DNA from: Bacteroidetes bacterium HGW-Bacteroidetes-2
Lineage (GTDB): Bacteria; Bacteroidota; Bacteroidia; Flavobacteriales; Flavobacteriaceae
Assembly (NCBI GenBank): GCA_002842575.1
Contig: PHDJ01000007.1
Location: 1 to 64,000 of the forward strand
DNA: 64,000 bases
Direction of reading: 5' to 3'
The notes under the pieces are model-generated. The model saw only the letters and a program-made list of their open reading frames with translations. It had not been told where the DNA came from and did no database searches. Of this stretch, positions 1 through 64,000 are shown one piece after another. A program made the position numbers and the translations under genes. Position 1 is the first letter of the stretch; the number at the start of each line of letters is the position of its first letter.

Positions 1-2
1 TT

Positions 3-647
3 TTAGCGAACGAGCCAGCTTGCCGCGCTGGCAAAACCAAAATAGACCTACTACCCGAGCAAAACAATGAAAAAGGACTAAAAGAAGCCGCCCCACCTAG
101 CGTACCGCTGCAGAATCCGGGGTATGCCTATAAGTACAACGGCAAAGAGCTACAAAGCGAGTTTGGGGTAGAAATGTACGATTTTGGTGCTAGGAATTAT
201 GATCCGGCAATAGGGCGATGGATGAATATTGACCCGCTTGCTGAGCAGATGAGAAGGCACTCACCGTATAATTATGCTTTTAACAACCCATTGCGCTTTA
301 TTGACCGTGATGGGATGGCACCAGAGGATATAATCATATGGTTTAAAGATGAAAATGGTAAAGATGTAAATTTCCGCTATACAGGAGAGAATCTTCATGA
401 TGCTCCAGACAATGAATTTGTAAGTGCCGTTTTAGGAGCAATATTTTATAATGCATCTAATGGAGGTGGGGATAACCTTCAGGAAGCTGCTAATGATAGG
501 GAAAATGATTATCATGTTATACAAGGAAAAGAAGGAGAAGGATCAAGCGCATATAGAGATGAGTTCCAAAGAAATGTTATAAATTGGGATTCTACCGGAG
601 GATTAGAAGTAGAAAATGGAGATGTATTATCCCAGCTACAATATTAG
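3..647 (+). CDS. Rhs/YD-repeat toxin protein, C-terminal core (5' partial, frameshifted)
   Basis: The frame is open from the left window edge, so the gene starts outside. It carries the Rhs core that precedes a variable toxin tip: a YKYNGKE segment, then ARNYDPAIGRWMNIDPLAE at about residues 61-79 of the visible part, then SPYNYAFNNPLRFIDRDG. Rhs proteins are large secreted polymorphic toxins whose shell ends at this core and whose following residues are the effector. After the core come about 115 residues without a recognised fold. The frame then stops at 645-647 just after VENGDVLS. The +2 frame continues with PATILEHEADH, which fits the expected continuation. One missing C in the CCC run at 631-633 explains the break. 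This could be a true frameshift mutation or a sequencing error. The first 170 bases are more GC-rich than what follows, as in other Rhs shells. Confidence 0.8.
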   Translation, partial: LANEPACRAGKTKIDLLPEQNNEKGLKEAAPPSVPLQNPGYAYKYNGKELQSEFGVEMYDFGARNYDPAIGRWMNIDPLAEQMRRHSPYNYAFNNPLRFIDRDGMAPEDIIIWFKDENGKDVNFRYTGENLHDAPDNEFVSAVLGAIFYNASNGGGDNLQEAANDRENDYHVIQGKEGEGSSAYRDEFQRNVINWDSTGGLEVENGDVLSQLQY

Positions 648-910
648 AGCATGAGGCTGATCATGGGGTTTCTAAGGCTAAAAATCCCAATGAACATTCT
701 GATAGGCAAAAAATGAAAGATGAAAATTATGGTAATTCAGAAGAAAAAAGAGTTATTCAAGGAAGTGAAACAAAAACTGCAAGAGCGAATGGAGAGATCT
801 CCAAAACAAAACCATATTCAAGGGAATCACATGGTCGAAGTGGAAAAAAAGGAAACAAACATGTTAAAGTTAAAAATGAAACATCTACAGAAATCATTAA
901 AAGATATTAA
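632..910 (+). pseudogene. Displaced Rhs toxin tip with HExxH motif
   Basis: This is the C-terminal effector tip of the upstream Rhs protein, read in the other frame. Translation from 632 gives PATILEHEADHGV, with a HEADH zincin-type HExxH motif at 650-664, then a charged segment with NSEEKRVIQGSE and a basic tail ending at 908-910. I recognise this LSPATxLEHEADH...EEKRVI arrangement as a recurring Bacteroidota Rhs tip. A metallopeptidase role is inferred from HExxH only. There is no plausible independent start: the ATG at 584 lies inside the Rhs frame and would encode unrelated residues first. The toxin is therefore probably not made unless the frameshift is an artefact or is bypassed. The 3' end overlaps the next gene, as is common for toxin-immunity pairs. 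Confidence 0.65.
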
Positions 911-1334
911 AATACTAATTAGTATAATATTCTTTGTATTTATTTTATTTTCATGTACTTCAGAAAAAAACTATGGTACTATATATTATTTTGAGCAACA
1001 TGAACTTCATACAATAATTCCCTTAAGTTGTTCAGATATTTTTGAACATAGTGGGCTGAGAAAAATTTCCATTGAAGATAAAAAAATATATGAACTTCTT
1101 AAAAATAGTAAAGAAGAAATTGATTTTGATAAAAAATATGATCCAGATGTGAGATATAAAATTGAAATTGGTTCAGATGTGTTTTGTATAGAATATTCAG
1201 GGCATTTTATACTTAATAATGAACATAGAGGAAAGTTAAATTTTATAAATAAGATTGAAAAATTTATTTCTAAGAATAAAAATCAATCAATTAAAGTTAC
1301 TGAACCCACTTCTAAACCTTGGGGTAGTAACTAG
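861..1334 (+). CDS. Predicted lipoprotein, candidate immunity protein of Rhs tip 1
   Basis: No family is recognised. I choose the ATG at 861 (an ATG at 876 is the alternative). The frame is open further upstream to 720, but those residues are the toxin-tip DNA read in another frame. From 861 the protein begins with a short basic segment, a hydrophobic stretch (ILISIIFFVFILFSC) and a lipobox cysteine, so it should be a lipoprotein of about 157 residues. The rest is charged and rich in Lys, Glu and Ile. It overlaps the toxin tip by about 50 bases. Position and size fit an immunity protein, and a lipid anchor would place it in the envelope where a delivered zincin would act. That function is inferred from context only. 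Confidence 0.6.
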   Translation: MLKLKMKHLQKSLKDIKILISIIFFVFILFSCTSEKNYGTIYYFEQHELHTIIPLSCSDIFEHSGLRKISIEDKKIYELLKNSKEEIDFDKKYDPDVRYKIEIGSDVFCIEYSGHFILNNEHRGKLNFINKIEKFISKNKNQSIKVTEPTSKPWGSN

Positions 1335-1436
1335 TAGAGCCTAAAAAGGGGGGGGGATGTTTTACTTTTGGTATTTTTGGAAAAACAAATAGCTTAAATT
1401 GTTGATAACCATAATCTAAAAGCCCCAACACTTACT

Positions 1437-2255
1437 TTGAGAAGAAAGTTAAAAAGTACGTATAGAGTGTTCCTGTACAAGTTTCAGGGACAGGAGCGTC
1501 AAGATGAGTTCGGATTGAATTGGGATAGTTTCAAATGGCGTAATTATATGCCTGATATTGGGCGGTTTTTTAATGTTGATCCTTTAGCGGAAAAATATAG
1601 TCATCAATCCCCATATAATTTTGCAGAAAATAAAGTGATTAGTCATATTGAATTGGAAGGGTTAGAAGGGTTACATCATATTAAAGTAGATAAGGCAGGA
1701 AATAGGAGTCATGTTTTAGAGAAAAATATAATTGTTTTAACCCAAAAAACTAGTTCGAACTATTCAGTTAAAAAAAACGCTCGTATCATTAGAAATAATT
1801 TTAATAGGGTAAAAGTCGTTAAAGCTGAATTAAACCAATCTTTTTCAAATGCTAAAAATACAAAAGGAGAATCTGTAGAATTTAAATTTAATATTTCCGG
1901 AATGGAAGTGGAAAATACAAAAACAGTAGGTACTTTAAATGAACAAATAAAAATTGCACAAGAAAATGGATTAGAAGGTACGCCAAAGTTTGATGGAGGA
2001 CCAAACGATATTGCTCCAGCTGCTATTATAACAACCAACCCAACGGGTCAAAGTTCTACAAATGGCATGGAAATTGAAACTGAAAAAGACAGTCATATAG
2101 GACATGAAGTGGGTCATACTTTAATGACGCGAGGCTCTAAAAGAGATGAAGAAAATCCACCTGGAACAGGAGGCCTTATGGATGATCCACCAGGAAATGT
2201 TCGTAATTTTGAAGTTGATAAAATGATTGAAGATGCGGTAAAAGCAATCGAATAA
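1437..2255 (+). CDS. Orphan Rhs core plus C-terminal toxin tip with HExxH motif
   Basis: The protein opens abruptly with an Rhs core fragment (FQGQERQDEFGLNWDSFKWRN, then IGRFFNVDPLAEKYSHQSPY and ELEGLEG) and lacks all YD repeats and any export signal. About 190 further residues form a distinct tip. It ends with HIGHEVGHTLMTRG, a HExxH motif near residue 222, followed by a Gly-rich GTGGLMDD segment that could be a Met-turn-like element. The only start available is a TTG at 1437, so it may not be translated. It resembles the displaced C-terminal cassettes found behind rhs genes, which can replace the active tip by recombination. Its core (DSFKWRNYMPDIGRF) differs in type from the first gene's core (YDFGARNYDPAIGRW), so simple homologous exchange between the two is unlikely. 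The protease role is inferred from the motif. Confidence 0.7.
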   Translation: MRRKLKSTYRVFLYKFQGQERQDEFGLNWDSFKWRNYMPDIGRFFNVDPLAEKYSHQSPYNFAENKVISHIELEGLEGLHHIKVDKAGNRSHVLEKNIIVLTQKTSSNYSVKKNARIIRNNFNRVKVVKAELNQSFSNAKNTKGESVEFKFNISGMEVENTKTVGTLNEQIKIAQENGLEGTPKFDGGPNDIAPAAIITTNPTGQSSTNGMEIETEKDSHIGHEVGHTLMTRGSKRDEENPPGTGGLMDDPPGNVRNFEVDKMIEDAVKAIE

Positions 2256-2271
2256 TTAAATAAAATTAAAT

Positions 2272-2889
2272 ATGAGATATTTTATATTTTCAATCTTTGC
2301 TTTATTCGTGATTGAAGCAAATTCTCAAAATTATGAGGAGCTTTTGATAATTTCAATTGAGGTAGAAAAAAATAAAGGGCTACACAAAATTCAAAATGAT
2401 TATTGGGTAGTATCTATTAATTCTTGGACAAATCCAAATGAAAAGTCATTATATCCTTTTAATATAGAAGGCTTTTCCGCAACAGATTTAGATGAATGTT
2501 GTATAGATAAAGAATTAATACTTTTTAATCCAACTACTTCAGAAAGTTTTGATTTTGAAGATGGTTTTTTACAATCCCAAAACAACTTATTATCTTTAGT
2601 TAAAGAAAATAGAACAAAAGTTCAAACAATTAATAAAAAATGGAAGTCGGGCATAAGAGAGAAGATTACAATTTACGTTACTCCTGTTAATGGAATTTTT
2701 TGTACTTGTGAAGTAAAACATAAAAATGAACACATAGATATTGGATTTGAAGGAGAAATACTAATGCCTATTTCAGATTTTGAATATAATCCTATTTTTT
2801 TAAAATCTGATTTGTATAAAAATATATTGGTTTGTACTTATTTAATTTTCAAGAAATTAATAGCGTGTCCTTTCCTGCGACAGCGATAG
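2272..2889 (+). CDS. Exported protein, candidate immunity protein of Rhs tip 2
   Basis: Starts 16 bases after the second toxin tip. Residues 1-19 (MRYFIFSIFALFVIEANSQ) look like a signal peptide, so the protein is probably periplasmic or surface exposed. No family is recognised in the 205 residues. Two features stand out: a CC pair near residue 77 and a CTC near residue 145. The gene order (HExxH toxin tip, then small exported protein) repeats the first module and suggests immunity, by context alone. The last nine residues and the stop codon are encoded by the hairpin repeat beginning at about 2860, so the original C-terminus may have been replaced when the repeat or a cassette boundary was joined here. 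Confidence 0.6.
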   Translation: MRYFIFSIFALFVIEANSQNYEELLIISIEVEKNKGLHKIQNDYWVVSINSWTNPNEKSLYPFNIEGFSATDLDECCIDKELILFNPTTSESFDFEDGFLQSQNNLLSLVKENRTKVQTINKKWKSGIREKITIYVTPVNGIFCTCEVKHKNEHIDIGFEGEILMPISDFEYNPIFLKSDLYKNILVCTYLIFKKLIACPFLRQR

Positions 2890-2972
2890 GAGCGGCATCC
2901 TTTTTTTGTTTTTTCAAAAAAAAGATATAGCGGATAGCGCGGTCTTTTAAAACCTTTTTCGGTTTTAAAAGA
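2860..2972 (+). repeat. Hairpin-rich intergenic repeat, possible terminator
   Basis: This block begins TAGCGTGTCCTTTCCTGCGA and contains GCGACAGCGATAGGAGCGGC, a T-rich/A-rich hairpin (2901-2908 with 2915-2922), AGATATAGCGGATAGCGCGG, and a perfect 11-base inverted repeat, CTTTTAAAACC (2944-2954) with GGTTTTAAAAG (2961-2971). I recognise this wording (GCGACAGCGATAG...GATATAGCGGATAGCGCG) as a dispersed intergenic element of Flavobacteriia genomes. It could terminate transcription of the upstream gene. It also marks the junction between the toxin island and the chromosomal block. Confidence 0.6.
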
Positions 2973-3061
2973 GTTGCCCTTATAATTATGCTTATTTTTG
3001 CTGTTTACTTTATAAAAATGCTCACACAATCAGAAAGGGTAGAATTTTATAACCGACTATA

Positions 3062-3187
3062 ACGCAAGTATTACCAAAAGAAGTCACTTTTTTACCCAAC
3101 CTTTCTATATTGGATGTATTATTTAATGAAGAAACCCGCGCTCTTTCGTATCTAGAAAAACAAAAACTATACGTATGCAATTTATAG
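3062..3187 (+). pseudogene. WbqC-like gene remnant (last ~40 codons)
   Basis: The forward frame ending at the TAG at 3185 encodes TFLPNLSILDVLFNEETRAL followed by SYLEKQ. This matches my memory of the C-terminal LPNLSILDLLFN signature of WbqC-like proteins of Bacteroidota. No start codon or upstream WbqC sequence is present: the frame is stopped just upstream at 3050-3052 and the repeat at 2860-2972 lies before it. The fragment overlaps the DUF6122 start by 13 bases, which looks like the original overlap of an intact wbqC-DUF6122 pair. The remainder was probably lost when the Rhs island was inserted. Family assignment rests on a short match. Confidence 0.55.
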
Positions 3188-3477
3188 TTCATTACGGGAT
3201 GCATTTTATGGTGCCTTTTGCCATTGCATTTCTTTTTTTTAAAACAAATAATTCGAAGGTATATGCTATATTTCTTTTAGCAATGCTTATCGACATAGAC
3301 CATTTATTTGCTACGCCCATATTTGAAGCTGGTAGATGTAGTATTGGCTTTCACCCTCTTCATTCCTATATTGCTATTTCTGGATATGGTATTCTATTGT
3401 TTTTTAAAAAGTCCCGAATAATTGGTTTAGCGCTTCTTTGGCATATTCTTACTGACGCAGTAGATTGTTTGTGGTAA
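3175..3477 (+). CDS. DUF6122 family small membrane protein
   Basis: A 100-residue protein starting MQFIVHYGMHFMVPFAIAFLFF, with about three hydrophobic segments and conserved His/Asp motifs: HYGMHF near residues 6-11, DIDHLFATP near 40-48, RCSIGFHPLHSY near 54-65 and HILTDAVDCLW at the end. This pattern matches the DUF6122 family of Bacteroidota. The arrangement of HxxxH and DxDH resembles the metal-dependent membrane hydrolase family of YdjM/LexA-regulated type, but no activity is known. The gene overlaps the end of the wbqC remnant, suggesting former co-transcription. If the promoter lay upstream of wbqC, this gene may now depend on the island or on cryptic signals. Confidence 0.75.
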   Translation: MQFIVHYGMHFMVPFAIAFLFFKTNNSKVYAIFLLAMLIDIDHLFATPIFEAGRCSIGFHPLHSYIAISGYGILLFFKKSRIIGLALLWHILTDAVDCLW

Positions 3478-3527
3478 ACCATTTAGGAAAAATATTATCC
3501 TTAAAACTAGAATTATTTTTGATTTGT

Positions 3528-3552
3528 AATAAAAAAGACTTCTTTTTTTATT
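3528..3552. terminator. AT-rich bidirectional terminator candidate
   Basis: AATAAAAAAGA (3528-3538) is followed after two bases by TCTTTTTTTATT (3541-3552), a near-perfect inverted repeat with one extra T. It sits between the converging DUF6122 and EEP-hydrolase genes and overlaps the latter's stop codon. The stem has almost no GC pairs, so confidence is limited. Confidence 0.4.
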
Positions 3553-4574
3553 TACCAACTTATTAATGCACTTATAGGAAAATGGTCAGAATATTTTTCT
3601 GTTAGGGTATTAAATTCTTCTACTTTTAATTCCTTATCGGTTAAAATAAAATCAATACGCAAGGGTATTTTTTTAATTGTGTATGTTTTTCCTAGACCTC
3701 TACCAGATTCAGAAAAGGCATCTTTCATGTTTCCTTTTAACTTTCTATATACATAAGAAAATGCAGTATTGTTTAAATCGGCGGTAACAATAGTTTTGTA
3801 TTTTGTATTTTTTTTGTGTGCTATTACTTGGTTTATTTGTCTTTGTTGAATAATAAAAGAGGATGCAATTCGCCTTAACAATTTTTGGGACGCTTCTTGT
3901 TTAAAATCGACATCATCGGGGTTGATTTGTAACGATTCTAGATGAATATTATAAATGCGTAAGGTGTCTTTTCCTTTGACTATATCTGCAAAAATGGCAT
4001 TATTTCCAGTGTTTTCAAAATCTAGTGACCCTGAATTTACAATAGGATATTTAGAATAAATAGCCTGTCCGAATGAAGGCGCTTTACCTTGTAACTTGAT
4101 ATAATTGTATGAAAATTGTGTAAGAGAAACTTTCGTTTTTGAATAATATTCCTGAAAACTTATAACATCTGGATTTTCTTTTTTAAGGAAGTCTTCTAGC
4201 TTTTGCTGTAAATTATCCTCTTTAATCCAATTATAAAGGTTAAAAATACGAACGTTGTAGCTCATTACCTTTAAATGGTTTTCATGGTTTGTTGACTTTT
4301 TAGAAAAATCAAATTGATAAAACTTATTAAATTGCACAAAACAAATTGCTAGCACAAATAAGGACAAGAAAAGTTGTTTTTTTACACGAAGTAACCAAAA
4401 TAAAAAGAAAATTACATTGATTAGGAGTAAGGGCGAAACCACCAAACTAAGCACGGAAAGCAGAGGAAATCGTTCGGGTGGGATATATAAAACAAGCAGG
4501 GAAAGCAACAAACAAAGGGCAAAAACTGAGTTGATGAATAAGATAAATTTATCGATGAGCCCCAATCCTTTCAT
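3552..4574 (-). CDS. Endonuclease/exonuclease/phosphatase family membrane protein
   Basis: A 340-residue protein. Residues 1-85 contain three hydrophobic segments (about 6-31, 38-62 and 67-82) that anchor it to the inner membrane. Residues from about 100 to the end form an EEP (DNase I-like) domain. Visible catalytic signatures are MSYNVR (Asn107), ISFQEYY (Glu142), IYNIHLES, VTADLNNT, RIDFIL and SDHFPI near the C-terminus (Asp330, His331). The family cleaves phosphodiester or phosphoester bonds, and the substrate here is unknown. The start is one base from the stop of the upstream rhomboid gene, so both probably lie in one leftward operon with the second rhomboid and mutL. Confidence 0.88.
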   Translation of the reverse strand: MKGLGLIDKFILFINSVFALCLLLSLLVLYIPPERFPLLSVLSLVVSPLLLINVIFFLFWLLRVKKQLFLSLFVLAICFVQFNKFYQFDFSKKSTNHENHLKVMSYNVRIFNLYNWIKEDNLQQKLEDFLKKENPDVISFQEYYSKTKVSLTQFSYNYIKLQGKAPSFGQAIYSKYPIVNSGSLDFENTGNNAIFADIVKGKDTLRIYNIHLESLQINPDDVDFKQEASQKLLRRIASSFIIQQRQINQVIAHKKNTKYKTIVTADLNNTAFSYVYRKLKGNMKDAFSESGRGLGKTYTIKKIPLRIDFILTDKELKVEEFNTLTEKYSDHFPISALISW

Positions 4575-4575
4575 A

Positions 4576-5466
4576 TTAATCTTCTTTACCAGATTTAAAG
4601 AGAAAATCTTTTTCGTCTTTACTCAAGCTATCGTAACCGCTTTTACTTATTTTATCTAAAATAGTATCTATTTTTTTTTGGTTAATCGCTTTATAGTCAG
4701 CAGTTGGAGTTTTAGAAGATGTCTGTGTTTTGTTTCTATGCACGTTTCTAAAAGGCTTTTCTTTTCGGGAGGTAAATAAATTTACAAACCAATCCATAAA
4801 ATTTTCCCACCATTTTCCTATATCATTTCCTTTATCTAATTGTTTCACATAGAAATATCCAAAAAAAGAACCTCCCAAATGCGCTAGAAAACCACCGGCA
4901 TTTTCTGTTGGAATTCTAATAATATCCAATACCACAAAAAATGCTGCAATGTACCATAGTTTTATCGTGCCAATAAATAATAAACGAATGCCTAAATTTG
5001 GAACTTTAGTTGCAATACCTACTAAAACAGCCATAACTCCTGCCGAAGCACCTAGCAAATAAGACCTTCCTGTACCTGCAAAAGCGGGAAAAAAATTATA
5101 ACTTAATAAATAAACCAACGCTCCTACTATTGCTCCTAAAAAATAAAAGTTTAATATTTTTTTTTGTGTAAAATAGGTTATAAAATAAGTTCCAGCATAA
5201 TACAGTATCAACATATTTCCTAAAAGATGCAAAATACCTGAATGCAGAAAAGCATACGTAACGATACTCCAAGGTTTGAAAAGTAAATCCTCCGGATCTT
5301 TAGAAAACACTAACCAATCTAAAATAAAATTTTCTTGAAACTTAAATAGGAACGCAATTGCCTGAAAAACATACATTAGCACAAAAACAATAACATTAAT
5401 AGCGATGAGTTTCTCGAGCACATTAGCTGTATGGTATTTGTATTTTGCTTGTTCTAGAAATGTCAT
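4576..5466 (-). CDS. Rhomboid family intramembrane serine protease
   Basis: A 296-residue membrane protein with six or more hydrophobic segments. The catalytic pair is visible as GASAG (Ser141) and AHLGG (His196), and the HSGILHLLGN segment near residue 75 is the rhomboid HxxxxHxxxN motif. The last 90 residues form a polar cytoplasmic tail rich in Lys and Asp/Glu. Rhomboids cleave transmembrane substrates within the membrane; the substrate here is unknown. It is followed by a second rhomboid gene (upstream on this strand, 93 bases away), so two paralogues occur in tandem. The two differ in length and tail, so this is an old duplication or a conserved pair rather than a recent copy. Confidence 0.92.
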   Translation of the reverse strand: MTFLEQAKYKYHTANVLEKLIAINVIVFVLMYVFQAIAFLFKFQENFILDWLVFSKDPEDLLFKPWSIVTYAFLHSGILHLLGNMLILYYAGTYFITYFTQKKILNFYFLGAIVGALVYLLSYNFFPAFAGTGRSYLLGASAGVMAVLVGIATKVPNLGIRLLFIGTIKLWYIAAFFVVLDIIRIPTENAGGFLAHLGGSFFGYFYVKQLDKGNDIGKWWENFMDWFVNLFTSRKEKPFRNVHRNKTQTSSKTPTADYKAINQKKIDTILDKISKSGYDSLSKDEKDFLFKSGKED

Positions 5467-5559
5467 TATTATTATTTTAGAATTTAAAATTTAGATTTAA
5501 AATATAATGTATTTTTAATATTTCTTCTTATAATGGAATAGATTTAAACTGAAAACCAT

Positions 5560-6312
5560 TTAATACCATCGGTTTTTATTAAAACTATTTTTTTTCCAGT
5601 ACCACATAATGAAAAAACCAAATACAGCTCCCCCAATGTGCGCCCAATACGCAGTATTTGAAGGGCCTGCAATGCTTGTGCCTGTTATGGCAGAATATAC
5701 ATTTAACGCAAAATACGCTCCTATAAGATATTTTGCTTTTATTGGTACGGGAATAAACATTAAAAATAAAGGTAAATTAGGGTACAACACCGCAAATGCT
5801 GCCAAAACTCCAAATATCGCTCCAGAAGCTCCCACCATAGTGGAGACATAATTTGTATATAATTCGCCTATTATTTCTGTGGAAACACCCTCCATAGGAT
5901 AATACCTTCCGCTGCTAGTTATCATAGTAAGCGTATTTTGAATTTGTTCGGGTGTGGCTCCTGTTTCCAAAATAGTTTGATAGGCATTCTGATAGCCAAT
6001 ATAAATAAATAAAAGTTGTAATGCGGCAGCTCCAAATCCTGCTGAAAAATATAAAAATAGAAATTTCTGTCTTCCAAGACTAAATTCTAAATGGCTTCCA
6101 AACATATACAACATAAACATATTTAAAAAAATATGTCCTACACCACCATGCATAAACATGTGCGTTACTAATTGCCAATATTCAAAATTTTCATTTTGTG
6201 GATAATGAAGCGCAAATAAATCGTAGGCTTTCATTCCCAAGGACATAGTTCCTACAAAAAACAAGATGTTTATAATTAATAGTACTTTGACACTTTCAGA
6301 TATTCTTCCCAT
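5560..6312 (-). CDS. Rhomboid family intramembrane serine protease
   Basis: From the ATG at 6312 the protein has 250 residues. An ATG at 6423 would add 37 polar residues; I prefer MGRISESVKVLL because rhomboids of this type start close to their first membrane segment. Catalytic motifs are GASGA (Ser163) and AHIGG (His225), and HMFMHGGVGHIFLNMF at 51-66 is the HxxxxHxxxxN element of rhomboids. A loop of about 50 residues (106-155) separates two membrane segments. It lies in the same direction as mutL and the second rhomboid and is probably co-transcribed. Substrates are unknown. Confidence 0.9.
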   Translation of the reverse strand: MGRISESVKVLLIINILFFVGTMSLGMKAYDLFALHYPQNENFEYWQLVTHMFMHGGVGHIFLNMFMLYMFGSHLEFSLGRQKFLFLYFSAGFGAAALQLLFIYIGYQNAYQTILETGATPEQIQNTLTMITSSGRYYPMEGVSTEIIGELYTNYVSTMVGASGAIFGVLAAFAVLYPNLPLFLMFIPVPIKAKYLIGAYFALNVYSAITGTSIAGPSNTAYWAHIGGAVFGFFIMWYWKKNSFNKNRWY

Positions 6313-6434
6313 GAAATTTATGTTATTTATTATTTTACCTGGCAAAAAACCCGGCAAATCTGTTACTAAATTATCTTCTAACTTCGTCCATTTCTCTAAT
6401 CTGTTTTCTCTTTCCAAACCCAATCATATGGTTC

Positions 6435-6458
6435 ACGCAAAGCCGAAAAGTCGCAAAG
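6435..6458. repeat. Three imperfect 8-bp CGCAAAG-type repeats
   Basis: ACGCAAAG (6435-6442), CCGAAAAG (6443-6450) and TCGCAAAG (6451-6458) lie in tandem between mutL and the rhomboid gene. Short arrays of ACGCAAAG-like units are scattered in intergenic DNA of many Bacteroidota. Function unknown. The array overlaps the possible longer N-terminus of the rhomboid only marginally. Confidence 0.4.
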
Positions 6459-6500
6459 AAAACCGTAAGCTATTAAAAAATCTTAATACTTAATACATAC

Positions 6501-8354
6501 TCAAAACTTCTTATCCAAATCGCTTAAAGGAATGGTAACAAATGTAGATTTGTTTGTTGGTGATACAGATGGTTCCTTACAAGCAAAAAGACTATTAATC
6601 AAGTGTTCCTGTTGTTCTTTAGTTAAAGAAACCCCAGTTTTAACCGCTAAACTTTTCGCCATCGATTTTACCATAACATCATTCTGGCTAAACCCAGCGT
6701 CAGGCAGTTCGTTTTGTAAATCAGAAATTAACTGATCCAGTATTTTTTTTATCTGGCTATTCTTTACATTCACTGGAATTCCAGAAATTGAAATTAATTC
6801 TTTTTCAAAATGTTCAAAAACAAAACCTGTATCTTCAAGTTGCTCTTTATATTCTTCCAATAAAACAACTTCCTTTTTTAAAAAATTGAGCTCAATGGGA
6901 AAAAGCAATTGTTGGCTAATTGCTTCTTTAACGGTAATATTTCGCAATAATTCTTCATATAAAATTCGCTCATGTGCCCATTGCTGATGAATTACTAAAA
7001 ATGCGTTTTTTATTGGGGTAAGTATGTATTTGTTATGGAGCTGAAAGGTAATAGAATTTGCTTCCTCTGCATTAAAAAGAAATCCGGTAAGTGATTCACT
7101 TTCAAATTCTATGGTTTCTAGGTGGGTTTCACTATCGGAAAAAATGATTTTATGTTCTTTTTCTAAACCAGAATACAAACTTTCCCAAGAAGTGGTTTTT
7201 TCACGTTCAAACGGAAAAGAAATGTTTTTTTGTCTTGCTAGATCTGCTTCAAAAGGATTAAAGTTTTTATCTACCTCTATTTGAGGCATATTAGGGGTTC
7301 TATTTTGATAATCGTATGGTGTATCTAAATTTTTATCTCGTTCAAAGTCTAAAACAGGACCAACACTAAATTGTCCTAAACTATGTTTTACTGTTGAACG
7401 TAACATGGCATATAGCGAGTGTTCATCATCAAACTTGACTTCGGTTTTAGTGGGGTGTATATTAATGTCAATCGATTTTGGATCTACTTCTAAATATAAA
7501 AAATATCCGGGTTGTACATCGCTTCTTAATAGTCCTTCAAAAGCAGAAAGTACTGCGTGATGCAAATAACCACTTTTAATAAACCGGTCATTAACAAAAA
7601 AATACTGTTCGCCTCTACTCTTTTTTGAATATTCTGGTTTTAAAACAAAGCCAGAAATAGATAAAATTTCTGTAGATTCATGAACAGGCACTAACTTTTC
7701 ATTGGTTTTACCCCCAAAAACATGAACAATTCGTTGTCGTAAATTACTAACTGGCAAATGAAAAACTTCAGCACCATTATTCAGCATTACAAAACTTACT
7801 GAGGGATGAGCCAGTGCAACACGATGAAACTCATCTATAATATGGCGAGTTTCTACCGGATTTGATTTTAAGAAATTTCGTCTTGCTGGTATGTTATAGA
7901 ATAAATTTTTTACAGCTATAGAAGTTCCTTTTGGTGTTGCAACCACTTCTTGCGAAATTACTTGGCTACCTTCTATTTTTATGGAAGTACCTACTTCAGC
8001 GTTTTCGGTTTTGGTGCGTAATTCTACATGAGCTATAGCCGCAATAGAGGCTAAGGCTTCACCGCGAAAGCCTTTGGTATGCAGTTGAAATAAATCTTCG
8101 GCGGTTTTAATTTTAGAAGTGGCATGTCGTTCAAAGCAAAGTCGAGCATCGGTAACGCTCATTCCGGCACCATCATCAATAACTTGTACAAGGGTTTTAC
8201 CAGCATCTTTAATAATCAATTTAATAAGTGCTGCACCTGCATCAATGGCGTTTTCTAGCAATTCTTTTACCACAGAGGCAGGCCGTTGCACTACTTCGCC
8301 GGCAGCAATCTGATTGGCAACATGATCTGGTAAAAGCTGAATTATATCTGCCAT
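6501..8354 (-). CDS. mutL: DNA mismatch repair protein MutL
   Basis: A 617-residue MutL. The N-terminal GHKL ATPase shows ELLENAIDAG (31-40), DDGAGM (60-65) and TKGFRGEALASI (93-104), followed by the transducer domain with IDINIHPTKTEVKF. MutL couples mismatch recognition by MutS to strand incision. The C-terminal dimerisation domain is present, but the endonuclease metal-binding motif DQHAxxE reads HQQWAHERILYE, lacking the Asp and first His, and the ACH/CPHGRP region near residues 591-604 reads ACKEPSVSPTNKST. The protein thus appears to lack MutL nuclease activity, as I recall for relatives in the family. The upstream small membrane-protein gene ends directly at its start codon, indicating translational coupling. 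Confidence 0.95.
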   Translation of the reverse strand: MADIIQLLPDHVANQIAAGEVVQRPASVVKELLENAIDAGAALIKLIIKDAGKTLVQVIDDGAGMSVTDARLCFERHATSKIKTAEDLFQLHTKGFRGEALASIAAIAHVELRTKTENAEVGTSIKIEGSQVISQEVVATPKGTSIAVKNLFYNIPARRNFLKSNPVETRHIIDEFHRVALAHPSVSFVMLNNGAEVFHLPVSNLRQRIVHVFGGKTNEKLVPVHESTEILSISGFVLKPEYSKKSRGEQYFFVNDRFIKSGYLHHAVLSAFEGLLRSDVQPGYFLYLEVDPKSIDINIHPTKTEVKFDDEHSLYAMLRSTVKHSLGQFSVGPVLDFERDKNLDTPYDYQNRTPNMPQIEVDKNFNPFEADLARQKNISFPFEREKTTSWESLYSGLEKEHKIIFSDSETHLETIEFESESLTGFLFNAEEANSITFQLHNKYILTPIKNAFLVIHQQWAHERILYEELLRNITVKEAISQQLLFPIELNFLKKEVVLLEEYKEQLEDTGFVFEHFEKELISISGIPVNVKNSQIKKILDQLISDLQNELPDAGFSQNDVMVKSMAKSLAVKTGVSLTKEQQEHLINSLFACKEPSVSPTNKSTFVTIPLSDLDKKF

Positions 8355-8648
8355 CTAAAAAAGGGCTTGGGTAAAAATTGAGAGATCAAAATCGATGATA
8401 ATTAAAAATAGGAGTATAAAAAGTAAAATAATAAACAAGATAACTTTGTTTGTCTTTTTGTCAGAATTATTTTTAAAATCATCCCAGGCATTAACCAATT
8501 TTCCTTTTAATCCGATAGTTTCGCCAGTACTTTTTCTGAATTTATCAAATTTACCTTCTATTTGAAAAGGCGAGCCTTCCCTATCATTTTTATAATAACG
8601 AGGTTCATAACCAAATTTCTTATTTTTTTTTGTCTTAAATATTCCCAT
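8355..8648 (-). CDS. Small single-pass membrane protein between mutL and ribH
   Basis: From the ATG at 8648 (MGIFKTKKNKKFGYEPRYY) the protein has 97 residues. An ATG five codons upstream is possible but less likely. The N-terminal two thirds are basic and polar, with a GLKGKLVNAWDDFKN segment. Residues 73-90 form one hydrophobic helix (VILFIILLFILLFLIIID). Homologues in Flavobacteriaceae databases carry the name riboflavin synthase subunit beta, apparently by proximity to ribH; nothing in the sequence supports an enzyme. Its stop codon abuts the mutL start, so it is co-transcribed with mutL. Function unknown. Confidence 0.75.
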   Translation of the reverse strand: MGIFKTKKNKKFGYEPRYYKNDREGSPFQIEGKFDKFRKSTGETIGLKGKLVNAWDDFKNNSDKKTNKVILFIILLFILLFLIIIDFDLSIFTQALF

Positions 8649-8804
8649 AACATCGATTTTCAAAGATACTTAAAAACAAAAAGAATGAGGAAAGTCTTTC
8701 GCTAAAAATTGTTAACTTTTTTTTTTAAGTAATGCGTATATGGTAGGTAATAAACAAGAGATTTTCTTTATAGTTACTTCAGCTAGTGTCTTACTTCTTA
8801 CTCT

Positions 8805-9302
8805 TTAAAACTTAGACTCTTTTCTTAGTTGCGCCATTTTTATGGCGGCTACAGCAGCTTCTGTGCCTTTATTTCCATGTTTTCCGCCACTTCGGTCAAT
8901 GGCTTGTTGCATGGTTTCATCGGTAAGTACACAAAAAATAACTGGAATTTCACCCTGAAGATTTAGCTCTTTAATGCCTTGGGTTACTCCGGAACAAACA
9001 AAGTCAAAATGTTTGGTTTCCCCTTGAATTACACTTCCTATTGCAATAATGGCATCTAGCATATCGTAGCTTTTCTGCATGCGTTTACAGCCATATATCA
9101 ACTCAAAACTTCCGGGTACATTCCAACGTACGATATTATCGTTTATGGCTCCGTGTTCTTTTAATGTATTGAATGCCCCTTGAAACATTCCTTCTGTAAT
9201 GCTTCCATTCCATTCTGAAACAACAATTCCAAAGCGAAAATCTTTTGCGTTTGGAACACCATTCTTATCATATAAAGATAGGTTTTGATTTTTAGTAGCC
9301 AT
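8805..9302 (-). CDS. ribH: 6,7-dimethyl-8-ribityllumazine synthase
   Basis: A 165-residue lumazine synthase, the usual length. It condenses 5-amino-6-ribitylamino-uracil with 3,4-dihydroxy-2-butanone 4-phosphate in the penultimate step of riboflavin synthesis and assembles into pentamers or 60-mers. Motifs visible are [13 protein letters not shown] (substrate ring), [26 protein letters not shown] (catalytic loop with His) and GNKGTEAA. Other rib genes are not in this window. It lies 156 bases upstream of the mutL-coupled membrane-protein gene on the same strand. Confidence 0.96.
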
Positions 9303-9333
9303 AAAAATTACATTTTCAAAAATTACAAAAAAT

Positions 9334-9379
9334 AAATTCCAAATTCCAACAACTTTATAAACGTTAGAATTTGGAATTT
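9334..9379 (-). terminator. 13-bp perfect inverted repeat between TPR gene and ribH
   Basis: AAATTCCAAATTC (9334-9346) pairs perfectly with GAATTTGGAATTT (9367-9379) around a 20-base spacer. Read leftward it lies just after the TPR gene's stop and is followed by a T-rich stretch, so it could be a terminator. The ATTCCAAATTCC motif also resembles dispersed repeats of flavobacterial intergenic DNA. Confidence 0.4.
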
Positions 9380-9405
9380 GGTGTGAAAAAGTAGAAAGTT
9401 ACCAA

Positions 9406-10170
9406 TTACAACATTGCTTCTGCTTTACCAATATGCATTTCTAATTGGTTTGCTTCAACTGCTGTTGGGTACTCTGTTTTTATTTTGTTTAAATGAACCA
9501 AGGCCTCTTTTGCATTATTCATTTGTAAAGCAATTATTGCTGCTTTTAATAAATATTTTGGCGTTGTAAATTCATTAGAATTTAAAGAGGCCGCTTGTTT
9601 ATAGTATTTTAACGCTTCGTCATTCTGTTTTAATTGAACAAAAGCATCGCCAATGGCTCCTTTAGCCATAGGGCCTAAAATAATATCATCACTTTTAAAA
9701 GCATCTAAATGACTAATGGCTTCTTTATACTTTTTAGTATTCAAATAAGCCATACCAGCATAATATTTTGAAAGATTTGCTGCGTCGGTGCCACTGTAAT
9801 TTTCAATAATATCTAAAAAGCCGTATTTACCTTGTCCACCTTTTAATGAAAGTTGAAATAAAGAGTCCTTTTGTGAGGCATTTAAAGCTTGTTCAAAATA
9901 AGTTTGCGCTTGAAACATTTCATTAGAAGCTTCTAACTGCTTTGGTTTTTGAACATATTCTTGAAATGCCAAGTATCCTAAAACTGCCACTGCTATGACG
10001 CCAACCACAATTAATATATATTTTTGGTTCTTTGCAACCCATTCTTCGGTTTTTGATGCGCCCTCATCTAGTGTATTAAAAACCTCTGCTGTGGCACTTT
10101 GAGCCTCTATCGCGTCTTTTTTTTCTTCTTTAGTTTGAGGCTTATTCCCTCTTTTTTTATATGTAGCCAT
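9406..10170 (-). CDS. Membrane-anchored tetratricopeptide repeat protein (YfgM-like)
   Basis: A 254-residue protein. Residues 1-48 are polar and charged, residues 51-69 form one membrane helix (YILIVVGVIAVAVLGYLAF), and the remainder is helical with TPR-type repeats (SKYYAGMAYLNTKKYKEAISHL; AKGAIGDAFVQLKQNDEALK; YLLKAAIIALQMNNAKEALVHL). The cytoplasmic N-terminus and periplasmic TPR topology resemble YfgM and the C-terminal half of similar envelope chaperones. The gene diverges from recF. A TAnnTTTG element lies 20 bases upstream. The specific function is not established. Confidence 0.8.
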   Translation of the reverse strand: MATYKKRGNKPQTKEEKKDAIEAQSATAEVFNTLDEGASKTEEWVAKNQKYILIVVGVIAVAVLGYLAFQEYVQKPKQLEASNEMFQAQTYFEQALNASQKDSLFQLSLKGGQGKYGFLDIIENYSGTDAANLSKYYAGMAYLNTKKYKEAISHLDAFKSDDIILGPMAKGAIGDAFVQLKQNDEALKYYKQAASLNSNEFTTPKYLLKAAIIALQMNNAKEALVHLNKIKTEYPTAVEANQLEMHIGKAEAML

Positions 10171-10190
10171 ATTTTAACTTTAATGTGGGG

Positions 10191-10198
10191 CAAAAATA
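10191..10198 (-). promoter_or_regulatory. Bacteroidetes -7 promoter element for the TPR gene
   Basis: On the minus strand this reads TATTTTTG, an exact match to TAnnTTTG, about 20 bases before the TPR start codon. No clear TTG-type -33 element is seen at the usual 17-23 base spacing. Confidence 0.45.
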
Positions 10199-10316
10199 AA
10201 ATTTTTATTACAATATAAAAGATAAATTATTTGTTATTTTTCAATAATTTGCACTTCTTTCCAATAGTAGTAAATTCAAAATAAGAATTATACAAAGAAC
10301 GCATTTTTAGTTACTT

Positions 10317-11399
10317 ATGATTTTAACATCCCTCTCTTTAATAAATTATAAAAATTTTGAAACCGAAAACTTTGCATTTGACCATAAAATCAATTGTTTT
10401 GTAGGGAATAATGGTGTTGGAAAAACGAACATTTTGGATGCAATTTACCACCTTTCATTTGGGAAAAGTTATTTTAACCCAATTACAAGCCAAAACATTA
10501 AACATGACGCTGATTTTTTTGTGATTGACGGCGATTATTTAAAGAAAAATAAAAAGGAGCGTGTTATTGTTAGTGCAAAACGAAATCTAAAAAAAGTAAT
10601 TAAACGCAATGGAAAAGTGTATGAAAAACTTTCGGAACACGTTGGATTTATTCCTCTTGTTATCATTTCACCGGCAGATCGTGATTTAATAACCGAAGGC
10701 AGCGATACTAGAAGAAAATTTATGGATGGCGTCATTTCTCAAGGCGACCAGAAATACCTTCAAACGCTTATTAACTACAATAAAGTGCTGCTACAACGCA
10801 ATGCACTTTTAAAATATTTTGCATTAAACAACACCAATAACGAAGATACACTAGCAATTTATAACCAACAATTAAGTGAGCTTGGCATGCAAATTCATCA
10901 AAAACGTTTGGACTTTATAGAACAATTTTCGCCTATTTTTAACAAGAGGCATCAATCCATTACCAATGCAAAAGAAGAAGTAAAATTAGTGTACAAAAGC
11001 CAATTAGAAGAAGGAGAATTACTGCAACTATTAAAAGAAAATATAGGTAAAGACCGAGCCTCACAATATACTAACGCAGGCACTCATAAAGACGATTTAA
11101 TTTTTGAAATATCTGACTTTCCTATAAAAAAATTCGGTTCGCAAGGGCAACAAAAATCTTATTTAATTGCTTTAAAACTTGCTCAATTTGACTTTTTAAA
11201 ACAACTAAGTAAAGTGAATCCTATTTTGCTTTTAGATGATATTTTTGACAAACTAGACGAAAATCGTGTTGAACAAATAATAACACTGGTTGAAAATGAA
11301 AATTTTGGTCAATTATTTATCACAGACACCCACGCAGGTCGCACAGAAGCTATTGTAAAAAAAGTACACCAATCGTATAAAATGTTTCCTCTAGGCTAA
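10317..11399 (+). CDS. recF: DNA replication and repair protein RecF
   Basis: A 360-residue RecF of usual length. RecF is an SMC-like ATPase that with RecO and RecR loads RecA at gapped DNA. The Walker A motif GNNGVGKTN lies at residues 30-38, the ABC-type signature in [19 protein letters not shown] near 275-293, and Walker B with D-loop in [16 protein letters not shown] near 302-317. It starts a plus-strand trio with a lipoprotein gene and a DUF721 gene. The pairing of recF with a DUF721/DciA-like gene is common in bacteria and fits a replication-linked cluster. Confidence 0.96.
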
Positions 11400-11460
11400 G
11401 TATTTTCAATTTGAAATATGTACATTTAGTATCTTAAATTTTTCCTTAAACACTTTTAAA

Positions 11461-11886
11461 ATGAAACTCCCCTATTCCATTCTTTACTTATTAATTTCTA
11501 TATTATTACTCTCTTGTAACCAACAAAATCCGGAAGAAAAATTAGCACATCTAAACGGATATTGGGAAATAAGCAAAGTAGAATTGCCAGATGGAACCAT
11601 TAAAGAATATACCATAAGCACGTTAGTAGATTATATAAAAATAAAAGACAGTATTGGTTTCCGAAAAAAAGTAGTCCCAAAATTAGATGGCGGATTCACC
11701 GTAAACGATGATGCTGAAAAGATAACCGTGAAAATAGAAAACAAAACATTAAATTTATATTACAGTACCCAATTTGATAGTTGGAAAGAAACAGTCTTAG
11801 AAGCAAACGAATTGCAATTGGTTGTTTTAAATAGAGACAATAAAAAATACACCTACAAAAAATTTGAAAAATTTAATTTAGAATAA
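11461..11886 (+). CDS. Predicted lipoprotein of unknown function
   Basis: A 141-residue protein with a signal sequence and lipobox (ILLLSC, Cys19). The mature part begins with LAHLNGYWEISKVELPDG, a pattern typical of small lipocalin-like beta proteins of Bacteroidota: a GYWEI motif, then alternating hydrophobic strands. No named family is assigned with certainty. It sits between recF and the DUF721 gene and its stop overlaps the next start (TAATG), so translation is coupled. Confidence 0.7.
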   Translation: MKLPYSILYLLISILLLSCNQQNPEEKLAHLNGYWEISKVELPDGTIKEYTISTLVDYIKIKDSIGFRKKVVPKLDGGFTVNDDAEKITVKIENKTLNLYYSTQFDSWKETVLEANELQLVVLNRDNKKYTYKKFEKFNLE

Positions 11887-12182
11887 TGGCAAAACGACAC
11901 GGTGAAAACATTACTTTAGGAGATGTATTGAAAGATTTTGTAAAATCAAACAAACTAAACAAAGGTTTAGACAAAGTGCAGGTCATTGATGTTTGGAATA
12001 CCATGATGGGACCTGCCATTGAAAAATACACCACCAATATTAAACTTGAAAGAGAAACGCTTTATGTAGAGTTAAGCTCTTCGGTTTTACGGGAAGAACT
12101 TAGTTATGGCAAACAAAAAATTATTGATTTGTTGAATGAGGAATTAGGAAGATTGCTTATAAAAGAATTAGTATTGCGATAA
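11886..12182 (+). CDS. DUF721 (DciA-like) protein
   Basis: A 98-residue protein with the DUF721 pattern: an N-terminal helix (ITLGDVLKDFVKSNKLNKGL), then VWNTMMGPAIEKYTTNIKLE and a beta segment ending in LRKELS-like text (SSVLREELSYGKQKII). Some DUF721 proteins are DciA, which recruits the replicative helicase DnaB in bacteria lacking DnaC; whether this short form does so is an inference. Start and upstream stop overlap by one base. A strong terminator follows directly. Confidence 0.85.
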   Translation: MAKRHGENITLGDVLKDFVKSNKLNKGLDKVQVIDVWNTMMGPAIEKYTTNIKLERETLYVELSSSVLREELSYGKQKIIDLLNEELGRLLIKELVLR

Positions 12183-12183
12183 A

Positions 12184-12210
12184 AAAAACCGCTTGAAATA
12201 AGCGGTTTTT
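12184..12210. terminator. Bidirectional terminator between DUF721 gene and ndk
   Basis: AAAAACCGCTT (12184-12194), loop GAAAT, AAGCGGTTTTT (12200-12210): a perfect 11-base stem with an A-tract and a T-tract, between two converging genes. Confidence 0.85.
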
Positions 12211-12231
12211 AATGTCTTGTATAATATCTTG

Positions 12232-12651
12232 CTAAAACATATCTCTTCCAGAAAAATGAAAAGCACTTTCAACAGCAGCATTTTCATCACTATCACTTCC
12301 GTGAACAGCATTTTCGCCAATGGAGGCTGCATATAATTTTCGTATTGTGCCCTCTGCAGCATCTGCAGGGTTTGTAGCACCTATTAATTTTCTAAAATCT
12401 TCTACAGCATCTTCTTTTTCTAAAATAGCAGCCACTACGGGGCCTCTTGTCATATATTCAACTAATTCCCCATAAAAAGAGCGAGCGCTATGCACTGCAT
12501 AAAATGCTTTTGCATCTGTGGTGGTCATTTGCGTTAATTTTAATGCCACAATGCGAAAACCTGCTTTATTAATCATTTCAAGTATTGCCCCAATGTGTCC
12601 TTTTTCAACGCTATCAGGTTTTAACATGGTAAATGTTCTATTTGTTGCCAT
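12232..12651 (-). CDS. ndk: Nucleoside diphosphate kinase
   Basis: A 139-residue NDK of usual length. It moves the terminal phosphate from ATP to nucleoside diphosphates through a phosphohistidine. Visible are [16 protein letters not shown] at the N-terminus, [18 protein letters not shown] in the middle and [19 protein letters not shown] near the end, whose His117 is the phosphorylated residue. The gene converges with the recF cluster. A TACTTTTG promoter element lies 26 bases upstream of its start codon. Confidence 0.97.
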
Positions 12652-12677
12652 TTTTCTTTTTTTTATTAATTTGGGTG

Positions 12678-12685
12678 CAAAAGTA
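12678..12685 (-). promoter_or_regulatory. Bacteroidetes -7 promoter element for ndk
   Basis: The minus strand reads TACTTTTG followed by CACCC, an exact TAnnTTTG match 26 bases before the ndk start. A -33 TTG at proper spacing is not evident. Confidence 0.5.
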
Positions 12686-12967
12686 GCTGTTTTATTTCAA
12701 TTTTTTCATTGGAAAAATCAAATAAATAGGAAATCATACATACGTCATTTTGTAATTCAATAAAAAATAAAATTTAAGACTGCACTTATTAGTAGGAAAA
12801 TAAGTTTTGCACCAATCGGACTGAGGCGAAAGTCTAATTTTCCTCGATTTCATTCGCCGACTGTCGGAAGGGAAAACAAATCGAGAAAAATCCTGTAAAA
12901 ATGAATTTTGTCGTGTGCTTAGATTATAACTCGTGAATTTTCAATCTAATTTGTATCTTCGCAGTCT
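12686..12967. other. Intergenic region with nested hairpins upstream of the DHH gene
   Basis: About 280 bases without a gene. ATTTTCCTCGATTT (12837-12850) pairs with AAATCGAGAAAAAT (12878-12891) with one mismatch. Inside lies a perfect 5-base hairpin, CCGAC-T-GTCGG (12857-12867). GGCGAA upstream (around 12825-12830) could instead pair with TTCGCC (12853-12858), giving a competing fold. A near-consensus TATCTTCG -7 element is at 12954-12961, just before the DHH gene, so the hairpins lie upstream of that likely start site rather than in its leader. No coding frame is convincing. Confidence 0.5.
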
Positions 12968-13987
12968 ATGAAAAAGAAAGAAATCCAACAATTAAAAACA
13001 GAATTATCCTCAAAAAAAAAGATAGTCATTGTCACCCACAAGAATCCGGATGGCGATGCTATTGGATCCTCACTAGCAGTATATATCTACCTAAAAAAAC
13101 AAGGACATAACGTGCAGGTAATAGTGCCAAATGAGTACCCTGAGTTTTTAAAATGGATGCCACAAAATGAATTCATTATTATCTATGAAAAACACAAAAC
13201 AAAGGCAAAAAAATTGATCCTTGAAGCGGAATTAATTTTTACTTTAGATTTTAATGCCTTTTCCCGAGCAGGCGATATGCAAGAAATTTTAGAAAAAGCC
13301 ACCGCAAATTTTGTATTAATAGACCATCACCAGCAGCCAGACAACTATGCAAAATACACTTATACCGATGTAACCATATGTTCAACAGCGCAAATGGTGT
13401 ATCATTTTATAGAATTTATGGATGGTCTAGATGTTTTAGATAAAGAAATAGCCACTACCATATATACTGGAATAATGACCGATACCGGATCTTTCCGATT
13501 TCGTTCCACTAGCAGTACTACCCATCGTGTTGTTGCTGATTTAATTGATCACGGTGCAGATAATGCGTTTATTCATGAATCTGTTTTTGATAACAACTCA
13601 CTCGAAAAGATGCAACTTCTTGGTGTGGCGTTAAATAATCTTAAGATTATTCCAGAATACCATACAGCATATATTACTCTTTCGCAAAAAGAATTAGATG
13701 CAAATCATTTTAAAAAAGGTGATTATGAAGGATTTGTAAATTATGCCTTATCTGTTGAAAATGTTATATTAGCCGCTATTTTTGTAGAAAGTAAAGAAGA
13801 CGATTTAATAAAAATATCCTTCCGAAGCAAAGGTAGTTTTTCTGTAAATAAATTTGCCCGCAATCACTTTGAAGGCGGTGGGCACGATAATGCTTCCGGC
13901 GGAAAAAGTAATCGCTCTCTAGAAGATACTATTTCCTATTTTATTAGTAAATTGCACGGCTATAAAATTGAGCTTTCACATGATTAA
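12968..13987 (+). CDS. DHH/DHHA1 phosphoesterase, NrnA-like
   Basis: A 339-residue DHH-family protein. The DHH domain shows VTHKNPDGDAIGSS (23-35), FTLDFNAFSR (91-100) and LIDHH (117-121). The DHHA1 domain follows, with a GGGHDNASGG substrate-binding loop near 305-314. Members degrade short oligoribonucleotides (nanoRNA), pAp or cyclic-dinucleotide products. The length and motifs fit the bifunctional oligoribonuclease/PAP phosphatase NrnA, but the exact substrate cannot be read from sequence. Its end overlaps the gldI start by 8 bases, so the two are translationally coupled. A TATCTTCG element seven bases upstream of the ATG suggests a very short leader. Confidence 0.88.
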   Translation: MKKKEIQQLKTELSSKKKIVIVTHKNPDGDAIGSSLAVYIYLKKQGHNVQVIVPNEYPEFLKWMPQNEFIIIYEKHKTKAKKLILEAELIFTLDFNAFSRAGDMQEILEKATANFVLIDHHQQPDNYAKYTYTDVTICSTAQMVYHFIEFMDGLDVLDKEIATTIYTGIMTDTGSFRFRSTSSTTHRVVADLIDHGADNAFIHESVFDNNSLEKMQLLGVALNNLKIIPEYHTAYITLSQKELDANHFKKGDYEGFVNYALSVENVILAAIFVESKEDDLIKISFRSKGSFSVNKFARNHFEGGGHDNASGGKSNRSLEDTISYFISKLHGYKIELSHD

Positions 13988-14522
13988 TAGATTATTTCTA
14001 ATACCTTTTATTCTACTTTTTGCTTGGAGTTGTAAAACTCCGGAAGCAAGAAGACCTGTAGAAGCTAAATCAGGTAGTTCTATAAATGAATCTATAGAGC
14101 GCAATAAAGAAAGATTTGCTTTAGAGGAAAAGGACATAATGCACCTAATAGATAAAGATTCATTAAACAAATACATAATCTCTGAACAAGGATTTTGGTA
14201 TTATTACAATACAGAAAATCCAACCGAAACAGAACTTGCCGATTTTGGAGATATCGTAGAATATGAATATGAAATAAAAGACCTCAACGGAAAAACCATT
14301 TATACCAAAGAAGAATTAGGAAAGCAAAAATATCGCATGGAAAAAGAAGAACTTATTTCCGGATTACGCGAAGGTCTAAAAATCATGAAGGAAGGTGAAA
14401 CTGTAACTTTTATATTTCCCTCTTATAAAGCCTACGGCTATTATGGCGACCTTAAAAGAATAGGCGTTAATATGCCCATAATTAGTACTGTAACCGTTTT
14501 AAACATCGAACAAATCAATTAA
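13980..14522 (+). CDS. gldI: Gliding motility-associated FKBP-type peptidyl-prolyl isomerase GldI
   Basis: I take the ATG at 13980, not the in-frame TTG four codons upstream. The 180-residue protein has a lipoprotein signal (LLFAWSC, Cys18) and a C-terminal FKBP domain (GDIVEYEYEIKDLNGKTIY; ELISGLREGLKIMKEGETVTF; YKAYGYYGD). GldI is a lipoprotein prolyl isomerase required for gliding in Flavobacterium johnsoniae, probably by folding periplasmic or T9SS components. This fits the T9SS cargo genes elsewhere in the window. The gene is followed 18 bases later by a second prolyl-isomerase gene. Confidence 0.9.
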   Translation: MINRLFLIPFILLFAWSCKTPEARRPVEAKSGSSINESIERNKERFALEEKDIMHLIDKDSLNKYIISEQGFWYYYNTENPTETELADFGDIVEYEYEIKDLNGKTIYTKEELGKQKYRMEKEELISGLREGLKIMKEGETVTFIFPSYKAYGYYGDLKRIGVNMPIISTVTVLNIEQIN

Positions 14523-14540
14523 AACTAAAAATAAAAACCA

Positions 14541-15644
14541 ATGAAAAAAATAAGTTTATTATGCTCAATTTTCGCATTAACCCTTGTAGCTTGCCAAGAT
14601 AAATATCCAGACCTTGAAGATGGTCTCTATGCTGAATTTATCACAAACAAAGGCACCTTTGTAGCTAAATTATACCAAGACAAAACTCCTATTACCGTTG
14701 CTAACTTTGTAGATTTAGCACAAGGCACAAACACTATGGTGGACAGCGCATATAAAGGAAAACCTTTTTTTAACGGATTAACCTTTCACCGTGTCATTAA
14801 AGATTTTATGATACAAGGTGGTGACCCACTAGGCACAGGTGCTGGAAATCCTGGTTATCGTTTTCCTGATGAATTTGACGAAACGCTAGTTCATGACAGA
14901 AAAGGAATTTTGTCTATGGCAAATTCTGGTCCTGCTACAAATGGAAGCCAGTTTTTTATTACCTTAAAAGAAACCCCACACCTTAACGGAAGACATACAA
15001 TATTTGGCGAAATCGTAGTAGGAATGGATATTGTAGATGCTATTGGACTTGTGCCAACAGAGCCTGGAGACAAACCCGTAGATGCAGTAATTATACAAGA
15101 AGTAAACATCATTAATAAAGGGAAAGTAAAAATCAATTCTTTCGATAAAGAAATGGAAGTAATTGAAAAAGAAAGAATTGCTACTGAAGAACGTATCAAG
15201 GTCGTAAAAAACGAAACAGTTTCCTCAATGGATAGCCAAAAAGAAAATGCCGAAGAATTACCTTCTGGTTTAAAAATAGTTTTTCTTACCAAAGGGGATG
15301 GCGTTCAACCCAAAGATGGTGATCAAGTATTAATTGACTATGAAGGGTATTTAGAAGATGGAAGCCTTTTTGACTCTAGTAAATTAGAAATTGCCAAAAA
15401 ATATGAAAAGGTAGATGAACGAAGAGAGCAAGCAGGACAATATACTCCTATGCCAGCTCCTTATAGTCAAGATGCACAACTTATTGCCGGATTTAAAGAA
15501 GGCATGTTAAAAATGAAAGTTGGCGATGAAGCTATTCTTTATATTCCATCCCATCTTGGGTATGGTGAACGTGGCGCAGGCAATGTAATTCCTCCAAATG
15601 CTAATTTGATTTTTAAATTAAAAATTACAGAAATAGCAAATTAA
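14541..15644 (+). CDS. Fused cyclophilin-FKBP peptidyl-prolyl isomerase lipoprotein
   Basis: A 367-residue lipoprotein (LTLVACQ, Cys18). Residues 30-185 are a cyclophilin domain: FHRVIKDFMIQGGDPLGTG, NSGPATNGSQFFITL, LNGRHTIFGEI. After a charged linker of about 55 residues, residues 245-367 are an FKBP domain: DGDQVLIDYEGYLEDGSLFDSS, LIAGFKEGMLKMKVGDEAI, YGERGAGNVIPPNANLIF. Two unrelated prolyl-isomerase folds in one envelope protein next to gldI suggest a role in folding exported proteins. Such fusions are known in Bacteroidota. Both domains keep the aromatic residues expected at the active sites. A strong terminator follows. Confidence 0.93.
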   Translation: MKKISLLCSIFALTLVACQDKYPDLEDGLYAEFITNKGTFVAKLYQDKTPITVANFVDLAQGTNTMVDSAYKGKPFFNGLTFHRVIKDFMIQGGDPLGTGAGNPGYRFPDEFDETLVHDRKGILSMANSGPATNGSQFFITLKETPHLNGRHTIFGEIVVGMDIVDAIGLVPTEPGDKPVDAVIIQEVNIINKGKVKINSFDKEMEVIEKERIATEERIKVVKNETVSSMDSQKENAEELPSGLKIVFLTKGDGVQPKDGDQVLIDYEGYLEDGSLFDSSKLEIAKKYEKVDERREQAGQYTPMPAPYSQDAQLIAGFKEGMLKMKVGDEAILYIPSHLGYGERGAGNVIPPNANLIFKLKITEIAN

Positions 15645-15663
15645 GTTCCAAAGTTTTGAACTA

Positions 15664-15694
15664 AAAAAAGCCTCTTTTAATAAGAGGCTTTTTT
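15664..15694. terminator. Bidirectional terminator between PPIase and pepD
   Basis: AAAAAAGCCTCTT (15664-15676), loop TTAAT, AAGAGGCTTTTTT (15682-15694): a perfect 13-base stem between converging genes. Confidence 0.88.
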
Positions 15695-15718
15695 GGTTTT
15701 TATCTTTTAGAAACTTCC

Positions 15719-17179
15719 TTATTTCTTCGGAATATTTTTTAGAATTTCTAAAACAAACTCCCAATATTTTTGCAAGGAAGAAATACTGGCACGTTCATCG
15801 GGTGAGTGAGCTCCTTTGATGGTTGGCCCAAAGGAAATCATATCCATATCGGGATAATTCTGCCCAAGAATACCACATTCTAGTCCCGCATGGCAGGCTG
15901 CCACATGTGCTTTTTGTCCGTGCATTTTTTCATAAATGCCATCTAAAAGTTTTAAAATAGGACTTTCCATATTTGGTGCCCATCCGGGATAATCACCTGA
16001 AACTTCAACATCACATCCCATCAATTCAAATGATGAACGCAGTGCATTTACCAAATCCATTTTTGAGCTTTCTACGGATGAACGAGTTAAACAAGCTATA
16101 TGCATAGACCCCTCTTTCACTAGCACTCTTGCTATATTATTAGAAGTTTCCACTAAATCTTTAATGGCAGGACTCATTCTATACACGCCATTGTGCGCGG
16201 TGTAAAGAGCTTTCAATAGAAGGTCTTGAGAATCTAAATCCAATATATTTGCAGGTAATTCTGTTTCTTTTATTACAAATTGTAATTGCGGTTCGAGGTT
16301 TTGAAACTCTTTTTTAATGTCCTCTATAAGTTTATTTATTTCAAACAGAAAAACTTCAACTTGTGGCTTTTCAACAACCACAATTGCATTACTTTCTCTT
16401 GGAATGGCATTTCGCAAACTACCGCCATCTATAGAGGAAATACGCAAACCTAAATCCTGCGCTGCTTCAAAAAGCAACCTATTCATTAGTTTATTTGCAT
16501 TACCAAATCCTTCATGAATATCCATCCCACTATGACCACCTTGTAGGCCGTTTATTGTAATGCAAAAAGGAATCATGTTTTTTGAGCAAGGTTCTTGGCT
16601 ATATTTTCTTGTTGCAGTTACATCTACACCACCGGCGCATCCCACACCAATTTCATCATCTTCTTCGGTATCAAGATTTAAAAGAATTTCACCATTTAAT
16701 AAACCACCTTCTAAACCTTTAGCACCGGTCATTCCGGTTTCTTCATCTATGGTAAAAAGAGCTTCAAGTGCAGGATGCGCAATGGCATTACTTTCTAGAA
16801 TAGCCATTATGGTTGCTACTCCTAAACCATTGTCTGCACCTAATGTTGTTCCTTTTGCCCTTACCCAATCGTTATCCACCAACATTTCAATTCCTTGCGT
16901 ATCAAAATCAAAATTGGTATCGTTATTTTTTTGATGCACCATATCTAAGTGCGATTGTAGCACTACAGCCTTTCTGTTTTCCATTCCGGCAGATGCAGGT
17001 TTTTTTATGATTACATTACCCACTTTATCTACTAAAGTTTCTAAACCTAAATCTTCGCCAAACTTCTTCACAAAAGCAATAACACGCTCTTCTTTTTTAC
17101 TTGGTCTTGGCACTGCATTTAAATCTGCAAATTTGTTCCAAACATTTTTAGGTTCTAAATTTCTTATTGCTTCGTTCAT
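15719..17179 (-). CDS. pepD: Aminoacyl-histidine dipeptidase (M20/M28 family, PepD)
   Basis: From the ATG at 17179 (MNEAIRNLEPKNVWNKF) the protein has 486 residues, the normal PepD length; an ATG seven codons upstream is less likely. PepD is a cytoplasmic di-zinc peptidase cleaving Xaa-His and other dipeptides. Zinc and catalytic signatures are VLQSHLDMVHQKN, TTLGADNGLGVATIMAI, FTIDEETGMTGAKGL, LNLDTEEDDEIGVGCAGG, and CHAGLECGIL near the C-terminus. It converges with the isomerase gene across a terminator. Confidence 0.93.
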   Translation of the reverse strand: MNEAIRNLEPKNVWNKFADLNAVPRPSKKEERVIAFVKKFGEDLGLETLVDKVGNVIIKKPASAGMENRKAVVLQSHLDMVHQKNNDTNFDFDTQGIEMLVDNDWVRAKGTTLGADNGLGVATIMAILESNAIAHPALEALFTIDEETGMTGAKGLEGGLLNGEILLNLDTEEDDEIGVGCAGGVDVTATRKYSQEPCSKNMIPFCITINGLQGGHSGMDIHEGFGNANKLMNRLLFEAAQDLGLRISSIDGGSLRNAIPRESNAIVVVEKPQVEVFLFEINKLIEDIKKEFQNLEPQLQFVIKETELPANILDLDSQDLLLKALYTAHNGVYRMSPAIKDLVETSNNIARVLVKEGSMHIACLTRSSVESSKMDLVNALRSSFELMGCDVEVSGDYPGWAPNMESPILKLLDGIYEKMHGQKAHVAACHAGLECGILGQNYPDMDMISFGPTIKGAHSPDERASISSLQKYWEFVLEILKNIPKK

Positions 17180-17306
17180 TAGTACATTTTTAATTATCAC
17201 AAAGGTAAAGAAATGTTTGTTCTATTAAAATGAATAAAAAGGAAACATTAAGAACTTCAAAATTATTTTGTAGATTTATATTGTATTTTCATTTATTAAA
17301 AACGAT

Positions 17307-18023
17307 ATGAAAAAAATATATCTATTTTTTGCAATATTGAGCACTTTGGCTAGTAAAGCTCAGCCATTTGATTTGATATTTGATCACCCTTGGTACTTGG
17401 AGCAAATCAGAATTGATGGAACCTTTCTCCAAATTCCCTCTAATGGAGAAGTAACCAATGCTGTTTTAAATTTTTATGAAACCACTCCCCATACATTTGA
17501 CCTGAAGGTGTGCCAAACTTTAAATGGAGAAATTACCTATCCTAATTATGACGCTATGCTCTTTCCTTTAGGATTGGCTATAACTGGCGATGCCTGTACT
17601 TTAAGTGAAAATATAGATTTTGAAACTACTTTATTTAATTTCTTTCAAAGCCAAATAGGAGTGCAATTATCTTATGATTATATATTTATAGATCCCGGAC
17701 CTCCAGAAAGTATTTTGGTTATTTATTCTCCAAACGGTGATTTTATAGAATTTACCGAAGTACCAAATCCTATACTAGGAGTTGAATCGTTTAACAGAAA
17801 AATGTTTTCTGTGTTTCCAAATTCATTTACGGATAAAGTTACTATAAGAAATTTAAATTCTCAAATTTTCTCAAAAGCAAGATTTTTTTCTTTGCAAGGA
17901 AGTTTGCTGTTTGAAACAAACAATAGCAATATCCTTACTCAAAAACTTGCTAGAGGAATTTATATTTTAGAAATAATTGCTAAAGATGGATCTAAACAAA
18001 TAGAAAAAATCGTTAAAAAATAA
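17307..18023 (+). CDS. Secreted protein with T9SS type A C-terminal sorting domain
   Basis: A 238-residue protein with an N-terminal signal peptide (MKKIYLFFAILSTLASKAQ). The middle 130 residues form an unrecognised beta-rich domain with three cysteines. The C-terminal 75 residues match the Por/T9SS type A sorting pattern: VFPNSFTDKVTIRN, ARFFSLQGSLLFE, LARGIYILEIIAKDGSKQIEKIVKK. The protein should be exported by Sec and then moved to the surface or medium by the type IX system. The domain order is the usual one for small flavobacterial secreted proteins. Function unknown. Confidence 0.85.
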   Translation: MKKIYLFFAILSTLASKAQPFDLIFDHPWYLEQIRIDGTFLQIPSNGEVTNAVLNFYETTPHTFDLKVCQTLNGEITYPNYDAMLFPLGLAITGDACTLSENIDFETTLFNFFQSQIGVQLSYDYIFIDPGPPESILVIYSPNGDFIEFTEVPNPILGVESFNRKMFSVFPNSFTDKVTIRNLNSQIFSKARFFSLQGSLLFETNNSNILTQKLARGIYILEIIAKDGSKQIEKIVKK

Positions 18024-18098
18024 AAAGTAAATTGCAGTTTCAAAACCTTTCTTTTCAATAGCTATATTCAAAAAAATACCTGTATTTTAGGAGACGCT

Positions 18099-19166
18099 AT
18101 GCACAAGAAAACAAAACTCATTTTAACCCTCCTTTTAATTGCCCAAATTATTGGACTTCGCATACTTTCTTATTTTCCGGAGTTTGTAGAAAAGCAGTAT
18201 AGCCAAGGATTATTTCCTTTTATTTCTAAAATCTCAAGAACTCTTTTTGGGTGGGTTCCTTTTTCTGTAGGCGATGTTTTTTATAGTGCTCTTCTTATTT
18301 TAATAATTCGATGGCTCTACTTAAATATAAAAAGAATTAAAAAATCTCCTATTTCTTTCTTTTTAGACATTACTGCCGCACTTTCTATCGTTTATTTTGT
18401 TTTTAACCTATTTTGGGGGTTCAATTATTATCGCATTCCGTTACACCAAACCCTTAATTTAGAAAGAGATTATACCACAGAGCAACTCATTTCTTTAACC
18501 AATAGAATGATAGAAAAGTCAAACTCTTTGCATCGGGAATTAGGGTATGAGGATTCTATAAAAGTAGATTTACCTTATTCACAAAAAGAAATTTTTACTC
18601 TTTCCACAAATGGATATAAAAATTTAAGTAAAGATTATCCTTCGTTTAACTATCAACCAAAAAGCATAAAAAAATCTGGATGGAGTTTAGGGCTTACCTA
18701 TATGGGATATAGTGGTTATTACAATCCTTTTACTGCCGAAGCACAGGTAAATAATTTAATAAAAAACTCTAGATTTCCGGTAGTTACCTGTCATGAAGAA
18801 GCACACCAACTTGGTTATGCCGCTGAAAATGAAGCTAATTTTTTAGCCTATTTAGCAAGTATAAATAACGACAATCTTTATTTTCAGTATTCCGGATACA
18901 TCTTTGCCTTACGCTATTGTGTAAATGAAATAGCAAGAAGAGATATGGCATCCTATGATAAAATTATCAAAACTGTGAATTTTGGTATCTTAGAAAGCTA
19001 CCGCGAAACGCGTGAATTTTGGGAAAGCTATGAAAATCCTTTTGAAGTAGTTTCAAAAATTTTCTTTGACTCGTTTCTCAAAGTAAATAATCAGAAAAAA
19101 GGGATTGAAAGTTATAGCTATATGGTAGCTCTTTTGGTCAATTTTTCAGAAGATAAACCATTTTAA
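18099..19166 (+). CDS. DUF3810 membrane-bound predicted zinc peptidase
   Basis: A 355-residue protein with three membrane segments in the first 110 residues (about 6-22, 60-78 and 90-108), then a soluble domain with the zincin motif TCHEEAHQLGYAAENEANFLAYL: HExxH at 232-236 and a following acidic NEANF that may supply the third metal ligand. The pattern matches DUF3810. Metallopeptidase activity is inferred from the motif. The gene stands alone between a T9SS cargo gene and the amidohydrolases on the same strand. Confidence 0.85.
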   Translation: MHKKTKLILTLLLIAQIIGLRILSYFPEFVEKQYSQGLFPFISKISRTLFGWVPFSVGDVFYSALLILIIRWLYLNIKRIKKSPISFFLDITAALSIVYFVFNLFWGFNYYRIPLHQTLNLERDYTTEQLISLTNRMIEKSNSLHRELGYEDSIKVDLPYSQKEIFTLSTNGYKNLSKDYPSFNYQPKSIKKSGWSLGLTYMGYSGYYNPFTAEAQVNNLIKNSRFPVVTCHEEAHQLGYAAENEANFLAYLASINNDNLYFQYSGYIFALRYCVNEIARRDMASYDKIIKTVNFGILESYRETREFWESYENPFEVVSKIFFDSFLKVNNQKKGIESYSYMVALLVNFSEDKPF

Positions 19167-19270
19167 TTAGCACCTTCTATATCTTAAAAGAATGTTAAAC
19201 TAGTTGGTGATTTTATAAAATCTCAACTTCATTCTTATCTTTAGAAATAAATTAAACAACCACAAAAAGA

Positions 19271-22243
19271 ATGAAAAATGCTTTAATTCTCTTTATCTTA
19301 TGCTTTTGCAACATTACTCTCTTTGCACAAGATTATTTTCCAAAAAACGACGGTGTGCAAAACACAAACCACAATTTTACTGCTTTTACAAATGCCAAAA
19401 TTTTTGTAAATCCTACACAGATAATTGAAGGCGGCACCTTGCTCATTCAAAATGGAAAAGTACTACAAGCTGCAAAATCTGTATCTATTCCACCCAATGC
19501 TATTGTTATTAATCTTGAAGGAAAATCCATTTACCCTTCCTTCATCGATTTGTATTCAGATTTTGGTGTAGAAAAACCAAAACGTTCTAGCATGCGCGGT
19601 CGCTCTCCACAATATGACCCAACCCGATCTGGATATTATTGGAACGACCACATTATGCCAGAAACAAATGCACTTACAACATTTAAATTTGACGATAAGA
19701 AAGCCGAAGAACTTCGTGCAGCGGGTTTTGGCGTGGTAAACACACACCTTCAAGACGGCATCGCTCGTGGCACCAGTGCTTTAATTGCACTAAACTCAGT
19801 CGTAAATGACAGTGAGAGAATTCTTTTAGAAAAAGCCGCTCAACATTTTTCATTTACAAGAAGTGCCGCTAAAAATCAGTCCTACCCAAGTTCTATAATG
19901 GGAAGTATGGCTTTATTACGCCAAATGTACTATGATGCAGACTGGTATAGTAAGGGAAATAGCACCACAAAAGATTTAGCATTAGAAGCTTTAATAGCAA
20001 ATCGAGGATTGATTTCTATTTTTGAATCGAAAGACAAACTTAACAACCTTAGAGCAGATAAAGTAGGCGATTTATTTAACATTCAATATGTACTTTTAGG
20101 AGGCGGATTTGAATATGAAAACATCGCAGAAGTAAAAGCAACTAATGCCTCTTTCATACTTCCGCTAAACTTTCCGGAAGCTTATGATGTTTCAAATCCT
20201 TACCAAGCAGCATACGTTAGTTTAGCCGACATGCGCCATTGGAATCAGGCACCAACAAATCCAAAAGTATTTGTAGAAAATAATATACCTTTTTCTTTAA
20301 CCACCCACGATTTAAAATCGCCAAAAGATTTTATGACAAATCTTCTAAAAGCCATTGAATATGGTTTAGACAAAACCAAAGCCTTAGAGGCATTGACCAC
20401 AATTCCCGCAAAAACTATAGGAAAATCTGCTGAATTAGGCAATCTAAATAAAGGAGCCTATGCTAATTTTTTAATTACTTCTGGTGATATTTTTGAAAAA
20501 GAAACCGTTATTTTTGAAAACTGGGTTCAAGGAAGTCCTAATATCCTTAAAGATAAAAGCCAAAAAGACATAAGAGGAGAATACAATTTAATGGTGGGCG
20601 GTAAAACATTCCAACTTTCTATAAAAGGAGATGCCAGCAAACCAACAGCAGAAATTAAACAAGACACCACTAAATTAAAATCCAAAATCACATATACAAA
20701 GGATTGGGTTGACTTATCCTTTACCTCTCAAGAAGATACATACAGAATGACAGGATTGGTTTCAAACCATTCAGCTAATATCGCTGGCAGATCCATTCTT
20801 CCAAATGGAAATGAAACCAGTTTTAATGCTGTAAAAACTGCTGTTTTTTTGGAAAAAGAAAAAGAAGAAAAAGAAAAAGAACTAAAAAAAATAGAAATAG
20901 TCCCTTTGACTTTTCCAAACTTGGCTTTTGGAAATACCAACAAACCCAATCAAGAAAATCTCTTATTTAAAAATGCAACGGTATGGACTGGAGAGGATGC
21001 AGGCATTTTAACAGAAACCGATGTGTTAATACAAAATGGGAAGATTGCCAAAATTGGTAAAAACCTAAACGGTGGTAATGCAAGAGTTATCGACGCAACT
21101 GGAAAACATCTTACCGCAGGAATTATTGATGAACACTCACATATTGCATTATCTTCTGTAAATGAAGGTGGACATAACAACTCAGGTGAGGTAAAAATGG
21201 AAGATGTAGTTGACCCCGATGACATTGGCATCTACCGCGCACTTGCAGGTGGTGTAACCTCTGCACAATTGCTTCATGGCTCTGCAAACCCTATTGGAGG
21301 TCGCTCTGCAATCATTAAATTAAAATGGGGCGAAAATGCAGACAAAATGATTTATAAAAATTCGCCTAAGTTTATCAAATTTGCCTTAGGTGAAAACATT
21401 AAACAATCTAATTGGGGTGCTACAGAAACCGTTCGTTTTCCCCAAACAAGAATGGGAGCCGAACAAGTTTTTATAGATAATTTTCAACGCGCTAAAGAAT
21501 ATGAAGTGTTGAAAAAAAGTGGCAAACCATTTCATTATAATGAAGAAATGGAAGTAATGGTTGAAATATTAAATGGCGAACGATTTATTAGCTGTCACTC
21601 TTATGTACAAAGCGAAATTAATATGCTAATGAAGGTAGCTGAACAATTTAATTTTAAAATCAACACCTTTACCCACATACTTGAGGGATATAAATTAGCA
21701 GATAAGATGAAAGACCACGGTATTATTGGTGCTTCAACTTTTAGTGACTGGTGGGGTTATAAATTTGAAGTAAACGATGCCATTCCTTATAATGCAGCAA
21801 TAATGTATGATTACGGACTTACTGTTGGTATTAATAGTGATGACGGCGAAATGATAAGACGCCTAAATCAGGAAGCTGGAAAAACAATGAAATATGGCAA
21901 TGTTCCAGAACAAGAAGCCTGGAAAATGGTTACTATAAATCCAGCTAAAATGTTACATATTGACAACCGTGTAGGAAGTATAAAAGAAGGCAAAGAAGGG
22001 GATGTAGTGCTTTGGAACGACAATCCGTTATCGGTTTATGCCAAAGCAGAAAAAACGGTTATTGAAGGAGCTATCTATTTTGATATAGAAAAAGACTCAC
22101 AAAAACGGCAAGCTATTCAATCAGAACGCAACAAGCTCATTCAATTGATGATGGACGAAAAAAACAGCGGTGAAAAAACACAAAAACCAACCCGAAAAAA
22201 CCCAAGAGACTTCCATTGTGACACAAACCATTTAGAGGAATAA
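19271..22243 (+). CDS. Exported double amidohydrolase-family protein
   Basis: A 990-residue protein with a signal peptide (ILFILCFCNITLFAQ). It consists of two amidohydrolase-like halves. The first (about 30-430) starts FTAFTNAKIFVNPTQIIEGG and has PSFIDLYSDFG where the metal-binding HxH is expected. The second (about 550-960) has NATVWTGEDAGI, the intact IIDEHSHIAL (His622, His624), ISCHSYVQSE, FTHILEGYKLA and INSDDGEMIRRL, the usual metal and catalytic sites. The second half resembles imidazolonepropionase-like amidohydrolases. A linker near 520-545 is very rich in Lys and Glu. The substrate is unknown. It lies 61 bases before a related shorter gene. Confidence 0.85.
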   Translation: MKNALILFILCFCNITLFAQDYFPKNDGVQNTNHNFTAFTNAKIFVNPTQIIEGGTLLIQNGKVLQAAKSVSIPPNAIVINLEGKSIYPSFIDLYSDFGVEKPKRSSMRGRSPQYDPTRSGYYWNDHIMPETNALTTFKFDDKKAEELRAAGFGVVNTHLQDGIARGTSALIALNSVVNDSERILLEKAAQHFSFTRSAAKNQSYPSSIMGSMALLRQMYYDADWYSKGNSTTKDLALEALIANRGLISIFESKDKLNNLRADKVGDLFNIQYVLLGGGFEYENIAEVKATNASFILPLNFPEAYDVSNPYQAAYVSLADMRHWNQAPTNPKVFVENNIPFSLTTHDLKSPKDFMTNLLKAIEYGLDKTKALEALTTIPAKTIGKSAELGNLNKGAYANFLITSGDIFEKETVIFENWVQGSPNILKDKSQKDIRGEYNLMVGGKTFQLSIKGDASKPTAEIKQDTTKLKSKITYTKDWVDLSFTSQEDTYRMTGLVSNHSANIAGRSILPNGNETSFNAVKTAVFLEKEKEEKEKELKKIEIVPLTFPNLAFGNTNKPNQENLLFKNATVWTGEDAGILTETDVLIQNGKIAKIGKNLNGGNARVIDATGKHLTAGIIDEHSHIALSSVNEGGHNNSGEVKMEDVVDPDDIGIYRALAGGVTSAQLLHGSANPIGGRSAIIKLKWGENADKMIYKNSPKFIKFALGENIKQSNWGATETVRFPQTRMGAEQVFIDNFQRAKEYEVLKKSGKPFHYNEEMEVMVEILNGERFISCHSYVQSEINMLMKVAEQFNFKINTFTHILEGYKLADKMKDHGIIGASTFSDWWGYKFEVNDAIPYNAAIMYDYGLTVGINSDDGEMIRRLNQEAGKTMKYGNVPEQEAWKMVTINPAKMLHIDNRVGSIKEGKEGDVVLWNDNPLSVYAKAEKTVIEGAIYFDIEKDSQKRQAIQSERNKLIQLMMDEKNSGEKTQKPTRKNPRDFHCDTNHLEE

Positions 22244-22304
22244 AAAAAATAACTAAGAACAATTCTAATAAAATTCCTTCCCTTTAAAAAGAAATTTTAA
22301 AAAA

Positions 22305-23618
22305 ATGAAAAAAATGAAAATCATACCTAAAAAACTACCGCTTATAGTACTGTTTCTTATCAGTATGCATATAAACGCACAACAAACCCCTGCCCTTTTG
22401 CAAAAAAATGCAATTACCATTCAAGGTGCCACAGCACATATTGGCAATGGCAGTGTTCTAGAAAACTGCACCATCGTTTTTGAAAACGGAAAAATAACGG
22501 CAATAGGAAATGTCTCTACACAAGTAAAGGGAACCATTATTAACGCTTCTGGAAAACACGTCTATCCCGGATTTATAGTTACAAACAGCACTTTAGGACT
22601 TGCCGAAATTGATGCTGTACGTGCCAGCGTAGATGTAAATGAAATAGGCAGTATGATTCCAAACGTTAGAAGTTTAATTGCCTATAATGCTGAAAGTAAA
22701 ATAGTAGAAAGTATGCGCCCTAATGGCGTTCTTATCGGTCAAATTGTACCTAGAGGTGGAAGAATTACTGGAACCTCATCCGTAGTACAATTTGATGCAT
22801 GGAATTGGGAAGATGCCGTAATAAAAACCGATGATGCTATCCATTTGAATTGGCCAAATAGTTTTAGTAGAGGTCGATGGTGGGAGGGTGAATCCAGAGC
22901 GTATAGCCCAAATAAAAATTATGAAGAAGAAATTCTTAAAGTAAGCTATTTCTTGAAAGATGCCTTCGCTTACGGAAAAATAATCCAAAAAGAAAAAAAC
23001 TTAGCTTTTCAAGCAGTTCAAGGATTATTTACAGGAAAACAAAAACTATTTATTAATGCCGATGGTGAAAAAGAAATTATTGACGCCATTACTTTCGCTA
23101 AAGAAATAGGCATAAAAGAGGTAGTTCTTGTAGGTGGTTATGATGCTTACAAAATAACTGAATTTTTAAAACAAAACAATGTATCGGTTATCGCCGGAAG
23201 AACACAAAGCACCCCAATATTTGAAGATGATGATTATGATTTGCCATACAAAATGCCTAAACTACTCGCAGATGCAGGAATCTTAGTGGCACTTAACCCA
23301 GATGGTAGAATGGAACGTATGAACACCCGAAACCTTCCTTTTTATGCTGGACAAGTTGTTGGCCAAGGTATGGACAAAGAAGAAGCATTAAAAATGATTA
23401 CCTCTAATGCCGCAAAAATACTAGGTATTGACAACGACTATGGCACATTAGAAATAGGAAAGAGCGCAACTTTGTTTATTTCTGAAGGCGATGCTTTAGA
23501 TGCTCGCACTAATTTAGTAAGTAAAGCATTTATTGATGGTAGAGAAATCTCTTTAAACTCGCATCATACCACCTTATACCAAAGATATTCTGAAAAATAT
23601 GAAATGCAGAAACAATGA
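22305..23618 (+). CDS. Exported amidohydrolase-like protein lacking the HxH metal site
   Basis: A 437-residue protein with a signal peptide (IVLFLISMHINAQ). The amidohydrolase N-terminal beta sandwich (ATAHIGNGSVLENCTIVFENG) and the C-terminal end (ITSNAAKILGIDNDYGTLEIGKSATLFI) are clear. The strand-1 metal motif, normally FIDxHxH, reads GFIVTNSTLG, so both histidines are absent, matching the inactive-looking first half of the neighbouring protein. It may form a complex with the upstream protein or bind rather than hydrolyse. Co-transcription with the upstream gene is likely. Confidence 0.82.
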   Translation: MKKMKIIPKKLPLIVLFLISMHINAQQTPALLQKNAITIQGATAHIGNGSVLENCTIVFENGKITAIGNVSTQVKGTIINASGKHVYPGFIVTNSTLGLAEIDAVRASVDVNEIGSMIPNVRSLIAYNAESKIVESMRPNGVLIGQIVPRGGRITGTSSVVQFDAWNWEDAVIKTDDAIHLNWPNSFSRGRWWEGESRAYSPNKNYEEEILKVSYFLKDAFAYGKIIQKEKNLAFQAVQGLFTGKQKLFINADGEKEIIDAITFAKEIGIKEVVLVGGYDAYKITEFLKQNNVSVIAGRTQSTPIFEDDDYDLPYKMPKLLADAGILVALNPDGRMERMNTRNLPFYAGQVVGQGMDKEEALKMITSNAAKILGIDNDYGTLEIGKSATLFISEGDALDARTNLVSKAFIDGREISLNSHHTTLYQRYSEKYEMQKQ

Positions 23619-23633
23619 TGCAATATTTTAAAC

Positions 23634-23669
23634 AAACCTGCTGGATTTTTAAAATTCTGGCGGTTTTTT
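23634..23669 (+). terminator. Imperfect-stem terminator after the amidohydrolase pair
   Basis: AAACCTGCTGGATTTT (23634-23649) pairs with AAAATTCTGGCGGTTT (downstream arm) with a few mismatches, followed by a run of T. It separates the plus-strand amidohydrolases from the converging DUF6503 gene. Confidence 0.5.
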
Positions 23670-23676
23670 TATACAG

Positions 23677-24462
23677 TTACTCTACATAGATGCTTCCTTC
23701 TGGAGCCTGAAATAAAGATTTGTTTAATTCTGTTTCTGAAATTTCTACCTTAAAAAATAATACGGTTTGGAAAGGTTCAAAATCACGATTGTTTTTTGTG
23801 CTATACCAAACCATTTTTTCGGGAAGTAATAAATCCTTTTTTTTAGCCCAAGAAGCATACTTTATATAATGCCATTCAGTGTTTTTGTTGCCTTCAAAAA
23901 AAGTCACGGTGTATCCCAACCATTCCATTTGAAAGGTTTCTTTATTATAATAAATAATATATTCGTCTTCAGGCGATTGCCCTATATTTCTTTCAAACCC
24001 AATGTGAATAACTCCATACGTTATTCGATTTATAATCGTGTCTTTTCGCTCCGTATAAAAAGCTCCATCATCTGCAATAATAAAAGGCATGGCATAAAAA
24101 TAAAACATCTGGTTGTAATAAAATTTAGGATTTCCAGAATAGGAGCCTTTTTTTTCATCTAACCACACTCCATCTCCATCATAACCAAGCTTAAAAACAT
24201 CCGATTCTACTGTAGCTTGTCTCGAAATCAAATCGGTAATATGTCTTTCAATACCTGAAGAGGTTTCTATTTCAAAAGATAAACTTTTCATTTTATGCCA
24301 AGAGGTTAAACCACCGTGCGCATCAAAAATTTTTGATACCACAGAAGGATTTATTTTATTTTTTAGCACCCTATTTTCCACTTGTTTATATTCCTTATTT
24401 TTATTTTCAATACATGAATTAAAAATTAAAAATAAAACGAAAACAAGAACTATTTTTTTCAT
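23677..24462 (-). CDS. DUF6503 family lipoprotein (copy 1)
   Basis: A 261-residue lipoprotein (LFLIFNSC). The mature part begins after a Lys-rich segment with IFDAHGGLTSWHKMKSLSFEIE, then WLDEKKGSYSGNPKFYYNQM, MPFIIADDGAFY, SPEDEYIIYYNKETFQMEWLGY, ending FQAPEGSIYVE. This matches the DUF6503 family of Bacteroidota, thought to adopt an outer-membrane-lipoprotein-like beta barrel fold. Function unknown. It is a paralogue of the adjacent gene at 24545-25333, sharing these motifs throughout. Confidence 0.82.
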   Translation of the reverse strand: MKKIVLVFVLFLIFNSCIENKNKEYKQVENRVLKNKINPSVVSKIFDAHGGLTSWHKMKSLSFEIETSSGIERHITDLISRQATVESDVFKLGYDGDGVWLDEKKGSYSGNPKFYYNQMFYFYAMPFIIADDGAFYTERKDTIINRITYGVIHIGFERNIGQSPEDEYIIYYNKETFQMEWLGYTVTFFEGNKNTEWHYIKYASWAKKKDLLLPEKMVWYSTKNNRDFEPFQTVLFFKVEISETELNKSLFQAPEGSIYVE

Positions 24463-24497
24463 AAAAGCAATAATTTATATCCTCTTAAAATAGGAAA

Positions 24498-24520
24498 AGC
24501 TTCTGGTTTTGCCAGAAGCT
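24498..24520 (-). terminator. Terminator between the two DUF6503 genes
   Basis: AGCTTCTGG (24498-24506), loop of five bases, CCAGAAGCT (24512-24520): a perfect 9-base stem. On the minus strand it is followed by TTTTCC. It lies directly after the stop of the upstream paralogue. Confidence 0.65.
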
Positions 24521-24544
24521 CTTGTGATTATTTTTAAAATCAAT

Positions 24545-25333
24545 TTACTCCACTACCCTGCTTCCATCTGGGGCTTGAAAGGTAGAATTTTCTAAAACAC
24601 TTTCAGAAACAAGTACTTTTGAGAAGGCAACAGTGTTTTTGGGAGTCGAAGGTTTTCCTTCTTTTACATCAAACCAAACTAGGGTTTGCGGAAGTAATAA
24701 TCCATTTTCAGTTAGCCATGTATCGTATTTAATATAATGCCAATCGGTGCTTTTTGTTTTATCAAAAAAGGTAATTGTATAGGCTAACCAAGCCATTTTA
24801 TGAGTTTCTTTATCATAAAACACAATATATTCGTCTTCTGGGGTTTCACCCACTCCTGCATTATATCCAATTTTAATTGCACCATAGGTTTTATCTTCTA
24901 GAATGGTATCTTCTAAATCGGTATAAACAATACCATCATCTGCTAATATAAAAGGCATTGCATAAAAATAAAACATCAGGTTATAATAAAATTTAGGATT
25001 GCCTTCATAAGGCTTATCGATTTCTTCTATCCAAATTTTTTCGCCATCATTACCAATGTTAAAGGCGTTTGAAGCAATCAATGTTTTTCTTGATTTTAAA
25101 TCGGTACTATGCATTTCTGCTCCTGAGGGTTTTTCTATTTCAAAGCAAAGATTATTCATTTTATTCCAAGTTGTTATTCCTCCGTGGGCTTCAAATATGT
25201 ATGAAATAGCTGTTGGATATTCTTTTACTTGGGCAACTTCCTCTAAAGTTGTTTCAGAGTTAGTTTCTTTAACTTTATTTCCACAAGAATTGAAGAAAAA
25301 TACTATAATTGCTGTAAAAAGCGCTTTTTTCAT
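24545..25333 (-). CDS. DUF6503 family lipoprotein (copy 2)
   Basis: I start at the ATG at 25333 (MKKALFTAIIVFFFNSCGNK), which gives a proper lipoprotein signal; an upstream ATG at 25417 would add 28 unrelated residues. The protein has 262 residues and follows copy 1 closely: YIFEAHGGITTWNKMNNLCFEIE, WIEEIDKPYEGNPKFYYNLM, MPFILADDGIVY, TPEDEYIVFYDKETHKMAWLAY, FQAPDGSRVVE. The two copies arose by duplication, and a terminator lies between them. Function unknown. Confidence 0.82.
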   Translation of the reverse strand: MKKALFTAIIVFFFNSCGNKVKETNSETTLEEVAQVKEYPTAISYIFEAHGGITTWNKMNNLCFEIEKPSGAEMHSTDLKSRKTLIASNAFNIGNDGEKIWIEEIDKPYEGNPKFYYNLMFYFYAMPFILADDGIVYTDLEDTILEDKTYGAIKIGYNAGVGETPEDEYIVFYDKETHKMAWLAYTITFFDKTKSTDWHYIKYDTWLTENGLLLPQTLVWFDVKEGKPSTPKNTVAFSKVLVSESVLENSTFQAPDGSRVVE

Positions 25334-25518
25334 ATCTTTTGTTTTGGTTTGTGCTAAAATACAAATATTAAATTGTTTTGTTGAATGATTTAATAAAACC
25401 TTAGAGTTTTTACACACTTTTTACCCATACAATGTAAGATAATTAGGTTTTATTTTATAGGAAAATCAAGTTTAAGAAACATTTTTAATTTCCCATTACA
25501 TATTAAGGAGTCAGGTCT

Positions 25519-25526
25519 TATCTTTG
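25519..25526 (+). promoter_or_regulatory. Bacteroidetes -7 promoter element, near-leaderless
   Basis: TATCTTTG matches TAnnTTTG exactly and ends only four bases before the methyltransferase start codon at 25531. Transcription would then start at or almost at the ATG, giving a leaderless or very short-leader message. No -33 TTG is obvious. Confidence 0.5.
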
Positions 25527-25530
25527 TGCT

Positions 25531-26328
25531 ATGCAAAAAAAAATAAACAGCCTTCAAAACCCTTTTCTTAAGCAATTAATACACTTGCATGAAAAATCGC
25601 GCGAACGAAAAAAAACGGGTTTGTTTTTAATAGAAGGCGAGCGGGAAATAGGTTTAGCTATAAAAGGTGGATACGCAATTGAAGCCTTCATTTTCTGTAA
25701 AGAACTTTATCCAGAAAATATGTTGATTCATCTGTTAAATCAACCCGTAGATCAAATTGAAGTTTCTCTAGAAATCTATCAAAAACTTGCCTACAGAGAA
25801 ACTACTGAAGGTATAATTGCATTAGCAAAAGCAAAAAATCTTTCTTTACAATCTCTGCTATTTACCACTAAAAACCCAATAATTCTAGTAGCCGAAGCTC
25901 CAGAAAAACCTGGAAACATTGGAGCCTTGTTACGCACCGCAGATGCGGCAAAGCTAGATGCTGTTTTAATTGCCAATCCAAAAACAGACCTTTACAACCC
26001 AAATATCATTAGAAGCAGCGTTGGTGGTTTATTTACTAACCAAATAGCAACAGGAACTACAGAAGAAATTATTTCCTTTTTAAAGAAAAACAATATTGCC
26101 ATCTATTGTGCTGCTTTAAAAGCATCTATACCCTATACCGAAACTAATTTTAGTAAAGCTTGTGCCATTGTAGTTGGAACAGAATCTACAGGATTAAGTG
26201 CTCCATGGTTAGAAAATGCTACACAAAATATAATCATCCCAATGGAAGGCGAAATAGACTCTATGAATGTTTCAGTAGCTGCGGCAATTCTTATCTTTGA
26301 GGCAAAAAGGCAACAAAAACATCTTTAA
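25531..26328 (+). CDS. SpoU/TrmH-family RNA 2'-O-methyltransferase
   Basis: A 265-residue SPOUT methyltransferase. An N-terminal substrate-binding domain (KSRERKKTGLFLIEGEREI) precedes the catalytic knot with its three motifs: PGNIGALLRTADAAKLDAV, IVVGTESTGLSAPWL and IPMEGEIDSMNVSVAAAILIFEAKRQ. Such enzymes methylate ribose in rRNA or tRNA using S-adenosylmethionine; the target nucleotide cannot be assigned. The gene is followed by an M48 peptidase gene in the same direction after 44 bases. Confidence 0.93.
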   Translation: MQKKINSLQNPFLKQLIHLHEKSRERKKTGLFLIEGEREIGLAIKGGYAIEAFIFCKELYPENMLIHLLNQPVDQIEVSLEIYQKLAYRETTEGIIALAKAKNLSLQSLLFTTKNPIILVAEAPEKPGNIGALLRTADAAKLDAVLIANPKTDLYNPNIIRSSVGGLFTNQIATGTTEEIISFLKKNNIAIYCAALKASIPYTETNFSKACAIVVGTESTGLSAPWLENATQNIIIPMEGEIDSMNVSVAAAILIFEAKRQQKHL

Positions 26329-26372
26329 TATTTTACACAAAAAACATAAAAAATTCAGAATTTTAAAATTTT

Positions 26373-27605
26373 ATGACTGCAACAATGATATTCAATAGTA
26401 TTCTAAGCATTCTAATCCTAAGTTTTGTGATAGACAAAATTCTAGATTATTTAAATGCAAAAAAGTTTGATGAGCCAGTTCCTTCAGAGCTTGCAGATGT
26501 TTATAACGATTCAGAATACAAAAAGTCACAAGCATATAAAAAAGAGAATTCAAAATTTTCTATGTGGAGTTCTACTTTTACTTTAGTCCTTACCTTAGCT
26601 TTTTTCTTATATGATGGTTTTGCTTTTGTAGATGCAGTAGCAAAAAGTATTTCTGAAAATTCTATTGTCATTACACTTCTATTTTTTGGAGTTATATTAC
26701 TGGCAAGTGATCTTATCTCTACTCCTTTTGCCTATTACCATACCTTTGTTATTGAAGAAAAGTATGGATTTAACAAAAGTACCAGAAAATTATTTTTTTT
26801 AGACAAACTAAAAGGTTGGATAATGGGTATCCTATTGGGAGGTGGAATCTTAGCCTTAATTACTTGGTTTTATAAAGCCTTTCCAAACAATTTTTGGTGG
26901 TACACTTGGATTGCAATAGCTGTTTTTTCTATTTTTATGAACATGTTTTATGCCAAGCTAATTGTACCAATTTTCAACAAACAAAAACCATTGGAAGCAG
27001 GTTTGCTAAGAGATAAAATAGAAAAATACGCAACAAAAGTTGGTTTTCAATTAAATCATATTTATGTAATTGATGGTTCTAAAAGAAGCACAAAATCCAA
27101 CGCTTACTTTTCGGGGTTTGGAAAAGAAAAACGTATTACGCTTTTTGACACGTTAATCGATGATTTAGAAGAAGATGAAATTGTAGCGGTTTTAGCCCAT
27201 GAAGTTGGTCATTATAAGCGAAAACACATTGTGATAAATTTATTTTCTAGCTTGCTTTTAACAGGACTTACCCTTTGGTTATTATCTTTATTTATATCAA
27301 ATCCTCTACTTTCACAAGCATTAGGTGTAAGCGTGCCATCCTTCCATATCGGGCTAATAGCTTTTATGGTTTTGTATAGTCCCATTTCTGGTATTACGGG
27401 ATTGGTAATGAATAGTATTTCGAGAAAGTTTGAATATCAGGCAGATAATTATGCTAAAGAAACATTTGGTGGTGAGCCATTAATTTCTTCTTTAAAAAAA
27501 TTGTCAAAAAATAGCCTGAGTAATTTAACACCACATCCAGCCTATGTTTTTGCACATTACTCACATCCTCCACTATTAGAACGTTTTAAAAATTTAAAAA
27601 AATAA
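26373..27605 (+). CDS. M48 family (Ste24-type) membrane zinc metalloprotease
   Basis: A 410-residue membrane protein in the CAAX prenyl protease 1/Ste24 group. There are several membrane segments, then the zincin motif VLAHEVGHYKRKH (His276, Glu277, His280) with the third ligand in SRKFEYQADNYA. A C-terminal HPAYVFAHYSHPPLLERF element is typical. In bacteria this family is thought to degrade or process misfolded membrane or envelope proteins. Length and motif spacing are normal. Confidence 0.93.
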   Translation: MTATMIFNSILSILILSFVIDKILDYLNAKKFDEPVPSELADVYNDSEYKKSQAYKKENSKFSMWSSTFTLVLTLAFFLYDGFAFVDAVAKSISENSIVITLLFFGVILLASDLISTPFAYYHTFVIEEKYGFNKSTRKLFFLDKLKGWIMGILLGGGILALITWFYKAFPNNFWWYTWIAIAVFSIFMNMFYAKLIVPIFNKQKPLEAGLLRDKIEKYATKVGFQLNHIYVIDGSKRSTKSNAYFSGFGKEKRITLFDTLIDDLEEDEIVAVLAHEVGHYKRKHIVINLFSSLLLTGLTLWLLSLFISNPLLSQALGVSVPSFHIGLIAFMVLYSPISGITGLVMNSISRKFEYQADNYAKETFGGEPLISSLKKLSKNSLSNLTPHPAYVFAHYSHPPLLERFKNLKK

Positions 27606-27720
27606 AACTTTTTTTATAAAAACACAAAAAGCCGATTACTGATTAAAGTAACTCAAAAAATAGGTTACAATTAACAAAAACAATAATTGTTTTTAAAAAA
27701 GGAATTTGTACTTTTAATTT

Positions 27721-29931
27721 ATGACCCAAGAAGTTTTAGATAAAGAAAACAAAGAGATTGCACAGCAATACAAACAGCTTTTAAAAATAAGCTATAGAAC
27801 CCTTTCTAATGAGGACAAAAAACAAATTAGACTAGCGTTTGACATTGCCGTAGATGCACACAAAGAACAACGGCGAAAATCTGGTGAGGCTTATATTTTT
27901 CACCCAATAGCCGTTGCAAAAATTGTTGCCTCTGAAATTGGTTTGGATGCCACTTCTATTGCTTCGGCATTACTTCATGACGTGGTAGAAGACACCAGTT
28001 ACACTTTGGATGATATAGATCGCCTTTTTGGAAAAGCTGTTTGCAGAATTGTTGCTGGTTTAACAAAAATTTCTGCTATGGAAAACCATGACAGAGATGT
28101 TTCTTTACAAGCAGAAAACTTTCGAAAAATGTTGCTTACGCTTAATGAAGATGTACGAGTTATTATCATCAAAATAGCAGACAGATACCACAATATGCTA
28201 ACCATGGATTCTATGTCTCCAGATAAGCAAATAAAAATCGCTTCTGAAACACTATATATATATGCTCCTTTAGCACATAGAATTGGTTTGTATCACATCA
28301 AAACTCAACTAGAAGATTTAAGTTTAAAATACACCGAGCCACAAGTTTATACAGATATTTTTGGTAAAATAAAAGAAAGCAAAGAAGAACAAGACAAATA
28401 TATAGAAGTATTTAATAAAGTGATTCAAGACTCATTAAATAAAGAAGGACTGGATTATGAAATAAAAGGAAGACCAAAGTCTATTTTTTCAATAAGAAGA
28501 AAAATGTTGAAACAAAACATCTCTTTTGAGGAAGTTTATGACAAATTTGCAGTTAGAATTATTTATAAAAGTATCCCTGAAAACGAAAAATTTCTCGCCT
28601 GGAAAATTTATTCCATAGTTACCGATCACTTTAGGCCCAACCCAACCCGATTGCGCGATTGGATTTCATCACCAAAATCAACAGGTTATGAGGCATTACA
28701 CATCACCGTTATGGGGCCAAAAGGGCGTTGGGTAGAAGTACAAATTAGAAGTGAACGAATGAATGAAATTGCAGAAAAAGGATTTGCTGCACACTATAAA
28801 TACAAAAATAAAGACGAAGAAGAAGACCACAATTTAGAGCTTTGGTTAAATAAATTGCAGGAAGCATTAGAAAATTCAGAAACCAATGCCGTAGATTTTG
28901 TAGAACAGTTTAAACTGAATCTTTATGCCAAAGAAATATTTGTTTTCACCCCACAAGGTGATTTAGTTTCTCTACCCAAAACAGCAACAGCACTTGATTT
29001 TGCGTTTAGCATTCACACTGAGGTTGGTTTAAAAACACGCGGCGCAAGAGTAAATGGCAGATTAGTGCCATTAAGCACCGAATTAAAAAGTGGAGATCAG
29101 GTAGAAATCATAACTTCTGAAAATGCAAAACCCAATGCCAACTGGTTAGATTACACTACTACAGCACGTGCAAAATCAAAAATAAAAACCTCTTTAAAAG
29201 ACGAAAAAAAGAAAATAGCAGAAGACGGCAAACAAATTTTAGCGCGAAAATTAAAATCCCTTAAAATAAGTTTAGACGAAAAAACAGTAAACCAACTAGT
29301 TGTATTTTTTAAAGTAAAAACAAGCCTAGATTTATTTTATCGTATTGGGTCTGGCATTATTGAAAACCAACAATTACGAAATTTTGCTGCATCAAGAAGC
29401 AATACACTCGTCCGTTTTTTCAAAAACAGAATGCGTAAGAATCCCTCACAGGAAGAAATATATAAAGACGAAATTACAATAAAATATGACCAATTGGTTT
29501 TTGGTAAAGAAGAACAAAAATTAGATTATACTTTAGCCAATTGCTGCAACCCCATTCCCGGTGATGATGTCTTTGGATTTATTACCGTTAGCGAAGGGAT
29601 AAAAGTACATAAAAGCACTTGTCCTAACGCACTTCAACTGCAAAGTAATTACACCTACCGAATTATTCAAGCAAAATGGATAGACTCCTCTCAACAAGAT
29701 TTTAAAGCAGAATTAATTATAACAGGCATCGATAATTTGGGATTAGTAAATTCTGTCACAAAAGTCATTTCTAACCATATGAACATCAACATAAAAAGCA
29801 TTAGCTTTAATAGCAATGACGGTATTTTTTCAGGTAAAATAATGGTCATAGTAAAAAACAAAATCATCCTAAATGAGGTAATTGCTAAAATCAAAAAAAT
29901 TAACGGGATTGACAAGGTAACAAGAGTTTAA
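27721..29931 (+). CDS. RelA/SpoT-family bifunctional (p)ppGpp synthetase/hydrolase
   Basis: A 736-residue long RSH protein. Domains in order: HD hydrolase (about 40-190) with IFHPIAVAKIV and ALLHDVVEDT; synthetase (about 235-365) with KGRPKSIFSIRRKM and STGYEALHITVMGP; TGS (about 405-465) with IFVFTPQGDLVSLPKTATALDFAF; a zinc-finger/helical region with NCCNPIPGDDVFGF; and C-terminal ACT (about 660-736). The HD residues are intact, so both synthesis and hydrolysis of the alarmone are likely. It is followed by a Fur-family gene. Confidence 0.96.
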   Translation: MTQEVLDKENKEIAQQYKQLLKISYRTLSNEDKKQIRLAFDIAVDAHKEQRRKSGEAYIFHPIAVAKIVASEIGLDATSIASALLHDVVEDTSYTLDDIDRLFGKAVCRIVAGLTKISAMENHDRDVSLQAENFRKMLLTLNEDVRVIIIKIADRYHNMLTMDSMSPDKQIKIASETLYIYAPLAHRIGLYHIKTQLEDLSLKYTEPQVYTDIFGKIKESKEEQDKYIEVFNKVIQDSLNKEGLDYEIKGRPKSIFSIRRKMLKQNISFEEVYDKFAVRIIYKSIPENEKFLAWKIYSIVTDHFRPNPTRLRDWISSPKSTGYEALHITVMGPKGRWVEVQIRSERMNEIAEKGFAAHYKYKNKDEEEDHNLELWLNKLQEALENSETNAVDFVEQFKLNLYAKEIFVFTPQGDLVSLPKTATALDFAFSIHTEVGLKTRGARVNGRLVPLSTELKSGDQVEIITSENAKPNANWLDYTTTARAKSKIKTSLKDEKKKIAEDGKQILARKLKSLKISLDEKTVNQLVVFFKVKTSLDLFYRIGSGIIENQQLRNFAASRSNTLVRFFKNRMRKNPSQEEIYKDEITIKYDQLVFGKEEQKLDYTLANCCNPIPGDDVFGFITVSEGIKVHKSTCPNALQLQSNYTYRIIQAKWIDSSQQDFKAELIITGIDNLGLVNSVTKVISNHMNINIKSISFNSNDGIFSGKIMVIVKNKIILNEVIAKIKKINGIDKVTRV

Positions 29932-29938
29932 AAAAGAT

Positions 29939-29946
29939 TAAATTTG
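29939..29946 (+). promoter_or_regulatory. Bacteroidetes -7 promoter element upstream of the Fur-family gene
   Basis: TAAATTTG matches TAnnTTTG exactly and lies ten bases before the start at 29957. The expected -33 TTG at 17-23 bases is not present; a TTGAC occurs somewhat farther upstream. Confidence 0.4.
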
Positions 29947-29956
29947 TACCTCTAAA

Positions 29957-30415
29957 ATGAAAGATAACAAATCGAATATCAACACCAATCAAGAAATCGT
30001 AAAAAACGTATTCACCGCTTTTTTAGAGGAAAAAGGACACAGAAAAACTCCAGAACGTTTTGCTATTCTTCAAGAAATATATAGCAACACAGTACATTTT
30101 GACATAGAATCACTATACATCAAAATGAAAAATAAAAAATATCGGGTTAGCAGAGCTACGCTATACAACACTATAGAATTACTTTTAGAATGCAGACTTG
30201 TTCGCAAACATCAGTTTGGTCAAAACCAAGCGCATTATGAGAAATCCTATTTTGACAGACAACACGATCACGTAATACTTACAGATACCGGTGAAGTAAT
30301 TGAATTTTGCGACCCGCGAATTCAATCGATAAAAAAAACAATTGAAGAAGTTTTTAATATTGAAATTACCAACCATTCCCTTTACTTTTACGGAACAAAA
30401 AAAACAATCAAATAA
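29957..30415 (+). CDS. Fur-family transcriptional regulator
   Basis: A 152-residue Fur-type protein. The winged helix covers about residues 15-85 ([35 protein letters not shown]) and the dimerisation domain follows with [23 protein letters not shown]. His residues of the regulatory metal site (HDH) are present, but the usual CxxC structural zinc pair is replaced by TDTG, and no C-terminal cysteine pair is seen. It may therefore bind only one metal or sense something else. It lies between the RSH gene and purA, 13 bases before the purA start, so it is probably co-transcribed with purA. Confidence 0.88.
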
Positions 30416-30428
30416 TACTATAAATATA

Positions 30429-31700
30429 ATGGCAGTTGACTTACTACTAGGATTACAATGGGGAGATGAAGGAAAAGGAAAAATCGTAGATGTACTTACA
30501 AGTAAATACGATATAATAGCACGATTTCAAGGCGGACCAAACGCAGGACACACCTTAGAATTTGATGGAATTAAACATGTTTTAAGAACCATTCCCTCCG
30601 GTATATTTCACAAAAACACCATAAACATTATTGGAAATGGTGTAGTTATTGACCCCGTAGTTTTTGTAAAAGAGCTAGAAGGCTTAGATAAATTCAAACT
30701 CGATTATAGAAAAAATTTATTTATTTCAAGAAAAGCTCATATCATACTTCCAACACACCGGTTGCTAGATGCTGCTTCTGAAGCCTCTAAAGGAAAAGCA
30801 AAAATTGGCTCCACTTTAAAAGGAATAGGCCCAACTTACATGGATAAAACTGGAAGAAACGGTATTCGTGTAGGCGATTTAGAACTTGAAAACTGGGAAA
30901 AAAAATACCGCGCTCTAGCTGACAAACATGAAGCTCTAATTGGTTTTTATAATGTAGCCATACAATACAATTTAGAGGAAATGGAAAAAGAGTTTTTTGA
31001 AGCTGTAGAAGTTTTAAAAACCATGCGATTCATTGACAGTGAAGAATATTTATATCAAGCACAAAAAGAAGGCAAATCTATTTTAGCCGAAGGCGCTCAA
31101 GGATCCCTTTTAGATGTTGATTTTGGCACCTATCCTTTTGTCACATCTTCAAATACTACTGCAGCTGGAGCTTGCACAGGATTAGGCATTCCGCCAAACA
31201 AAATAAAAGAAGTCTACGGAATTTTTAAAGCCTACACCACACGTGTAGGAAGCGGCCCCTTCCCTACTGAATTATTTGATAAAATAGGTGAGCAAATGGC
31301 AAAAGTGGGTAATGAATTTGGTGCAGTAACCGGAAGACCTAGGCGATGTGGATGGCTGGACCTTGTAGCATTAAAATATGCAACACAAGTAAATGGTGTT
31401 ACCCAATTAATGATGATAAAAGGCGATGTATTAAGTGGTTTTAAAACCCTTAAAGTTTGTACCGCATACAAATACAAAGGAGAAACCATTAACTATTTAC
31501 CCTTTAATATTGAACCAGAAAATGTTACTCCTATATATACCGAAATGACAGGATGGAAAGAGGACCTCACCAAACTGAAAGACGCCAACAACCTTCCAAA
31601 AGAACTTATAGACTATATCGATTTCTTAGAAAAAAAATTAGAAATTCCTATTAAATTAGTTTCAGTAGGACCTGACAGAACGCAAACTATTCATAGATAA
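30429..31700 (+). CDS. purA: Adenylosuccinate synthetase
   Basis: The start is the ATG at 30429 (MAVDLLLGLQWGDEGKGK); the frame is open upstream within the regulator gene, but that is a shadow. At 423 residues the length is normal. PurA joins IMP and aspartate with GTP to form adenylosuccinate. Visible are WGDEGKGKIVD (11-21), GGPNAGHT, IGSTLKGIGPTYMDK, ILAEGAQGSLLDVDFGTYPFVTSSN and GAVTGRPRRCGWLDLVALKYA. Its place behind a Fur-family gene suggests shared transcription, not a shared pathway. Confidence 0.97.
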   Translation: MAVDLLLGLQWGDEGKGKIVDVLTSKYDIIARFQGGPNAGHTLEFDGIKHVLRTIPSGIFHKNTINIIGNGVVIDPVVFVKELEGLDKFKLDYRKNLFISRKAHIILPTHRLLDAASEASKGKAKIGSTLKGIGPTYMDKTGRNGIRVGDLELENWEKKYRALADKHEALIGFYNVAIQYNLEEMEKEFFEAVEVLKTMRFIDSEEYLYQAQKEGKSILAEGAQGSLLDVDFGTYPFVTSSNTTAAGACTGLGIPPNKIKEVYGIFKAYTTRVGSGPFPTELFDKIGEQMAKVGNEFGAVTGRPRRCGWLDLVALKYATQVNGVTQLMMIKGDVLSGFKTLKVCTAYKYKGETINYLPFNIEPENVTPIYTEMTGWKEDLTKLKDANNLPKELIDYIDFLEKKLEIPIKLVSVGPDRTQTIHR

Positions 31701-31751
31701 ACTTTAGTTTTTAATTACAAGTTTTTTTGAAATATAGAATTTAAATTTTAC

Positions 31752-33500
31752 ATGCAGCAAAACAGTCAAAAATTAAAAATTATAGTTTTAGCATTCCTGC
31801 TATTGATAACACCTAATTTTATTTTTGCGCAGGAAACACAAAAAGTAGATATACAATCTGGCTATTTAGAAATACGTCCAGATTTTCCAGATGCCGCAAT
31901 TTGGACTAGAGAAGCAAACACACAAGTCTACATTGTTCATGAAGGCATAGAAATGTGGTGTGACCAAGCGTATGTTTACATGAAAGATAATTTTGTAAAA
32001 GCATTTGGCAATGTACGTATTTCACAAGGCGATACATTAACCCTAAACAGCAAATATGGAGAATATAACGGTAATACTCAATTTGCCTTTGCCAGTGGCA
32101 ATGTAATTTTAAAAGAACCTAACACAACCCTTACTACAGACACCCTGTATTTTGACCGAATAAAACAACAGGCTTTTTACCGAAGCGGAGGAAAAGTAAT
32201 AGACACTGCCAGCATTTTAACTAGCCGTATAGGAAGATATTATGCCGAAACAAAAAAATACCAATTCCTATCCAATGTAGTTCTTAATAACCCAGAATAT
32301 GTAATTAACACCAACCAATTAGATTTCTTTACAGAAACTGGAAATGCCTATTTATATGGCCCATCTACTATTGTTAGTGAAACAAGTACAGTATATTGTG
32401 AACGTGGATTTTATGATACCAGAGAGGATTATGGCTACTTTATGAAAAATGCTAGAATAGATTATGATAATCGATCGGTTTATGGGGATAGCCTTTATTT
32501 TAATCGAAAGTCAAGTTTTGCTTCTGCCACAAACAATATCAAAGTTTTAGACACTCTTAATAATAGCTTGATAAAAGGTCATTATGCCGAGGTTTATAGA
32601 GAAAAAGATTCTGTTTTTATCACCAAAAGAGCCGTTGCCATTACCCTAAGAGATAAAGATTCTATCTATATACACGCAGATACCCTTCGCATTACCGGAA
32701 AGCCAGATAATAGAATATTGAAAGGATTTTATGGCGCCAGAATTTATAAAAGTGATATGAGCGGGAAAAGTGATTCCATTTACGTAAGTGAAAAAATGGG
32801 CATTACTAAAATGATAAACAGACCTGTAATGTGGAGTGGTGAAAGCCAAATGACAGGAGATACTATCCACATATTAACCAACAAAAAAACAGAAAAACTA
32901 GACTCTTTAAAAGTTTTCAAAAATGCCTTTTTAATTCAAAAAGACAGCTCGGGTTATAATCAGGTAAAAGGAGAAATACTCATTGGATTATTTACCAATA
33001 ATGAGCTAGACACCATCAACATTAACCGAAATACAGAGGTTATTTTTTTTACAAGAAATGATAAAGACGAATTAGTAGGAATTAACCACTCTCAATCTAG
33101 TTCCATTCAAATAACTTTAGAAGCCCAAGAAATTCAAACCATCCGATTTTTAAGAACTGTAGATGGTAAATTACATCCCGAGTCTCAATTTCCAGAAAAC
33201 GCACGAATTTTACGTGGTTTTGAATGGCGTGGCGAGGAGCGATTATTATCAAAACAAGATCTTTTTAAAGGAAAACCTATTCCAATATTGCCAAAAATTA
33301 CAGGTATTCCCCTACCCGATTTAGAAGAAGAGTTTTTTAAAGAAATTCCCGCGAAAGATTTAATCATTCCAGAAGCATCTCAACTCCTTCCCAAAAACCT
33401 ACAAAACGACCCAAAAGATTTTAAACCGCTCAGCAAAAAAAAGGAAGTTGACGAAAAATCTGAAAAGAAAGATAATGAAAGTGACCAGAAAATAGAATAA
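31752..33500 (+). CDS. OstA-like (LptA/LptD N-terminal type) exported protein
   Basis: A 582-residue exported protein with a signal peptide (IVLAFLLLITPNFIFAQ). Residues 30-420 form repeated beta strands of the OstA/LptA type: CDQAYVYMKDNFVKAFGNV, LTLNSKYGEYNGNTQFAFA, TDTLYFDR, LDFFTETGNAYLYGPS. This is the beta-jellyroll that lines the lipopolysaccharide bridge. The C-terminal 160 residues end in a Lys/Glu-rich tail. It likely takes part in LPS transport across the periplasm; whether it works as LptA or as a separate Bacteroidota OstA-like factor is not clear. Confidence 0.85.
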   Translation: MQQNSQKLKIIVLAFLLLITPNFIFAQETQKVDIQSGYLEIRPDFPDAAIWTREANTQVYIVHEGIEMWCDQAYVYMKDNFVKAFGNVRISQGDTLTLNSKYGEYNGNTQFAFASGNVILKEPNTTLTTDTLYFDRIKQQAFYRSGGKVIDTASILTSRIGRYYAETKKYQFLSNVVLNNPEYVINTNQLDFFTETGNAYLYGPSTIVSETSTVYCERGFYDTREDYGYFMKNARIDYDNRSVYGDSLYFNRKSSFASATNNIKVLDTLNNSLIKGHYAEVYREKDSVFITKRAVAITLRDKDSIYIHADTLRITGKPDNRILKGFYGARIYKSDMSGKSDSIYVSEKMGITKMINRPVMWSGESQMTGDTIHILTNKKTEKLDSLKVFKNAFLIQKDSSGYNQVKGEILIGLFTNNELDTININRNTEVIFFTRNDKDELVGINHSQSSSIQITLEAQEIQTIRFLRTVDGKLHPESQFPENARILRGFEWRGEERLLSKQDLFKGKPIPILPKITGIPLPDLEEEFFKEIPAKDLIIPEASQLLPKNLQNDPKDFKPLSKKKEVDEKSEKKDNESDQKIE

Positions 33501-33585
33501 AAAGAAATATTTTTCAATCGTTTAAAAACCCTAATAACTATATATACTAAATTTAAAATAAACATTAACGCTATACTTTTTAAAA

Positions 33586-34785
33586 GTGTCTAACAAAAAC
33601 GATTTCTTTACCTATCAAGCACAAACAACACCACATCCTTTAGCTATGGAAGTTTCACATGCTAAAGGTTCTTATATTTATGACAAAAAAGGAAAAGCCC
33701 ATTTAGATTTTGTAGCAGGAGTTTCTGCTTGTACTTTAGGACACTGCCACCCAAAAGTTGTAGATGCCATAAAAAAACAAGTTGATACCTTTATGCACGT
33801 TATGGTATATGGTGAATATATTCAAGACCCCGCAGTTACACTCACCAAGCTTTTAGCAAAACACTTACCAGAATCCTTAAGCACAACTTATCTTACAAAC
33901 AGTGGCACAGAAAGTATTGAAGGTGCCATAAAACTAGCTAAACGTATAACCGGAAGATCCCAAATGATAAGTGCATTTAACGCCTATCACGGAAGCACTA
34001 TAGGCTCATTAAGCATCATGGGCTTTGAAGAACGCAAACGTGCATTCAGACCTTTAATGCCAGATGTTGCCTATATTACTTTTAATAACGATGCCGATAT
34101 AGAAAAAATTTCCTCAAAGACAGCTGGAGTTGTTTTAGAAACCATTCAAGGTGGAGCAGGATTTATTGTTCCAGAAAATGACTATCTGAAAAAAGTAAGA
34201 AATCGTTGTGATGCAACAGGTACAATGCTTATTCTGGATGAAATACAACCTGGATTTGGACGTACAGGAACGCTTTTTGGCTTTGAACAATATAACTGTA
34301 TTCCTGACATTTTAGTGATGGGAAAAGGAATGGGTGGCGGAATGCCCATTGGAGCTTTCACTTCTTCCTATGAAAATATGAAACTTTTACAAGACCATCC
34401 AAAACTTGGGCATATCACTACTTTTGGAGGACATCCAGTAATCGCTGCCGCTGCACTTGCTACACTAGAAGAACTTATTACAACTGACTTAATGGCAGTG
34501 ACTTTAGAAAAAGAAAAAATATTCCGTAGCCTATTACAACACAAACTTATACTAGAAATTAGAGGCGTTGGATTAATGCTCGCTTTAATTTTAAAAGATG
34601 AAGAAACAACAAACCGTGTTATTTTACTCTGCAAAGAGCGTGGGCTCATCCTTTTTTGGCTACTTTTTGAAAGCAAAGCAGTAAGAATAACGCCCCCACT
34701 AACCATCTCAAAAAAAGAGATTATAGACGGATGTAACATCCTACTTAATGTATTATGTGATATAGAAATTGAAAATAACACTTAA
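33586..34785 (+). CDS. Class III pyridoxal-phosphate aminotransferase
   Basis: A 399-residue enzyme starting at GTG (33586); no earlier in-frame ATG exists and the first ATG would drop the conserved N-terminus. Class III signatures are TYLTNSGTESIEGAIKLAK, ISAFNAYHGSTIGSLS, ILDEIQPGFGRTG and VMGKGMGGGMPIGAF with the PLP lysine at 247. Relatives are annotated as ornithine, acetylornithine or aspartate-type aminotransferases; the substrate cannot be set from sequence. It sits between the OstA-like gene and a TPR gene. Confidence 0.9.
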   Translation: MSNKNDFFTYQAQTTPHPLAMEVSHAKGSYIYDKKGKAHLDFVAGVSACTLGHCHPKVVDAIKKQVDTFMHVMVYGEYIQDPAVTLTKLLAKHLPESLSTTYLTNSGTESIEGAIKLAKRITGRSQMISAFNAYHGSTIGSLSIMGFEERKRAFRPLMPDVAYITFNNDADIEKISSKTAGVVLETIQGGAGFIVPENDYLKKVRNRCDATGTMLILDEIQPGFGRTGTLFGFEQYNCIPDILVMGKGMGGGMPIGAFTSSYENMKLLQDHPKLGHITTFGGHPVIAAAALATLEELITTDLMAVTLEKEKIFRSLLQHKLILEIRGVGLMLALILKDEETTNRVILLCKERGLILFWLLFESKAVRITPPLTISKKEIIDGCNILLNVLCDIEIENNT

Positions 34786-34916
34786 TACATTGATTATCAA
34801 ATTTTTATTTAATTTAAATGTTGATTACTTTGTTAACAAGAAAATGGGTATAAACTTTGAGTAGTACATTACATTAGTAAATTTAAAATACGAAGAAATC
34901 CCATAAACTAACGTCT

Positions 34917-36317
34917 ATGCAATTAAGTCATAACGAAGATAAAAATTTCTCCCTTTCCCGTTTTGAATCCATGTTAAAAACCAATAATGTGCTTTTCTTC
35001 GATGCCGAAGAATTTGAAGACATTATTAATTATTATTTGGAAAACGGCAAAGTTGCCCTTGCTAAAAAAGCAACAAAACTCGGTCTAGAACAGCACCCCA
35101 CATCCATCAATTTAAAGTTATTTCAGGTGGAGATGTTTATCTTTGAAAACAAACTCGATCTTGCAGATACTTTGTTAGATGAATTATACAGAATTGAAAG
35201 TTCTAATGAAGAAATTTTCATTCAAAAAGCAAATATTTTTTCCAGAAGAGATGACCATAAAAAAGCCATTAAACTCCTTGAAAAAGCTTTGGAAATAACA
35301 GAAGATGAAGCAGATGTACTCAATTTAATAGGCATGGAATATTTATTTCTTGAAGATTATGAAAATGCAAAGTATTATTTTATGGAGTGCGTTGAACTTG
35401 ACAATGAAGATTACTCTTCTCTTTATAACATTATCTTTTCTTTTGAATTTTTAGGACAAAATGAAGAAGCTATTAATTATTTAAATGATTATTTAAATAC
35501 TAATCCCTATTGTGAAGTTGCGTGGCATCAGGTAGGAAAACAATATTATATCTTAAAAAAATACGAAAAAGCCTTAGCAGCATTTGATTTTGCCATTATA
35601 TCTGACGACACCTTTGTAGGTGCCTATCTAGAAAAAGGGAAAGTACTTGAACGATTAAAAAAATACAATGAAGCTATTGAAAATTATACCATTACGCTAA
35701 ATTTAGAAGACCCTACTTCTTTCGCTCTTTTGCGCATTGGCAAATGCCACGATCGCTTAGGCAATGACGAATTAGCACTGCAATTTTTTCTGAAATGTGT
35801 AGAAGATGATGCTTTATTAGACAAAGGATGGATTGCTATTACTGATTTTTACATCAAAAAACAAAATTTTCAAAAAGCACTCTATTATATAGGAAAAGCA
35901 ATTAATATTGATAGCGAAAATATCCAATACTGGAAACGATTTGGAAATATTAATAAACGATTAAATCTTTTTGAAGAAGCGGAAGAAGGATATCGCAGAG
36001 CGCTTGAATTAGGAAATTACGAACTTCAAACATGGCTATCTAGAACAGATATCCTTGTACAATTAGGCGAATTTGAAGCAGCCATCAAAAGTTTACACGA
36101 AGCAGCAGAATTTTACCCTCAAAATGTGGAAATAGAGTACCGCCTATCTGGACTTTATTTCTACCTAAACGAATCGGAAAAAGGCACTTTTCACTTAGAA
36201 AACGGTCTAAAATTAGATATAGAATATAATATGATTCTAGAACTTTTATTCCCGTCTGTTTATGAATTAAAAATGGTTCAAGATATTATTAGAAAATACC
36301 AAAATGCATCCCAATAA
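34917..36317 (+). CDS. Tetratricopeptide repeat protein
   Basis: A 466-residue soluble protein without a signal peptide, made of about ten TPR units (for example KAIKLLEKALEITEDEADVLN, EKALAAFDFAIISDDTFVGAY, KALYYIGKAINIDSENIQYW, AEEGYRRALELGNYELQTW). The N-terminal region begins with SLSRFESMLKTNNVLFFDAEEFEDIINYYLENG, a form frequent in Flavobacteriia. It is likely a cytoplasmic scaffold. It precedes the DUF368 pair by 36 bases and may be in one transcript with them. Confidence 0.85.
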   Translation: MQLSHNEDKNFSLSRFESMLKTNNVLFFDAEEFEDIINYYLENGKVALAKKATKLGLEQHPTSINLKLFQVEMFIFENKLDLADTLLDELYRIESSNEEIFIQKANIFSRRDDHKKAIKLLEKALEITEDEADVLNLIGMEYLFLEDYENAKYYFMECVELDNEDYSSLYNIIFSFEFLGQNEEAINYLNDYLNTNPYCEVAWHQVGKQYYILKKYEKALAAFDFAIISDDTFVGAYLEKGKVLERLKKYNEAIENYTITLNLEDPTSFALLRIGKCHDRLGNDELALQFFLKCVEDDALLDKGWIAITDFYIKKQNFQKALYYIGKAINIDSENIQYWKRFGNINKRLNLFEEAEEGYRRALELGNYELQTWLSRTDILVQLGEFEAAIKSLHEAAEFYPQNVEIEYRLSGLYFYLNESEKGTFHLENGLKLDIEYNMILELLFPSVYELKMVQDIIRKYQNASQ

Positions 36318-36352
36318 ATTTCTTTACTTTTGGGCGTTAATAAACGCATTTT

Positions 36353-37327
36353 ATGAAAGAAATAAATTTTAAACAATCTGTTTTTTTATTTTTAAAAGGA
36401 ATAGCAATGGGTGCTGCAGACGTTGTTCCAGGGGTTTCTGGAGGAACTATAGCTTTCATTTCTGGCATTTATGAAGAATTAATTGAAACCATTGATCAAT
36501 TAAGCCTTTCCTTTTTTAAACTTTGGAAAAAAGAGGGCATTAAAGCAGCTTGGAAATACTACAACCTAACTTTTTTACTAACCCTTTTAACAGGTATTTT
36601 AATAAGTATTCTTTCTTTAGCAAAACTTATAGGATGGTTATTAATTAATGAACCCATTATTGTTTGGTCTTTTTTCTTCGGATTAATTATAGCAAGTATT
36701 CACTATGTTGGAAAACAAATAAAACCATGGAACATCAAGATTGTTCTTGCTGTTTTATTTGCAACAATAATTTCATATTACATCACTTTAGCCGAACCTG
36801 TTGCCTCACCCGATAGCAATTGGTATATTTTCATGTCTGGTTTTATTGCTATTATAGCCATGATATTACCAGGTATTTCAGGCTCTTTTATACTCTTGCT
36901 TCTTGGCTCTTATGAAATTATTATTAGCACTTTAAATCAGTTCACCATTTCTATTACCACCCTAGATATGCCATTGTTTACTACTTCGGTTTTAAAACTT
37001 ATAAGTTTTGCATTGGGTGCATTACTAGGTATAAAATTATTTACAAAAGTGTTAAACTGGCTTTTTAAACATTATAAAAATACAACTTTGGCATTATTAA
37101 CAGGATTCATGATTGGTGCTTTAAATAAAATTTGGCCTTGGAAAGAAGTTCTATCCTGGAGAACCAATAGCCATGGTGAACAAGTAGCGCTGCTAGAAAA
37201 AAGCATTTTACCCACTAACTTTATAGGTGACCCACAAATTTTAAATGCCATACTCTTCGCTACAATTGGGTTTTTAAGTATTTTTATCCTTGAATATATC
37301 GCTACAAAAAAAGTAAAAACTACATGA
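36353..37327 (+). CDS. DUF368 family membrane protein, predicted polyprenyl-phosphate translocase (copy 1)
   Basis: A 324-residue membrane protein with eight or more hydrophobic segments. The two family motifs are GAADVVPGVSGGTIAFI (about 20-36) and ILPGISGSFILLLLGSYE, an inverted internal repeat. DUF368 proteins (PopT) are reported to return undecaprenyl phosphate across the inner membrane for reuse in cell-wall and glycan synthesis; that role is by family. The stop overlaps the next start (ATGA), so it is coupled to a paralogue. Confidence 0.9.
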   Translation: MKEINFKQSVFLFLKGIAMGAADVVPGVSGGTIAFISGIYEELIETIDQLSLSFFKLWKKEGIKAAWKYYNLTFLLTLLTGILISILSLAKLIGWLLINEPIIVWSFFFGLIIASIHYVGKQIKPWNIKIVLAVLFATIISYYITLAEPVASPDSNWYIFMSGFIAIIAMILPGISGSFILLLLGSYEIIISTLNQFTISITTLDMPLFTTSVLKLISFALGALLGIKLFTKVLNWLFKHYKNTTLALLTGFMIGALNKIWPWKEVLSWRTNSHGEQVALLEKSILPTNFIGDPQILNAILFATIGFLSIFILEYIATKKVKTT

Positions 37328-38352
37328 CCCAAACCCGTACCTTTTCTGACAAAATCTGGTTAGTTCTAAAAGGATTAGCTATGGGTGCTGCTAATAAAGT
37401 TCCTGGTGTGTCTGGAGGGGTTGTTGCTTTTGTTGCCGGTTTTTATGAAGAATTTATTTATTCGCTTCAAAAAGTTAATAAAAAAGCATTTAAACTTTTA
37501 ATAAATAGAAGATTTACAAGCTTTTACCGCTATATAAATGGCCGGTTTTTAAGCCTTCTTATTTTAGGAATGCTTATTAGCTATTTTAGTGTTTCAAAAT
37601 TACTGGATTATTTGATTTTGCATTATGAACTCTTTGTTTGGAGTTCCTTTTTTGGAATGATAATAGGTTCTATTTACTACATTGGTAAAGACTTTGACGA
37701 TTGGTCTAAAAGGAATATTGTTATTCTAATTTGTGGAATCATTGCTGGTTTAGCCATAAGTTTTTTAGAACCTGCTAAAGAAAATGATAACCTAATTTTT
37801 GTTTTTTTCTGCGGCATTGTAGGAGTGTCTGGAATGACTCTGCCAGGTCTTTCGGGTTCCTTTATTCTTATACTTTTTGGAAATTATGTGTTGCTTCTAG
37901 TAGATTCTGTAAATGCACTTTTTGACACTTTTTCTGAAATTATTATTTTGGATTTCTCTTTTACCGCTAATCAAGAGCGCATTCGATTATTACAAGTTTT
38001 GGTTTCATTTTCGCTTGGCTCCTTAGCGGGATTAGTTTCTCTTTCACATCTTTTAGGCTATTTATTAAAACATTATAAAAATGCTACTTATGCCGCAATT
38101 ATTGGTTTTATAGCAGGATCTTTAGGGGTAGTTTGGCCTTGGAAAGAGAAAATATATGCAATAGATAGTTTAGGAAATTTAATTACAGATAAACAAGGAA
38201 ATAATATAATGACCAATTACAGTAGATTTATTCCAGAATCCTTCAATTCAGAAACATTTTTAGCAATCCTTTTCGTAGTATTTGGCACATTAATAGTTCT
38301 TGGTTTAGGATGGTATGGTGACCGAATAAAAAAAACAAACTATCCCACTTAA
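37324..38352 (+). CDS. DUF368 family membrane protein, predicted polyprenyl-phosphate translocase (copy 2)
   Basis: A 342-residue paralogue of the preceding gene. It has MGAANKVPGVSGGVVAFVAG (about 20-39), MTLPGLSGSFILILFGNY, and a matching YKNATYAAIIGFIAGSLGVVWPWKE segment. Asp in the first motif of copy 1 (GAADVV) is Asn here (GAANKV). Start and upstream stop overlap by four bases. Two tandem coupled copies may form a heterodimer or show substrate preference; the window cannot decide. Confidence 0.9.
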   Translation: MTQTRTFSDKIWLVLKGLAMGAANKVPGVSGGVVAFVAGFYEEFIYSLQKVNKKAFKLLINRRFTSFYRYINGRFLSLLILGMLISYFSVSKLLDYLILHYELFVWSSFFGMIIGSIYYIGKDFDDWSKRNIVILICGIIAGLAISFLEPAKENDNLIFVFFCGIVGVSGMTLPGLSGSFILILFGNYVLLLVDSVNALFDTFSEIIILDFSFTANQERIRLLQVLVSFSLGSLAGLVSLSHLLGYLLKHYKNATYAAIIGFIAGSLGVVWPWKEKIYAIDSLGNLITDKQGNNIMTNYSRFIPESFNSETFLAILFVVFGTLIVLGLGWYGDRIKKTNYPT

Positions 38353-38368
38353 GTTATATAATTAATCT

Positions 38369-38376
38369 TATTTTTG
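38369..38376 (+). promoter_or_regulatory. Bacteroidetes -7 promoter element upstream of aroE
   Basis: TATTTTTG matches TAnnTTTG exactly, 40 bases before the aroE start. No -33 TTG is obvious at proper spacing. Confidence 0.4.
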
Positions 38377-38416
38377 AAAACAACTAATAAGCATTAAATA
38401 TAACCAACTTTCAACA

Positions 38417-39145
38417 ATGCAAAACTACGGTTTAATTGGAAAAAACATTTCATATTCCTTTTCAAAATCTTTTTTTGAGGATTTTTTCCTTAAGAAAAAC
38501 TTACCACACAAGTACACCTTATTTGATATAGAATCTATTTCAGATTTTCCAGATATTCTTACTAAAAACCCATCTCTAAAAGGATTGAATGTTACCATAC
38601 CATACAAACAGCAAATAATTCCTTATTTGGATAAAATTGATAAAGAAGCAAATAAAATAGGTGCTGTAAACACTATTAAAATTAATAAAAACGGACTGTT
38701 AGTTGGCTATAATACCGACCATTTTGGTTTTGCAACTTCACTGGCAGAGCACCTTTCAAAAGAAATAAAATCGGCACTGATTTTGGGTACTGGAGGAGCT
38801 TCAAAAGCAGTAGCTTATGTGTTAGATAATTTAAATATACACTATCAATTTGTATCCAGAAACCCAGAGGAAAACGAATTGGCTTACACAAATCTTTCGG
38901 AAGAAATAATCAACAACCATAAGCTTATCATTAATTGCACACCTCTTGGCACTAGCCCAAACATAAATGTATTTCCTAAAATTCCCTATAATGGCATTGG
39001 GAATAAACACCTTTTATTTGATTTAATTTACAATCCAAAACTCACTATTTTTCTTAAAATGGGTAAAGATAAAGGTGCAAAAATTGTAAATGGAGAGGCT
39101 ATGCTTGAGTATCAAGCAAAAAAATCATGGAAAATTTGGGGTTAA
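38417..39145 (+). CDS. aroE: Shikimate dehydrogenase
   Basis: A 242-residue shikimate dehydrogenase, slightly short but normal for Bacteroidota. It reduces 3-dehydroshikimate with NADPH in aromatic amino acid synthesis. Motifs are GKNISYSFSKSFF (substrate), LKGLNVTIPYKQQIIPYLD (catalytic Lys), GAVNTIKI, NTDHFGF, and the nucleotide loop LGTGGASKAVAY. INCTPLGTSPN and GEAMLEYQAKKSWKIW complete the pattern. It is followed by a DUF349 gene in the same direction. Confidence 0.95.
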   Translation: MQNYGLIGKNISYSFSKSFFEDFFLKKNLPHKYTLFDIESISDFPDILTKNPSLKGLNVTIPYKQQIIPYLDKIDKEANKIGAVNTIKINKNGLLVGYNTDHFGFATSLAEHLSKEIKSALILGTGGASKAVAYVLDNLNIHYQFVSRNPEENELAYTNLSEEIINNHKLIINCTPLGTSPNINVFPKIPYNGIGNKHLLFDLIYNPKLTIFLKMGKDKGAKIVNGEAMLEYQAKKSWKIWG

Positions 39146-39247
39146 TTTCTTAAAAATACCATCAAAACAACATAGAAACTTTGCAATTCCAACAGTAGTT
39201 ACTATCTTTCCACCCACAACAAAATAAGAACCTAAACATTGAAACAA

Positions 39248-41368
39248 ATGTCTGACCAAGAAAAATTACCGAAAAAAGAAGAAATACTTGTAAATCCTAA
39301 TGAATCTGCTGAAGAAATGGTTTCTTCAATAGATACTTTTGATGAAAACACTATTATTTCTGAATTAGAAACAAAAAAAGAAGAGGGAACAGAAGAAAAT
39401 ATCGTTGATGAAAATTCTTCAGAAACCAATAATGAAATGGAAATAAAACAACCGGTAATAGAAAAAACTAAACCAGAAATTGAAATAGTTATCGATACAG
39501 AAACCTTCGAAAACAAAAGTTCTGAAAAAGTGATTGTAGAAAATGAAGCTGTTCAAAAAACAGAATTAGCAAACGAAGAAGAAGAAGAAGAAGAAGAAGT
39601 GACCTCCTCAGACGATGAAGAAAAAGAGGAAGAAAGTGACGATTTAACACCTTCTAAAAAAGAATATACTGCAATGAGTCAAACCCAATTAGTGGCTGCA
39701 TTGCAAGAATTATTAAAATCCAAACCCATACCAGAAATTAAGAACGTTGTTGAAGAAATAAAAAATGAATTTAACAATCAATTTGAGGAAGAACTAGTAG
39801 AAAAAAAAGAAGAATTTTTAGCACAAGGTGGAAACATCATCGATTTTCAATACACAACGCCTGCTAAACAAAACTTTAATTCAGCCTATTTTGAATATAA
39901 AGAAAAACGAAACATACACTATAAAAAGTTAAAAAACGATTTACAAGCAAACCTAAAAAAACGCCTCGAATTGATTGAGGAACTTAAAGGACTTATAGAT
40001 GTAGAAGAAAATATTAATACAACCTATAAATTATTCAAAGACATTCAGATACGATGGAGGGAAGCCGGACCTATTCCAAGAGACGGATATAACACCGTTT
40101 GGAATACCTACCACCACCATGTTGAAAATTTTTATGATTTTTTACATTTAAATCGCGAATTCAGAGATCTTGACTTCAAACACAATTTAGAACAAAAACT
40201 CAAAATAATACATCGAGCAGAAGAGCTTACAAAAGATGAAAACTTAAATAAAGTTTTTAGAGAACTTCAAATGCTTCACAAAATGTGGAAAGAAAACACC
40301 GGGCCGGTAGCTAAAGAATACCGCGATGACGTTTGGGACAGATTTAGTGCTGCTACAAAAATTATTCACGACAAGAGAGCATTGCTTCAAAAAGAACTAG
40401 AAAAAGATTTTGAAAAAAATCTTGAACAGAAAAAAGAAGTAATCGAACAAATAAAAGCACTTACTGAAACCACTAAAGACAGTCACCAAAGTTGGCAACA
40501 AAGCATTAAAACCCTAGAAACCCTTCGAAATAATTTTTTCAATCTAGGCAAAGTACCTTCTAAAAATAACGAAGAAAGTTGGAATTCATTTAAAGATGCG
40601 GTAAATACATTTAACAAAAAGAAAAACCAATTCTATAAAAACCAAAAAAAGGAACAGTTTTCTAATCTTGCCAAAAAACAGGAACTAATCAAAATTGCAG
40701 AAGAAAACAAAGACAATGAAGATTTTGATGTAGTAACCCCTTTAATGAAGAAAATCCAAAACGAATGGAAAACAATAGGTCTTGTTCCAAGAAAAGACAG
40801 TGATAAAGTTTGGAAAAAATTTAAAGCAGCTTGCAACCATTACTTTGATAAAGTGAATGCAGAGCGTAAAGAATCAAATAAAGACGAAATAGCAGCCTTT
40901 GAAAAGAAAACCTCTTTGATGGAAGAGTTAAGTGCTTTTGAACTTTCTGGGGATACTAAAAAAGATTTGGATTCTATAAAATCTAAAATAGCAGCTTGGA
41001 AAGAAATAGGCAGAGTACCCTTTAATAAAAAGAATATTGACGGAAAATTCAATAAAATCATAGATGCCCTTTTCAAAAAATTAGACATGTCAAAAAAAGA
41101 GGTTGAACTTCTTAAATACGACCATAAACTTGATGCAATTTCATCACACGATGATGAGCGAAAAATGCAAAATGAGCGCTTCTTTATTTCTAAAAAAATA
41201 GAAGAAGTAAAAGCAGAGATCAATCAATTAGAAAACAACCTAGGCTTTTTTCAGCATGTAAATGATAAAAATCCTTTAGTGAGGGAAGTTCACAAAAACA
41301 TTCAAAAACTTAAAGATGATTTAGAACTTTGGAAAGCCAAACTGATAAAATTGAAAGATGTAATGTAG
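39248..41368 (+). CDS. DUF349 domain-repeat protein
   Basis: I take the ATG at 39248 rather than an in-frame TTG three codons upstream (706 residues). The first 150 residues are acidic and low complexity, including eight consecutive Glu codons (GAA repeats at 39575-39598). The rest contains several DUF349 units, each a helical hairpin with a W..G.IP or W..F..A motif (IQIRWREAGPIPRDGYNTVW; LHKMWKENTGPVAKEYRDDVW; NEWKTIGLVPRKDSDKVWKKF; AAWKEIGRVPF). DUF349 proteins are cytoplasmic and poorly characterised. They are common in Bacteroidota. Confidence 0.88.
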   Translation: MSDQEKLPKKEEILVNPNESAEEMVSSIDTFDENTIISELETKKEEGTEENIVDENSSETNNEMEIKQPVIEKTKPEIEIVIDTETFENKSSEKVIVENEAVQKTELANEEEEEEEEVTSSDDEEKEEESDDLTPSKKEYTAMSQTQLVAALQELLKSKPIPEIKNVVEEIKNEFNNQFEEELVEKKEEFLAQGGNIIDFQYTTPAKQNFNSAYFEYKEKRNIHYKKLKNDLQANLKKRLELIEELKGLIDVEENINTTYKLFKDIQIRWREAGPIPRDGYNTVWNTYHHHVENFYDFLHLNREFRDLDFKHNLEQKLKIIHRAEELTKDENLNKVFRELQMLHKMWKENTGPVAKEYRDDVWDRFSAATKIIHDKRALLQKELEKDFEKNLEQKKEVIEQIKALTETTKDSHQSWQQSIKTLETLRNNFFNLGKVPSKNNEESWNSFKDAVNTFNKKKNQFYKNQKKEQFSNLAKKQELIKIAEENKDNEDFDVVTPLMKKIQNEWKTIGLVPRKDSDKVWKKFKAACNHYFDKVNAERKESNKDEIAAFEKKTSLMEELSAFELSGDTKKDLDSIKSKIAAWKEIGRVPFNKKNIDGKFNKIIDALFKKLDMSKKEVELLKYDHKLDAISSHDDERKMQNERFFISKKIEEVKAEINQLENNLGFFQHVNDKNPLVREVHKNIQKLKDDLELWKAKLIKLKDVM
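39575..39598 (+). repeat. (GAA)8 trinucleotide repeat in coding sequence
   Basis: Eight GAA codons in a row within the acidic N-terminal region of the DUF349 gene. Length changes here would add or remove Glu residues without a frameshift. Confidence 0.7.
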
Positions 41369-41422
41369 CCTTACAAATTCAAGTTAATAGGTAGGCGCTA
41401 TATTCTATTTTAAAAAAATCAT

Positions 41423-42055
41423 ATGATTTGTTTACTTTGCTCTTCAGCTAAAAACACCTTGTTTTACTCAGAAAAAGAACATTCTTTTTTTAAATGTAAT
41501 ACTTGTGGCGCTATATCTAGAGGAAAAAAATCCTTTCCAAACCCGGATGAAGAAAAAGCCCGATACCAAGAGCATAATAACGATGTAAACGATATAAGAT
41601 ATCAAAAATTTGTTTCCCCAATAACAAATGCCGTACAAAAAGATTTTGCACCATTAAACACTTTAGGGTTAGATTTTGGGGCTGGTACAGGACCTGTAAT
41701 TACAAAAGTTTTATCAGAAAAAGGATTCAAACTTAATCTTTACGACCCTTTTTTTATCCCAGATATTTCTGTTTTGAAAGTAGCTTACGATTTTATTGTT
41801 TGCTGCGAAGTGATAGAGCATTTTCATAACCCTAATAAAGAATTTCAACTTTTAAAAGAGTTGTTAAAACCCAATGGAAAACTTTATTGCATGACCGATA
41901 TTTTTTCTGAAACTAAAAATTTTGAAACTTGGTACTATAAAAATGACCCAACGCATGTTATTTTTTATTCTGAAAAAACGTTGCAATGGATTCAAAAAAA
42001 TTTGGGTTTTAAAAGTGTATCCATAGAAAATAGATTGGTGCAATTTACTGCATAA
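41423..42055 (+). CDS. Class I SAM-dependent methyltransferase with N-terminal zinc-ribbon-like motif
   Basis: A 210-residue protein. Residues 3-28 carry two CxxC pairs (CLLC and CNTC), a zinc-ribbon-like module. The methyltransferase fold follows: GLDFGAGTGPVITKVL (SAM-binding motif I), LYDPFF, then FIVCCEVIEHFHNP (motif IV) and LKPNGKLYCMTDIF. The substrate is unknown. It ends exactly where the converging mazG gene ends. Confidence 0.88.
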   Translation: MICLLCSSAKNTLFYSEKEHSFFKCNTCGAISRGKKSFPNPDEEKARYQEHNNDVNDIRYQKFVSPITNAVQKDFAPLNTLGLDFGAGTGPVITKVLSEKGFKLNLYDPFFIPDISVLKVAYDFIVCCEVIEHFHNPNKEFQLLKELLKPNGKLYCMTDIFSETKNFETWYYKNDPTHVIFYSEKTLQWIQKNLGFKSVSIENRLVQFTA

Positions 42056-42856
42056 TTAAAACGCTTCCCCTTTTTGAGTATTTGCTGCAGATTTAGCTTC
42101 TTCCCAAAAGACATCCATTTCAGTGAGGGTCATTTCTAATAGTGGTTTATGTATCGCTTTGGCTTTTTCTTCTAGGTATTGAAAACGTCTTATAAATTTT
42201 TTGTTTGTGCGTTCTAAGGCACTCTCCGGATCAATTTTTAAAAATCGTGCATAGTTAATCAACGAGAACAAAACATCGCCAAATTCTGCTTCTATTTTGT
42301 CGTGGTCATTTACATTTACTTCATGCTGCAGCTCGTCTAATTCTTCTTTCAATTTATCAAAAACCTGATATGGCTCTTCCCAATCAAAACCTACACCTGC
42401 CACTTTATCTTGAATTCGATTTGCTTTAACCATAGCCGGAAGCGATTTTGGAACCCCTTCTAAAATACTTTTCTTACCTTCTTTAAGCTTTAAATTTTCC
42501 CAGTTGCGTTTTACATCATCTTCATTTTCAACAACTACATCACTATAAATATGTGGATGCCGGTCAATTAATTTTTCACAAATACCATTAATGACATCTG
42601 CAATGTCAAAATCTTTGGTTTCACTGCCTATTTTGGCATAAAAAACAATGTGAAGTAACAAATCTCCAAGTTCTTTTTTAACTTCATTTAAATTATTTTC
42701 TAAAATAGCATCGCCCAACTCGTAGGTTTCTTCAATGGTGAGATGTCTTAAGGATTGTATGGTTTGTTTCTTATCCCAAGGACACTGTTCACGCAACTCA
42801 TCCATTATGGTTAATAGTTTGTCAAAAGAGGCAAGTTGGTCTTTTCTGGAATTCAT
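42056..42856 (-). CDS. mazG: Nucleoside triphosphate pyrophosphohydrolase MazG
   Basis: From the ATG at 42856 (MNSRKDQLASFDKLLTIM) the protein has 266 residues; an upstream ATG 16 codons earlier is less likely. MazG hydrolyses (d)NTPs to NMP and pyrophosphate, removing aberrant nucleotides and affecting ppGpp response. Two all-alpha NTP-PPase domains are visible: CPWDKKQTIQSLRHLTIEETYELGDAI and ELGDLLLHIVFYAKI in the first; AEFGDVLFSLINYARFL and NKKFIRRFQYLE in the second. ExxxD metal sites are intact. Confidence 0.95.
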   Translation of the reverse strand: MNSRKDQLASFDKLLTIMDELREQCPWDKKQTIQSLRHLTIEETYELGDAILENNLNEVKKELGDLLLHIVFYAKIGSETKDFDIADVINGICEKLIDRHPHIYSDVVVENEDDVKRNWENLKLKEGKKSILEGVPKSLPAMVKANRIQDKVAGVGFDWEEPYQVFDKLKEELDELQHEVNVNDHDKIEAEFGDVLFSLINYARFLKIDPESALERTNKKFIRRFQYLEEKAKAIHKPLLEMTLTEMDVFWEEAKSAANTQKGEAF

Positions 42857-42949
42857 AATTACCCAAATTTTGTTGTACACAAACTTACGAAATAGCCCTT
42901 CCAAATTAGATTTTAATAGAAAAAATAATATTGAAATTTTTCAAAAAAA

Positions 42950-42979
42950 AAAACACTATCCAAAAATAAATAGTGTTTT
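42950..42979 (-). terminator. Terminator after the DUF5606 gene
   Basis: AAAACACTAT (42950-42959) and ATAGTGTTTT (42970-42979) form a perfect 10-base stem. On the minus strand it is followed by a long T run. It lies directly downstream of the DUF5606 gene. Confidence 0.8.
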
Positions 42980-43000
42980 GCTATCGATTAAAAAATCTTA

Positions 43001-43540
43001 CTATGTTTTTCTTGCAGAAGTGTTTTTACCAGCACCACCTTTTTTAGACGATGAAACCTTAGGGGCTAAATTTTTTGGAGCTGCTTTTTTTGGAGCTACT
43101 TTAATAGGAGAATCATCTCCTTTAGATAATTCTGTAGATTCCGATTCAACTGGCTTTGAAAAATCCATTTTACCCTTTTCTTGAAGTAAGTTATACCACT
43201 GAATAATTTTTTTTATATCACTTACATATACTCTGTCTTCATCATAATCGGGCAATATACCGAAAAAATATTCTTCTAATTTTTCTTTAGATTCCTTATG
43301 GCTTATTGTTTTTTCGCCATTTTCTTTTTCTTTAATTTTTTGTAACACCTCTCTTAGTGGCAATTCTTCTTTAAGAGTATATACAGCTATTTCTGAAAGC
43401 AAACTCACATTTTGTTGTGCGCTTACTGCTATTTTTTTCCCATCTAAAAGTGATTCTGCTAAAAAACCTGCTCTAGTTTGGGTTTTTAATTCATAAAGGC
43501 CCGGTTTTCCGGTAATAGATAATAATTTTTCTAAACTCAT
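43001..43540 (-). CDS. DUF5606 family protein with Lys/Ala-rich tail
   Basis: A 179-residue protein. Residues 1-135 match DUF5606: MSLEKLLSITGKPGLYELKTQ, RAGFLAESLLDGKKIAVSAQ, LREVLQKIKEKENG, FGILPDYDEDRVYVSDIKKIIQWYNLL. The last 40 residues are Lys/Ala/Pro-rich (PKKAAPKNLAPK), a histone-H1-like tail that could bind nucleic acid. Function unknown. It lies in the same direction as def and mazG, with its own upstream TATATTTG element. Confidence 0.85.
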   Translation of the reverse strand: MSLEKLLSITGKPGLYELKTQTRAGFLAESLLDGKKIAVSAQQNVSLLSEIAVYTLKEELPLREVLQKIKEKENGEKTISHKESKEKLEEYFFGILPDYDEDRVYVSDIKKIIQWYNLLQEKGKMDFSKPVESESTELSKGDDSPIKVAPKKAAPKNLAPKVSSSKKGGAGKNTSARKT

Positions 43541-43600
43541 ATATCTTAATCTTAAGCTTTATAGTTAACTTGTAATTACTATTTTAATATAAAACGCTTG

Positions 43601-43608
43601 CAAATATA
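43601..43608 (-). promoter_or_regulatory. Bacteroidetes -7 promoter element for the DUF5606 gene
   Basis: The minus strand reads TATATTTG followed by CAAGCG, an exact TAnnTTTG match 60 bases upstream of the start. Confidence 0.45.
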
Positions 43609-43654
43609 ATAGATTGTATTAATTTTTAGGTGTTATTTACAGGGAAATATATTC

Positions 43655-44245
43655 TTATCTTTTTTTGCTGATGTTCGGAAATTTCATACGGTAATCTACA
43701 TCAATTTTACCTTTGGATATATTCATTAATTTTCCTTTAATAATACGCTTTTTTAGGGGTGAAAGCCTATCGGTAAAAAGAATTCCTTCAATATGATCAT
43801 ATTCATGCTGAATAACACGAGCGATAAGACCATCAAATTCTTCTATATGTTTTTTAAAATTTTCATCAAAATATTCCAATTTAATTTTTGGCTGCCGAAA
43901 AACATCTTCTCTAATATCCGGAATACTCAAGCAACCTTCATTAAATGCCCATTCATCACCCTCTTCAATTAGAATAGTTGGATTAATGAAAGTTTGTTTA
44001 AAATTAGAAAGATATTCCTTTTCTTGATCCTCCAAATCTTCATCAGTCGAAAAAGGCTCAGTATCTACAATAAAAAGCCGAATTGCCAGACCTATTTGTG
44101 GAGCTGCAAGACCAACTCCATGAGCACTATACATGGTTTCGTACATATTTTCAATAAGGGCATTAAGGTTTGGATACTCTGCTGTAATGTTGGATCCTTT
44201 TTTACGAAGCACTACATCGCCGTAGGCTACAATGGGTAAAATCAT
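43655..44245 (-). CDS. def: Peptide deformylase
   Basis: A 196-residue peptide deformylase, which removes the formyl group from nascent N-termini. The three motifs are GVGLAAPQIG (43-52), EGCLSIP (103-109, metal ligand Cys105) and QHEYDHIEG (146-154, ligands His147 and His151, catalytic Glu148). A 20-residue acidic loop near residues 63-80 is typical of Bacteroidota forms. It lies 29 bases downstream of ruvX on the same strand, so they form a two-gene operon. Confidence 0.97.
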   Translation of the reverse strand: MILPIVAYGDVVLRKKGSNITAEYPNLNALIENMYETMYSAHGVGLAAPQIGLAIRLFIVDTEPFSTDEDLEDQEKEYLSNFKQTFINPTILIEEGDEWAFNEGCLSIPDIREDVFRQPKIKLEYFDENFKKHIEEFDGLIARVIQHEYDHIEGILFTDRLSPLKKRIIKGKLMNISKGKIDVDYRMKFPNISKKR

Positions 44246-44274
44246 AATTATTTGTAATTGAATTATTTAAATAT

Positions 44275-44703
44275 TTATATTTTTTTTTCTTTAGTTTTAT
44301 GATAAAGGTAATCTTGAAGTATAATGGTTGCACTTATTTCATCAATTAGTGCTTTATTCCTTCTTTGTTTTTTACTTAATCCACTATCAATCATGGTTTG
44401 AAAAGCCATTTTTGATGTAAAACGCTCATCCACTCTTTTAATATCTAAACCAGGAATTTCTTTTTCCAGCTTTTCTAAAAACTTCACAATAAAAACTTCA
44501 CTTTCTGAGGGTGTGTTATCCATTTGTTTTGGTTCACCAACGAGGATACATGCTACTTTTTCTTTTTTTAAATATTCCTTCAAAAAAGAAATAAGATTTT
44601 TAGTTTCAACAGCGGTTAACCCTGAGGCTATTAGTTGTAATTCATCGGTTACCGCTAAACCTGTGCGTTTTGTTCCAAAATCGATTGCCAATATTCGTGC
44701 CAT
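44275..44703 (-). CDS. ruvX: Holliday-junction resolvase-like RuvX/YqgF
   Basis: I start at the ATG at 44703 (MARILAIDFGTKRTG); two upstream ATGs add only a few residues. At 142 residues the length is normal. The RNase H-like fold shows ILAIDFGTKRTGLAV, CILVGEPKQMDNTPS, VDERFTSKMA and KALIDEISATIILQDYL. YqgF family proteins are tied to 16S rRNA 5'-end maturation or Holliday-junction resolution. It leads the operon with def and has a TACCTTTG element upstream. Confidence 0.94.
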   Translation of the reverse strand: MARILAIDFGTKRTGLAVTDELQLIASGLTAVETKNLISFLKEYLKKEKVACILVGEPKQMDNTPSESEVFIVKFLEKLEKEIPGLDIKRVDERFTSKMAFQTMIDSGLSKKQRRNKALIDEISATIILQDYLYHKTKEKKI

Positions 44704-44718
44704 AGTCATTCTAAGTCG

Positions 44719-44726
44719 CAAAGGTA
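44719..44726 (-). promoter_or_regulatory. Bacteroidetes -7 promoter element for ruvX-def
   Basis: The minus strand reads TACCTTTG followed by CGAC, an exact TAnnTTTG match 15 bases before the ruvX start. No good -33 element is seen. Confidence 0.5.
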
Positions 44727-44795
44727 ATACTTCTCATTGTATTGCTATACATTTTATTAAAAAGCCATTATCTTTACACCTAAAAATTTACTGGG

Positions 44796-45611
44796 ATGCA
44801 TACTTTAAAACCTATTATTGAAAAAGCTTGGGAAGATAAATCCTTACTTTCAATTACGGAAACCATTGAGGCTATTCGATCTGTCATACATTTGTTAGAT
44901 GATGGAAAACTTCGTGTTGCTGAACCTATTGATGGCGGTTGGCAAGTAAATGAATGGGTTAAAAAAGCAGTTGTGCTTTATTTTCCCATTCAAAAAATGG
45001 AAACTTTTGAAGTTGGCATATTTGAATATCACGATAAAATTCCATTAAAAACGGGTTATAAAGAAAAAGGCATTCGTGTTGTTCCACATGCTGTGGCTCG
45101 TTATGGGTCTTACATTTCTTCAGGAGTAATCTTGATGCCCAGTTACGTAAATATTGGTGCTTATGTAGATGAAGGAACCATGATAGATACTTGGGCAACA
45201 GTAGGAAGTTGCGCACAAATAGGTAAAAATGTTCATTTAAGTGGTGGCGTAGGTATTGGTGGCGTTTTAGAGCCTTTGCAAGCAGCTCCGGTTATTATTG
45301 AAGACAACGCATTTATAGGTTCCCGATGTATTGTTGTGGAGGGAATTAGAGTTGAAACAGAAGCTGTATTAGGAGCAAATGTTGTGCTAACTGCTTCCAC
45401 TAAAATCCTTGATGTAACCGGTAAAGAACCTAAAGAAATTAAAGGATACATTCCTTCACGATCTGTAGTAATTCCAGGAAGTTATACAAAACAATTTCCT
45501 GCTGGTGAATATCAGGTGCCTTGTGCATTAATTATTGGTGAAAGAAAAGCTAGTACAGATAAAAAAACATCCTTAAATGATGCCTTAAGAGAATATAGTG
45601 TAGCTATTTAA
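44796..45611 (+). CDS. dapD: 2,3,4,5-tetrahydropyridine-2,6-dicarboxylate N-succinyltransferase
   Basis: A 271-residue enzyme of the succinylase branch of lysine and diaminopimelate synthesis, using succinyl-CoA. The N-terminal helical domain has LDDGKLRVAEPIDGGWQVNEWVKKA. The left-handed beta helix carries hexapeptide repeats: VNIGAYVDEGTMIDTWATVGSCAQIG, VHLSGGVGIGGVLEP, NAFIGSRCIVVEGI. It ends SRSVVIPGSYTKQFPAG...LIIGERKAS. Length and motifs are normal. It is divergent from ruvX. Confidence 0.96.
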   Translation: MHTLKPIIEKAWEDKSLLSITETIEAIRSVIHLLDDGKLRVAEPIDGGWQVNEWVKKAVVLYFPIQKMETFEVGIFEYHDKIPLKTGYKEKGIRVVPHAVARYGSYISSGVILMPSYVNIGAYVDEGTMIDTWATVGSCAQIGKNVHLSGGVGIGGVLEPLQAAPVIIEDNAFIGSRCIVVEGIRVETEAVLGANVVLTASTKILDVTGKEPKEIKGYIPSRSVVIPGSYTKQFPAGEYQVPCALIIGERKASTDKKTSLNDALREYSVAI

Positions 45612-45746
45612 AGGGAACATAGCATGAATGATAAAAAATAGACCTCAATTAATTTAGTTGAAAATGGTAATGCCTAAAAAGGATTTTTACCCCATTATCC
45701 ATACAAAAATAAATAAATACTTTAATATTAACTATATAAAACAATT

Positions 45747-46502
45747 TTATTTCCAAAAAAACAAGGCCTCTTTTACTTTCTTTTTTCTATAATATTGATT
45801 TTGAAAAGCAGTGGTTTTTTTCCACATTAATTCATCTATTTTATCAAAATCTGCGTTATATAATTTAGCGTATTCCCTACTCATGGTTTTCACCATTTCA
45901 CGCTTTGGGGTTAATCTTGAAAAATTACTAATTCGTTCTTCTAAGGAAAGTGACCTAAATTCCATTCTATTTAAATCTACTAAATAAAATGAATATCCTA
46001 CTTTTTCTTTTTTAATCAACGTATTTCCTGGAGAATGGTCCTTAAAAAGAATTCCATTTTCATGAAGTTTGTAGGTAAACTGCGTAAACTCTTTTAAAAT
46101 AGTTTCCTTATCTGGATAGTTTGGATTGCTAATCAGCTCTCTAAAGGTCAAGTCGCATTCTTGGTGTACGCTTGCATAATAACTGTCTTTTAAACCCAAA
46201 AGCGAAAAATTTTCGGCAAAAGCAACAGGCTCGGGAGTGCCAATACCATAACTTAAAAGGTAATTTGCATTCTCAAAAGAACGTTTTGCTTTTGACTTTC
46301 TGAAATATGTATAGGCTATGGTGTTTATAAGATTCGGAATTTTAAATGCTTTTACATTCAAGGTTTTCCCTCCCCATGAAAAAAGTTTTATTTTATTTCG
46401 ATTTCCTTTACCTAAAAGTGTCCCGCTTTTGTTGAAATTTACAAAAATATCGGTAATTTCAGTTATTTGAGATGCATATTTCGGATTGACTTTTATATTC
46501 AT
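45747..46502 (-). CDS. InaA/Kdo-type lipopolysaccharide kinase family protein
   Basis: A 251-residue kinase-fold protein. The catalytic loop LFKDHSPGN has Asp155 and Asn160 in DxxxxN spacing, and LVDLNRM has the metal-binding Asp176. An ATP-binding lysine is probably in the VKAFKIP strand (Lys51 or Lys54). Related proteins phosphorylate lipid A core sugars such as Kdo or heptose, so a cell-envelope role is likely. The promoter upstream is the best in the window. Confidence 0.82.
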   Translation of the reverse strand: MNIKVNPKYASQITEITDIFVNFNKSGTLLGKGNRNKIKLFSWGGKTLNVKAFKIPNLINTIAYTYFRKSKAKRSFENANYLLSYGIGTPEPVAFAENFSLLGLKDSYYASVHQECDLTFRELISNPNYPDKETILKEFTQFTYKLHENGILFKDHSPGNTLIKKEKVGYSFYLVDLNRMEFRSLSLEERISNFSRLTPKREMVKTMSREYAKLYNADFDKIDELMWKKTTAFQNQYYRKKKVKEALFFWK

Positions 46503-46528
46503 TATCTAAATTCCAGGTTTTATGTTGA

Positions 46529-46560
46529 CAAAAGTAACCAAACCGATTTTAGACTTCAAA
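46529..46560 (-). promoter_or_regulatory. Bacteroidetes promoter with -33 and -7 elements
   Basis: On the minus strand TTTG (46560-46557), a 20-base spacer and TACTTTTG (46536-46529) match the TTTG-N17-23-TAnnTTTG consensus of the Bacteroidetes primary sigma factor. It lies 27 bases upstream of the kinase gene start. Confidence 0.7.
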
Positions 46561-46640
46561 TAAATCCACTATTTTTACAATAAAACTATCTTTATAAAAA
46601 AAATTATTCAATTTTTAACCCAATAACAACCGCAAAAAAA

Positions 46641-47210
46641 ATGGAACCAAGCAAAGATGAAATAAATACAGCCATAGAAATCCTTAAAAACGGAGGTGTC
46701 ATTCTTTACCCCACTGATACTGTTTGGGGTATAGGTTGTGACGCTACAAATGCTACTGCGGTTTCAAAAATATATAAACTCAAAAATCGAGAAGAAACAA
46801 AAGCAATGATTTGTTTGGTTTCAGATATAAAAATGCTAGAAAAACATATAGACACTGTGCCAGAAGCAGCTTACGATATTATTGAATATGCTGACAAACC
46901 CACCACTATAATTTATGACAATCCTGCCGGGGTTGCAGAAAATTTAATAGGCATAGATAACACTTTAGGAATTCGCATTGTTTCCAAAGGATTTTCGCAT
47001 CAGCTTGTGAAATATTTTCGCAGACCAATAGTTTCTACATCTGCTAATAAAAGTGGCGAAATAACTCCAAGAAACTTTAAAGAAATAAGTGCGGATATTT
47101 TGGCAAGCGTTGACTATGTTGTAAATTTGCCAAACGAAAAATCACAAGCAAAACCATCCTCAATTATACAAATTAAAAAAGATGGGCAAGTGCATGTTAT
47201 TCGAATATAA
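46641..47210 (+). CDS. Sua5/YciO/YrdC-family L-threonylcarbamoyladenylate synthase
   Basis: A 189-residue YrdC-fold protein. It carries out the first step of the t6A37 tRNA modification, forming threonylcarbamoyl-AMP from threonine, bicarbonate and ATP. Visible are GGVILYPTDTVWGIGCDATN, IYKLKNREETKAMICLV, KPTTIIYDNP, LGIRIVSKGFSHQLVKYF and PIVSTSANKSGE. Only the YrdC domain is present, without the Sua5 C-terminal extension. It is followed six bases later by the CCA enzyme gene, so a tRNA-maturation operon is likely. Confidence 0.93.
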   Translation: MEPSKDEINTAIEILKNGGVILYPTDTVWGIGCDATNATAVSKIYKLKNREETKAMICLVSDIKMLEKHIDTVPEAAYDIIEYADKPTTIIYDNPAGVAENLIGIDNTLGIRIVSKGFSHQLVKYFRRPIVSTSANKSGEITPRNFKEISADILASVDYVVNLPNEKSQAKPSSIIQIKKDGQVHVIRI

Positions 47211-47215
47211 AATCC

Positions 47216-48643
47216 ATGCCTGAAGCAATAAATTATAAAGAAGCACTTCTAGACCCTATTTTTAATGTCCTTTCTGATGCTGCTAAAAATCTTAATTTAG
47301 AAAGCTATGTTATTGGCGGATTTGTTCGTGATTTTTTATTAAAAAGAGGCACACCAAAAGATATTGATATAGTAGCTATTGGAAGTGGCATTGCTCTAGC
47401 TAATGAAGTATCCAAACTACTCCCAAAAAAACCGAAAGTTTCCGTTTTTAAAAACTACGGCACCGCTATGCTTAAAACAAATAAGTTGGAAGTGGAGTTT
47501 GTGGGAGCACGAAAAGAATCCTACGCTGAAGATAGCAGAAAACCAGCAGTGGAAAACGGCACCATGGAAGACGACCAAAACCGAAGAGATTTCACAATAA
47601 ACGCCTTAGCTTTAAGCCTTAATAAAGAAAATTTTGGAGATTTATTAGACCCATTTGACGGGCTTCAAGATTTAGAAAACAAAATCATTCGCACTCCATT
47701 AGACCCAGACATCACCTATTCAGACGATCCTTTGCGAATGCTTAGAGCCATTCGGTTTGCTAGCCAACTTCATTTTAGTATTGAAAAAGAATCACTCAAC
47801 GCCATAATACGCAACAACCATCGAATTAAAATAATTTCCAACGAGCGTATTGTTGAAGAATTAAATAAAATAATATTAAGTGAAAAACCCTCTGTAGGCT
47901 TTCAATTATTACATAAAACAGGTTTACTCCCTCATATCCTTCCCGAACTTATTGCTTTAGAAGGTATTGACGAAAAAGAAGGACAGCGCCATAAAGACAA
48001 TTTCTGGCATACCCTAGAAGTTGTTGATAACATTTCTCTAGCCACAGACGATTTGTGGTTGCGGTGGGCGGCATTGTTGCACGATATAGGAAAAGCCCCT
48101 ACAAAACGTTTTGACAATAAACTAGGATGGACATTTCACGGTCATGAATGGGTTGGTTCAAAAATGGTGTTTAAATTATTTAAACGCCTGCGATTACCGT
48201 TAAATGAAAAAATGAAATTTGTTCAGAAATTGGTATATATGAGCTCAAGGCCAATAGCCATTTCTAATGAGGTTTCTGATAGCGCTGTGCGAAGATTAGT
48301 GTTTGATGCCGGCGAAGCTATTGAAAGTTTAATGACTCTATGTGAAGCAGATATCACCACTAAAAACGCAAAAAAATTTAAAAAATACCACCACAATTTT
48401 CAAAAAGTAAGAAAAAAAATTGTGGAAGTAGAAGAGCGAGACCATATACGCAATTTTCAACCACCGATTAGTGGTGAGGAAATTATGCAAATTTTTGGTT
48501 TAAAACCTTCACGAGAAATAGGTATCCTGAAAGAAACTATAAAAGAGGCTATTTTAGAAGGAGAAATTCCTAATGATTATGAAGCTGCTAAAAAATTAAT
48601 GTTTAAAAAAGGAATGGAATTAGGGTTAAATACTACGCTTTAA
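47216..48643 (+). CDS. HD-domain tRNA nucleotidyltransferase (CCA-adding type)
   Basis: A 475-residue class II nucleotidyltransferase. The head domain has VIGGFVRDFLLKRGTPKDIDIVAIG (catalytic Asp49 and Asp51) and NRRDFTINALAL. The neck follows with DPLRMLRAIRFASQLHF, then an HD domain with LRWAALLHDIGKAPTK. It adds or repairs the 3' CCA of tRNAs, or adds only A or C if it is a split enzyme; a full CCA-adding role is likely because no partner is seen. The HD domain may give phosphatase activity. It lies directly after the Sua5-type gene. Confidence 0.93.
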   Translation: MPEAINYKEALLDPIFNVLSDAAKNLNLESYVIGGFVRDFLLKRGTPKDIDIVAIGSGIALANEVSKLLPKKPKVSVFKNYGTAMLKTNKLEVEFVGARKESYAEDSRKPAVENGTMEDDQNRRDFTINALALSLNKENFGDLLDPFDGLQDLENKIIRTPLDPDITYSDDPLRMLRAIRFASQLHFSIEKESLNAIIRNNHRIKIISNERIVEELNKIILSEKPSVGFQLLHKTGLLPHILPELIALEGIDEKEGQRHKDNFWHTLEVVDNISLATDDLWLRWAALLHDIGKAPTKRFDNKLGWTFHGHEWVGSKMVFKLFKRLRLPLNEKMKFVQKLVYMSSRPIAISNEVSDSAVRRLVFDAGEAIESLMTLCEADITTKNAKKFKKYHHNFQKVRKKIVEVEERDHIRNFQPPISGEEIMQIFGLKPSREIGILKETIKEAILEGEIPNDYEAAKKLMFKKGMELGLNTTL

Positions 48644-48662
48644 TCTTTAAAAAAAACGCATT

Positions 48663-49685
48663 ATGGAAAAAAATCAAAAGTCGGTAATTATTTGGTTACT
48701 AACAGGTTGTTTTCTTGTTTTTATTATGGTCATTGTTGGCGGTATAACACGCCTAACAGACTCTGGACTTTCAATGACGGACTGGCATATTATAACAGAA
48801 GTAATCCCTCCTTTAAGTGAAAATGCATGGGAAGCTGCTTTTGAAGACTATAAAAAATATCCTGAATATAAAAAAATAAATATCCACAACGATTTTACCC
48901 TTGAAGATTACAAAGAAATCTACTTTTGGGAATGGCTGCACCGTTTGTTAGGAAGGCTTCTAGGAGTGGTTTTTATTATTCCTTTTTTTTATTTTTTGAT
49001 TAAGAAAAAACTAACCAAGGAAACTTTAAAAAACTGTTATATTCTTTTATTTTTAGGCGGGTTTCAAGGTTTTTTGGGTTGGTATATGGTAAAGAGTGGA
49101 CTTATAGATCATCCAAATGTGAGTCACTATAGACTGGCAATGCACCTTACCACAGCATTTATCACTTTTGCTTTTACCTTTTGGGTAGCTTTAAATCTTA
49201 TGTATCCAAAACAAGAAATCAAACATAAACCATTGCGTAATTTATTGCGTTTTACCTTAACCATTTTATTATTACAAATTATTTGGGGAGCTTTTGTGGC
49301 TGGATTAAACGCAGGATGGATACACAACACTTGGCCATTTATGAATGACGGAAAACTTATTCATGAAACCGTAACGATTGAGCAAACCCCCATTTGGAAA
49401 AACTTTGTAGAAGGCAAAAGTGGTGTTCAATTTGTGCATCGATATTTAGCTTATGTGGTGGTAGCTTTAGTGCTGTGGATAGGCTATAATACAAAAAAAC
49501 GTTCTACAACTATTTCTCAAAAAAGAGGGGTAAATTCACTCCTTATTTTAGTTTTTATACAATTTGTATTAGGCGTATTTACCTTACTTTTAGCAGTGCC
49601 ACTTTGGTTGGGCGTTTTACACCAAGTAGGTGCATTTTTCTTACTTGGCGCAATGACATTTACATTGCATCGTTTTAGTAAATAA
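48663..49685 (+). CDS. ctaA: Heme A synthase (COX15/CtaA)
   Basis: A 340-residue inner-membrane protein with about eight membrane segments. It oxidises the heme O methyl group to a formyl to make heme A for cytochrome oxidase. The motifs fit the COX15 type: VGGITRLTDSGLSMTDWHI, YFWEWLHRLLGRLLGVVF, GFQGFLGWYMVKSGL, SHYRLAMHLTTAF, and the second-half heme His in VQFVHRYLAYVVVA and VLHQVGAFF. It lies 19 bases after the CCA enzyme gene and may be co-transcribed. Confidence 0.93.
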   Translation: MEKNQKSVIIWLLTGCFLVFIMVIVGGITRLTDSGLSMTDWHIITEVIPPLSENAWEAAFEDYKKYPEYKKINIHNDFTLEDYKEIYFWEWLHRLLGRLLGVVFIIPFFYFLIKKKLTKETLKNCYILLFLGGFQGFLGWYMVKSGLIDHPNVSHYRLAMHLTTAFITFAFTFWVALNLMYPKQEIKHKPLRNLLRFTLTILLLQIIWGAFVAGLNAGWIHNTWPFMNDGKLIHETVTIEQTPIWKNFVEGKSGVQFVHRYLAYVVVALVLWIGYNTKKRSTTISQKRGVNSLLILVFIQFVLGVFTLLLAVPLWLGVLHQVGAFFLLGAMTFTLHRFSK

Positions 49686-49709
49686 TACCGAATGTTTTTA
49701 ATAAAAAAC

Positions 49710-49717
49710 TATATTTG
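49710..49717 (+). promoter_or_regulatory. Bacteroidetes -7 promoter element before the pRiA4b ORF-3-like gene
   Basis: TATATTTG matches TAnnTTTG exactly, 20 bases before the start at 49738. Confidence 0.45.
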
Positions 49718-49737
49718 CATCCTGAAAAAAAATATCC

Positions 49738-50241
49738 ATGATTTATAGATTTAGAGTTATCCTTGATGCACACGAAGACGTTTTTAGAGATCTTGAAATA
49801 GACCAATCGGCAACCATGGAAGACTTTCATAATGCCATCACACAGTCTTTTGGTTTTGGTGGACAAGAAATGGCTTCTTTTTATATTAGCAATGAAGAAT
49901 GGCTGCAGGGAGAAGAAATTTCACTTTTTGGAATGGAAGACGATGTGCGTGTAATGGGAGAAACTTCAATTGATGAAGTGGTTTCAGAAGAACAAACTAG
50001 ACTTATCTATATATATGATTTCTTAAATATGTGGACCTTTCTTGTAGAGCTTGCAGAAATTGCTGAGCCTATAGAAGGAACGCTCTATCCTAACTTGATG
50101 TTTGCTCACGGTGAGATTCCTGATGAAGCTCCCGAAAAAGAATTTGTTGCCGAAAACATCAACGAAAACCAGGATATAGACGACCTAGATTTTGATCCTG
50201 AAGATTATGAAAATCTTGATTTTAACGAAAACTGGAACTAA
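49738..50241 (+). CDS. pRiA4b ORF-3-like domain protein
   Basis: A 167-residue protein. Residues 1-120 match the pRiA4b ORF-3-like domain: IYRFRVILDAHEDVFRDLEID, TMEDFHNAITQSFGFGGQEMASFYIS, LIYIYDFLNMWTFLVELAEI. The C-terminal 45 residues are very acidic (DIDDLDFDPEDYENLDF). This domain is often labelled IS1096 passenger or TnpR-like, but here there is no transposon around it and the gene lies among core genes. Function unknown. Confidence 0.85.
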   Translation: MIYRFRVILDAHEDVFRDLEIDQSATMEDFHNAITQSFGFGGQEMASFYISNEEWLQGEEISLFGMEDDVRVMGETSIDEVVSEEQTRLIYIYDFLNMWTFLVELAEIAEPIEGTLYPNLMFAHGEIPDEAPEKEFVAENINENQDIDDLDFDPEDYENLDFNENWN

Positions 50242-50322
50242 AATTTGTTCTTGTATTAAAAAATTAAAAGACCATTTTTTAAAGCTTAATTCTTAACTTT
50301 TCCAAACTTATATTTCAGAATA

Positions 50323-51381
50323 ATGATCAATCTATATAACACGCATATCGTTTCTTTATCCATTCATAAAGTTGGAAATAAAAGCAGAAACGAACCCAAA
50401 ATACTTTCGCAAGAACCTTATAAATTAGAGGACGAATTAGCCCCTTTGCTAAGAGAGTATTTTTTTAAGCCATTTAGAGATAAAGAAGAAAGCTATTACC
50501 AATTTACGCATGAAGTGGATTTGGAATTTCACGAGTTATATAAAATAGCCAATGTTGTTTTTGAAAATCCTGAAAACATCCACGAAGCAAGTAAAAATAT
50601 TGCATCTTATTTGTTTGACCAATCGCAACATCCTCATATAAAAAGTGGAGAGGTATATATTGCGTTTCTAGAAAACATGCAATTAGATAATGAAAAAGTC
50701 AACGGTATAGGCATATTTAAATCGGAATTAAAACAGGATTTTCTTCTTTTTAAAGAAAAAGAAAATCAATTAGATTTGATTCTACAACAAGGAATTAACC
50801 TCAACAAATTAGACAAAGGCTGCATTATTTTTAACAGTAAAAAAGACGAAGGATACAAAATACTTTCGGTAGATTCTAACCGCTATGATGCTCGTTATTG
50901 GTTAGAAAATTTCTTAGGAGTTTCGCTTTTTGAAGATGAAAATTTTATTACAAAAAAGTATTTAAAATTCTGTCAAGATTTTGCTAAAGACGTTGTCCTT
51001 CCGGCTGAAGACAAACAACAAGAAGTGATGTTTATGAACCGAAGTGTTAATTACTTTGCAAAAAACGATGCGTTTGAAGAAACAAATTTCATGAACGAAG
51101 TAATAGAAAACCCCGATTTACTTCCTGAGTTTCGCAATTACAAACAAGAAATGGGTCCCAAGTACCATATTGAAGACATCTCCAATTTTCCCATTGCAAA
51201 CACGGCAGTTACAGCAGCAAGAAAAAAAATAAAAAACGTAATTAACCTAGACACAAACATTCAAATAAAACTGGACTTTATCCATACAGATTCTGCAGAA
51301 CGTTTTATTGAAAAAGGCTGGGATGAGGAAAAACAAATGTATTATTACTTGGTTTATTTTAACAAAGAACAAAAAAGCTAA
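50323..51381 (+). CDS. Nucleoid-associated protein (NdpA/YejK family)
   Basis: A 352-residue protein in the NA37/NdpA family. Visible are the N-terminal VSLSIHKVGNKSRNE, SYLFDQSQHPHIKSGEVYIAF, VNGIGIFKSELKQDFL and the C-terminal VINLDTNIQIKLDFI and WDEEKQMYYYLVYFNKEQ. Family members bind double-stranded DNA and sit in the nucleoid. The gene is bounded downstream by a palindromic repeat. Role by family only. Confidence 0.85.
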   Translation: MINLYNTHIVSLSIHKVGNKSRNEPKILSQEPYKLEDELAPLLREYFFKPFRDKEESYYQFTHEVDLEFHELYKIANVVFENPENIHEASKNIASYLFDQSQHPHIKSGEVYIAFLENMQLDNEKVNGIGIFKSELKQDFLLFKEKENQLDLILQQGINLNKLDKGCIIFNSKKDEGYKILSVDSNRYDARYWLENFLGVSLFEDENFITKKYLKFCQDFAKDVVLPAEDKQQEVMFMNRSVNYFAKNDAFEETNFMNEVIENPDLLPEFRNYKQEMGPKYHIEDISNFPIANTAVTAARKKIKNVINLDTNIQIKLDFIHTDSAERFIEKGWDEEKQMYYYLVYFNKEQKS

Positions 51382-51393
51382 CCCATTTAAAAC

Positions 51394-51426
51394 AACCCTT
51401 CAAGGGTTTTAAACCCTTGAAGGGTT
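51394..51426. repeat. 33-bp palindromic repeat, copy A
   Basis: AACCCTTCAAGGGTTT (51394-51409), one base, then its exact reverse complement (51411-51426), giving 16-base arms. It lies 12 bases after the NdpA-family stop, and the 51445-52512 gene ends 18 bases further on, so it may also terminate both. A near copy of the same design lies at 61443-61475. Confidence 0.8.
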
Positions 51427-51444
51427 CCTTTTAACAACTAAATA

Positions 51445-52512
51445 CTAAATACCTTGTCCCCTGCGAGTACTTACATTTTCATAATTTCGCTTGATAAACT
51501 CTAAGGTAGTTTTAACAATTTGCCCCATAGATTTACAACGTTTAAACCTCATGTCGTAGGTAAGCTCATAAAGTTGTTTGCGCAACTCTTTTAAATTAGA
51601 AGAGGAAGAAATATGATCTTTCAGCATGCATCGCAAAATGGAATTAAGTTTTTCTTTTGACGAAATCATCCGTTTTGCTAAAAGCGAACGTTCTTCTTTT
51701 CGGTATTGTTCAATAGAACTTTCTTGAAGATATTTAGATACCAATTGCACCATTTTTAAATTTTCCTTAAAAAATTGTGGCCTATAAACCTTTAAATTTC
51801 CTTCATAACATTGCTGGTCAAAATCAATTGCTCTTATTTTATAAATCACTTTATCAAAATCATGCGTAGGAATAATTACATAATTATACGATCGCATATC
51901 GCCCAAAAGTAGCATCATACAGCGTTCATTAAACTTAACAAACTCTTTAGCAATTTGAGTTTTACCACTTATATCTAGATTTTCCAATTCATTTTCAATA
52001 AAAACATCACCAGGTATACCAGAAATATGCTCTTCCACTAATGTATCTCCGTGAACCACAAAATTGATTCGGTTTGGTGATAAAATATGTTCTAATTCTA
52101 ATCCGTAAATCCGAGATGCATCTGCTCTTTTTATGTAAAAATAAGTGTTGTTATCATTTAAAATATTTCTAATTTTTATGCGAAATGGTTTTGAATTTCC
52201 AAAAGTGCAATAGTTTATGGCATCTACATTTAAAAAAGGTATAATATCGTCATCCCCATCTGAAAAAAGGATGGTGTATATTTTTTTTAAACTTATGTCA
52301 AGCTCCATTCTATCTGAATCAGAATAATAGACACTTACCCAAAGGGTATCTTTATCGTATTTATCATATACAGCAACAGACCCACTAAAACGAAGTAAAT
52401 CATCATAAAAAACAGGTATAGTTATAACTCGATTATATTTTTTTAAATACTGAAAAAGAAAATCCTGTACAGGAAAAGTTGGCTTTTTCTTTGACATTAA
52501 TTTTTTTTCCAT
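51445..52512 (-). CDS. Unrecognised protein with protein-kinase-like motifs
   Basis: A 355-residue protein of no family I recognise; an ATG at 52497 (MSKKKPTF) is an equally good start. Several elements resemble the kinase fold: YFYIKRADASR (Lys128, possible ATP lysine), a hinge-like LVEEHISGIPGD (158-169), a catalytic-loop-like LGDMRSYN (Asp205, Asn210, DxxxxN spacing), and IDFDQQ (Asp230, DFG-like) 25 residues later. The rest of the N-lobe (VSVYYSDSDRMELDISLKKIYTIL) is beta-rich. There is no signal peptide or membrane segment. Kinase activity is inferred and untested. It faces the NdpA-family gene. Confidence 0.7.
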   Translation of the reverse strand: MEKKLMSKKKPTFPVQDFLFQYLKKYNRVITIPVFYDDLLRFSGSVAVYDKYDKDTLWVSVYYSDSDRMELDISLKKIYTILFSDGDDDIIPFLNVDAINYCTFGNSKPFRIKIRNILNDNNTYFYIKRADASRIYGLELEHILSPNRINFVVHGDTLVEEHISGIPGDVFIENELENLDISGKTQIAKEFVKFNERCMMLLLGDMRSYNYVIIPTHDFDKVIYKIRAIDFDQQCYEGNLKVYRPQFFKENLKMVQLVSKYLQESSIEQYRKEERSLLAKRMISSKEKLNSILRCMLKDHISSSSNLKELRKQLYELTYDMRFKRCKSMGQIVKTTLEFIKRNYENVSTRRGQGI

Positions 52513-52615
52513 TTTACAGCAATATTTTTATTTAAACACTAACATTAATTTTTATTAATATGTAACAATATAAAAGAATACTCGTCAAATCAAAGCATAA
52601 ACAAAAAAAATAACT

Positions 52616-53515
52616 TTGAATACCATACTTACCATAGAAAATCTTAGCAAAAATTTTGGCCATGTAAAAGCCGTTAATCATCTTTCATTTACCATAAACA
52701 AAGGTAATGTTTATGGCATTTTAGGCCCTAACGGAAGTGGTAAATCTACCACCCTTGGAATGGTACTTAATGTGGTGAATAAATCTGGTGGCAATTTTCA
52801 TTGGTTTGATGGTTCTAATTCTACACACAATGCTTTAAAAAAAGTAGGTGCAATCATAGAGCGACCTAATTTTTACCCGTTTATGACTGCATCACAAAAC
52901 TTAGGTTTAGTATGTAAAATAAAAGAAGTTGCTACAACAAAAATTGATGAAAAGTTAGAATTAGTTGGCCTTTTAGACAGAAAAAATGATAAATTCAGTA
53001 CCTTTTCTTTAGGGATGAAACAGCGTTTAGCAATTGCATCAGCATTATTAAACGACCCCGAAATTCTAATTCTTGACGAACCCACAAACGGTCTTGATCC
53101 ACAAGGAATTCACCAAATTAGAGAAATCATTAAAAAAATTGCTTCAGAAGGCACCACAATATTACTTGCCTCTCACCTACTGGATGAAGTGGAAAAAGTG
53201 TGCACCCACGTGGTCATTTTAAGAAAAGGAGAAAAATTATATTCCGGCTCTGTGGATGCCATGAGTGCTAGTAACGGATTTTTTACGCTAAAAGGAAAAG
53301 ACCTTACAGCAATACATAAAGCATTAGAAAATCACCCAGATTTTTCCTCTATAAAAACGGAAACTGATAGTGTTATTGCCATTCTAAAAGTACCTATGGA
53401 GCCATCACAACTGAATAGTTTTCTTTTTGAAAAAGGTATCGTCCTCTCCTATCTCGTTCACAGAAAAGAAAGCCTTGAAGAAAAATTTCTTCTCCTTACT
53501 AAAAATATAAATTAA
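52616..53515 (+). CDS. ABC transporter ATP-binding protein
   Basis: A 299-residue ABC ATPase, starting at TTG (52616); no in-frame ATG exists until far inside the domain. It has Walker A LGPNGSGKSTT, the Q-loop region, signature FSLGMKQRLAIA, Walker B ILILDEPTNGLDPQ and switch His in LLASHLLDEV. A C-terminal 90-residue extension follows. The pattern is of the exporter group with a permease of two-gene type. It is followed four bases later by the permease gene. The TAACTTTG promoter-like element overlaps the start codon, so start or promoter needs care. Confidence 0.92.
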   Translation: MNTILTIENLSKNFGHVKAVNHLSFTINKGNVYGILGPNGSGKSTTLGMVLNVVNKSGGNFHWFDGSNSTHNALKKVGAIIERPNFYPFMTASQNLGLVCKIKEVATTKIDEKLELVGLLDRKNDKFSTFSLGMKQRLAIASALLNDPEILILDEPTNGLDPQGIHQIREIIKKIASEGTTILLASHLLDEVEKVCTHVVILRKGEKLYSGSVDAMSASNGFFTLKGKDLTAIHKALENHPDFSSIKTETDSVIAILKVPMEPSQLNSFLFEKGIVLSYLVHRKESLEEKFLLLTKNIN

Positions 53516-53519
53516 AACT

Positions 53520-54356
53520 ATGTTACGATTACTTTCCATAGAACTTCAAAAGTTGCGTTATAACAAAGCCGCAAAAGTAATTTCCATAGTCTATTTTCTG
53601 TTAATTATTTGTATTGCATTAATAGCATCTATCGAGTTTTCATTTGGAGATATTAACTTTAGAGTTGCAGATCAAGGCATATTTAATTTTCCATATATCT
53701 GGCATTTTAACACTTGGGTAGCTTCTTTATTAAAATTATTTTTGGCTATTGTAATCGTATCGATGATGGCTAATGAATACAGTTACAGAACACTAAAACA
53801 AAACTTGATAGATGGGCTGAGCAAAAAGGAATTTATTTTATCAAAATTTATTACTGTTATAGGTTTTGCTTTAGTTTCTACAGTTTTTGTTTTTTTAGTA
53901 TCTCTCATCTTAGGTTTTTCTTTTTCAGATTTTACTGAAATAGGAATTATTTTTTCAGATATGCAATATATTTTGGCATATTTCATTAAGCTTGTTGGGT
54001 TTTTCGCTTTCTGTTTGTTTTTAGGTATTTTAGTAAAACGTTCTGCATTTGCCTTAGGGTTTTTACTTATTTGGTTTATTTTTGAAAACATTATTATTGG
54101 TCTTTTAAAATGGAAATTCTTTAAAGATGCCGACGTAGCTACCACCGTTGGTCAATTTTTCCCATTAGAGGCTATGTCTAATTTAATAAAAGAACCTTTT
54201 TCTCGCCTTGGTGCTGTAAAATCAGCAGCTTCACAATTAGGCGAAGGTTTTGATAAAATTTATGATGTACAATGGCACAATGTACTAATTGTGCTACTTT
54301 GGACCGCAATTTTTATCTATCTTTCTTATATTGTAATAAAGAAAAGAGATTTATAG
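53520..54356 (+). CDS. ABC transporter permease
   Basis: A 278-residue membrane protein with six hydrophobic segments (about 18-37, 60-80, 105-132, 142-165, 173-195 and 254-270). It matches the ABC-2 type permease pattern, with NEYSYRTLKQNLIDGLSKKEFILSKF in the cytosolic loop that contacts the ATPase. It works with the preceding ATP-binding protein. The substrate is unknown. Confidence 0.88.
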   Translation: MLRLLSIELQKLRYNKAAKVISIVYFLLIICIALIASIEFSFGDINFRVADQGIFNFPYIWHFNTWVASLLKLFLAIVIVSMMANEYSYRTLKQNLIDGLSKKEFILSKFITVIGFALVSTVFVFLVSLILGFSFSDFTEIGIIFSDMQYILAYFIKLVGFFAFCLFLGILVKRSAFALGFLLIWFIFENIIIGLLKWKFFKDADVATTVGQFFPLEAMSNLIKEPFSRLGAVKSAASQLGEGFDKIYDVQWHNVLIVLLWTAIFIYLSYIVIKKRDL

Positions 54357-54418
54357 TAGAACCTTTACCTTCAAGAATTGCTAATTTAAGTAAGTTAATT
54401 ACTATATTTATGCTATAA

Positions 54419-56836
54419 ATGCAGGTTATGGTAAAAAAAATACTTTTCATTCTTACTGTTTTTTGTTATTGCATTTCTGCAAATAGGACTTTAGCTCAAG
54501 AAATTATTTTGTACCAACAATTTAACGGACGATATGATTACACCGCTATTGGCAATACTTTAAATTTGGTCGAAAATGGATCTGCTGAACCTTGCCTTAT
54601 TAATACTTCCTCAAGTGCAACGCTAACTTTAGATCCTAATCAACAAATTGTTGCAGCCTATTTGTATTGGGCAGGTTCTGGAACAGGTGATTTTGAAGTT
54701 GAACTTAATTCCATACCCATCCAAGCTCAACGTACATTTAGCGATCAACTTGATGCTACAAGGGTCTTTTTTGCGGCTTTTGCAGAGGTTACACAACAAT
54801 TACAAAACACAGGAAACGGTCTTTATACCCTATCAGAATTAGACTTGACAAATGTAATAGGTCCTTATTGCCCAACGGGAACAAATTTTGGGGGTTGGGC
54901 TATCATAATTGTTTATGAAGATAATTCGCTAACACTAAATCAATTAAACATTTATGACGGTTTAGACAGTGTTTCTGCCAATAATAATTCATTTACATTT
55001 GTACTAGAAACTCTGAATGTAATTGATAATATCGGTGCTAAAATTGGTTTTTTAGCTTGGGAAGGAGATTCTGCAATTTCAGTAGCCGAAACCCTGCAAA
55101 TCAATGGAAATATAATTAGTAATGCCCCTTTAAATCCTGCTAACAATGCTTTTAACAGCACCAATAGTTTTACCAACAGCAGTGAACTTTGGAATATGGA
55201 TATCGATTTTTACAACATACAAAACTACATACAAATAGGAGACGAATCTGCCACAATAACCATTACTTCTGGACAAGACCTTGTAATGATAAACAATATT
55301 GTGACTGTATTAAATAGTCAATTGCCAGATGCTACCATTGAAATTAATAACATTATAGCTGGTGAAGAGTGTGGCAATAGAGAAGTTTTTATTGAATATA
55401 CAGTGTACAATCTTAATAGTACGGATGTGCTTCCCGCAAATACTCCTATCGGTTTTTTTGCTAATACCTCTATAATAGGAATCGCTGAAACAAGTAACGA
55501 AATACCCATTGACGGTTCAGAAATCGGAGAAATCACACTTACTATACCAAATGGAATCCCCGCAGAAATTGAACTAATTCTCATGGTAGATTATACCAAT
55601 CAAGTTCGAGAAATAAATGAAAATAACAACGAAGCGATTAGTTCAATCATTCTCTTAGAATTCCCTGAAATTATAGGTCTTACCAATCAAGAAAAATGTG
55701 ATGTATTAGGAATAGAATTTTTTGATTTAACAGAATCTACTTCCCAAATTGACCCAATCAATATCCTAACTTACCACACTACACAAGTAGATGCTGAAAA
55801 CAACACAAATCCTATTGCCAATCCGGAAAGTTTTGTGAATACCGAAAATCCACAAACCATATTTATTCGTGTAGCTAATGCCAATTGTTTTACTGTGGGT
55901 AGTTTTACTGTAGAAGTACAAACTTGTCCACTTCCAGACGCAACTATAACCATTACAAACGATTTGAATGCATGCCGACAACGTAATTTAACCATAGAAT
56001 ACTCTGTTTTTAATGTCCTCGCAACGGCACCTTTACCAGCCCAAACACCTATTGCATTTTATATAAATGACGTTTTAGTGGCAACTGATGTAACACAAAC
56101 AGCAATACCTATAGGCGGAGAATTACAACAAAGTATTCAACTTCAACTATCCGATGTTATTCCAGATATTTTTGAGTTGCTTTTAGTGGTTGATGACACT
56201 GGAAATGGTGTTGGAATTATTGAAGAATTAAATGAAACCAACAATACTTACACTACAACAGTACAATTTGGGAGTATTCCTGATATTGCACCATTAAATG
56301 ATTTAAAACGATGTAATGAAGGTTTTGGAAATGCCATTTTTGACCTAACACTGCAAAATGAATTTATTAGCTCTGATTTTAATGATGAAATAACCTATTT
56401 CAATAGTGTTCAGGATGCCCTGGAAAAAACAAATGCTATAGAATCCCCTTTTGCTTACCAAAGCATCTCAAACCCTCAAGCTATTTATGTTCGTTTGGAA
56501 AATGACATTTGCTTTACCATTTCTGATTTTGCAATTTTAACAGAGGATTGTCCGCCGTTTATACCAGAAGGATTTTCTCCAAATAATGATGGAATCAATG
56601 ATGTTTTTGAAATTTCAGGGTTACTGAATATCTTTTTTAACCACGAAATATTCATTTACAGCAGAGAAGGAAATCTTATTTTTAAAGGAAATAATGAAAC
56701 TGGGTTTTGGAATGGCAACGCTAATAAAGGATTGCTTTATGATGGACCAGTACCTGCAGGATTATATTATTATGTTCTGAACTTAAAACATCCCGATTTT
56801 AAAATTTTTACTGGCTGGGTTTATCTCAATAAATAG
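54419..56836 (+). CDS. Large T9SS type B surface protein with CARDB-like repeats
   Basis: An 805-residue protein with a signal peptide (ILFILTVFCYCISANRTLAQ); the second ATG at 54428 is possible. Residues 30-300 form a beta-rich DUF-like domain. Then come two copies of a pair: a CARDB-like domain (PDATIEINNIIAGEECGNR...REINENNNEA; PDATITITNDLNACRQRN...IEELNETNNTY) followed by a module of about 90 residues (EKCDVLGIEFFDLTEST...IFIRVANANCFTVGSF). The C-terminus is a gliding-motility (T9SS type B) domain: FIPEGFSPNNDGINDVFEI...GLYYYVLNLKH. It is a likely surface adhesin or binding protein. Confidence 0.85.
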   Translation: MQVMVKKILFILTVFCYCISANRTLAQEIILYQQFNGRYDYTAIGNTLNLVENGSAEPCLINTSSSATLTLDPNQQIVAAYLYWAGSGTGDFEVELNSIPIQAQRTFSDQLDATRVFFAAFAEVTQQLQNTGNGLYTLSELDLTNVIGPYCPTGTNFGGWAIIIVYEDNSLTLNQLNIYDGLDSVSANNNSFTFVLETLNVIDNIGAKIGFLAWEGDSAISVAETLQINGNIISNAPLNPANNAFNSTNSFTNSSELWNMDIDFYNIQNYIQIGDESATITITSGQDLVMINNIVTVLNSQLPDATIEINNIIAGEECGNREVFIEYTVYNLNSTDVLPANTPIGFFANTSIIGIAETSNEIPIDGSEIGEITLTIPNGIPAEIELILMVDYTNQVREINENNNEAISSIILLEFPEIIGLTNQEKCDVLGIEFFDLTESTSQIDPINILTYHTTQVDAENNTNPIANPESFVNTENPQTIFIRVANANCFTVGSFTVEVQTCPLPDATITITNDLNACRQRNLTIEYSVFNVLATAPLPAQTPIAFYINDVLVATDVTQTAIPIGGELQQSIQLQLSDVIPDIFELLLVVDDTGNGVGIIEELNETNNTYTTTVQFGSIPDIAPLNDLKRCNEGFGNAIFDLTLQNEFISSDFNDEITYFNSVQDALEKTNAIESPFAYQSISNPQAIYVRLENDICFTISDFAILTEDCPPFIPEGFSPNNDGINDVFEISGLLNIFFNHEIFIYSREGNLIFKGNNETGFWNGNANKGLLYDGPVPAGLYYYVLNLKHPDFKIFTGWVYLNK

Positions 56837-56925
56837 CAGTTTTAAAACTGTTAAAAACAAGACTTATTGAAATGGATTGCCTAATTTTGCTTTGCTATAA
56901 TTTGAGAAAAATTACCCATACCTGA

Positions 56926-59262
56926 ATGAAGTTTTTATTTTGCATTTTCTTCGCATTTTATTTTTGTTTTTCAGCTACAGCACAATATATTCAAGTAGAT
57001 GCAAATACATATACACCTCAGCAATTAATAGAAGATATTTTAATAAATAGTGATTGCATACAAAACATTGCAATTACCAATGTTGTAGGCGGTAACTTTA
57101 GCGATGGCGATAAAAGTTTTGGTTACTTCAATAGTAACGGAAGTGATTTTCCTTTTTCTAGCGGACTTGTGATGAGCACAGGAAGGTTAAGTAATGTGCC
57201 TGGGCCAAACAATTCATTAAGCGACGATAATGCCCCCGGATGGCTTGGAGACGCAGACCTAGAAGCCGCTCTTGGCATCAGTAACACAACCAATGCCACC
57301 ATTATTGAATTTGATATTATACCCAATGCCGATAATATTCGATTTCGCTATTTATTTGCTTCCGAAGAATACCAAGAAAACAACCAAAACACCTGTATTT
57401 TTTCAGATGCCTTTGCCTTTTTAATTAAACCCATTGGTGGCACTTATATAAATATTGCTGTGGTTCCTGGCACAAATACTCCTGTACAGGTAACCACAGT
57501 ACATTCTGGAATTCCTGGTGCTTGCCCACCAATTAATGAGAATTATTTTGGTAGTTGGAATGGAACAAACACTCCTATAAATTTTAATGGCCAAACCAAA
57601 ATACTGCTTGCTGAAACTCCTGTAATTCCCAATCAAGTATACCATATCAAACTAGTTATTGCTGACGAACAGAATTTTCGCTTTGACTCTGCTGTATTTC
57701 TAGAAGCAGAAAGCTTTAATATTGGAGCTGATTTAGGTCCAGATAGAATTTTTGCTACCAATAATCCTCTATGTGATGGTGAAAGTTATACACTAGACGC
57801 TACACCTTCAGAAACCAATCCTTTAGGATATACTTGGTATAAAAACGGTGTTTTAATCGATGGTGAAACAAATGCTATACTCCTTGTAAGCACACCTGGT
57901 TTATATAGAGTTGAAATTGATTATGGGTTAGGATGCATAGCCATTGATGAGGTATTAATAGAATTTGCAAGCACCGCCAATGTACAAAATGCTGTACTTT
58001 TTCAATGCGAAGAAAACGTCACAGGTATCGCTAACTTTAACCTCTTTGATGCCTCAGAAGAAATCACTAACGGTGATAGCTCTTTGCAAGTACAATCCTT
58101 TTTTAAAACGCTAGCGGCTGCAGAAAATAATACCAATTCCATTATAAACCCTAATTCCTATACCAATACAATAGTAAATGAAATTGTGTATGCGCGTGTT
58201 ATAACTCAAAGCAATTGTTACGGAATAGCACAAGTAACATTAAGAACAACTGACAATACACTTAACCCTGTTGAACTTACAGCCTGTTCCTTTTCTACTA
58301 CCCCTTTCTTTGCTTTATTTGACCTGGCTGAAGCTACCGTAATTCTTGCCAGCGAAATATCGGGAGCTATTCAAGTAAATTACCACCTAAATATGGAAGA
58401 TGCTTTACAAGCACAAAATCCATTAAACACAAACTTTACAAATACGCTTCCTAATTTTCAGGTTATTTATGCAAGAATTTCCAACAGCCAAGGATGTTTT
58501 GGTATTGCTCAAATAAATTTACAAGTCATTGCTTCACCACTTCTAGAAGGACCAGATTCAGAAACATATTGCCTAAATACTTTTCCAGAAAAAATATCAC
58601 TATCCTCAGGGCTTATTGGAAATCCTTTAAATTTTACATTTTTATGGTCAACGGGAGCTACAACGCCCACAATTCAAATAAATGAAGCCGGAATTTATTC
58701 AGTTATAGTAACTTCAACACAAATATATAACGGACTGCCTTATACCTGCTCTTCCTCTAAAACCATTACCGTAAATACTTCAGAAGCTGCTCAGGTATCC
58801 TATACTTTAGAAGGAAATATAGGAAGTCAAACTATTATCGTAGAAGTAATTGGCAGCGGAAATTATCTATTTGCTTTAGACAATGAAAACGGTCCGTATC
58901 AAGAAAGTCCTATTTTTGAAAATATTCGAGGTGGTGTGCATACTATTTATGTTTTGGATACAAAAGGATGTGGTATTGTGAGCAAAAAAGCCTATTTAAT
59001 CGACTTTCCAAACTTTTTTACTCCAAATAACGATGGCATCCATGACTATTGGCAGATTAGAGGTCTTGATTTTAAAAACCTACAATTAGAACGTGTAGAA
59101 ATATTTGATCGTTATAGCAAAATTCTTCACGTTTTAAAATTAAAAAGTAAAGGATGGGATGGCACCTATAGAGGAAAACCACAACTCAATTCCGATTATT
59201 GGTTTAAAGCGACATTTAAAGATGGAAGTGTTTATAAAGGCCATTTTACATTAAAAAGATAG
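56926..59262 (+). CDS. Choice-of-anchor L T9SS type B surface protein
   Basis: A 778-residue exported protein (signal FFAFYFCFSATAQ). Residues 25-265 form the choice-of-anchor L domain: IAITNVVGGNFSDGDKSFGYF, FPFSSGLVMSTGRLSNVPGPN, RFRYLFASEEYQEN, YHIKLVIADEQNFRFDSAVFLEA. An Ig-like segment follows (CDGESYTLDATPSETNPLGYTWYKNG), then two copies of the same 90-residue module found in the upstream protein. The C-terminal T9SS type B domain is FPNFFTPNNDGIHDYWQIRG...GHFTLK. The two genes are neighbours and similar in design. Confidence 0.87.
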   Translation: MKFLFCIFFAFYFCFSATAQYIQVDANTYTPQQLIEDILINSDCIQNIAITNVVGGNFSDGDKSFGYFNSNGSDFPFSSGLVMSTGRLSNVPGPNNSLSDDNAPGWLGDADLEAALGISNTTNATIIEFDIIPNADNIRFRYLFASEEYQENNQNTCIFSDAFAFLIKPIGGTYINIAVVPGTNTPVQVTTVHSGIPGACPPINENYFGSWNGTNTPINFNGQTKILLAETPVIPNQVYHIKLVIADEQNFRFDSAVFLEAESFNIGADLGPDRIFATNNPLCDGESYTLDATPSETNPLGYTWYKNGVLIDGETNAILLVSTPGLYRVEIDYGLGCIAIDEVLIEFASTANVQNAVLFQCEENVTGIANFNLFDASEEITNGDSSLQVQSFFKTLAAAENNTNSIINPNSYTNTIVNEIVYARVITQSNCYGIAQVTLRTTDNTLNPVELTACSFSTTPFFALFDLAEATVILASEISGAIQVNYHLNMEDALQAQNPLNTNFTNTLPNFQVIYARISNSQGCFGIAQINLQVIASPLLEGPDSETYCLNTFPEKISLSSGLIGNPLNFTFLWSTGATTPTIQINEAGIYSVIVTSTQIYNGLPYTCSSSKTITVNTSEAAQVSYTLEGNIGSQTIIVEVIGSGNYLFALDNENGPYQESPIFENIRGGVHTIYVLDTKGCGIVSKKAYLIDFPNFFTPNNDGIHDYWQIRGLDFKNLQLERVEIFDRYSKILHVLKLKSKGWDGTYRGKPQLNSDYWFKATFKDGSVYKGHFTLKR

Positions 59263-59271
59263 TTTTTTATT

Positions 59272-59279
59272 TAATTTTG
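59272..59279 (+). promoter_or_regulatory. Bacteroidetes -7 promoter element upstream of uvrB
   Basis: TAATTTTG matches TAnnTTTG exactly, 47 bases before the uvrB start. No -33 element is evident. Confidence 0.4.
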
Positions 59280-59326
59280 TAAACATTATTTTCTAAACTA
59301 TTTTTTACCTCATTGAAAAAACATCC

Positions 59327-61327
59327 ATGAAATTCAAAATAGTATCTGATTTTAAACCAAGTGGAGACCAACCAGAAGCCATAAAAGCGCTTGTAAATGG
59401 TCTTCAAGATGGCGAAAAATACCAAACTCTTCTTGGAGTTACTGGTAGCGGGAAAACTTTTACTATGGCTAATGTGATGGAAATAGTGCAGAAACCTACA
59501 TTAGTTTTAGCACATAACAAAACATTAGCCGCCCAATTATACTCAGAATTTAAGCAAATTTTCCCAGAAAACGCAGTTGAATATTTTGTTTCCTATTACG
59601 ATTATTACCAACCGGAAGCATACATACCAAGCAGTGGAACCTATATTGAAAAAGACCTTTCCATAAACGAAGAAATTGAAAAAATGCGATTAAGTACTAC
59701 CTCATCCCTACTTTCAGGAAGACGTGATGTGCTGGTTGTAGCATCAGTGTCTTGCTTATACGGTATTGGTAATCCGGTGGAATTTAAGAAAAATGTCATT
59801 TCTATAGAAAAAGAACAAGTTATATCAAGAACAAAATTACTGCACCAACTGGTGCAAAGTTTGTATTCTAGAACGGAAGCAGACTTCAATCGAGGCAATT
59901 TTAGAATTAAAGGCGATACAGTAGATGTCTTTCCTAGCTATGCAGATGATGCTTTTCGTATTCATTTTTTTGGTGATGAAATTGAAGAAATAGAAGCATT
60001 TGATTTAAAAACAAATGCCGTTATTGAAAAATACGAACGTTTGAATATATATCCTGCAAATATGTTTGTTACTTCTCCAGATGTATTGCAAGGTGCTATC
60101 TGGCAAATCCAACAAGACCTTGTAAAGCAAGTAGATTATTTTAAAGAAATAGGAAAACATTTAGAAGCAAAAAGACTGGAAGAACGCACCAACTTTGACC
60201 TAGAAATGATACGCGAATTGGGTTACTGCAGCGGTATTGAAAACTATTCTCGCTATCTTGACGGAAGAATGCCCGGCACAAGACCTTTTTGTTTGTTAGA
60301 TTATTTTCCGAGCGATTTTTTAATGATGGTCGATGAAAGCCATGTTTCCATTCCGCAGGTAAGTGCTATGTACGGTGGTGACCGCTCTCGCAAAGAAAAT
60401 TTAGTGGAATATGGATTTAGACTTCCGGCAGCTATGGATAATCGCCCATTGAAGTTTGAAGAATTTGAAGCCTTACAAAATCAAGTAGTTTATGTAAGTG
60501 CAACACCGGCAGATTATGAATTGGAAAAAAGTGGCGGCGTATATGTAGAGCAAATCATTCGCCCCACAGGTTTACTGGATCCACCTATTGAAGTGCGCCC
60601 AAGTCTAAATCAAATTGATGACTTATTAGAAGAAATACAACTTTGTGTAGAAAAAGACGAACGGGTTTTAGTAACCACCCTAACAAAACGTATGGCTGAA
60701 GAATTGACAAAATACATGACTCGAATTAACATTCGTTGTAGGTATATCCATAGCGATGTAGATACACTAGAACGCGTGGAGATTATGCAAGATTTACGAT
60801 TAGGTCTCTTTGATGTATTAATAGGTGTAAACCTACTTAGAGAAGGTTTGGACTTGCCAGAAGTATCCTTAGTTGCCATTTTAGATGCCGATAAAGAAGG
60901 TTTTTTGCGAAGCGAGCGTTCGCTTACCCAAACGGTAGGAAGAGCCGCTAGAAATATTAACGGAAAAGCCATTATGTATGCCGATAAAATTACAAGAAGT
61001 ATGCAAGCCACCATAGACGCTACCAATTACAAACGGGAAAAACAGATGGCATATAATATAAAAAATAAAATCACCCCTACCCAAATTAAAAAGAGTTTGG
61101 ATAACGCATTGAGCAAACCAAAAACGCCACATTATAGTTTTGAAGAACTGGCAATACAAGCTGCCGAAGCAGAAACACAATACTTCACAAAACCTCAAAT
61201 AGAGCAGCAAATTCGCGATACCAGAAAAGCGATGGAAGCAGCTTCTAAAGAACTGGACTTCCTGCAAGCGGCAAGATTAAGAGATAAAATAAGTGCCTTG
61301 CAAAAGCAAATAGAGAAGGTTTTATAA
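59327..61327 (+). CDS. uvrB: UvrABC system protein B
   Basis: A 666-residue UvrB, normal length. It is the damage-verifying helicase-like subunit of nucleotide excision repair. Visible are LLGVTGSGKTFTMANV (Walker A), LVLAHNKTLAAQL, the beta-hairpin VSYYDYYQPEAYIP, RVLVTTLTKRMAEELT, HSDVDTLERVEI, LIGVNLLREGLDLPEVSLVAILDADKEGFLRS, QTVGRAARN and the C-terminal UVR motif AAKELDFLQAARLRDKI-like (ASKELDFLQAARLRDKIS). All helicase motifs look intact. Confidence 0.98.
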   Translation: MKFKIVSDFKPSGDQPEAIKALVNGLQDGEKYQTLLGVTGSGKTFTMANVMEIVQKPTLVLAHNKTLAAQLYSEFKQIFPENAVEYFVSYYDYYQPEAYIPSSGTYIEKDLSINEEIEKMRLSTTSSLLSGRRDVLVVASVSCLYGIGNPVEFKKNVISIEKEQVISRTKLLHQLVQSLYSRTEADFNRGNFRIKGDTVDVFPSYADDAFRIHFFGDEIEEIEAFDLKTNAVIEKYERLNIYPANMFVTSPDVLQGAIWQIQQDLVKQVDYFKEIGKHLEAKRLEERTNFDLEMIRELGYCSGIENYSRYLDGRMPGTRPFCLLDYFPSDFLMMVDESHVSIPQVSAMYGGDRSRKENLVEYGFRLPAAMDNRPLKFEEFEALQNQVVYVSATPADYELEKSGGVYVEQIIRPTGLLDPPIEVRPSLNQIDDLLEEIQLCVEKDERVLVTTLTKRMAEELTKYMTRINIRCRYIHSDVDTLERVEIMQDLRLGLFDVLIGVNLLREGLDLPEVSLVAILDADKEGFLRSERSLTQTVGRAARNINGKAIMYADKITRSMQATIDATNYKREKQMAYNIKNKITPTQIKKSLDNALSKPKTPHYSFEELAIQAAEAETQYFTKPQIEQQIRDTRKAMEAASKELDFLQAARLRDKISALQKQIEKVL

Positions 61328-61442
61328 AACCATATTTTAAATATTCTAAGTTCAAGTAATAAGTGCAGCAGATAAATTTAATTGCATTTCAATAGAAAGC
61401 CAATTGAAATTTAAACCTCAATACTTTTAAATTTTTGCAATT

Positions 61443-61475
61443 AACTCTACTAGGGTTTAAAACCCTAGTAGGGTT
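61443..61475. repeat. 33-bp palindromic repeat, copy B
   Basis: AACTCTACTAGGGTTT (61443-61458), a one-base centre (61459), then AAACCCTAGTAGGGTT (61460-61475), reverse complementary with one mismatch. It has the same AACCCTnnnnAGGGTTT-type design as copy A at 51394, with a different central four bases. It lies between uvrB and the converging glycosyltransferase gene, about 115 bases after uvrB. The remaining 61328-61524 holds nothing else recognised. Confidence 0.75.
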
Positions 61476-61524
61476 AATCGAATTTCAATAGTACGTCTAT
61501 AGTTATTCTTTATTCCAACCCTAA

Positions 61525-62316
61525 TTAATTGAAGTTGGTTTCTATAGAATTAGCAGCATAAAATTTATTTAAATAAATATATCGCTTATACACATATTTT
61601 GCATTTAAATAACTCAACACTAAACCGGGATATCCATCAAATAAGCCCAATTTAAGTATATAATGCTGAAAAAAACTAAATGGTGGTTTTATATAGAAAT
61701 GAAATAATTTTGGCTTTGTATTTTTGTTGAAAAGCTCCTTTGCCTTGAGCATTGCATAATGTTTTCTTTTAGCTTCATAATGCGCAAAATTATTGTATGG
61801 AAAATGATTTAAATAATTTTTTAAAACTCCTGTTTCACCTGTAACTTCAAGTTTTTCATGCACCAACAAATCTTTACGATAATGTGCTTTGTCTTTCTGA
61901 AATAATCGATGAATTTTATCTGTTTGCCGACCACCAAAACGAAGTTGTTTTCCGTTAAAAAAAATTTTACGTTTTATATAGTAGGCGGCTGATGCATTTG
62001 AGCTGGATACGGTATTTAATATTTCATCACGTAATACTTGTGGTATGCGCTCATCAGCATCCATAAAAAATATCCAGGGATTTGTTGCTAATGAAAGTGC
62101 AAAATTTCGTTGTTCTGTAAAATTATTAAAGTCTTTTTGAACTAATTTGATATTTTTAAATGTTTGGATAACCTCTACTGTACCATCCGTACTATAAGAA
62201 TCTACCACAATTATTTCATCTGCAAAAGCCAAATTTTCAAGCACTTGTTGGATGTGTACTATTTCGTTATAGGTAATGAGTAAGGCGGTTATTTTAGGTC
62301 TTTCTTGTATTTTCAT
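61525..62316 (-). CDS. Family 2 glycosyltransferase (WaaE/KdtX-like)
   Basis: A 263-residue GT-A glycosyltransferase. It shows KITALLITYNEIVHIQQVLENLAFADEIIVVDSYSTDGTVEV, then TEQRNFALSLATNPWIFFMDADERIP with the DxD-type metal site. The C-terminal part (FYIKPPFSFFQHYILKLGLFDGYPGLVLSYLNA) is the amphipathic region typical of WaaE/KdtX-like LPS-core transferases. Donor and acceptor are not known. It is followed upstream, on the same strand, by a CDP-glycerol-type transferase gene 99 bases away. Confidence 0.9.
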   Translation of the reverse strand: MKIQERPKITALLITYNEIVHIQQVLENLAFADEIIVVDSYSTDGTVEVIQTFKNIKLVQKDFNNFTEQRNFALSLATNPWIFFMDADERIPQVLRDEILNTVSSSNASAAYYIKRKIFFNGKQLRFGGRQTDKIHRLFQKDKAHYRKDLLVHEKLEVTGETGVLKNYLNHFPYNNFAHYEAKRKHYAMLKAKELFNKNTKPKLFHFYIKPPFSFFQHYILKLGLFDGYPGLVLSYLNAKYVYKRYIYLNKFYAANSIETNFN

Positions 62317-62415
62317 CTACTTTTTATTACAGAAATCAAAGGTAAGAAAGATACTTAATTTATATATAAAATTTTCTAGATAGAATTCCGTAATTGGCTA
62401 TGACAAAAAAATGAC

Positions 62416-63498
62416 TTATGAGAATCTTTCTTCAGAAAAAGTAGGGGGTTTTAAGAAGGATTTAAATGTAAAAAAATGTAATTTTTTACGAATTTTTATT
62501 TTTCTAATCAAGTTTAATGGTTTTGCTTTAAGATAAGACTTATCCTTATGCAAAAAATCTATCGCTGCATCTACAATGCGTTTACTGGATTTTCCATCGG
62601 TGTATGGGTGCAATTCAGAATTAAATTTTTTTATATTTTGAATCAATTCCTCTGGATTTTTAAGAACATATTTTAATGCCATACTTAGCTCATGAGGTTC
62701 TGTAATATTGCATAAATGATTTCCAGGTCGATTGTTACGATACGTTACAACTGGTTTCTCTTGTAATAAAAATTCATATATAGCAGAAGTAGTATCGGCA
62801 AACATAACATCTGCTTTTTTAAATAACGGAATCAAGTCTGTCGTATCATAAAAAGTGAGAAAATCATTTTTAATACTCTTAAATTTTTCAACAATATCCT
62901 TATCCATTTTAGGGTGAAGAACTACCACCCATTCATATTTTCCAGAAGAAGAAAGCCTTATAATTTCTTTAAATATCTCTTCAGAATGTGCCAAGCTCAA
63001 CCGTGGTGTAAAGGTGGAAGAAACCAAAACTATGGGTTTTTCATTTTTATTATTTTTTTTGATAGGAAAAAGACCATCTACTTTTGACCATCCGGTTTCA
63101 ACAACGTCAAAATAGCCATATTTTGCAGCAAGGCTTTTAAACTTTTCTGTTGTGCTTTTTCCTTGAGTGCAATACAAGTCAAACCAACCACGTATGTTAA
63201 AATGCCCTTTGTTTTCTTCTCGTTTACCCACCGAAAAGCCATGAAAAATCTGAATTTTAATTCCTGGAAAAAAATCGGGTACTGAATTACTTGTACATAA
63301 AATAATTTGTGGGTTGTATTGGATAACTTCCTTAACGGTTAGCAAAACATTTCCAAAGTCAGAAAAATATGAAATCGTTTCTTTCTCTTCAGCAAAATAT
63401 TTTACTTCATATCCTCTACTCTGAATTTCATCAACAAGGGGGTTCCCAATTGGAATACCATAAGCGTATGATATATAGATAAGAAATCGATAGTTCAT
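62416..63498 (-). CDS. CDP-glycerol glycerophosphotransferase-like protein
   Basis: A 360-residue protein of the CDP-glycerol:poly(glycerophosphate) glycerophosphotransferase family (TagB/TagF-like GT-B fold). Visible are IQIFHGFSVGKREE (H..G acceptor), PIVLVSSTFTPRLS, WVVVLHPKMDKDI, LIPLFKKADVMFADTTSAIYEFLLQEKPVVTYRNN and HPYTDGKSSKRIVDAAIDFL. In Gram-positives this builds wall teichoic acid; in Gram-negatives related enzymes add glycerol phosphate or similar groups to surface glycans. The exact role is unclear. It likely forms an operon with the downstream glycosyltransferase. Confidence 0.85.
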   Translation of the reverse strand: MNYRFLIYISYAYGIPIGNPLVDEIQSRGYEVKYFAEEKETISYFSDFGNVLLTVKEVIQYNPQIILCTSNSVPDFFPGIKIQIFHGFSVGKREENKGHFNIRGWFDLYCTQGKSTTEKFKSLAAKYGYFDVVETGWSKVDGLFPIKKNNKNEKPIVLVSSTFTPRLSLAHSEEIFKEIIRLSSSGKYEWVVVLHPKMDKDIVEKFKSIKNDFLTFYDTTDLIPLFKKADVMFADTTSAIYEFLLQEKPVVTYRNNRPGNHLCNITEPHELSMALKYVLKNPEELIQNIKKFNSELHPYTDGKSSKRIVDAAIDFLHKDKSYLKAKPLNLIRKIKIRKKLHFFTFKSFLKPPTFSEERFS

Positions 63499-63948
63499 AG
63501 TAAATTAAAATTATAATCCCTTTGTCGGTTTAAAAATGAAAAATGAATATTTTTGATAAATTTTTAACATAAAACCCCTTTGAGTTTTATCCATTGTTTG
63601 GGTGTTTATTGAATGTTAATTTTCTGGTATAACATCTTCAATAATTGTTTAGCTTATACAAGGGCAGTAAATTTAAGAAAATACTTGAAAAATAAACTAT
63701 GAACTACTTAATCTTATACAAGAAGAAAAACAAGAACACCGAAATGAATTAAATATTCTATTAGCGCACTATCCTATTTATTATCAAAAATTGCTTAACT
63801 TACACTAGATTTTTTTAGTAAAAGTTTTTAATTTGCATATTCATTTTGAGTTAATGTATGACGAAGCCGTTTTGAGGATAGATGAACTAGGTGAACGAAT
63901 TTTAACGATTAGTTTCAACCCATAAGCAATTTTAGTACATACTTAAAA
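63499..63948. other. Intergenic region, possibly containing decayed coding DNA
   Basis: No intact gene. A small hairpin, ATAAAAC (63569-63575) with GTTTTAT (63584-63590), lies upstream of the glycerophosphotransferase start. A frame without a start codon, from about 63689 to the TAG at 63806, reads like coding sequence (NLIQEEKQEHRNELNILL), and a short ATG frame, 63854-63925, encodes 23 residues. These may be remnants of a lost gene, but this is weak. Confidence 0.35.
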
Positions 63949-64000
63949 ATGTTTATTTTAAAAGAATTTAATTTCGATTTAAACAACACAAAAATGGTAG
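63949..64000 (+). CDS. Possible start of a gene running off the right edge
   Basis: The ATG at 63949 opens a frame (MFILKEFNFDLNNTK) that continues to the window end without a stop. Only 17 codons are visible, with no recognisable domain or signal peptide. It may be a real gene or chance. Confidence 0.25.
   Translation, partial: MFILKEFNFDLNNTKMV

Follow-up and report, generated by a model that had tools for sequence, protein, structure and literature searches.

What does the gene at 51445..52512 of the window (the whole stretch of DNA analysed, 64,000 nucleotides long) encode: a kinase of a known family that has diverged beyond recognition, a kinase of a new family, or no kinase at all? The open reading frame is genuine, and runs for 355 amino acids on the minus strand from an ATG at 52512 to a stop at 51445. 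From the order of a few residues, the initial annotation had suggested an undescribed atypical kinase. Since these residues prove to be conserved and the predicted fold is kinase-like, that reading is supported, with the activity standing as a prediction. The features on which the argument turns are the following.

51445..52512, minus strand: whole gene, for a protein-kinase-like protein of an undescribed family (open reading frame, distribution and structure model)
52234..52512, minus strand: N-terminal residues 1-93, which lie outside the kinase-like core, with conserved K10, R28, Y36, D55, W58 and Y79
52180..52200, minus strand: GNSKPFR (residues 105-111), turn between strands 94-102 and 110-116 of the core (conservation and model)
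52129..52131, minus strand: K128, the expected ATP-phosphate lysine at the PKA K72 position, in strand 121-129
52081..52119, minus strand: helix 132-144 at the alpha-C position, with E139 and E141 (conservation and model)
52006..52041, minus strand: hinge-like stretch, residues 158-169, between strand 157-161 and helix 168-174
51883..51903, minus strand: GDM[RH]xxN (residues 204-210), putative catalytic loop with D205 and N210 (conservation)
51811..51828, minus strand: IDFDQQ (residues 229-234), with the putative metal-binding D230 and a second Asp, D232
51394..51426, minus strand: terminator-like inverted repeat with a 15-pair stem, between the kinase-like gene and a convergent NA37 gene

Conservation was read from an alignment of 129 rows, of which 124 are distinct and in which a few genomes were entered twice. 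Invariant throughout are K128, D131, R134, E141, E160, H162, G165, K189, K193, L203, D205, N210, D218, D230, F231, D232, Q233, Q234, Y243, N251, Q269, Y270, E273 and R281. Among these are all the residues first singled out at the locus, each where it had been placed: K128 in YFYIKRADASR, D205 and N210 in GDMRSYN (LLGDMRSYN), and D230 in IDFD (AIDFDQQ). The hinge-like stretch proposed at 158-169 is present as well, with its E160, H162 and G165, and the interval from the loop Asp to the metal Asp, D205 to D230, was rightly counted as 25 residues. Within the catalytic loop G204 is found in 127/129 rows and M206 in 128/129, while position 207, two residues after the presumed catalytic Asp, is Arg in 116 rows and His in 13; the loop reads GDMRSYN, or GDMH[SA][GAS]N in distant members. 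The GNSKPFR turn (N106, P109 and R111 in 129/129 rows, G105 and F110 in 127/129) is likely the phosphate-binding loop, to judge from its conservation and its place in the model. E139 occurs in 125 of the 129 rows, with Asp in the remaining four, and either E139 or E141 may be the partner of K128 in the modelled structure.

Key residues named for the protein-kinase-like (PKL) superfamily are, in PKA numbering, K72, E91, H164, D166, N171 and D184 (PMC1821047). Every row of the alignment has the expected lysine for ATP, on the modelled third strand, and a Glu in the next helix (K128 and E141), as well as a DxxxxN loop and a metal Asp (D205, N210 and D230). The position of H164 is taken by Leu (L203, 129/129). 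Points against a kinase are that there is no HRD and that the family has DFD in place of DFG, a second Asp being present. A pattern combining these elements (hxK, 50-100 residues, [GH]DxxxxN, 14-30 residues, hD[FWY][DEG]) appeared in 7 of 20,000 shuffles of the protein, a count that flatters the match since the pattern was written after the sequence had been viewed.

The AlphaFold model, built on 81 aligned sequences, has a pLDDT of 86.2 and a pTM of 0.85. Its N-lobe consists of strands 94-102, 110-116 and 121-129 (K128), helix 132-144 (E139, E141) and strands 151-154 and 157-161. Helices 168-174 and 181-205 follow, the second with D205 at its end, and then two strands, the second of which (221-233) carries D230. 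In this model the order of the elements is that of a kinase domain, and a bilobal kinase fold is predicted. The annotation had proposed comparing the predicted structure with the kinase fold, and solved kinases indeed come out best, weakly in Foldseek and again in VIA-align. Against the PDB, Foldseek gave eight matches at E<=0.001 (best 4.9e-4), all to protein kinase or pseudokinase domains, and against viral models its best matches were Ser/Thr kinases (E 2.5e-4). The alignments are poor, with TM-scores of 0.21-0.29 by query length and rmsd of 9.9-19.3 A over the best 50 rows. In VIA-align, which compared Foldseek's own 1000 best chains, so that other kinase groups may lie beyond, the best 50 entries are all PI3K, PI4K, mTOR, ATM or SMG1 kinases, at Z 8.4-11.6 against a best Z of typically 7-8 for models without a clear match. 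VPS34 is the top entry (Z 11.6, 258 residues, 4.3 A). No HipA entry stands among the best 50 rows of Foldseek, or among the best 50 of VIA-align within the same 1000 chains, an absence that carries no weight against a HipA-like fold. Among the structures compared, the modelled fold is closest to PI3K/PIKK. It is extremely unlikely that the fold is an artefact of modelling and the motif order a coincidence. The low Foldseek TM-scores would fit such a reading, as would a model of residues 90-355 from the single sequence, with a pLDDT of only 42.4; but the family model is confident, and the invariant residues and the fold agree independently of each other.

Inspection by eye revealed no signal peptide or membrane span in the 355-aa protein, which is presumably cytosolic. 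It would bind ATP and transfer phosphate, as its residues and modelled fold suggest. ATP would lie between the two lobes, its phosphates positioned by K128 in a pair with E141 (or E139); the metal would be bound by N210, D230 and perhaps D232, and D205 would orient the acceptor hydroxyl. A kinase fold can also serve other ends, and PKL proteins engaged in AMPylation-type nucleotide transfer, in glutamylation or in non-catalytic, nucleotide-binding regulation are among those described in PMC10870513. Such an activity is very unlikely here: the unusual loop after D230 (IDFDQQ) and the Met rather than Arg one residue after D205 would suit it, but the residues for ordinary phosphate transfer are all present and invariant. 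Pseudokinases usually lose some of their catalytic residues. Given the invariance of K128, E141, D205, N210, D230 and D232, the confident model and the structural matches, there is good reason to regard the protein as a phosphotransferase that is cytosolic and catalytically intact, has the PKL fold and comes from a family absent from Pfam and NCBIfam.

The lack of any known kinase signature, as first noted at this locus, holds at the sequence level: neither the window protein nor the scanned members of its family have a credible match in Pfam, NCBIfam, the PDB sequences, PADLOC or PHROGs. The Pfam scans of the family covered 24 and 32 members, and none of these was recognised as AceK, HipA, APH or PI3K. 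Residues 41-73 of the window protein resemble PF21743 (Tudor) weakly, at 12.4 bits for a cut-off of 27.2; PTM_DIR17_Tudor matches 10/24 members at E<=1 (best 0.0022), and CFAP300 matches 1/32 (E 0.0011). These and the other stray Pfam matches were judged to be due to chance, since they lie below the cut-off or in single members.

Profile comparison with hhalign was made with full families and with domains only, the PIK profile consisting of VPS34, mTOR and p110-gamma. For full families the E-values are 0.65 for PIK, 0.31 for HipA, 0.18 for APH, 0.085 for Kdo and 0.12 for AceK, and nine unrelated families used as controls gave 0.14-0.8. For domains only they are 0.43, 0.12, 0.025, 0.057 and 0.054 in the same order, and six unrelated controls gave 0.062-0.65, the best being Sua5 at 0.062. 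When columns were shuffled, the observed score was reached in 26 of 40 shuffles for PIK, 10 for HipA, 1 for APH, 3 for Kdo and 1 for AceK; the Sua5 control also gave 1 of 40, the same as APH and AceK. These profiles show significant kinship to none of the kinase families tested. APH, AceK and Kdo with domains only, and Kdo and AceK with full families, come out marginally better than the best control, and such small leads are not counted as kinship. HipA was rejected by sequence, having no profile similarity beyond that of the controls, and so was membership of the PI3K family, whose PIK alignment was equalled or beaten by the shuffles just mentioned.

Likeness to known systems can nevertheless be traced motif by motif. 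In the PI3/PI4 kinase/PIKK superfamily (VPS34, p110, PI4KB, mTOR, ATM, SMG1) a DxxxxN loop is likewise followed by hDF. The D and R of KHGDDLRQD in VPS34 and p110-gamma match the window protein at K+3 (D131) and K+6 (R134), where mTOR has E and R, a likeness found by eye and post hoc. From P109 to K128 there are 19 residues in the window protein, and the same spacing is 18 in VPS34 and mTOR and 23 in p110-gamma. The two Asp residues are 25 apart as against 18-19 in VPS34, mTOR and p110-gamma, as counted by eye. PI3/PI4 kinases have GDRHxxN and DFG, whereas the window's family has GDM[RH]xxN and DFD; they also have an R-Q-D that the family is without, and the window protein is short and stands alone.

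AceK (PF06315) was examined as a candidate on account of two strings in common, GDM-xxx-N and D-x-D. Bacteroidota AceK has GDM-xxx-N and D-[FY]-D (NIFPGDMMTKNFGL ... FYDYDEI), and the E. coli sequence shows the GDM-xxx-N and D-x-D strings too; this likeness was again seen by eye and post hoc. AceK carries a large regulatory domain and measures about 574 aa, while the window protein has 355 aa and is without that domain. The profile comparison gave AceK no support, its alignment being out of register. In HipA (PF07804) of Bacteroidota the loop is DDHTKN, to be compared with the DMHxxN of 13/129 rows in the window's family, which has no match to either of the HipA_N and HipA_C domains. Two HipA-type kinases are encoded elsewhere in the window's own genome (C68:51669-52307 and C71:29988-30656). 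APH (PF01636) and Kdo/WaaP (PF06293) resemble the family in having an IDFD-like metal motif and a DxxxxN loop; they differ in that Pfam finds no match and the E-values given above are not significant. The window encodes another kinase-like protein, of 251 aa (45747-46502, minus strand), which is of the Kdo/WaaP type (PF06293, E 3.7e-4, 20.4 bits, slightly below the cut-off of 21.3). It is a separate gene, and relatives of it lie near the kinase-like gene in 14 loci.

A kinase-methyltransferase family of the Lani_1194/NoeA type is reported from Flavobacteriales, and is described as carrying Arg where the catalytic Lys would stand, with a fused methyltransferase in 94% (PMC9758233). It too is bacterial, has the PKL fold and occurs in Flavobacteriales, but in the window's family the Lys never varies, and a methyltransferase domain was not found; the two were set apart by this description.

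It is therefore necessary to ask whether the protein might be a far-diverged member of AceK, HipA, APH or the PI3/PI4 kinases. We consider this quite improbable. The strings shared with AceK speak for it, as do unsupervised local alignments that bring the catalytic loop into register with the loops of PIK, HipA and APH, and the domain-only E-values of APH, AceK and Kdo, slightly under that of Sua5. Yet the hhalign probabilities are all <2%, and Sua5 performs equally well in the shuffles. Besides AceK's missing register and the absence of its regulatory domain, true AceK is found in 6/198 genomes and lives side by side with the new family in four of the six (G114, G149, G184, G231). PF00454, the PI3/PI4 kinase profile, has a match in 0/198 genomes of the phylum, and Pfam assigns no member to any of the four families. 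The protein is probably an active protein-kinase-like enzyme of an undescribed family, on the combined reading of residues and model; what is new is the family rather than the kind. The PKL superfamily would gain a further family, one that leans structurally towards PI3K/PIKK, a group hardly known in these bacteria. The literature covered, outside whose scope lie subscription journals, preprints and the 72-family list in the KINtaro supplement, held no description of the family.

The family is present in 24/40 genomes among relatives, the window's own genome counted, and in 99/395 genomes drawn from the phylum Bacteroidota. These 99 carriers comprise 37 of the 41 genomes from the window's own family, 2 from its order, 32 from its class and 28 from other classes. 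One match per genome is the rule (97 of 99). Of the two exceptions, G286 has a gene remnant broken in two, both pieces being interrupted by an internal stop (C1:3158148-3158410), which on its sequence is a decaying copy of the kinase-like gene. The other, G129, is the sole genome of the 395 with two intact-looking copies (C31:94195-95199 and C3:105239-106207), the second being more diverged (338 vs 429 bits). A scan of named genomes confirmed at least 588 stretches for the family, the best 80 of which include loci from Leeuwenhoekiella, Aquimarina, Tenacibaculum, Maribacter, Zobellia and Flavobacterium. Over best segments, identity to the window protein is 61% at one locus within the order and 41-52% at 23 loci outside it, among which four genomes may be counted twice. 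These comparisons indicate an old, well-conserved family that is mostly single-copy in Bacteroidota. With conservation of this degree between classes and every catalytic residue invariant, a kinase-fold enzyme likely has an important role. The phages and plasmids searched gave no family match, and of 39 stretches in viral contigs that fitted the pattern none was confirmed as family. A defence, phage or plasmid gene was rejected, the PADLOC and PHROGs matches being isolated strays in 1/32 members each.

What the enzyme might act on has to be sought around the gene. In the window its divergent neighbour on one side is an ABC transporter ATPase, and terminator-like sites number 4 in the region vs 0.4 expected. 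The divergent ABC transporter adjoins the gene in 57/100 Flavobacteriaceae-type loci, and the convergent NA37 protein in 28/100, lying somewhere in the stretch in 38. A PRiA4_ORF3-like protein, whose family is without an assigned role, is encoded at 49738-50241 on the plus strand (PF07929, E 3.7e-19), and its gene is retained close to the kinase-like gene in 57/100 loci. Gene calls were usable at 100 loci, both near and far; a same-strand neighbour is found upstream in only 25 of them (15 within 60 bp) and downstream in 18 (7 within 60 bp), which means that the gene mostly stands alone. No operon was found in the window's family.

The picture is different in the phylum's other classes. There bshA, the first bacillithiol gene, lies directly upstream on the same strand, across a gap of 6-147 bp, in 19/28 loci. 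This adjacency spans 7/9 families, the other two being without it. Two of these upstream genes are named BshA by NCBIfam (E 2.1e-173 and 3.1e-166), and the remaining ones were called by their identity of 68-96% to one of the two. In many of these bacteria bacillithiol is the chief thiol. Production of bacillithiol or N-methyl-bacillithiol is reported for members of the phylum, Polaribacter included (PMC6282198). From the place of the gene behind bshA in other classes, it may be guessed that the kinase has its part in bacillithiol metabolism, whether its target is an intermediate or derivative that it would phosphorylate or an enzyme of the pathway that it would regulate; we consider this rather doubtful. 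Unlikely as a whole is the fuller proposal of an undescribed, ancient Bacteroidota kinase family that would phosphorylate a bacillithiol precursor or derivative, or switch a bacillithiol enzyme on and off. The published bacillithiol schemes consulted contain no phosphorylation step. Such a step on bacillithiol is the one function that the bshA neighbourhood makes directly testable.

More probably, the bacillithiol neighbourhood reflects gene order shared within one class, and the substrate lies in another pathway; it could be a protein, for instance, as it is for HipA and for PIK-related kinases. Gene order in the other classes is conserved generally, as a convergent metallo-hydrolase is also retained there, 33-141 bp downstream, in 22/28 loci. 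No bshA was found in the stretch at any of 32 loci from the window's class or order, nor near the gene in the window and in the best 80 of the at least 588 named Flavobacteriaceae-type loci, where the best matches to bshA are other glycosyltransferases at 24-32% identity. The scarcity of same-strand neighbours points the same way. What tells against an explanation by shared gene order is that bshA adjacency reaches 7/9 families, as compared with 4/9 for the metallo-hydrolase (within 150 bp). BshC is found in 384/395 genomes of the phylum, including all 99 kinase carriers, and the kinase occurs in no genome of the 395 without BshC, a co-occurrence that is uninformative since BshC is nearly universal and negatives are few.

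The convergent hydrolase itself has the metallo-beta-lactamase fold in L148, L149, L153, L155, L156 and other loci, and resembles hydroxyacylglutathione hydrolase (E 6.1e-24, below the cut-off). In L152, two open reading frames behind the kinase, there is a 477-aa protein with a metallo-hydrolase-like start that clusters with rhodanese-like reading frames. We take it to be possibly a persulfide dioxygenase, which would lead to thiol or sulfur metabolism again. Finally, two long, secreted-looking proteins are encoded in the window on the plus strand, at 54419-56836 and 56926-59262. Their ends, FSPNNDGINDVFEISG and FTPNNDGIHDYWQIRG, are reminiscent of the C-terminal domains of gliding motility and type IX secretion.
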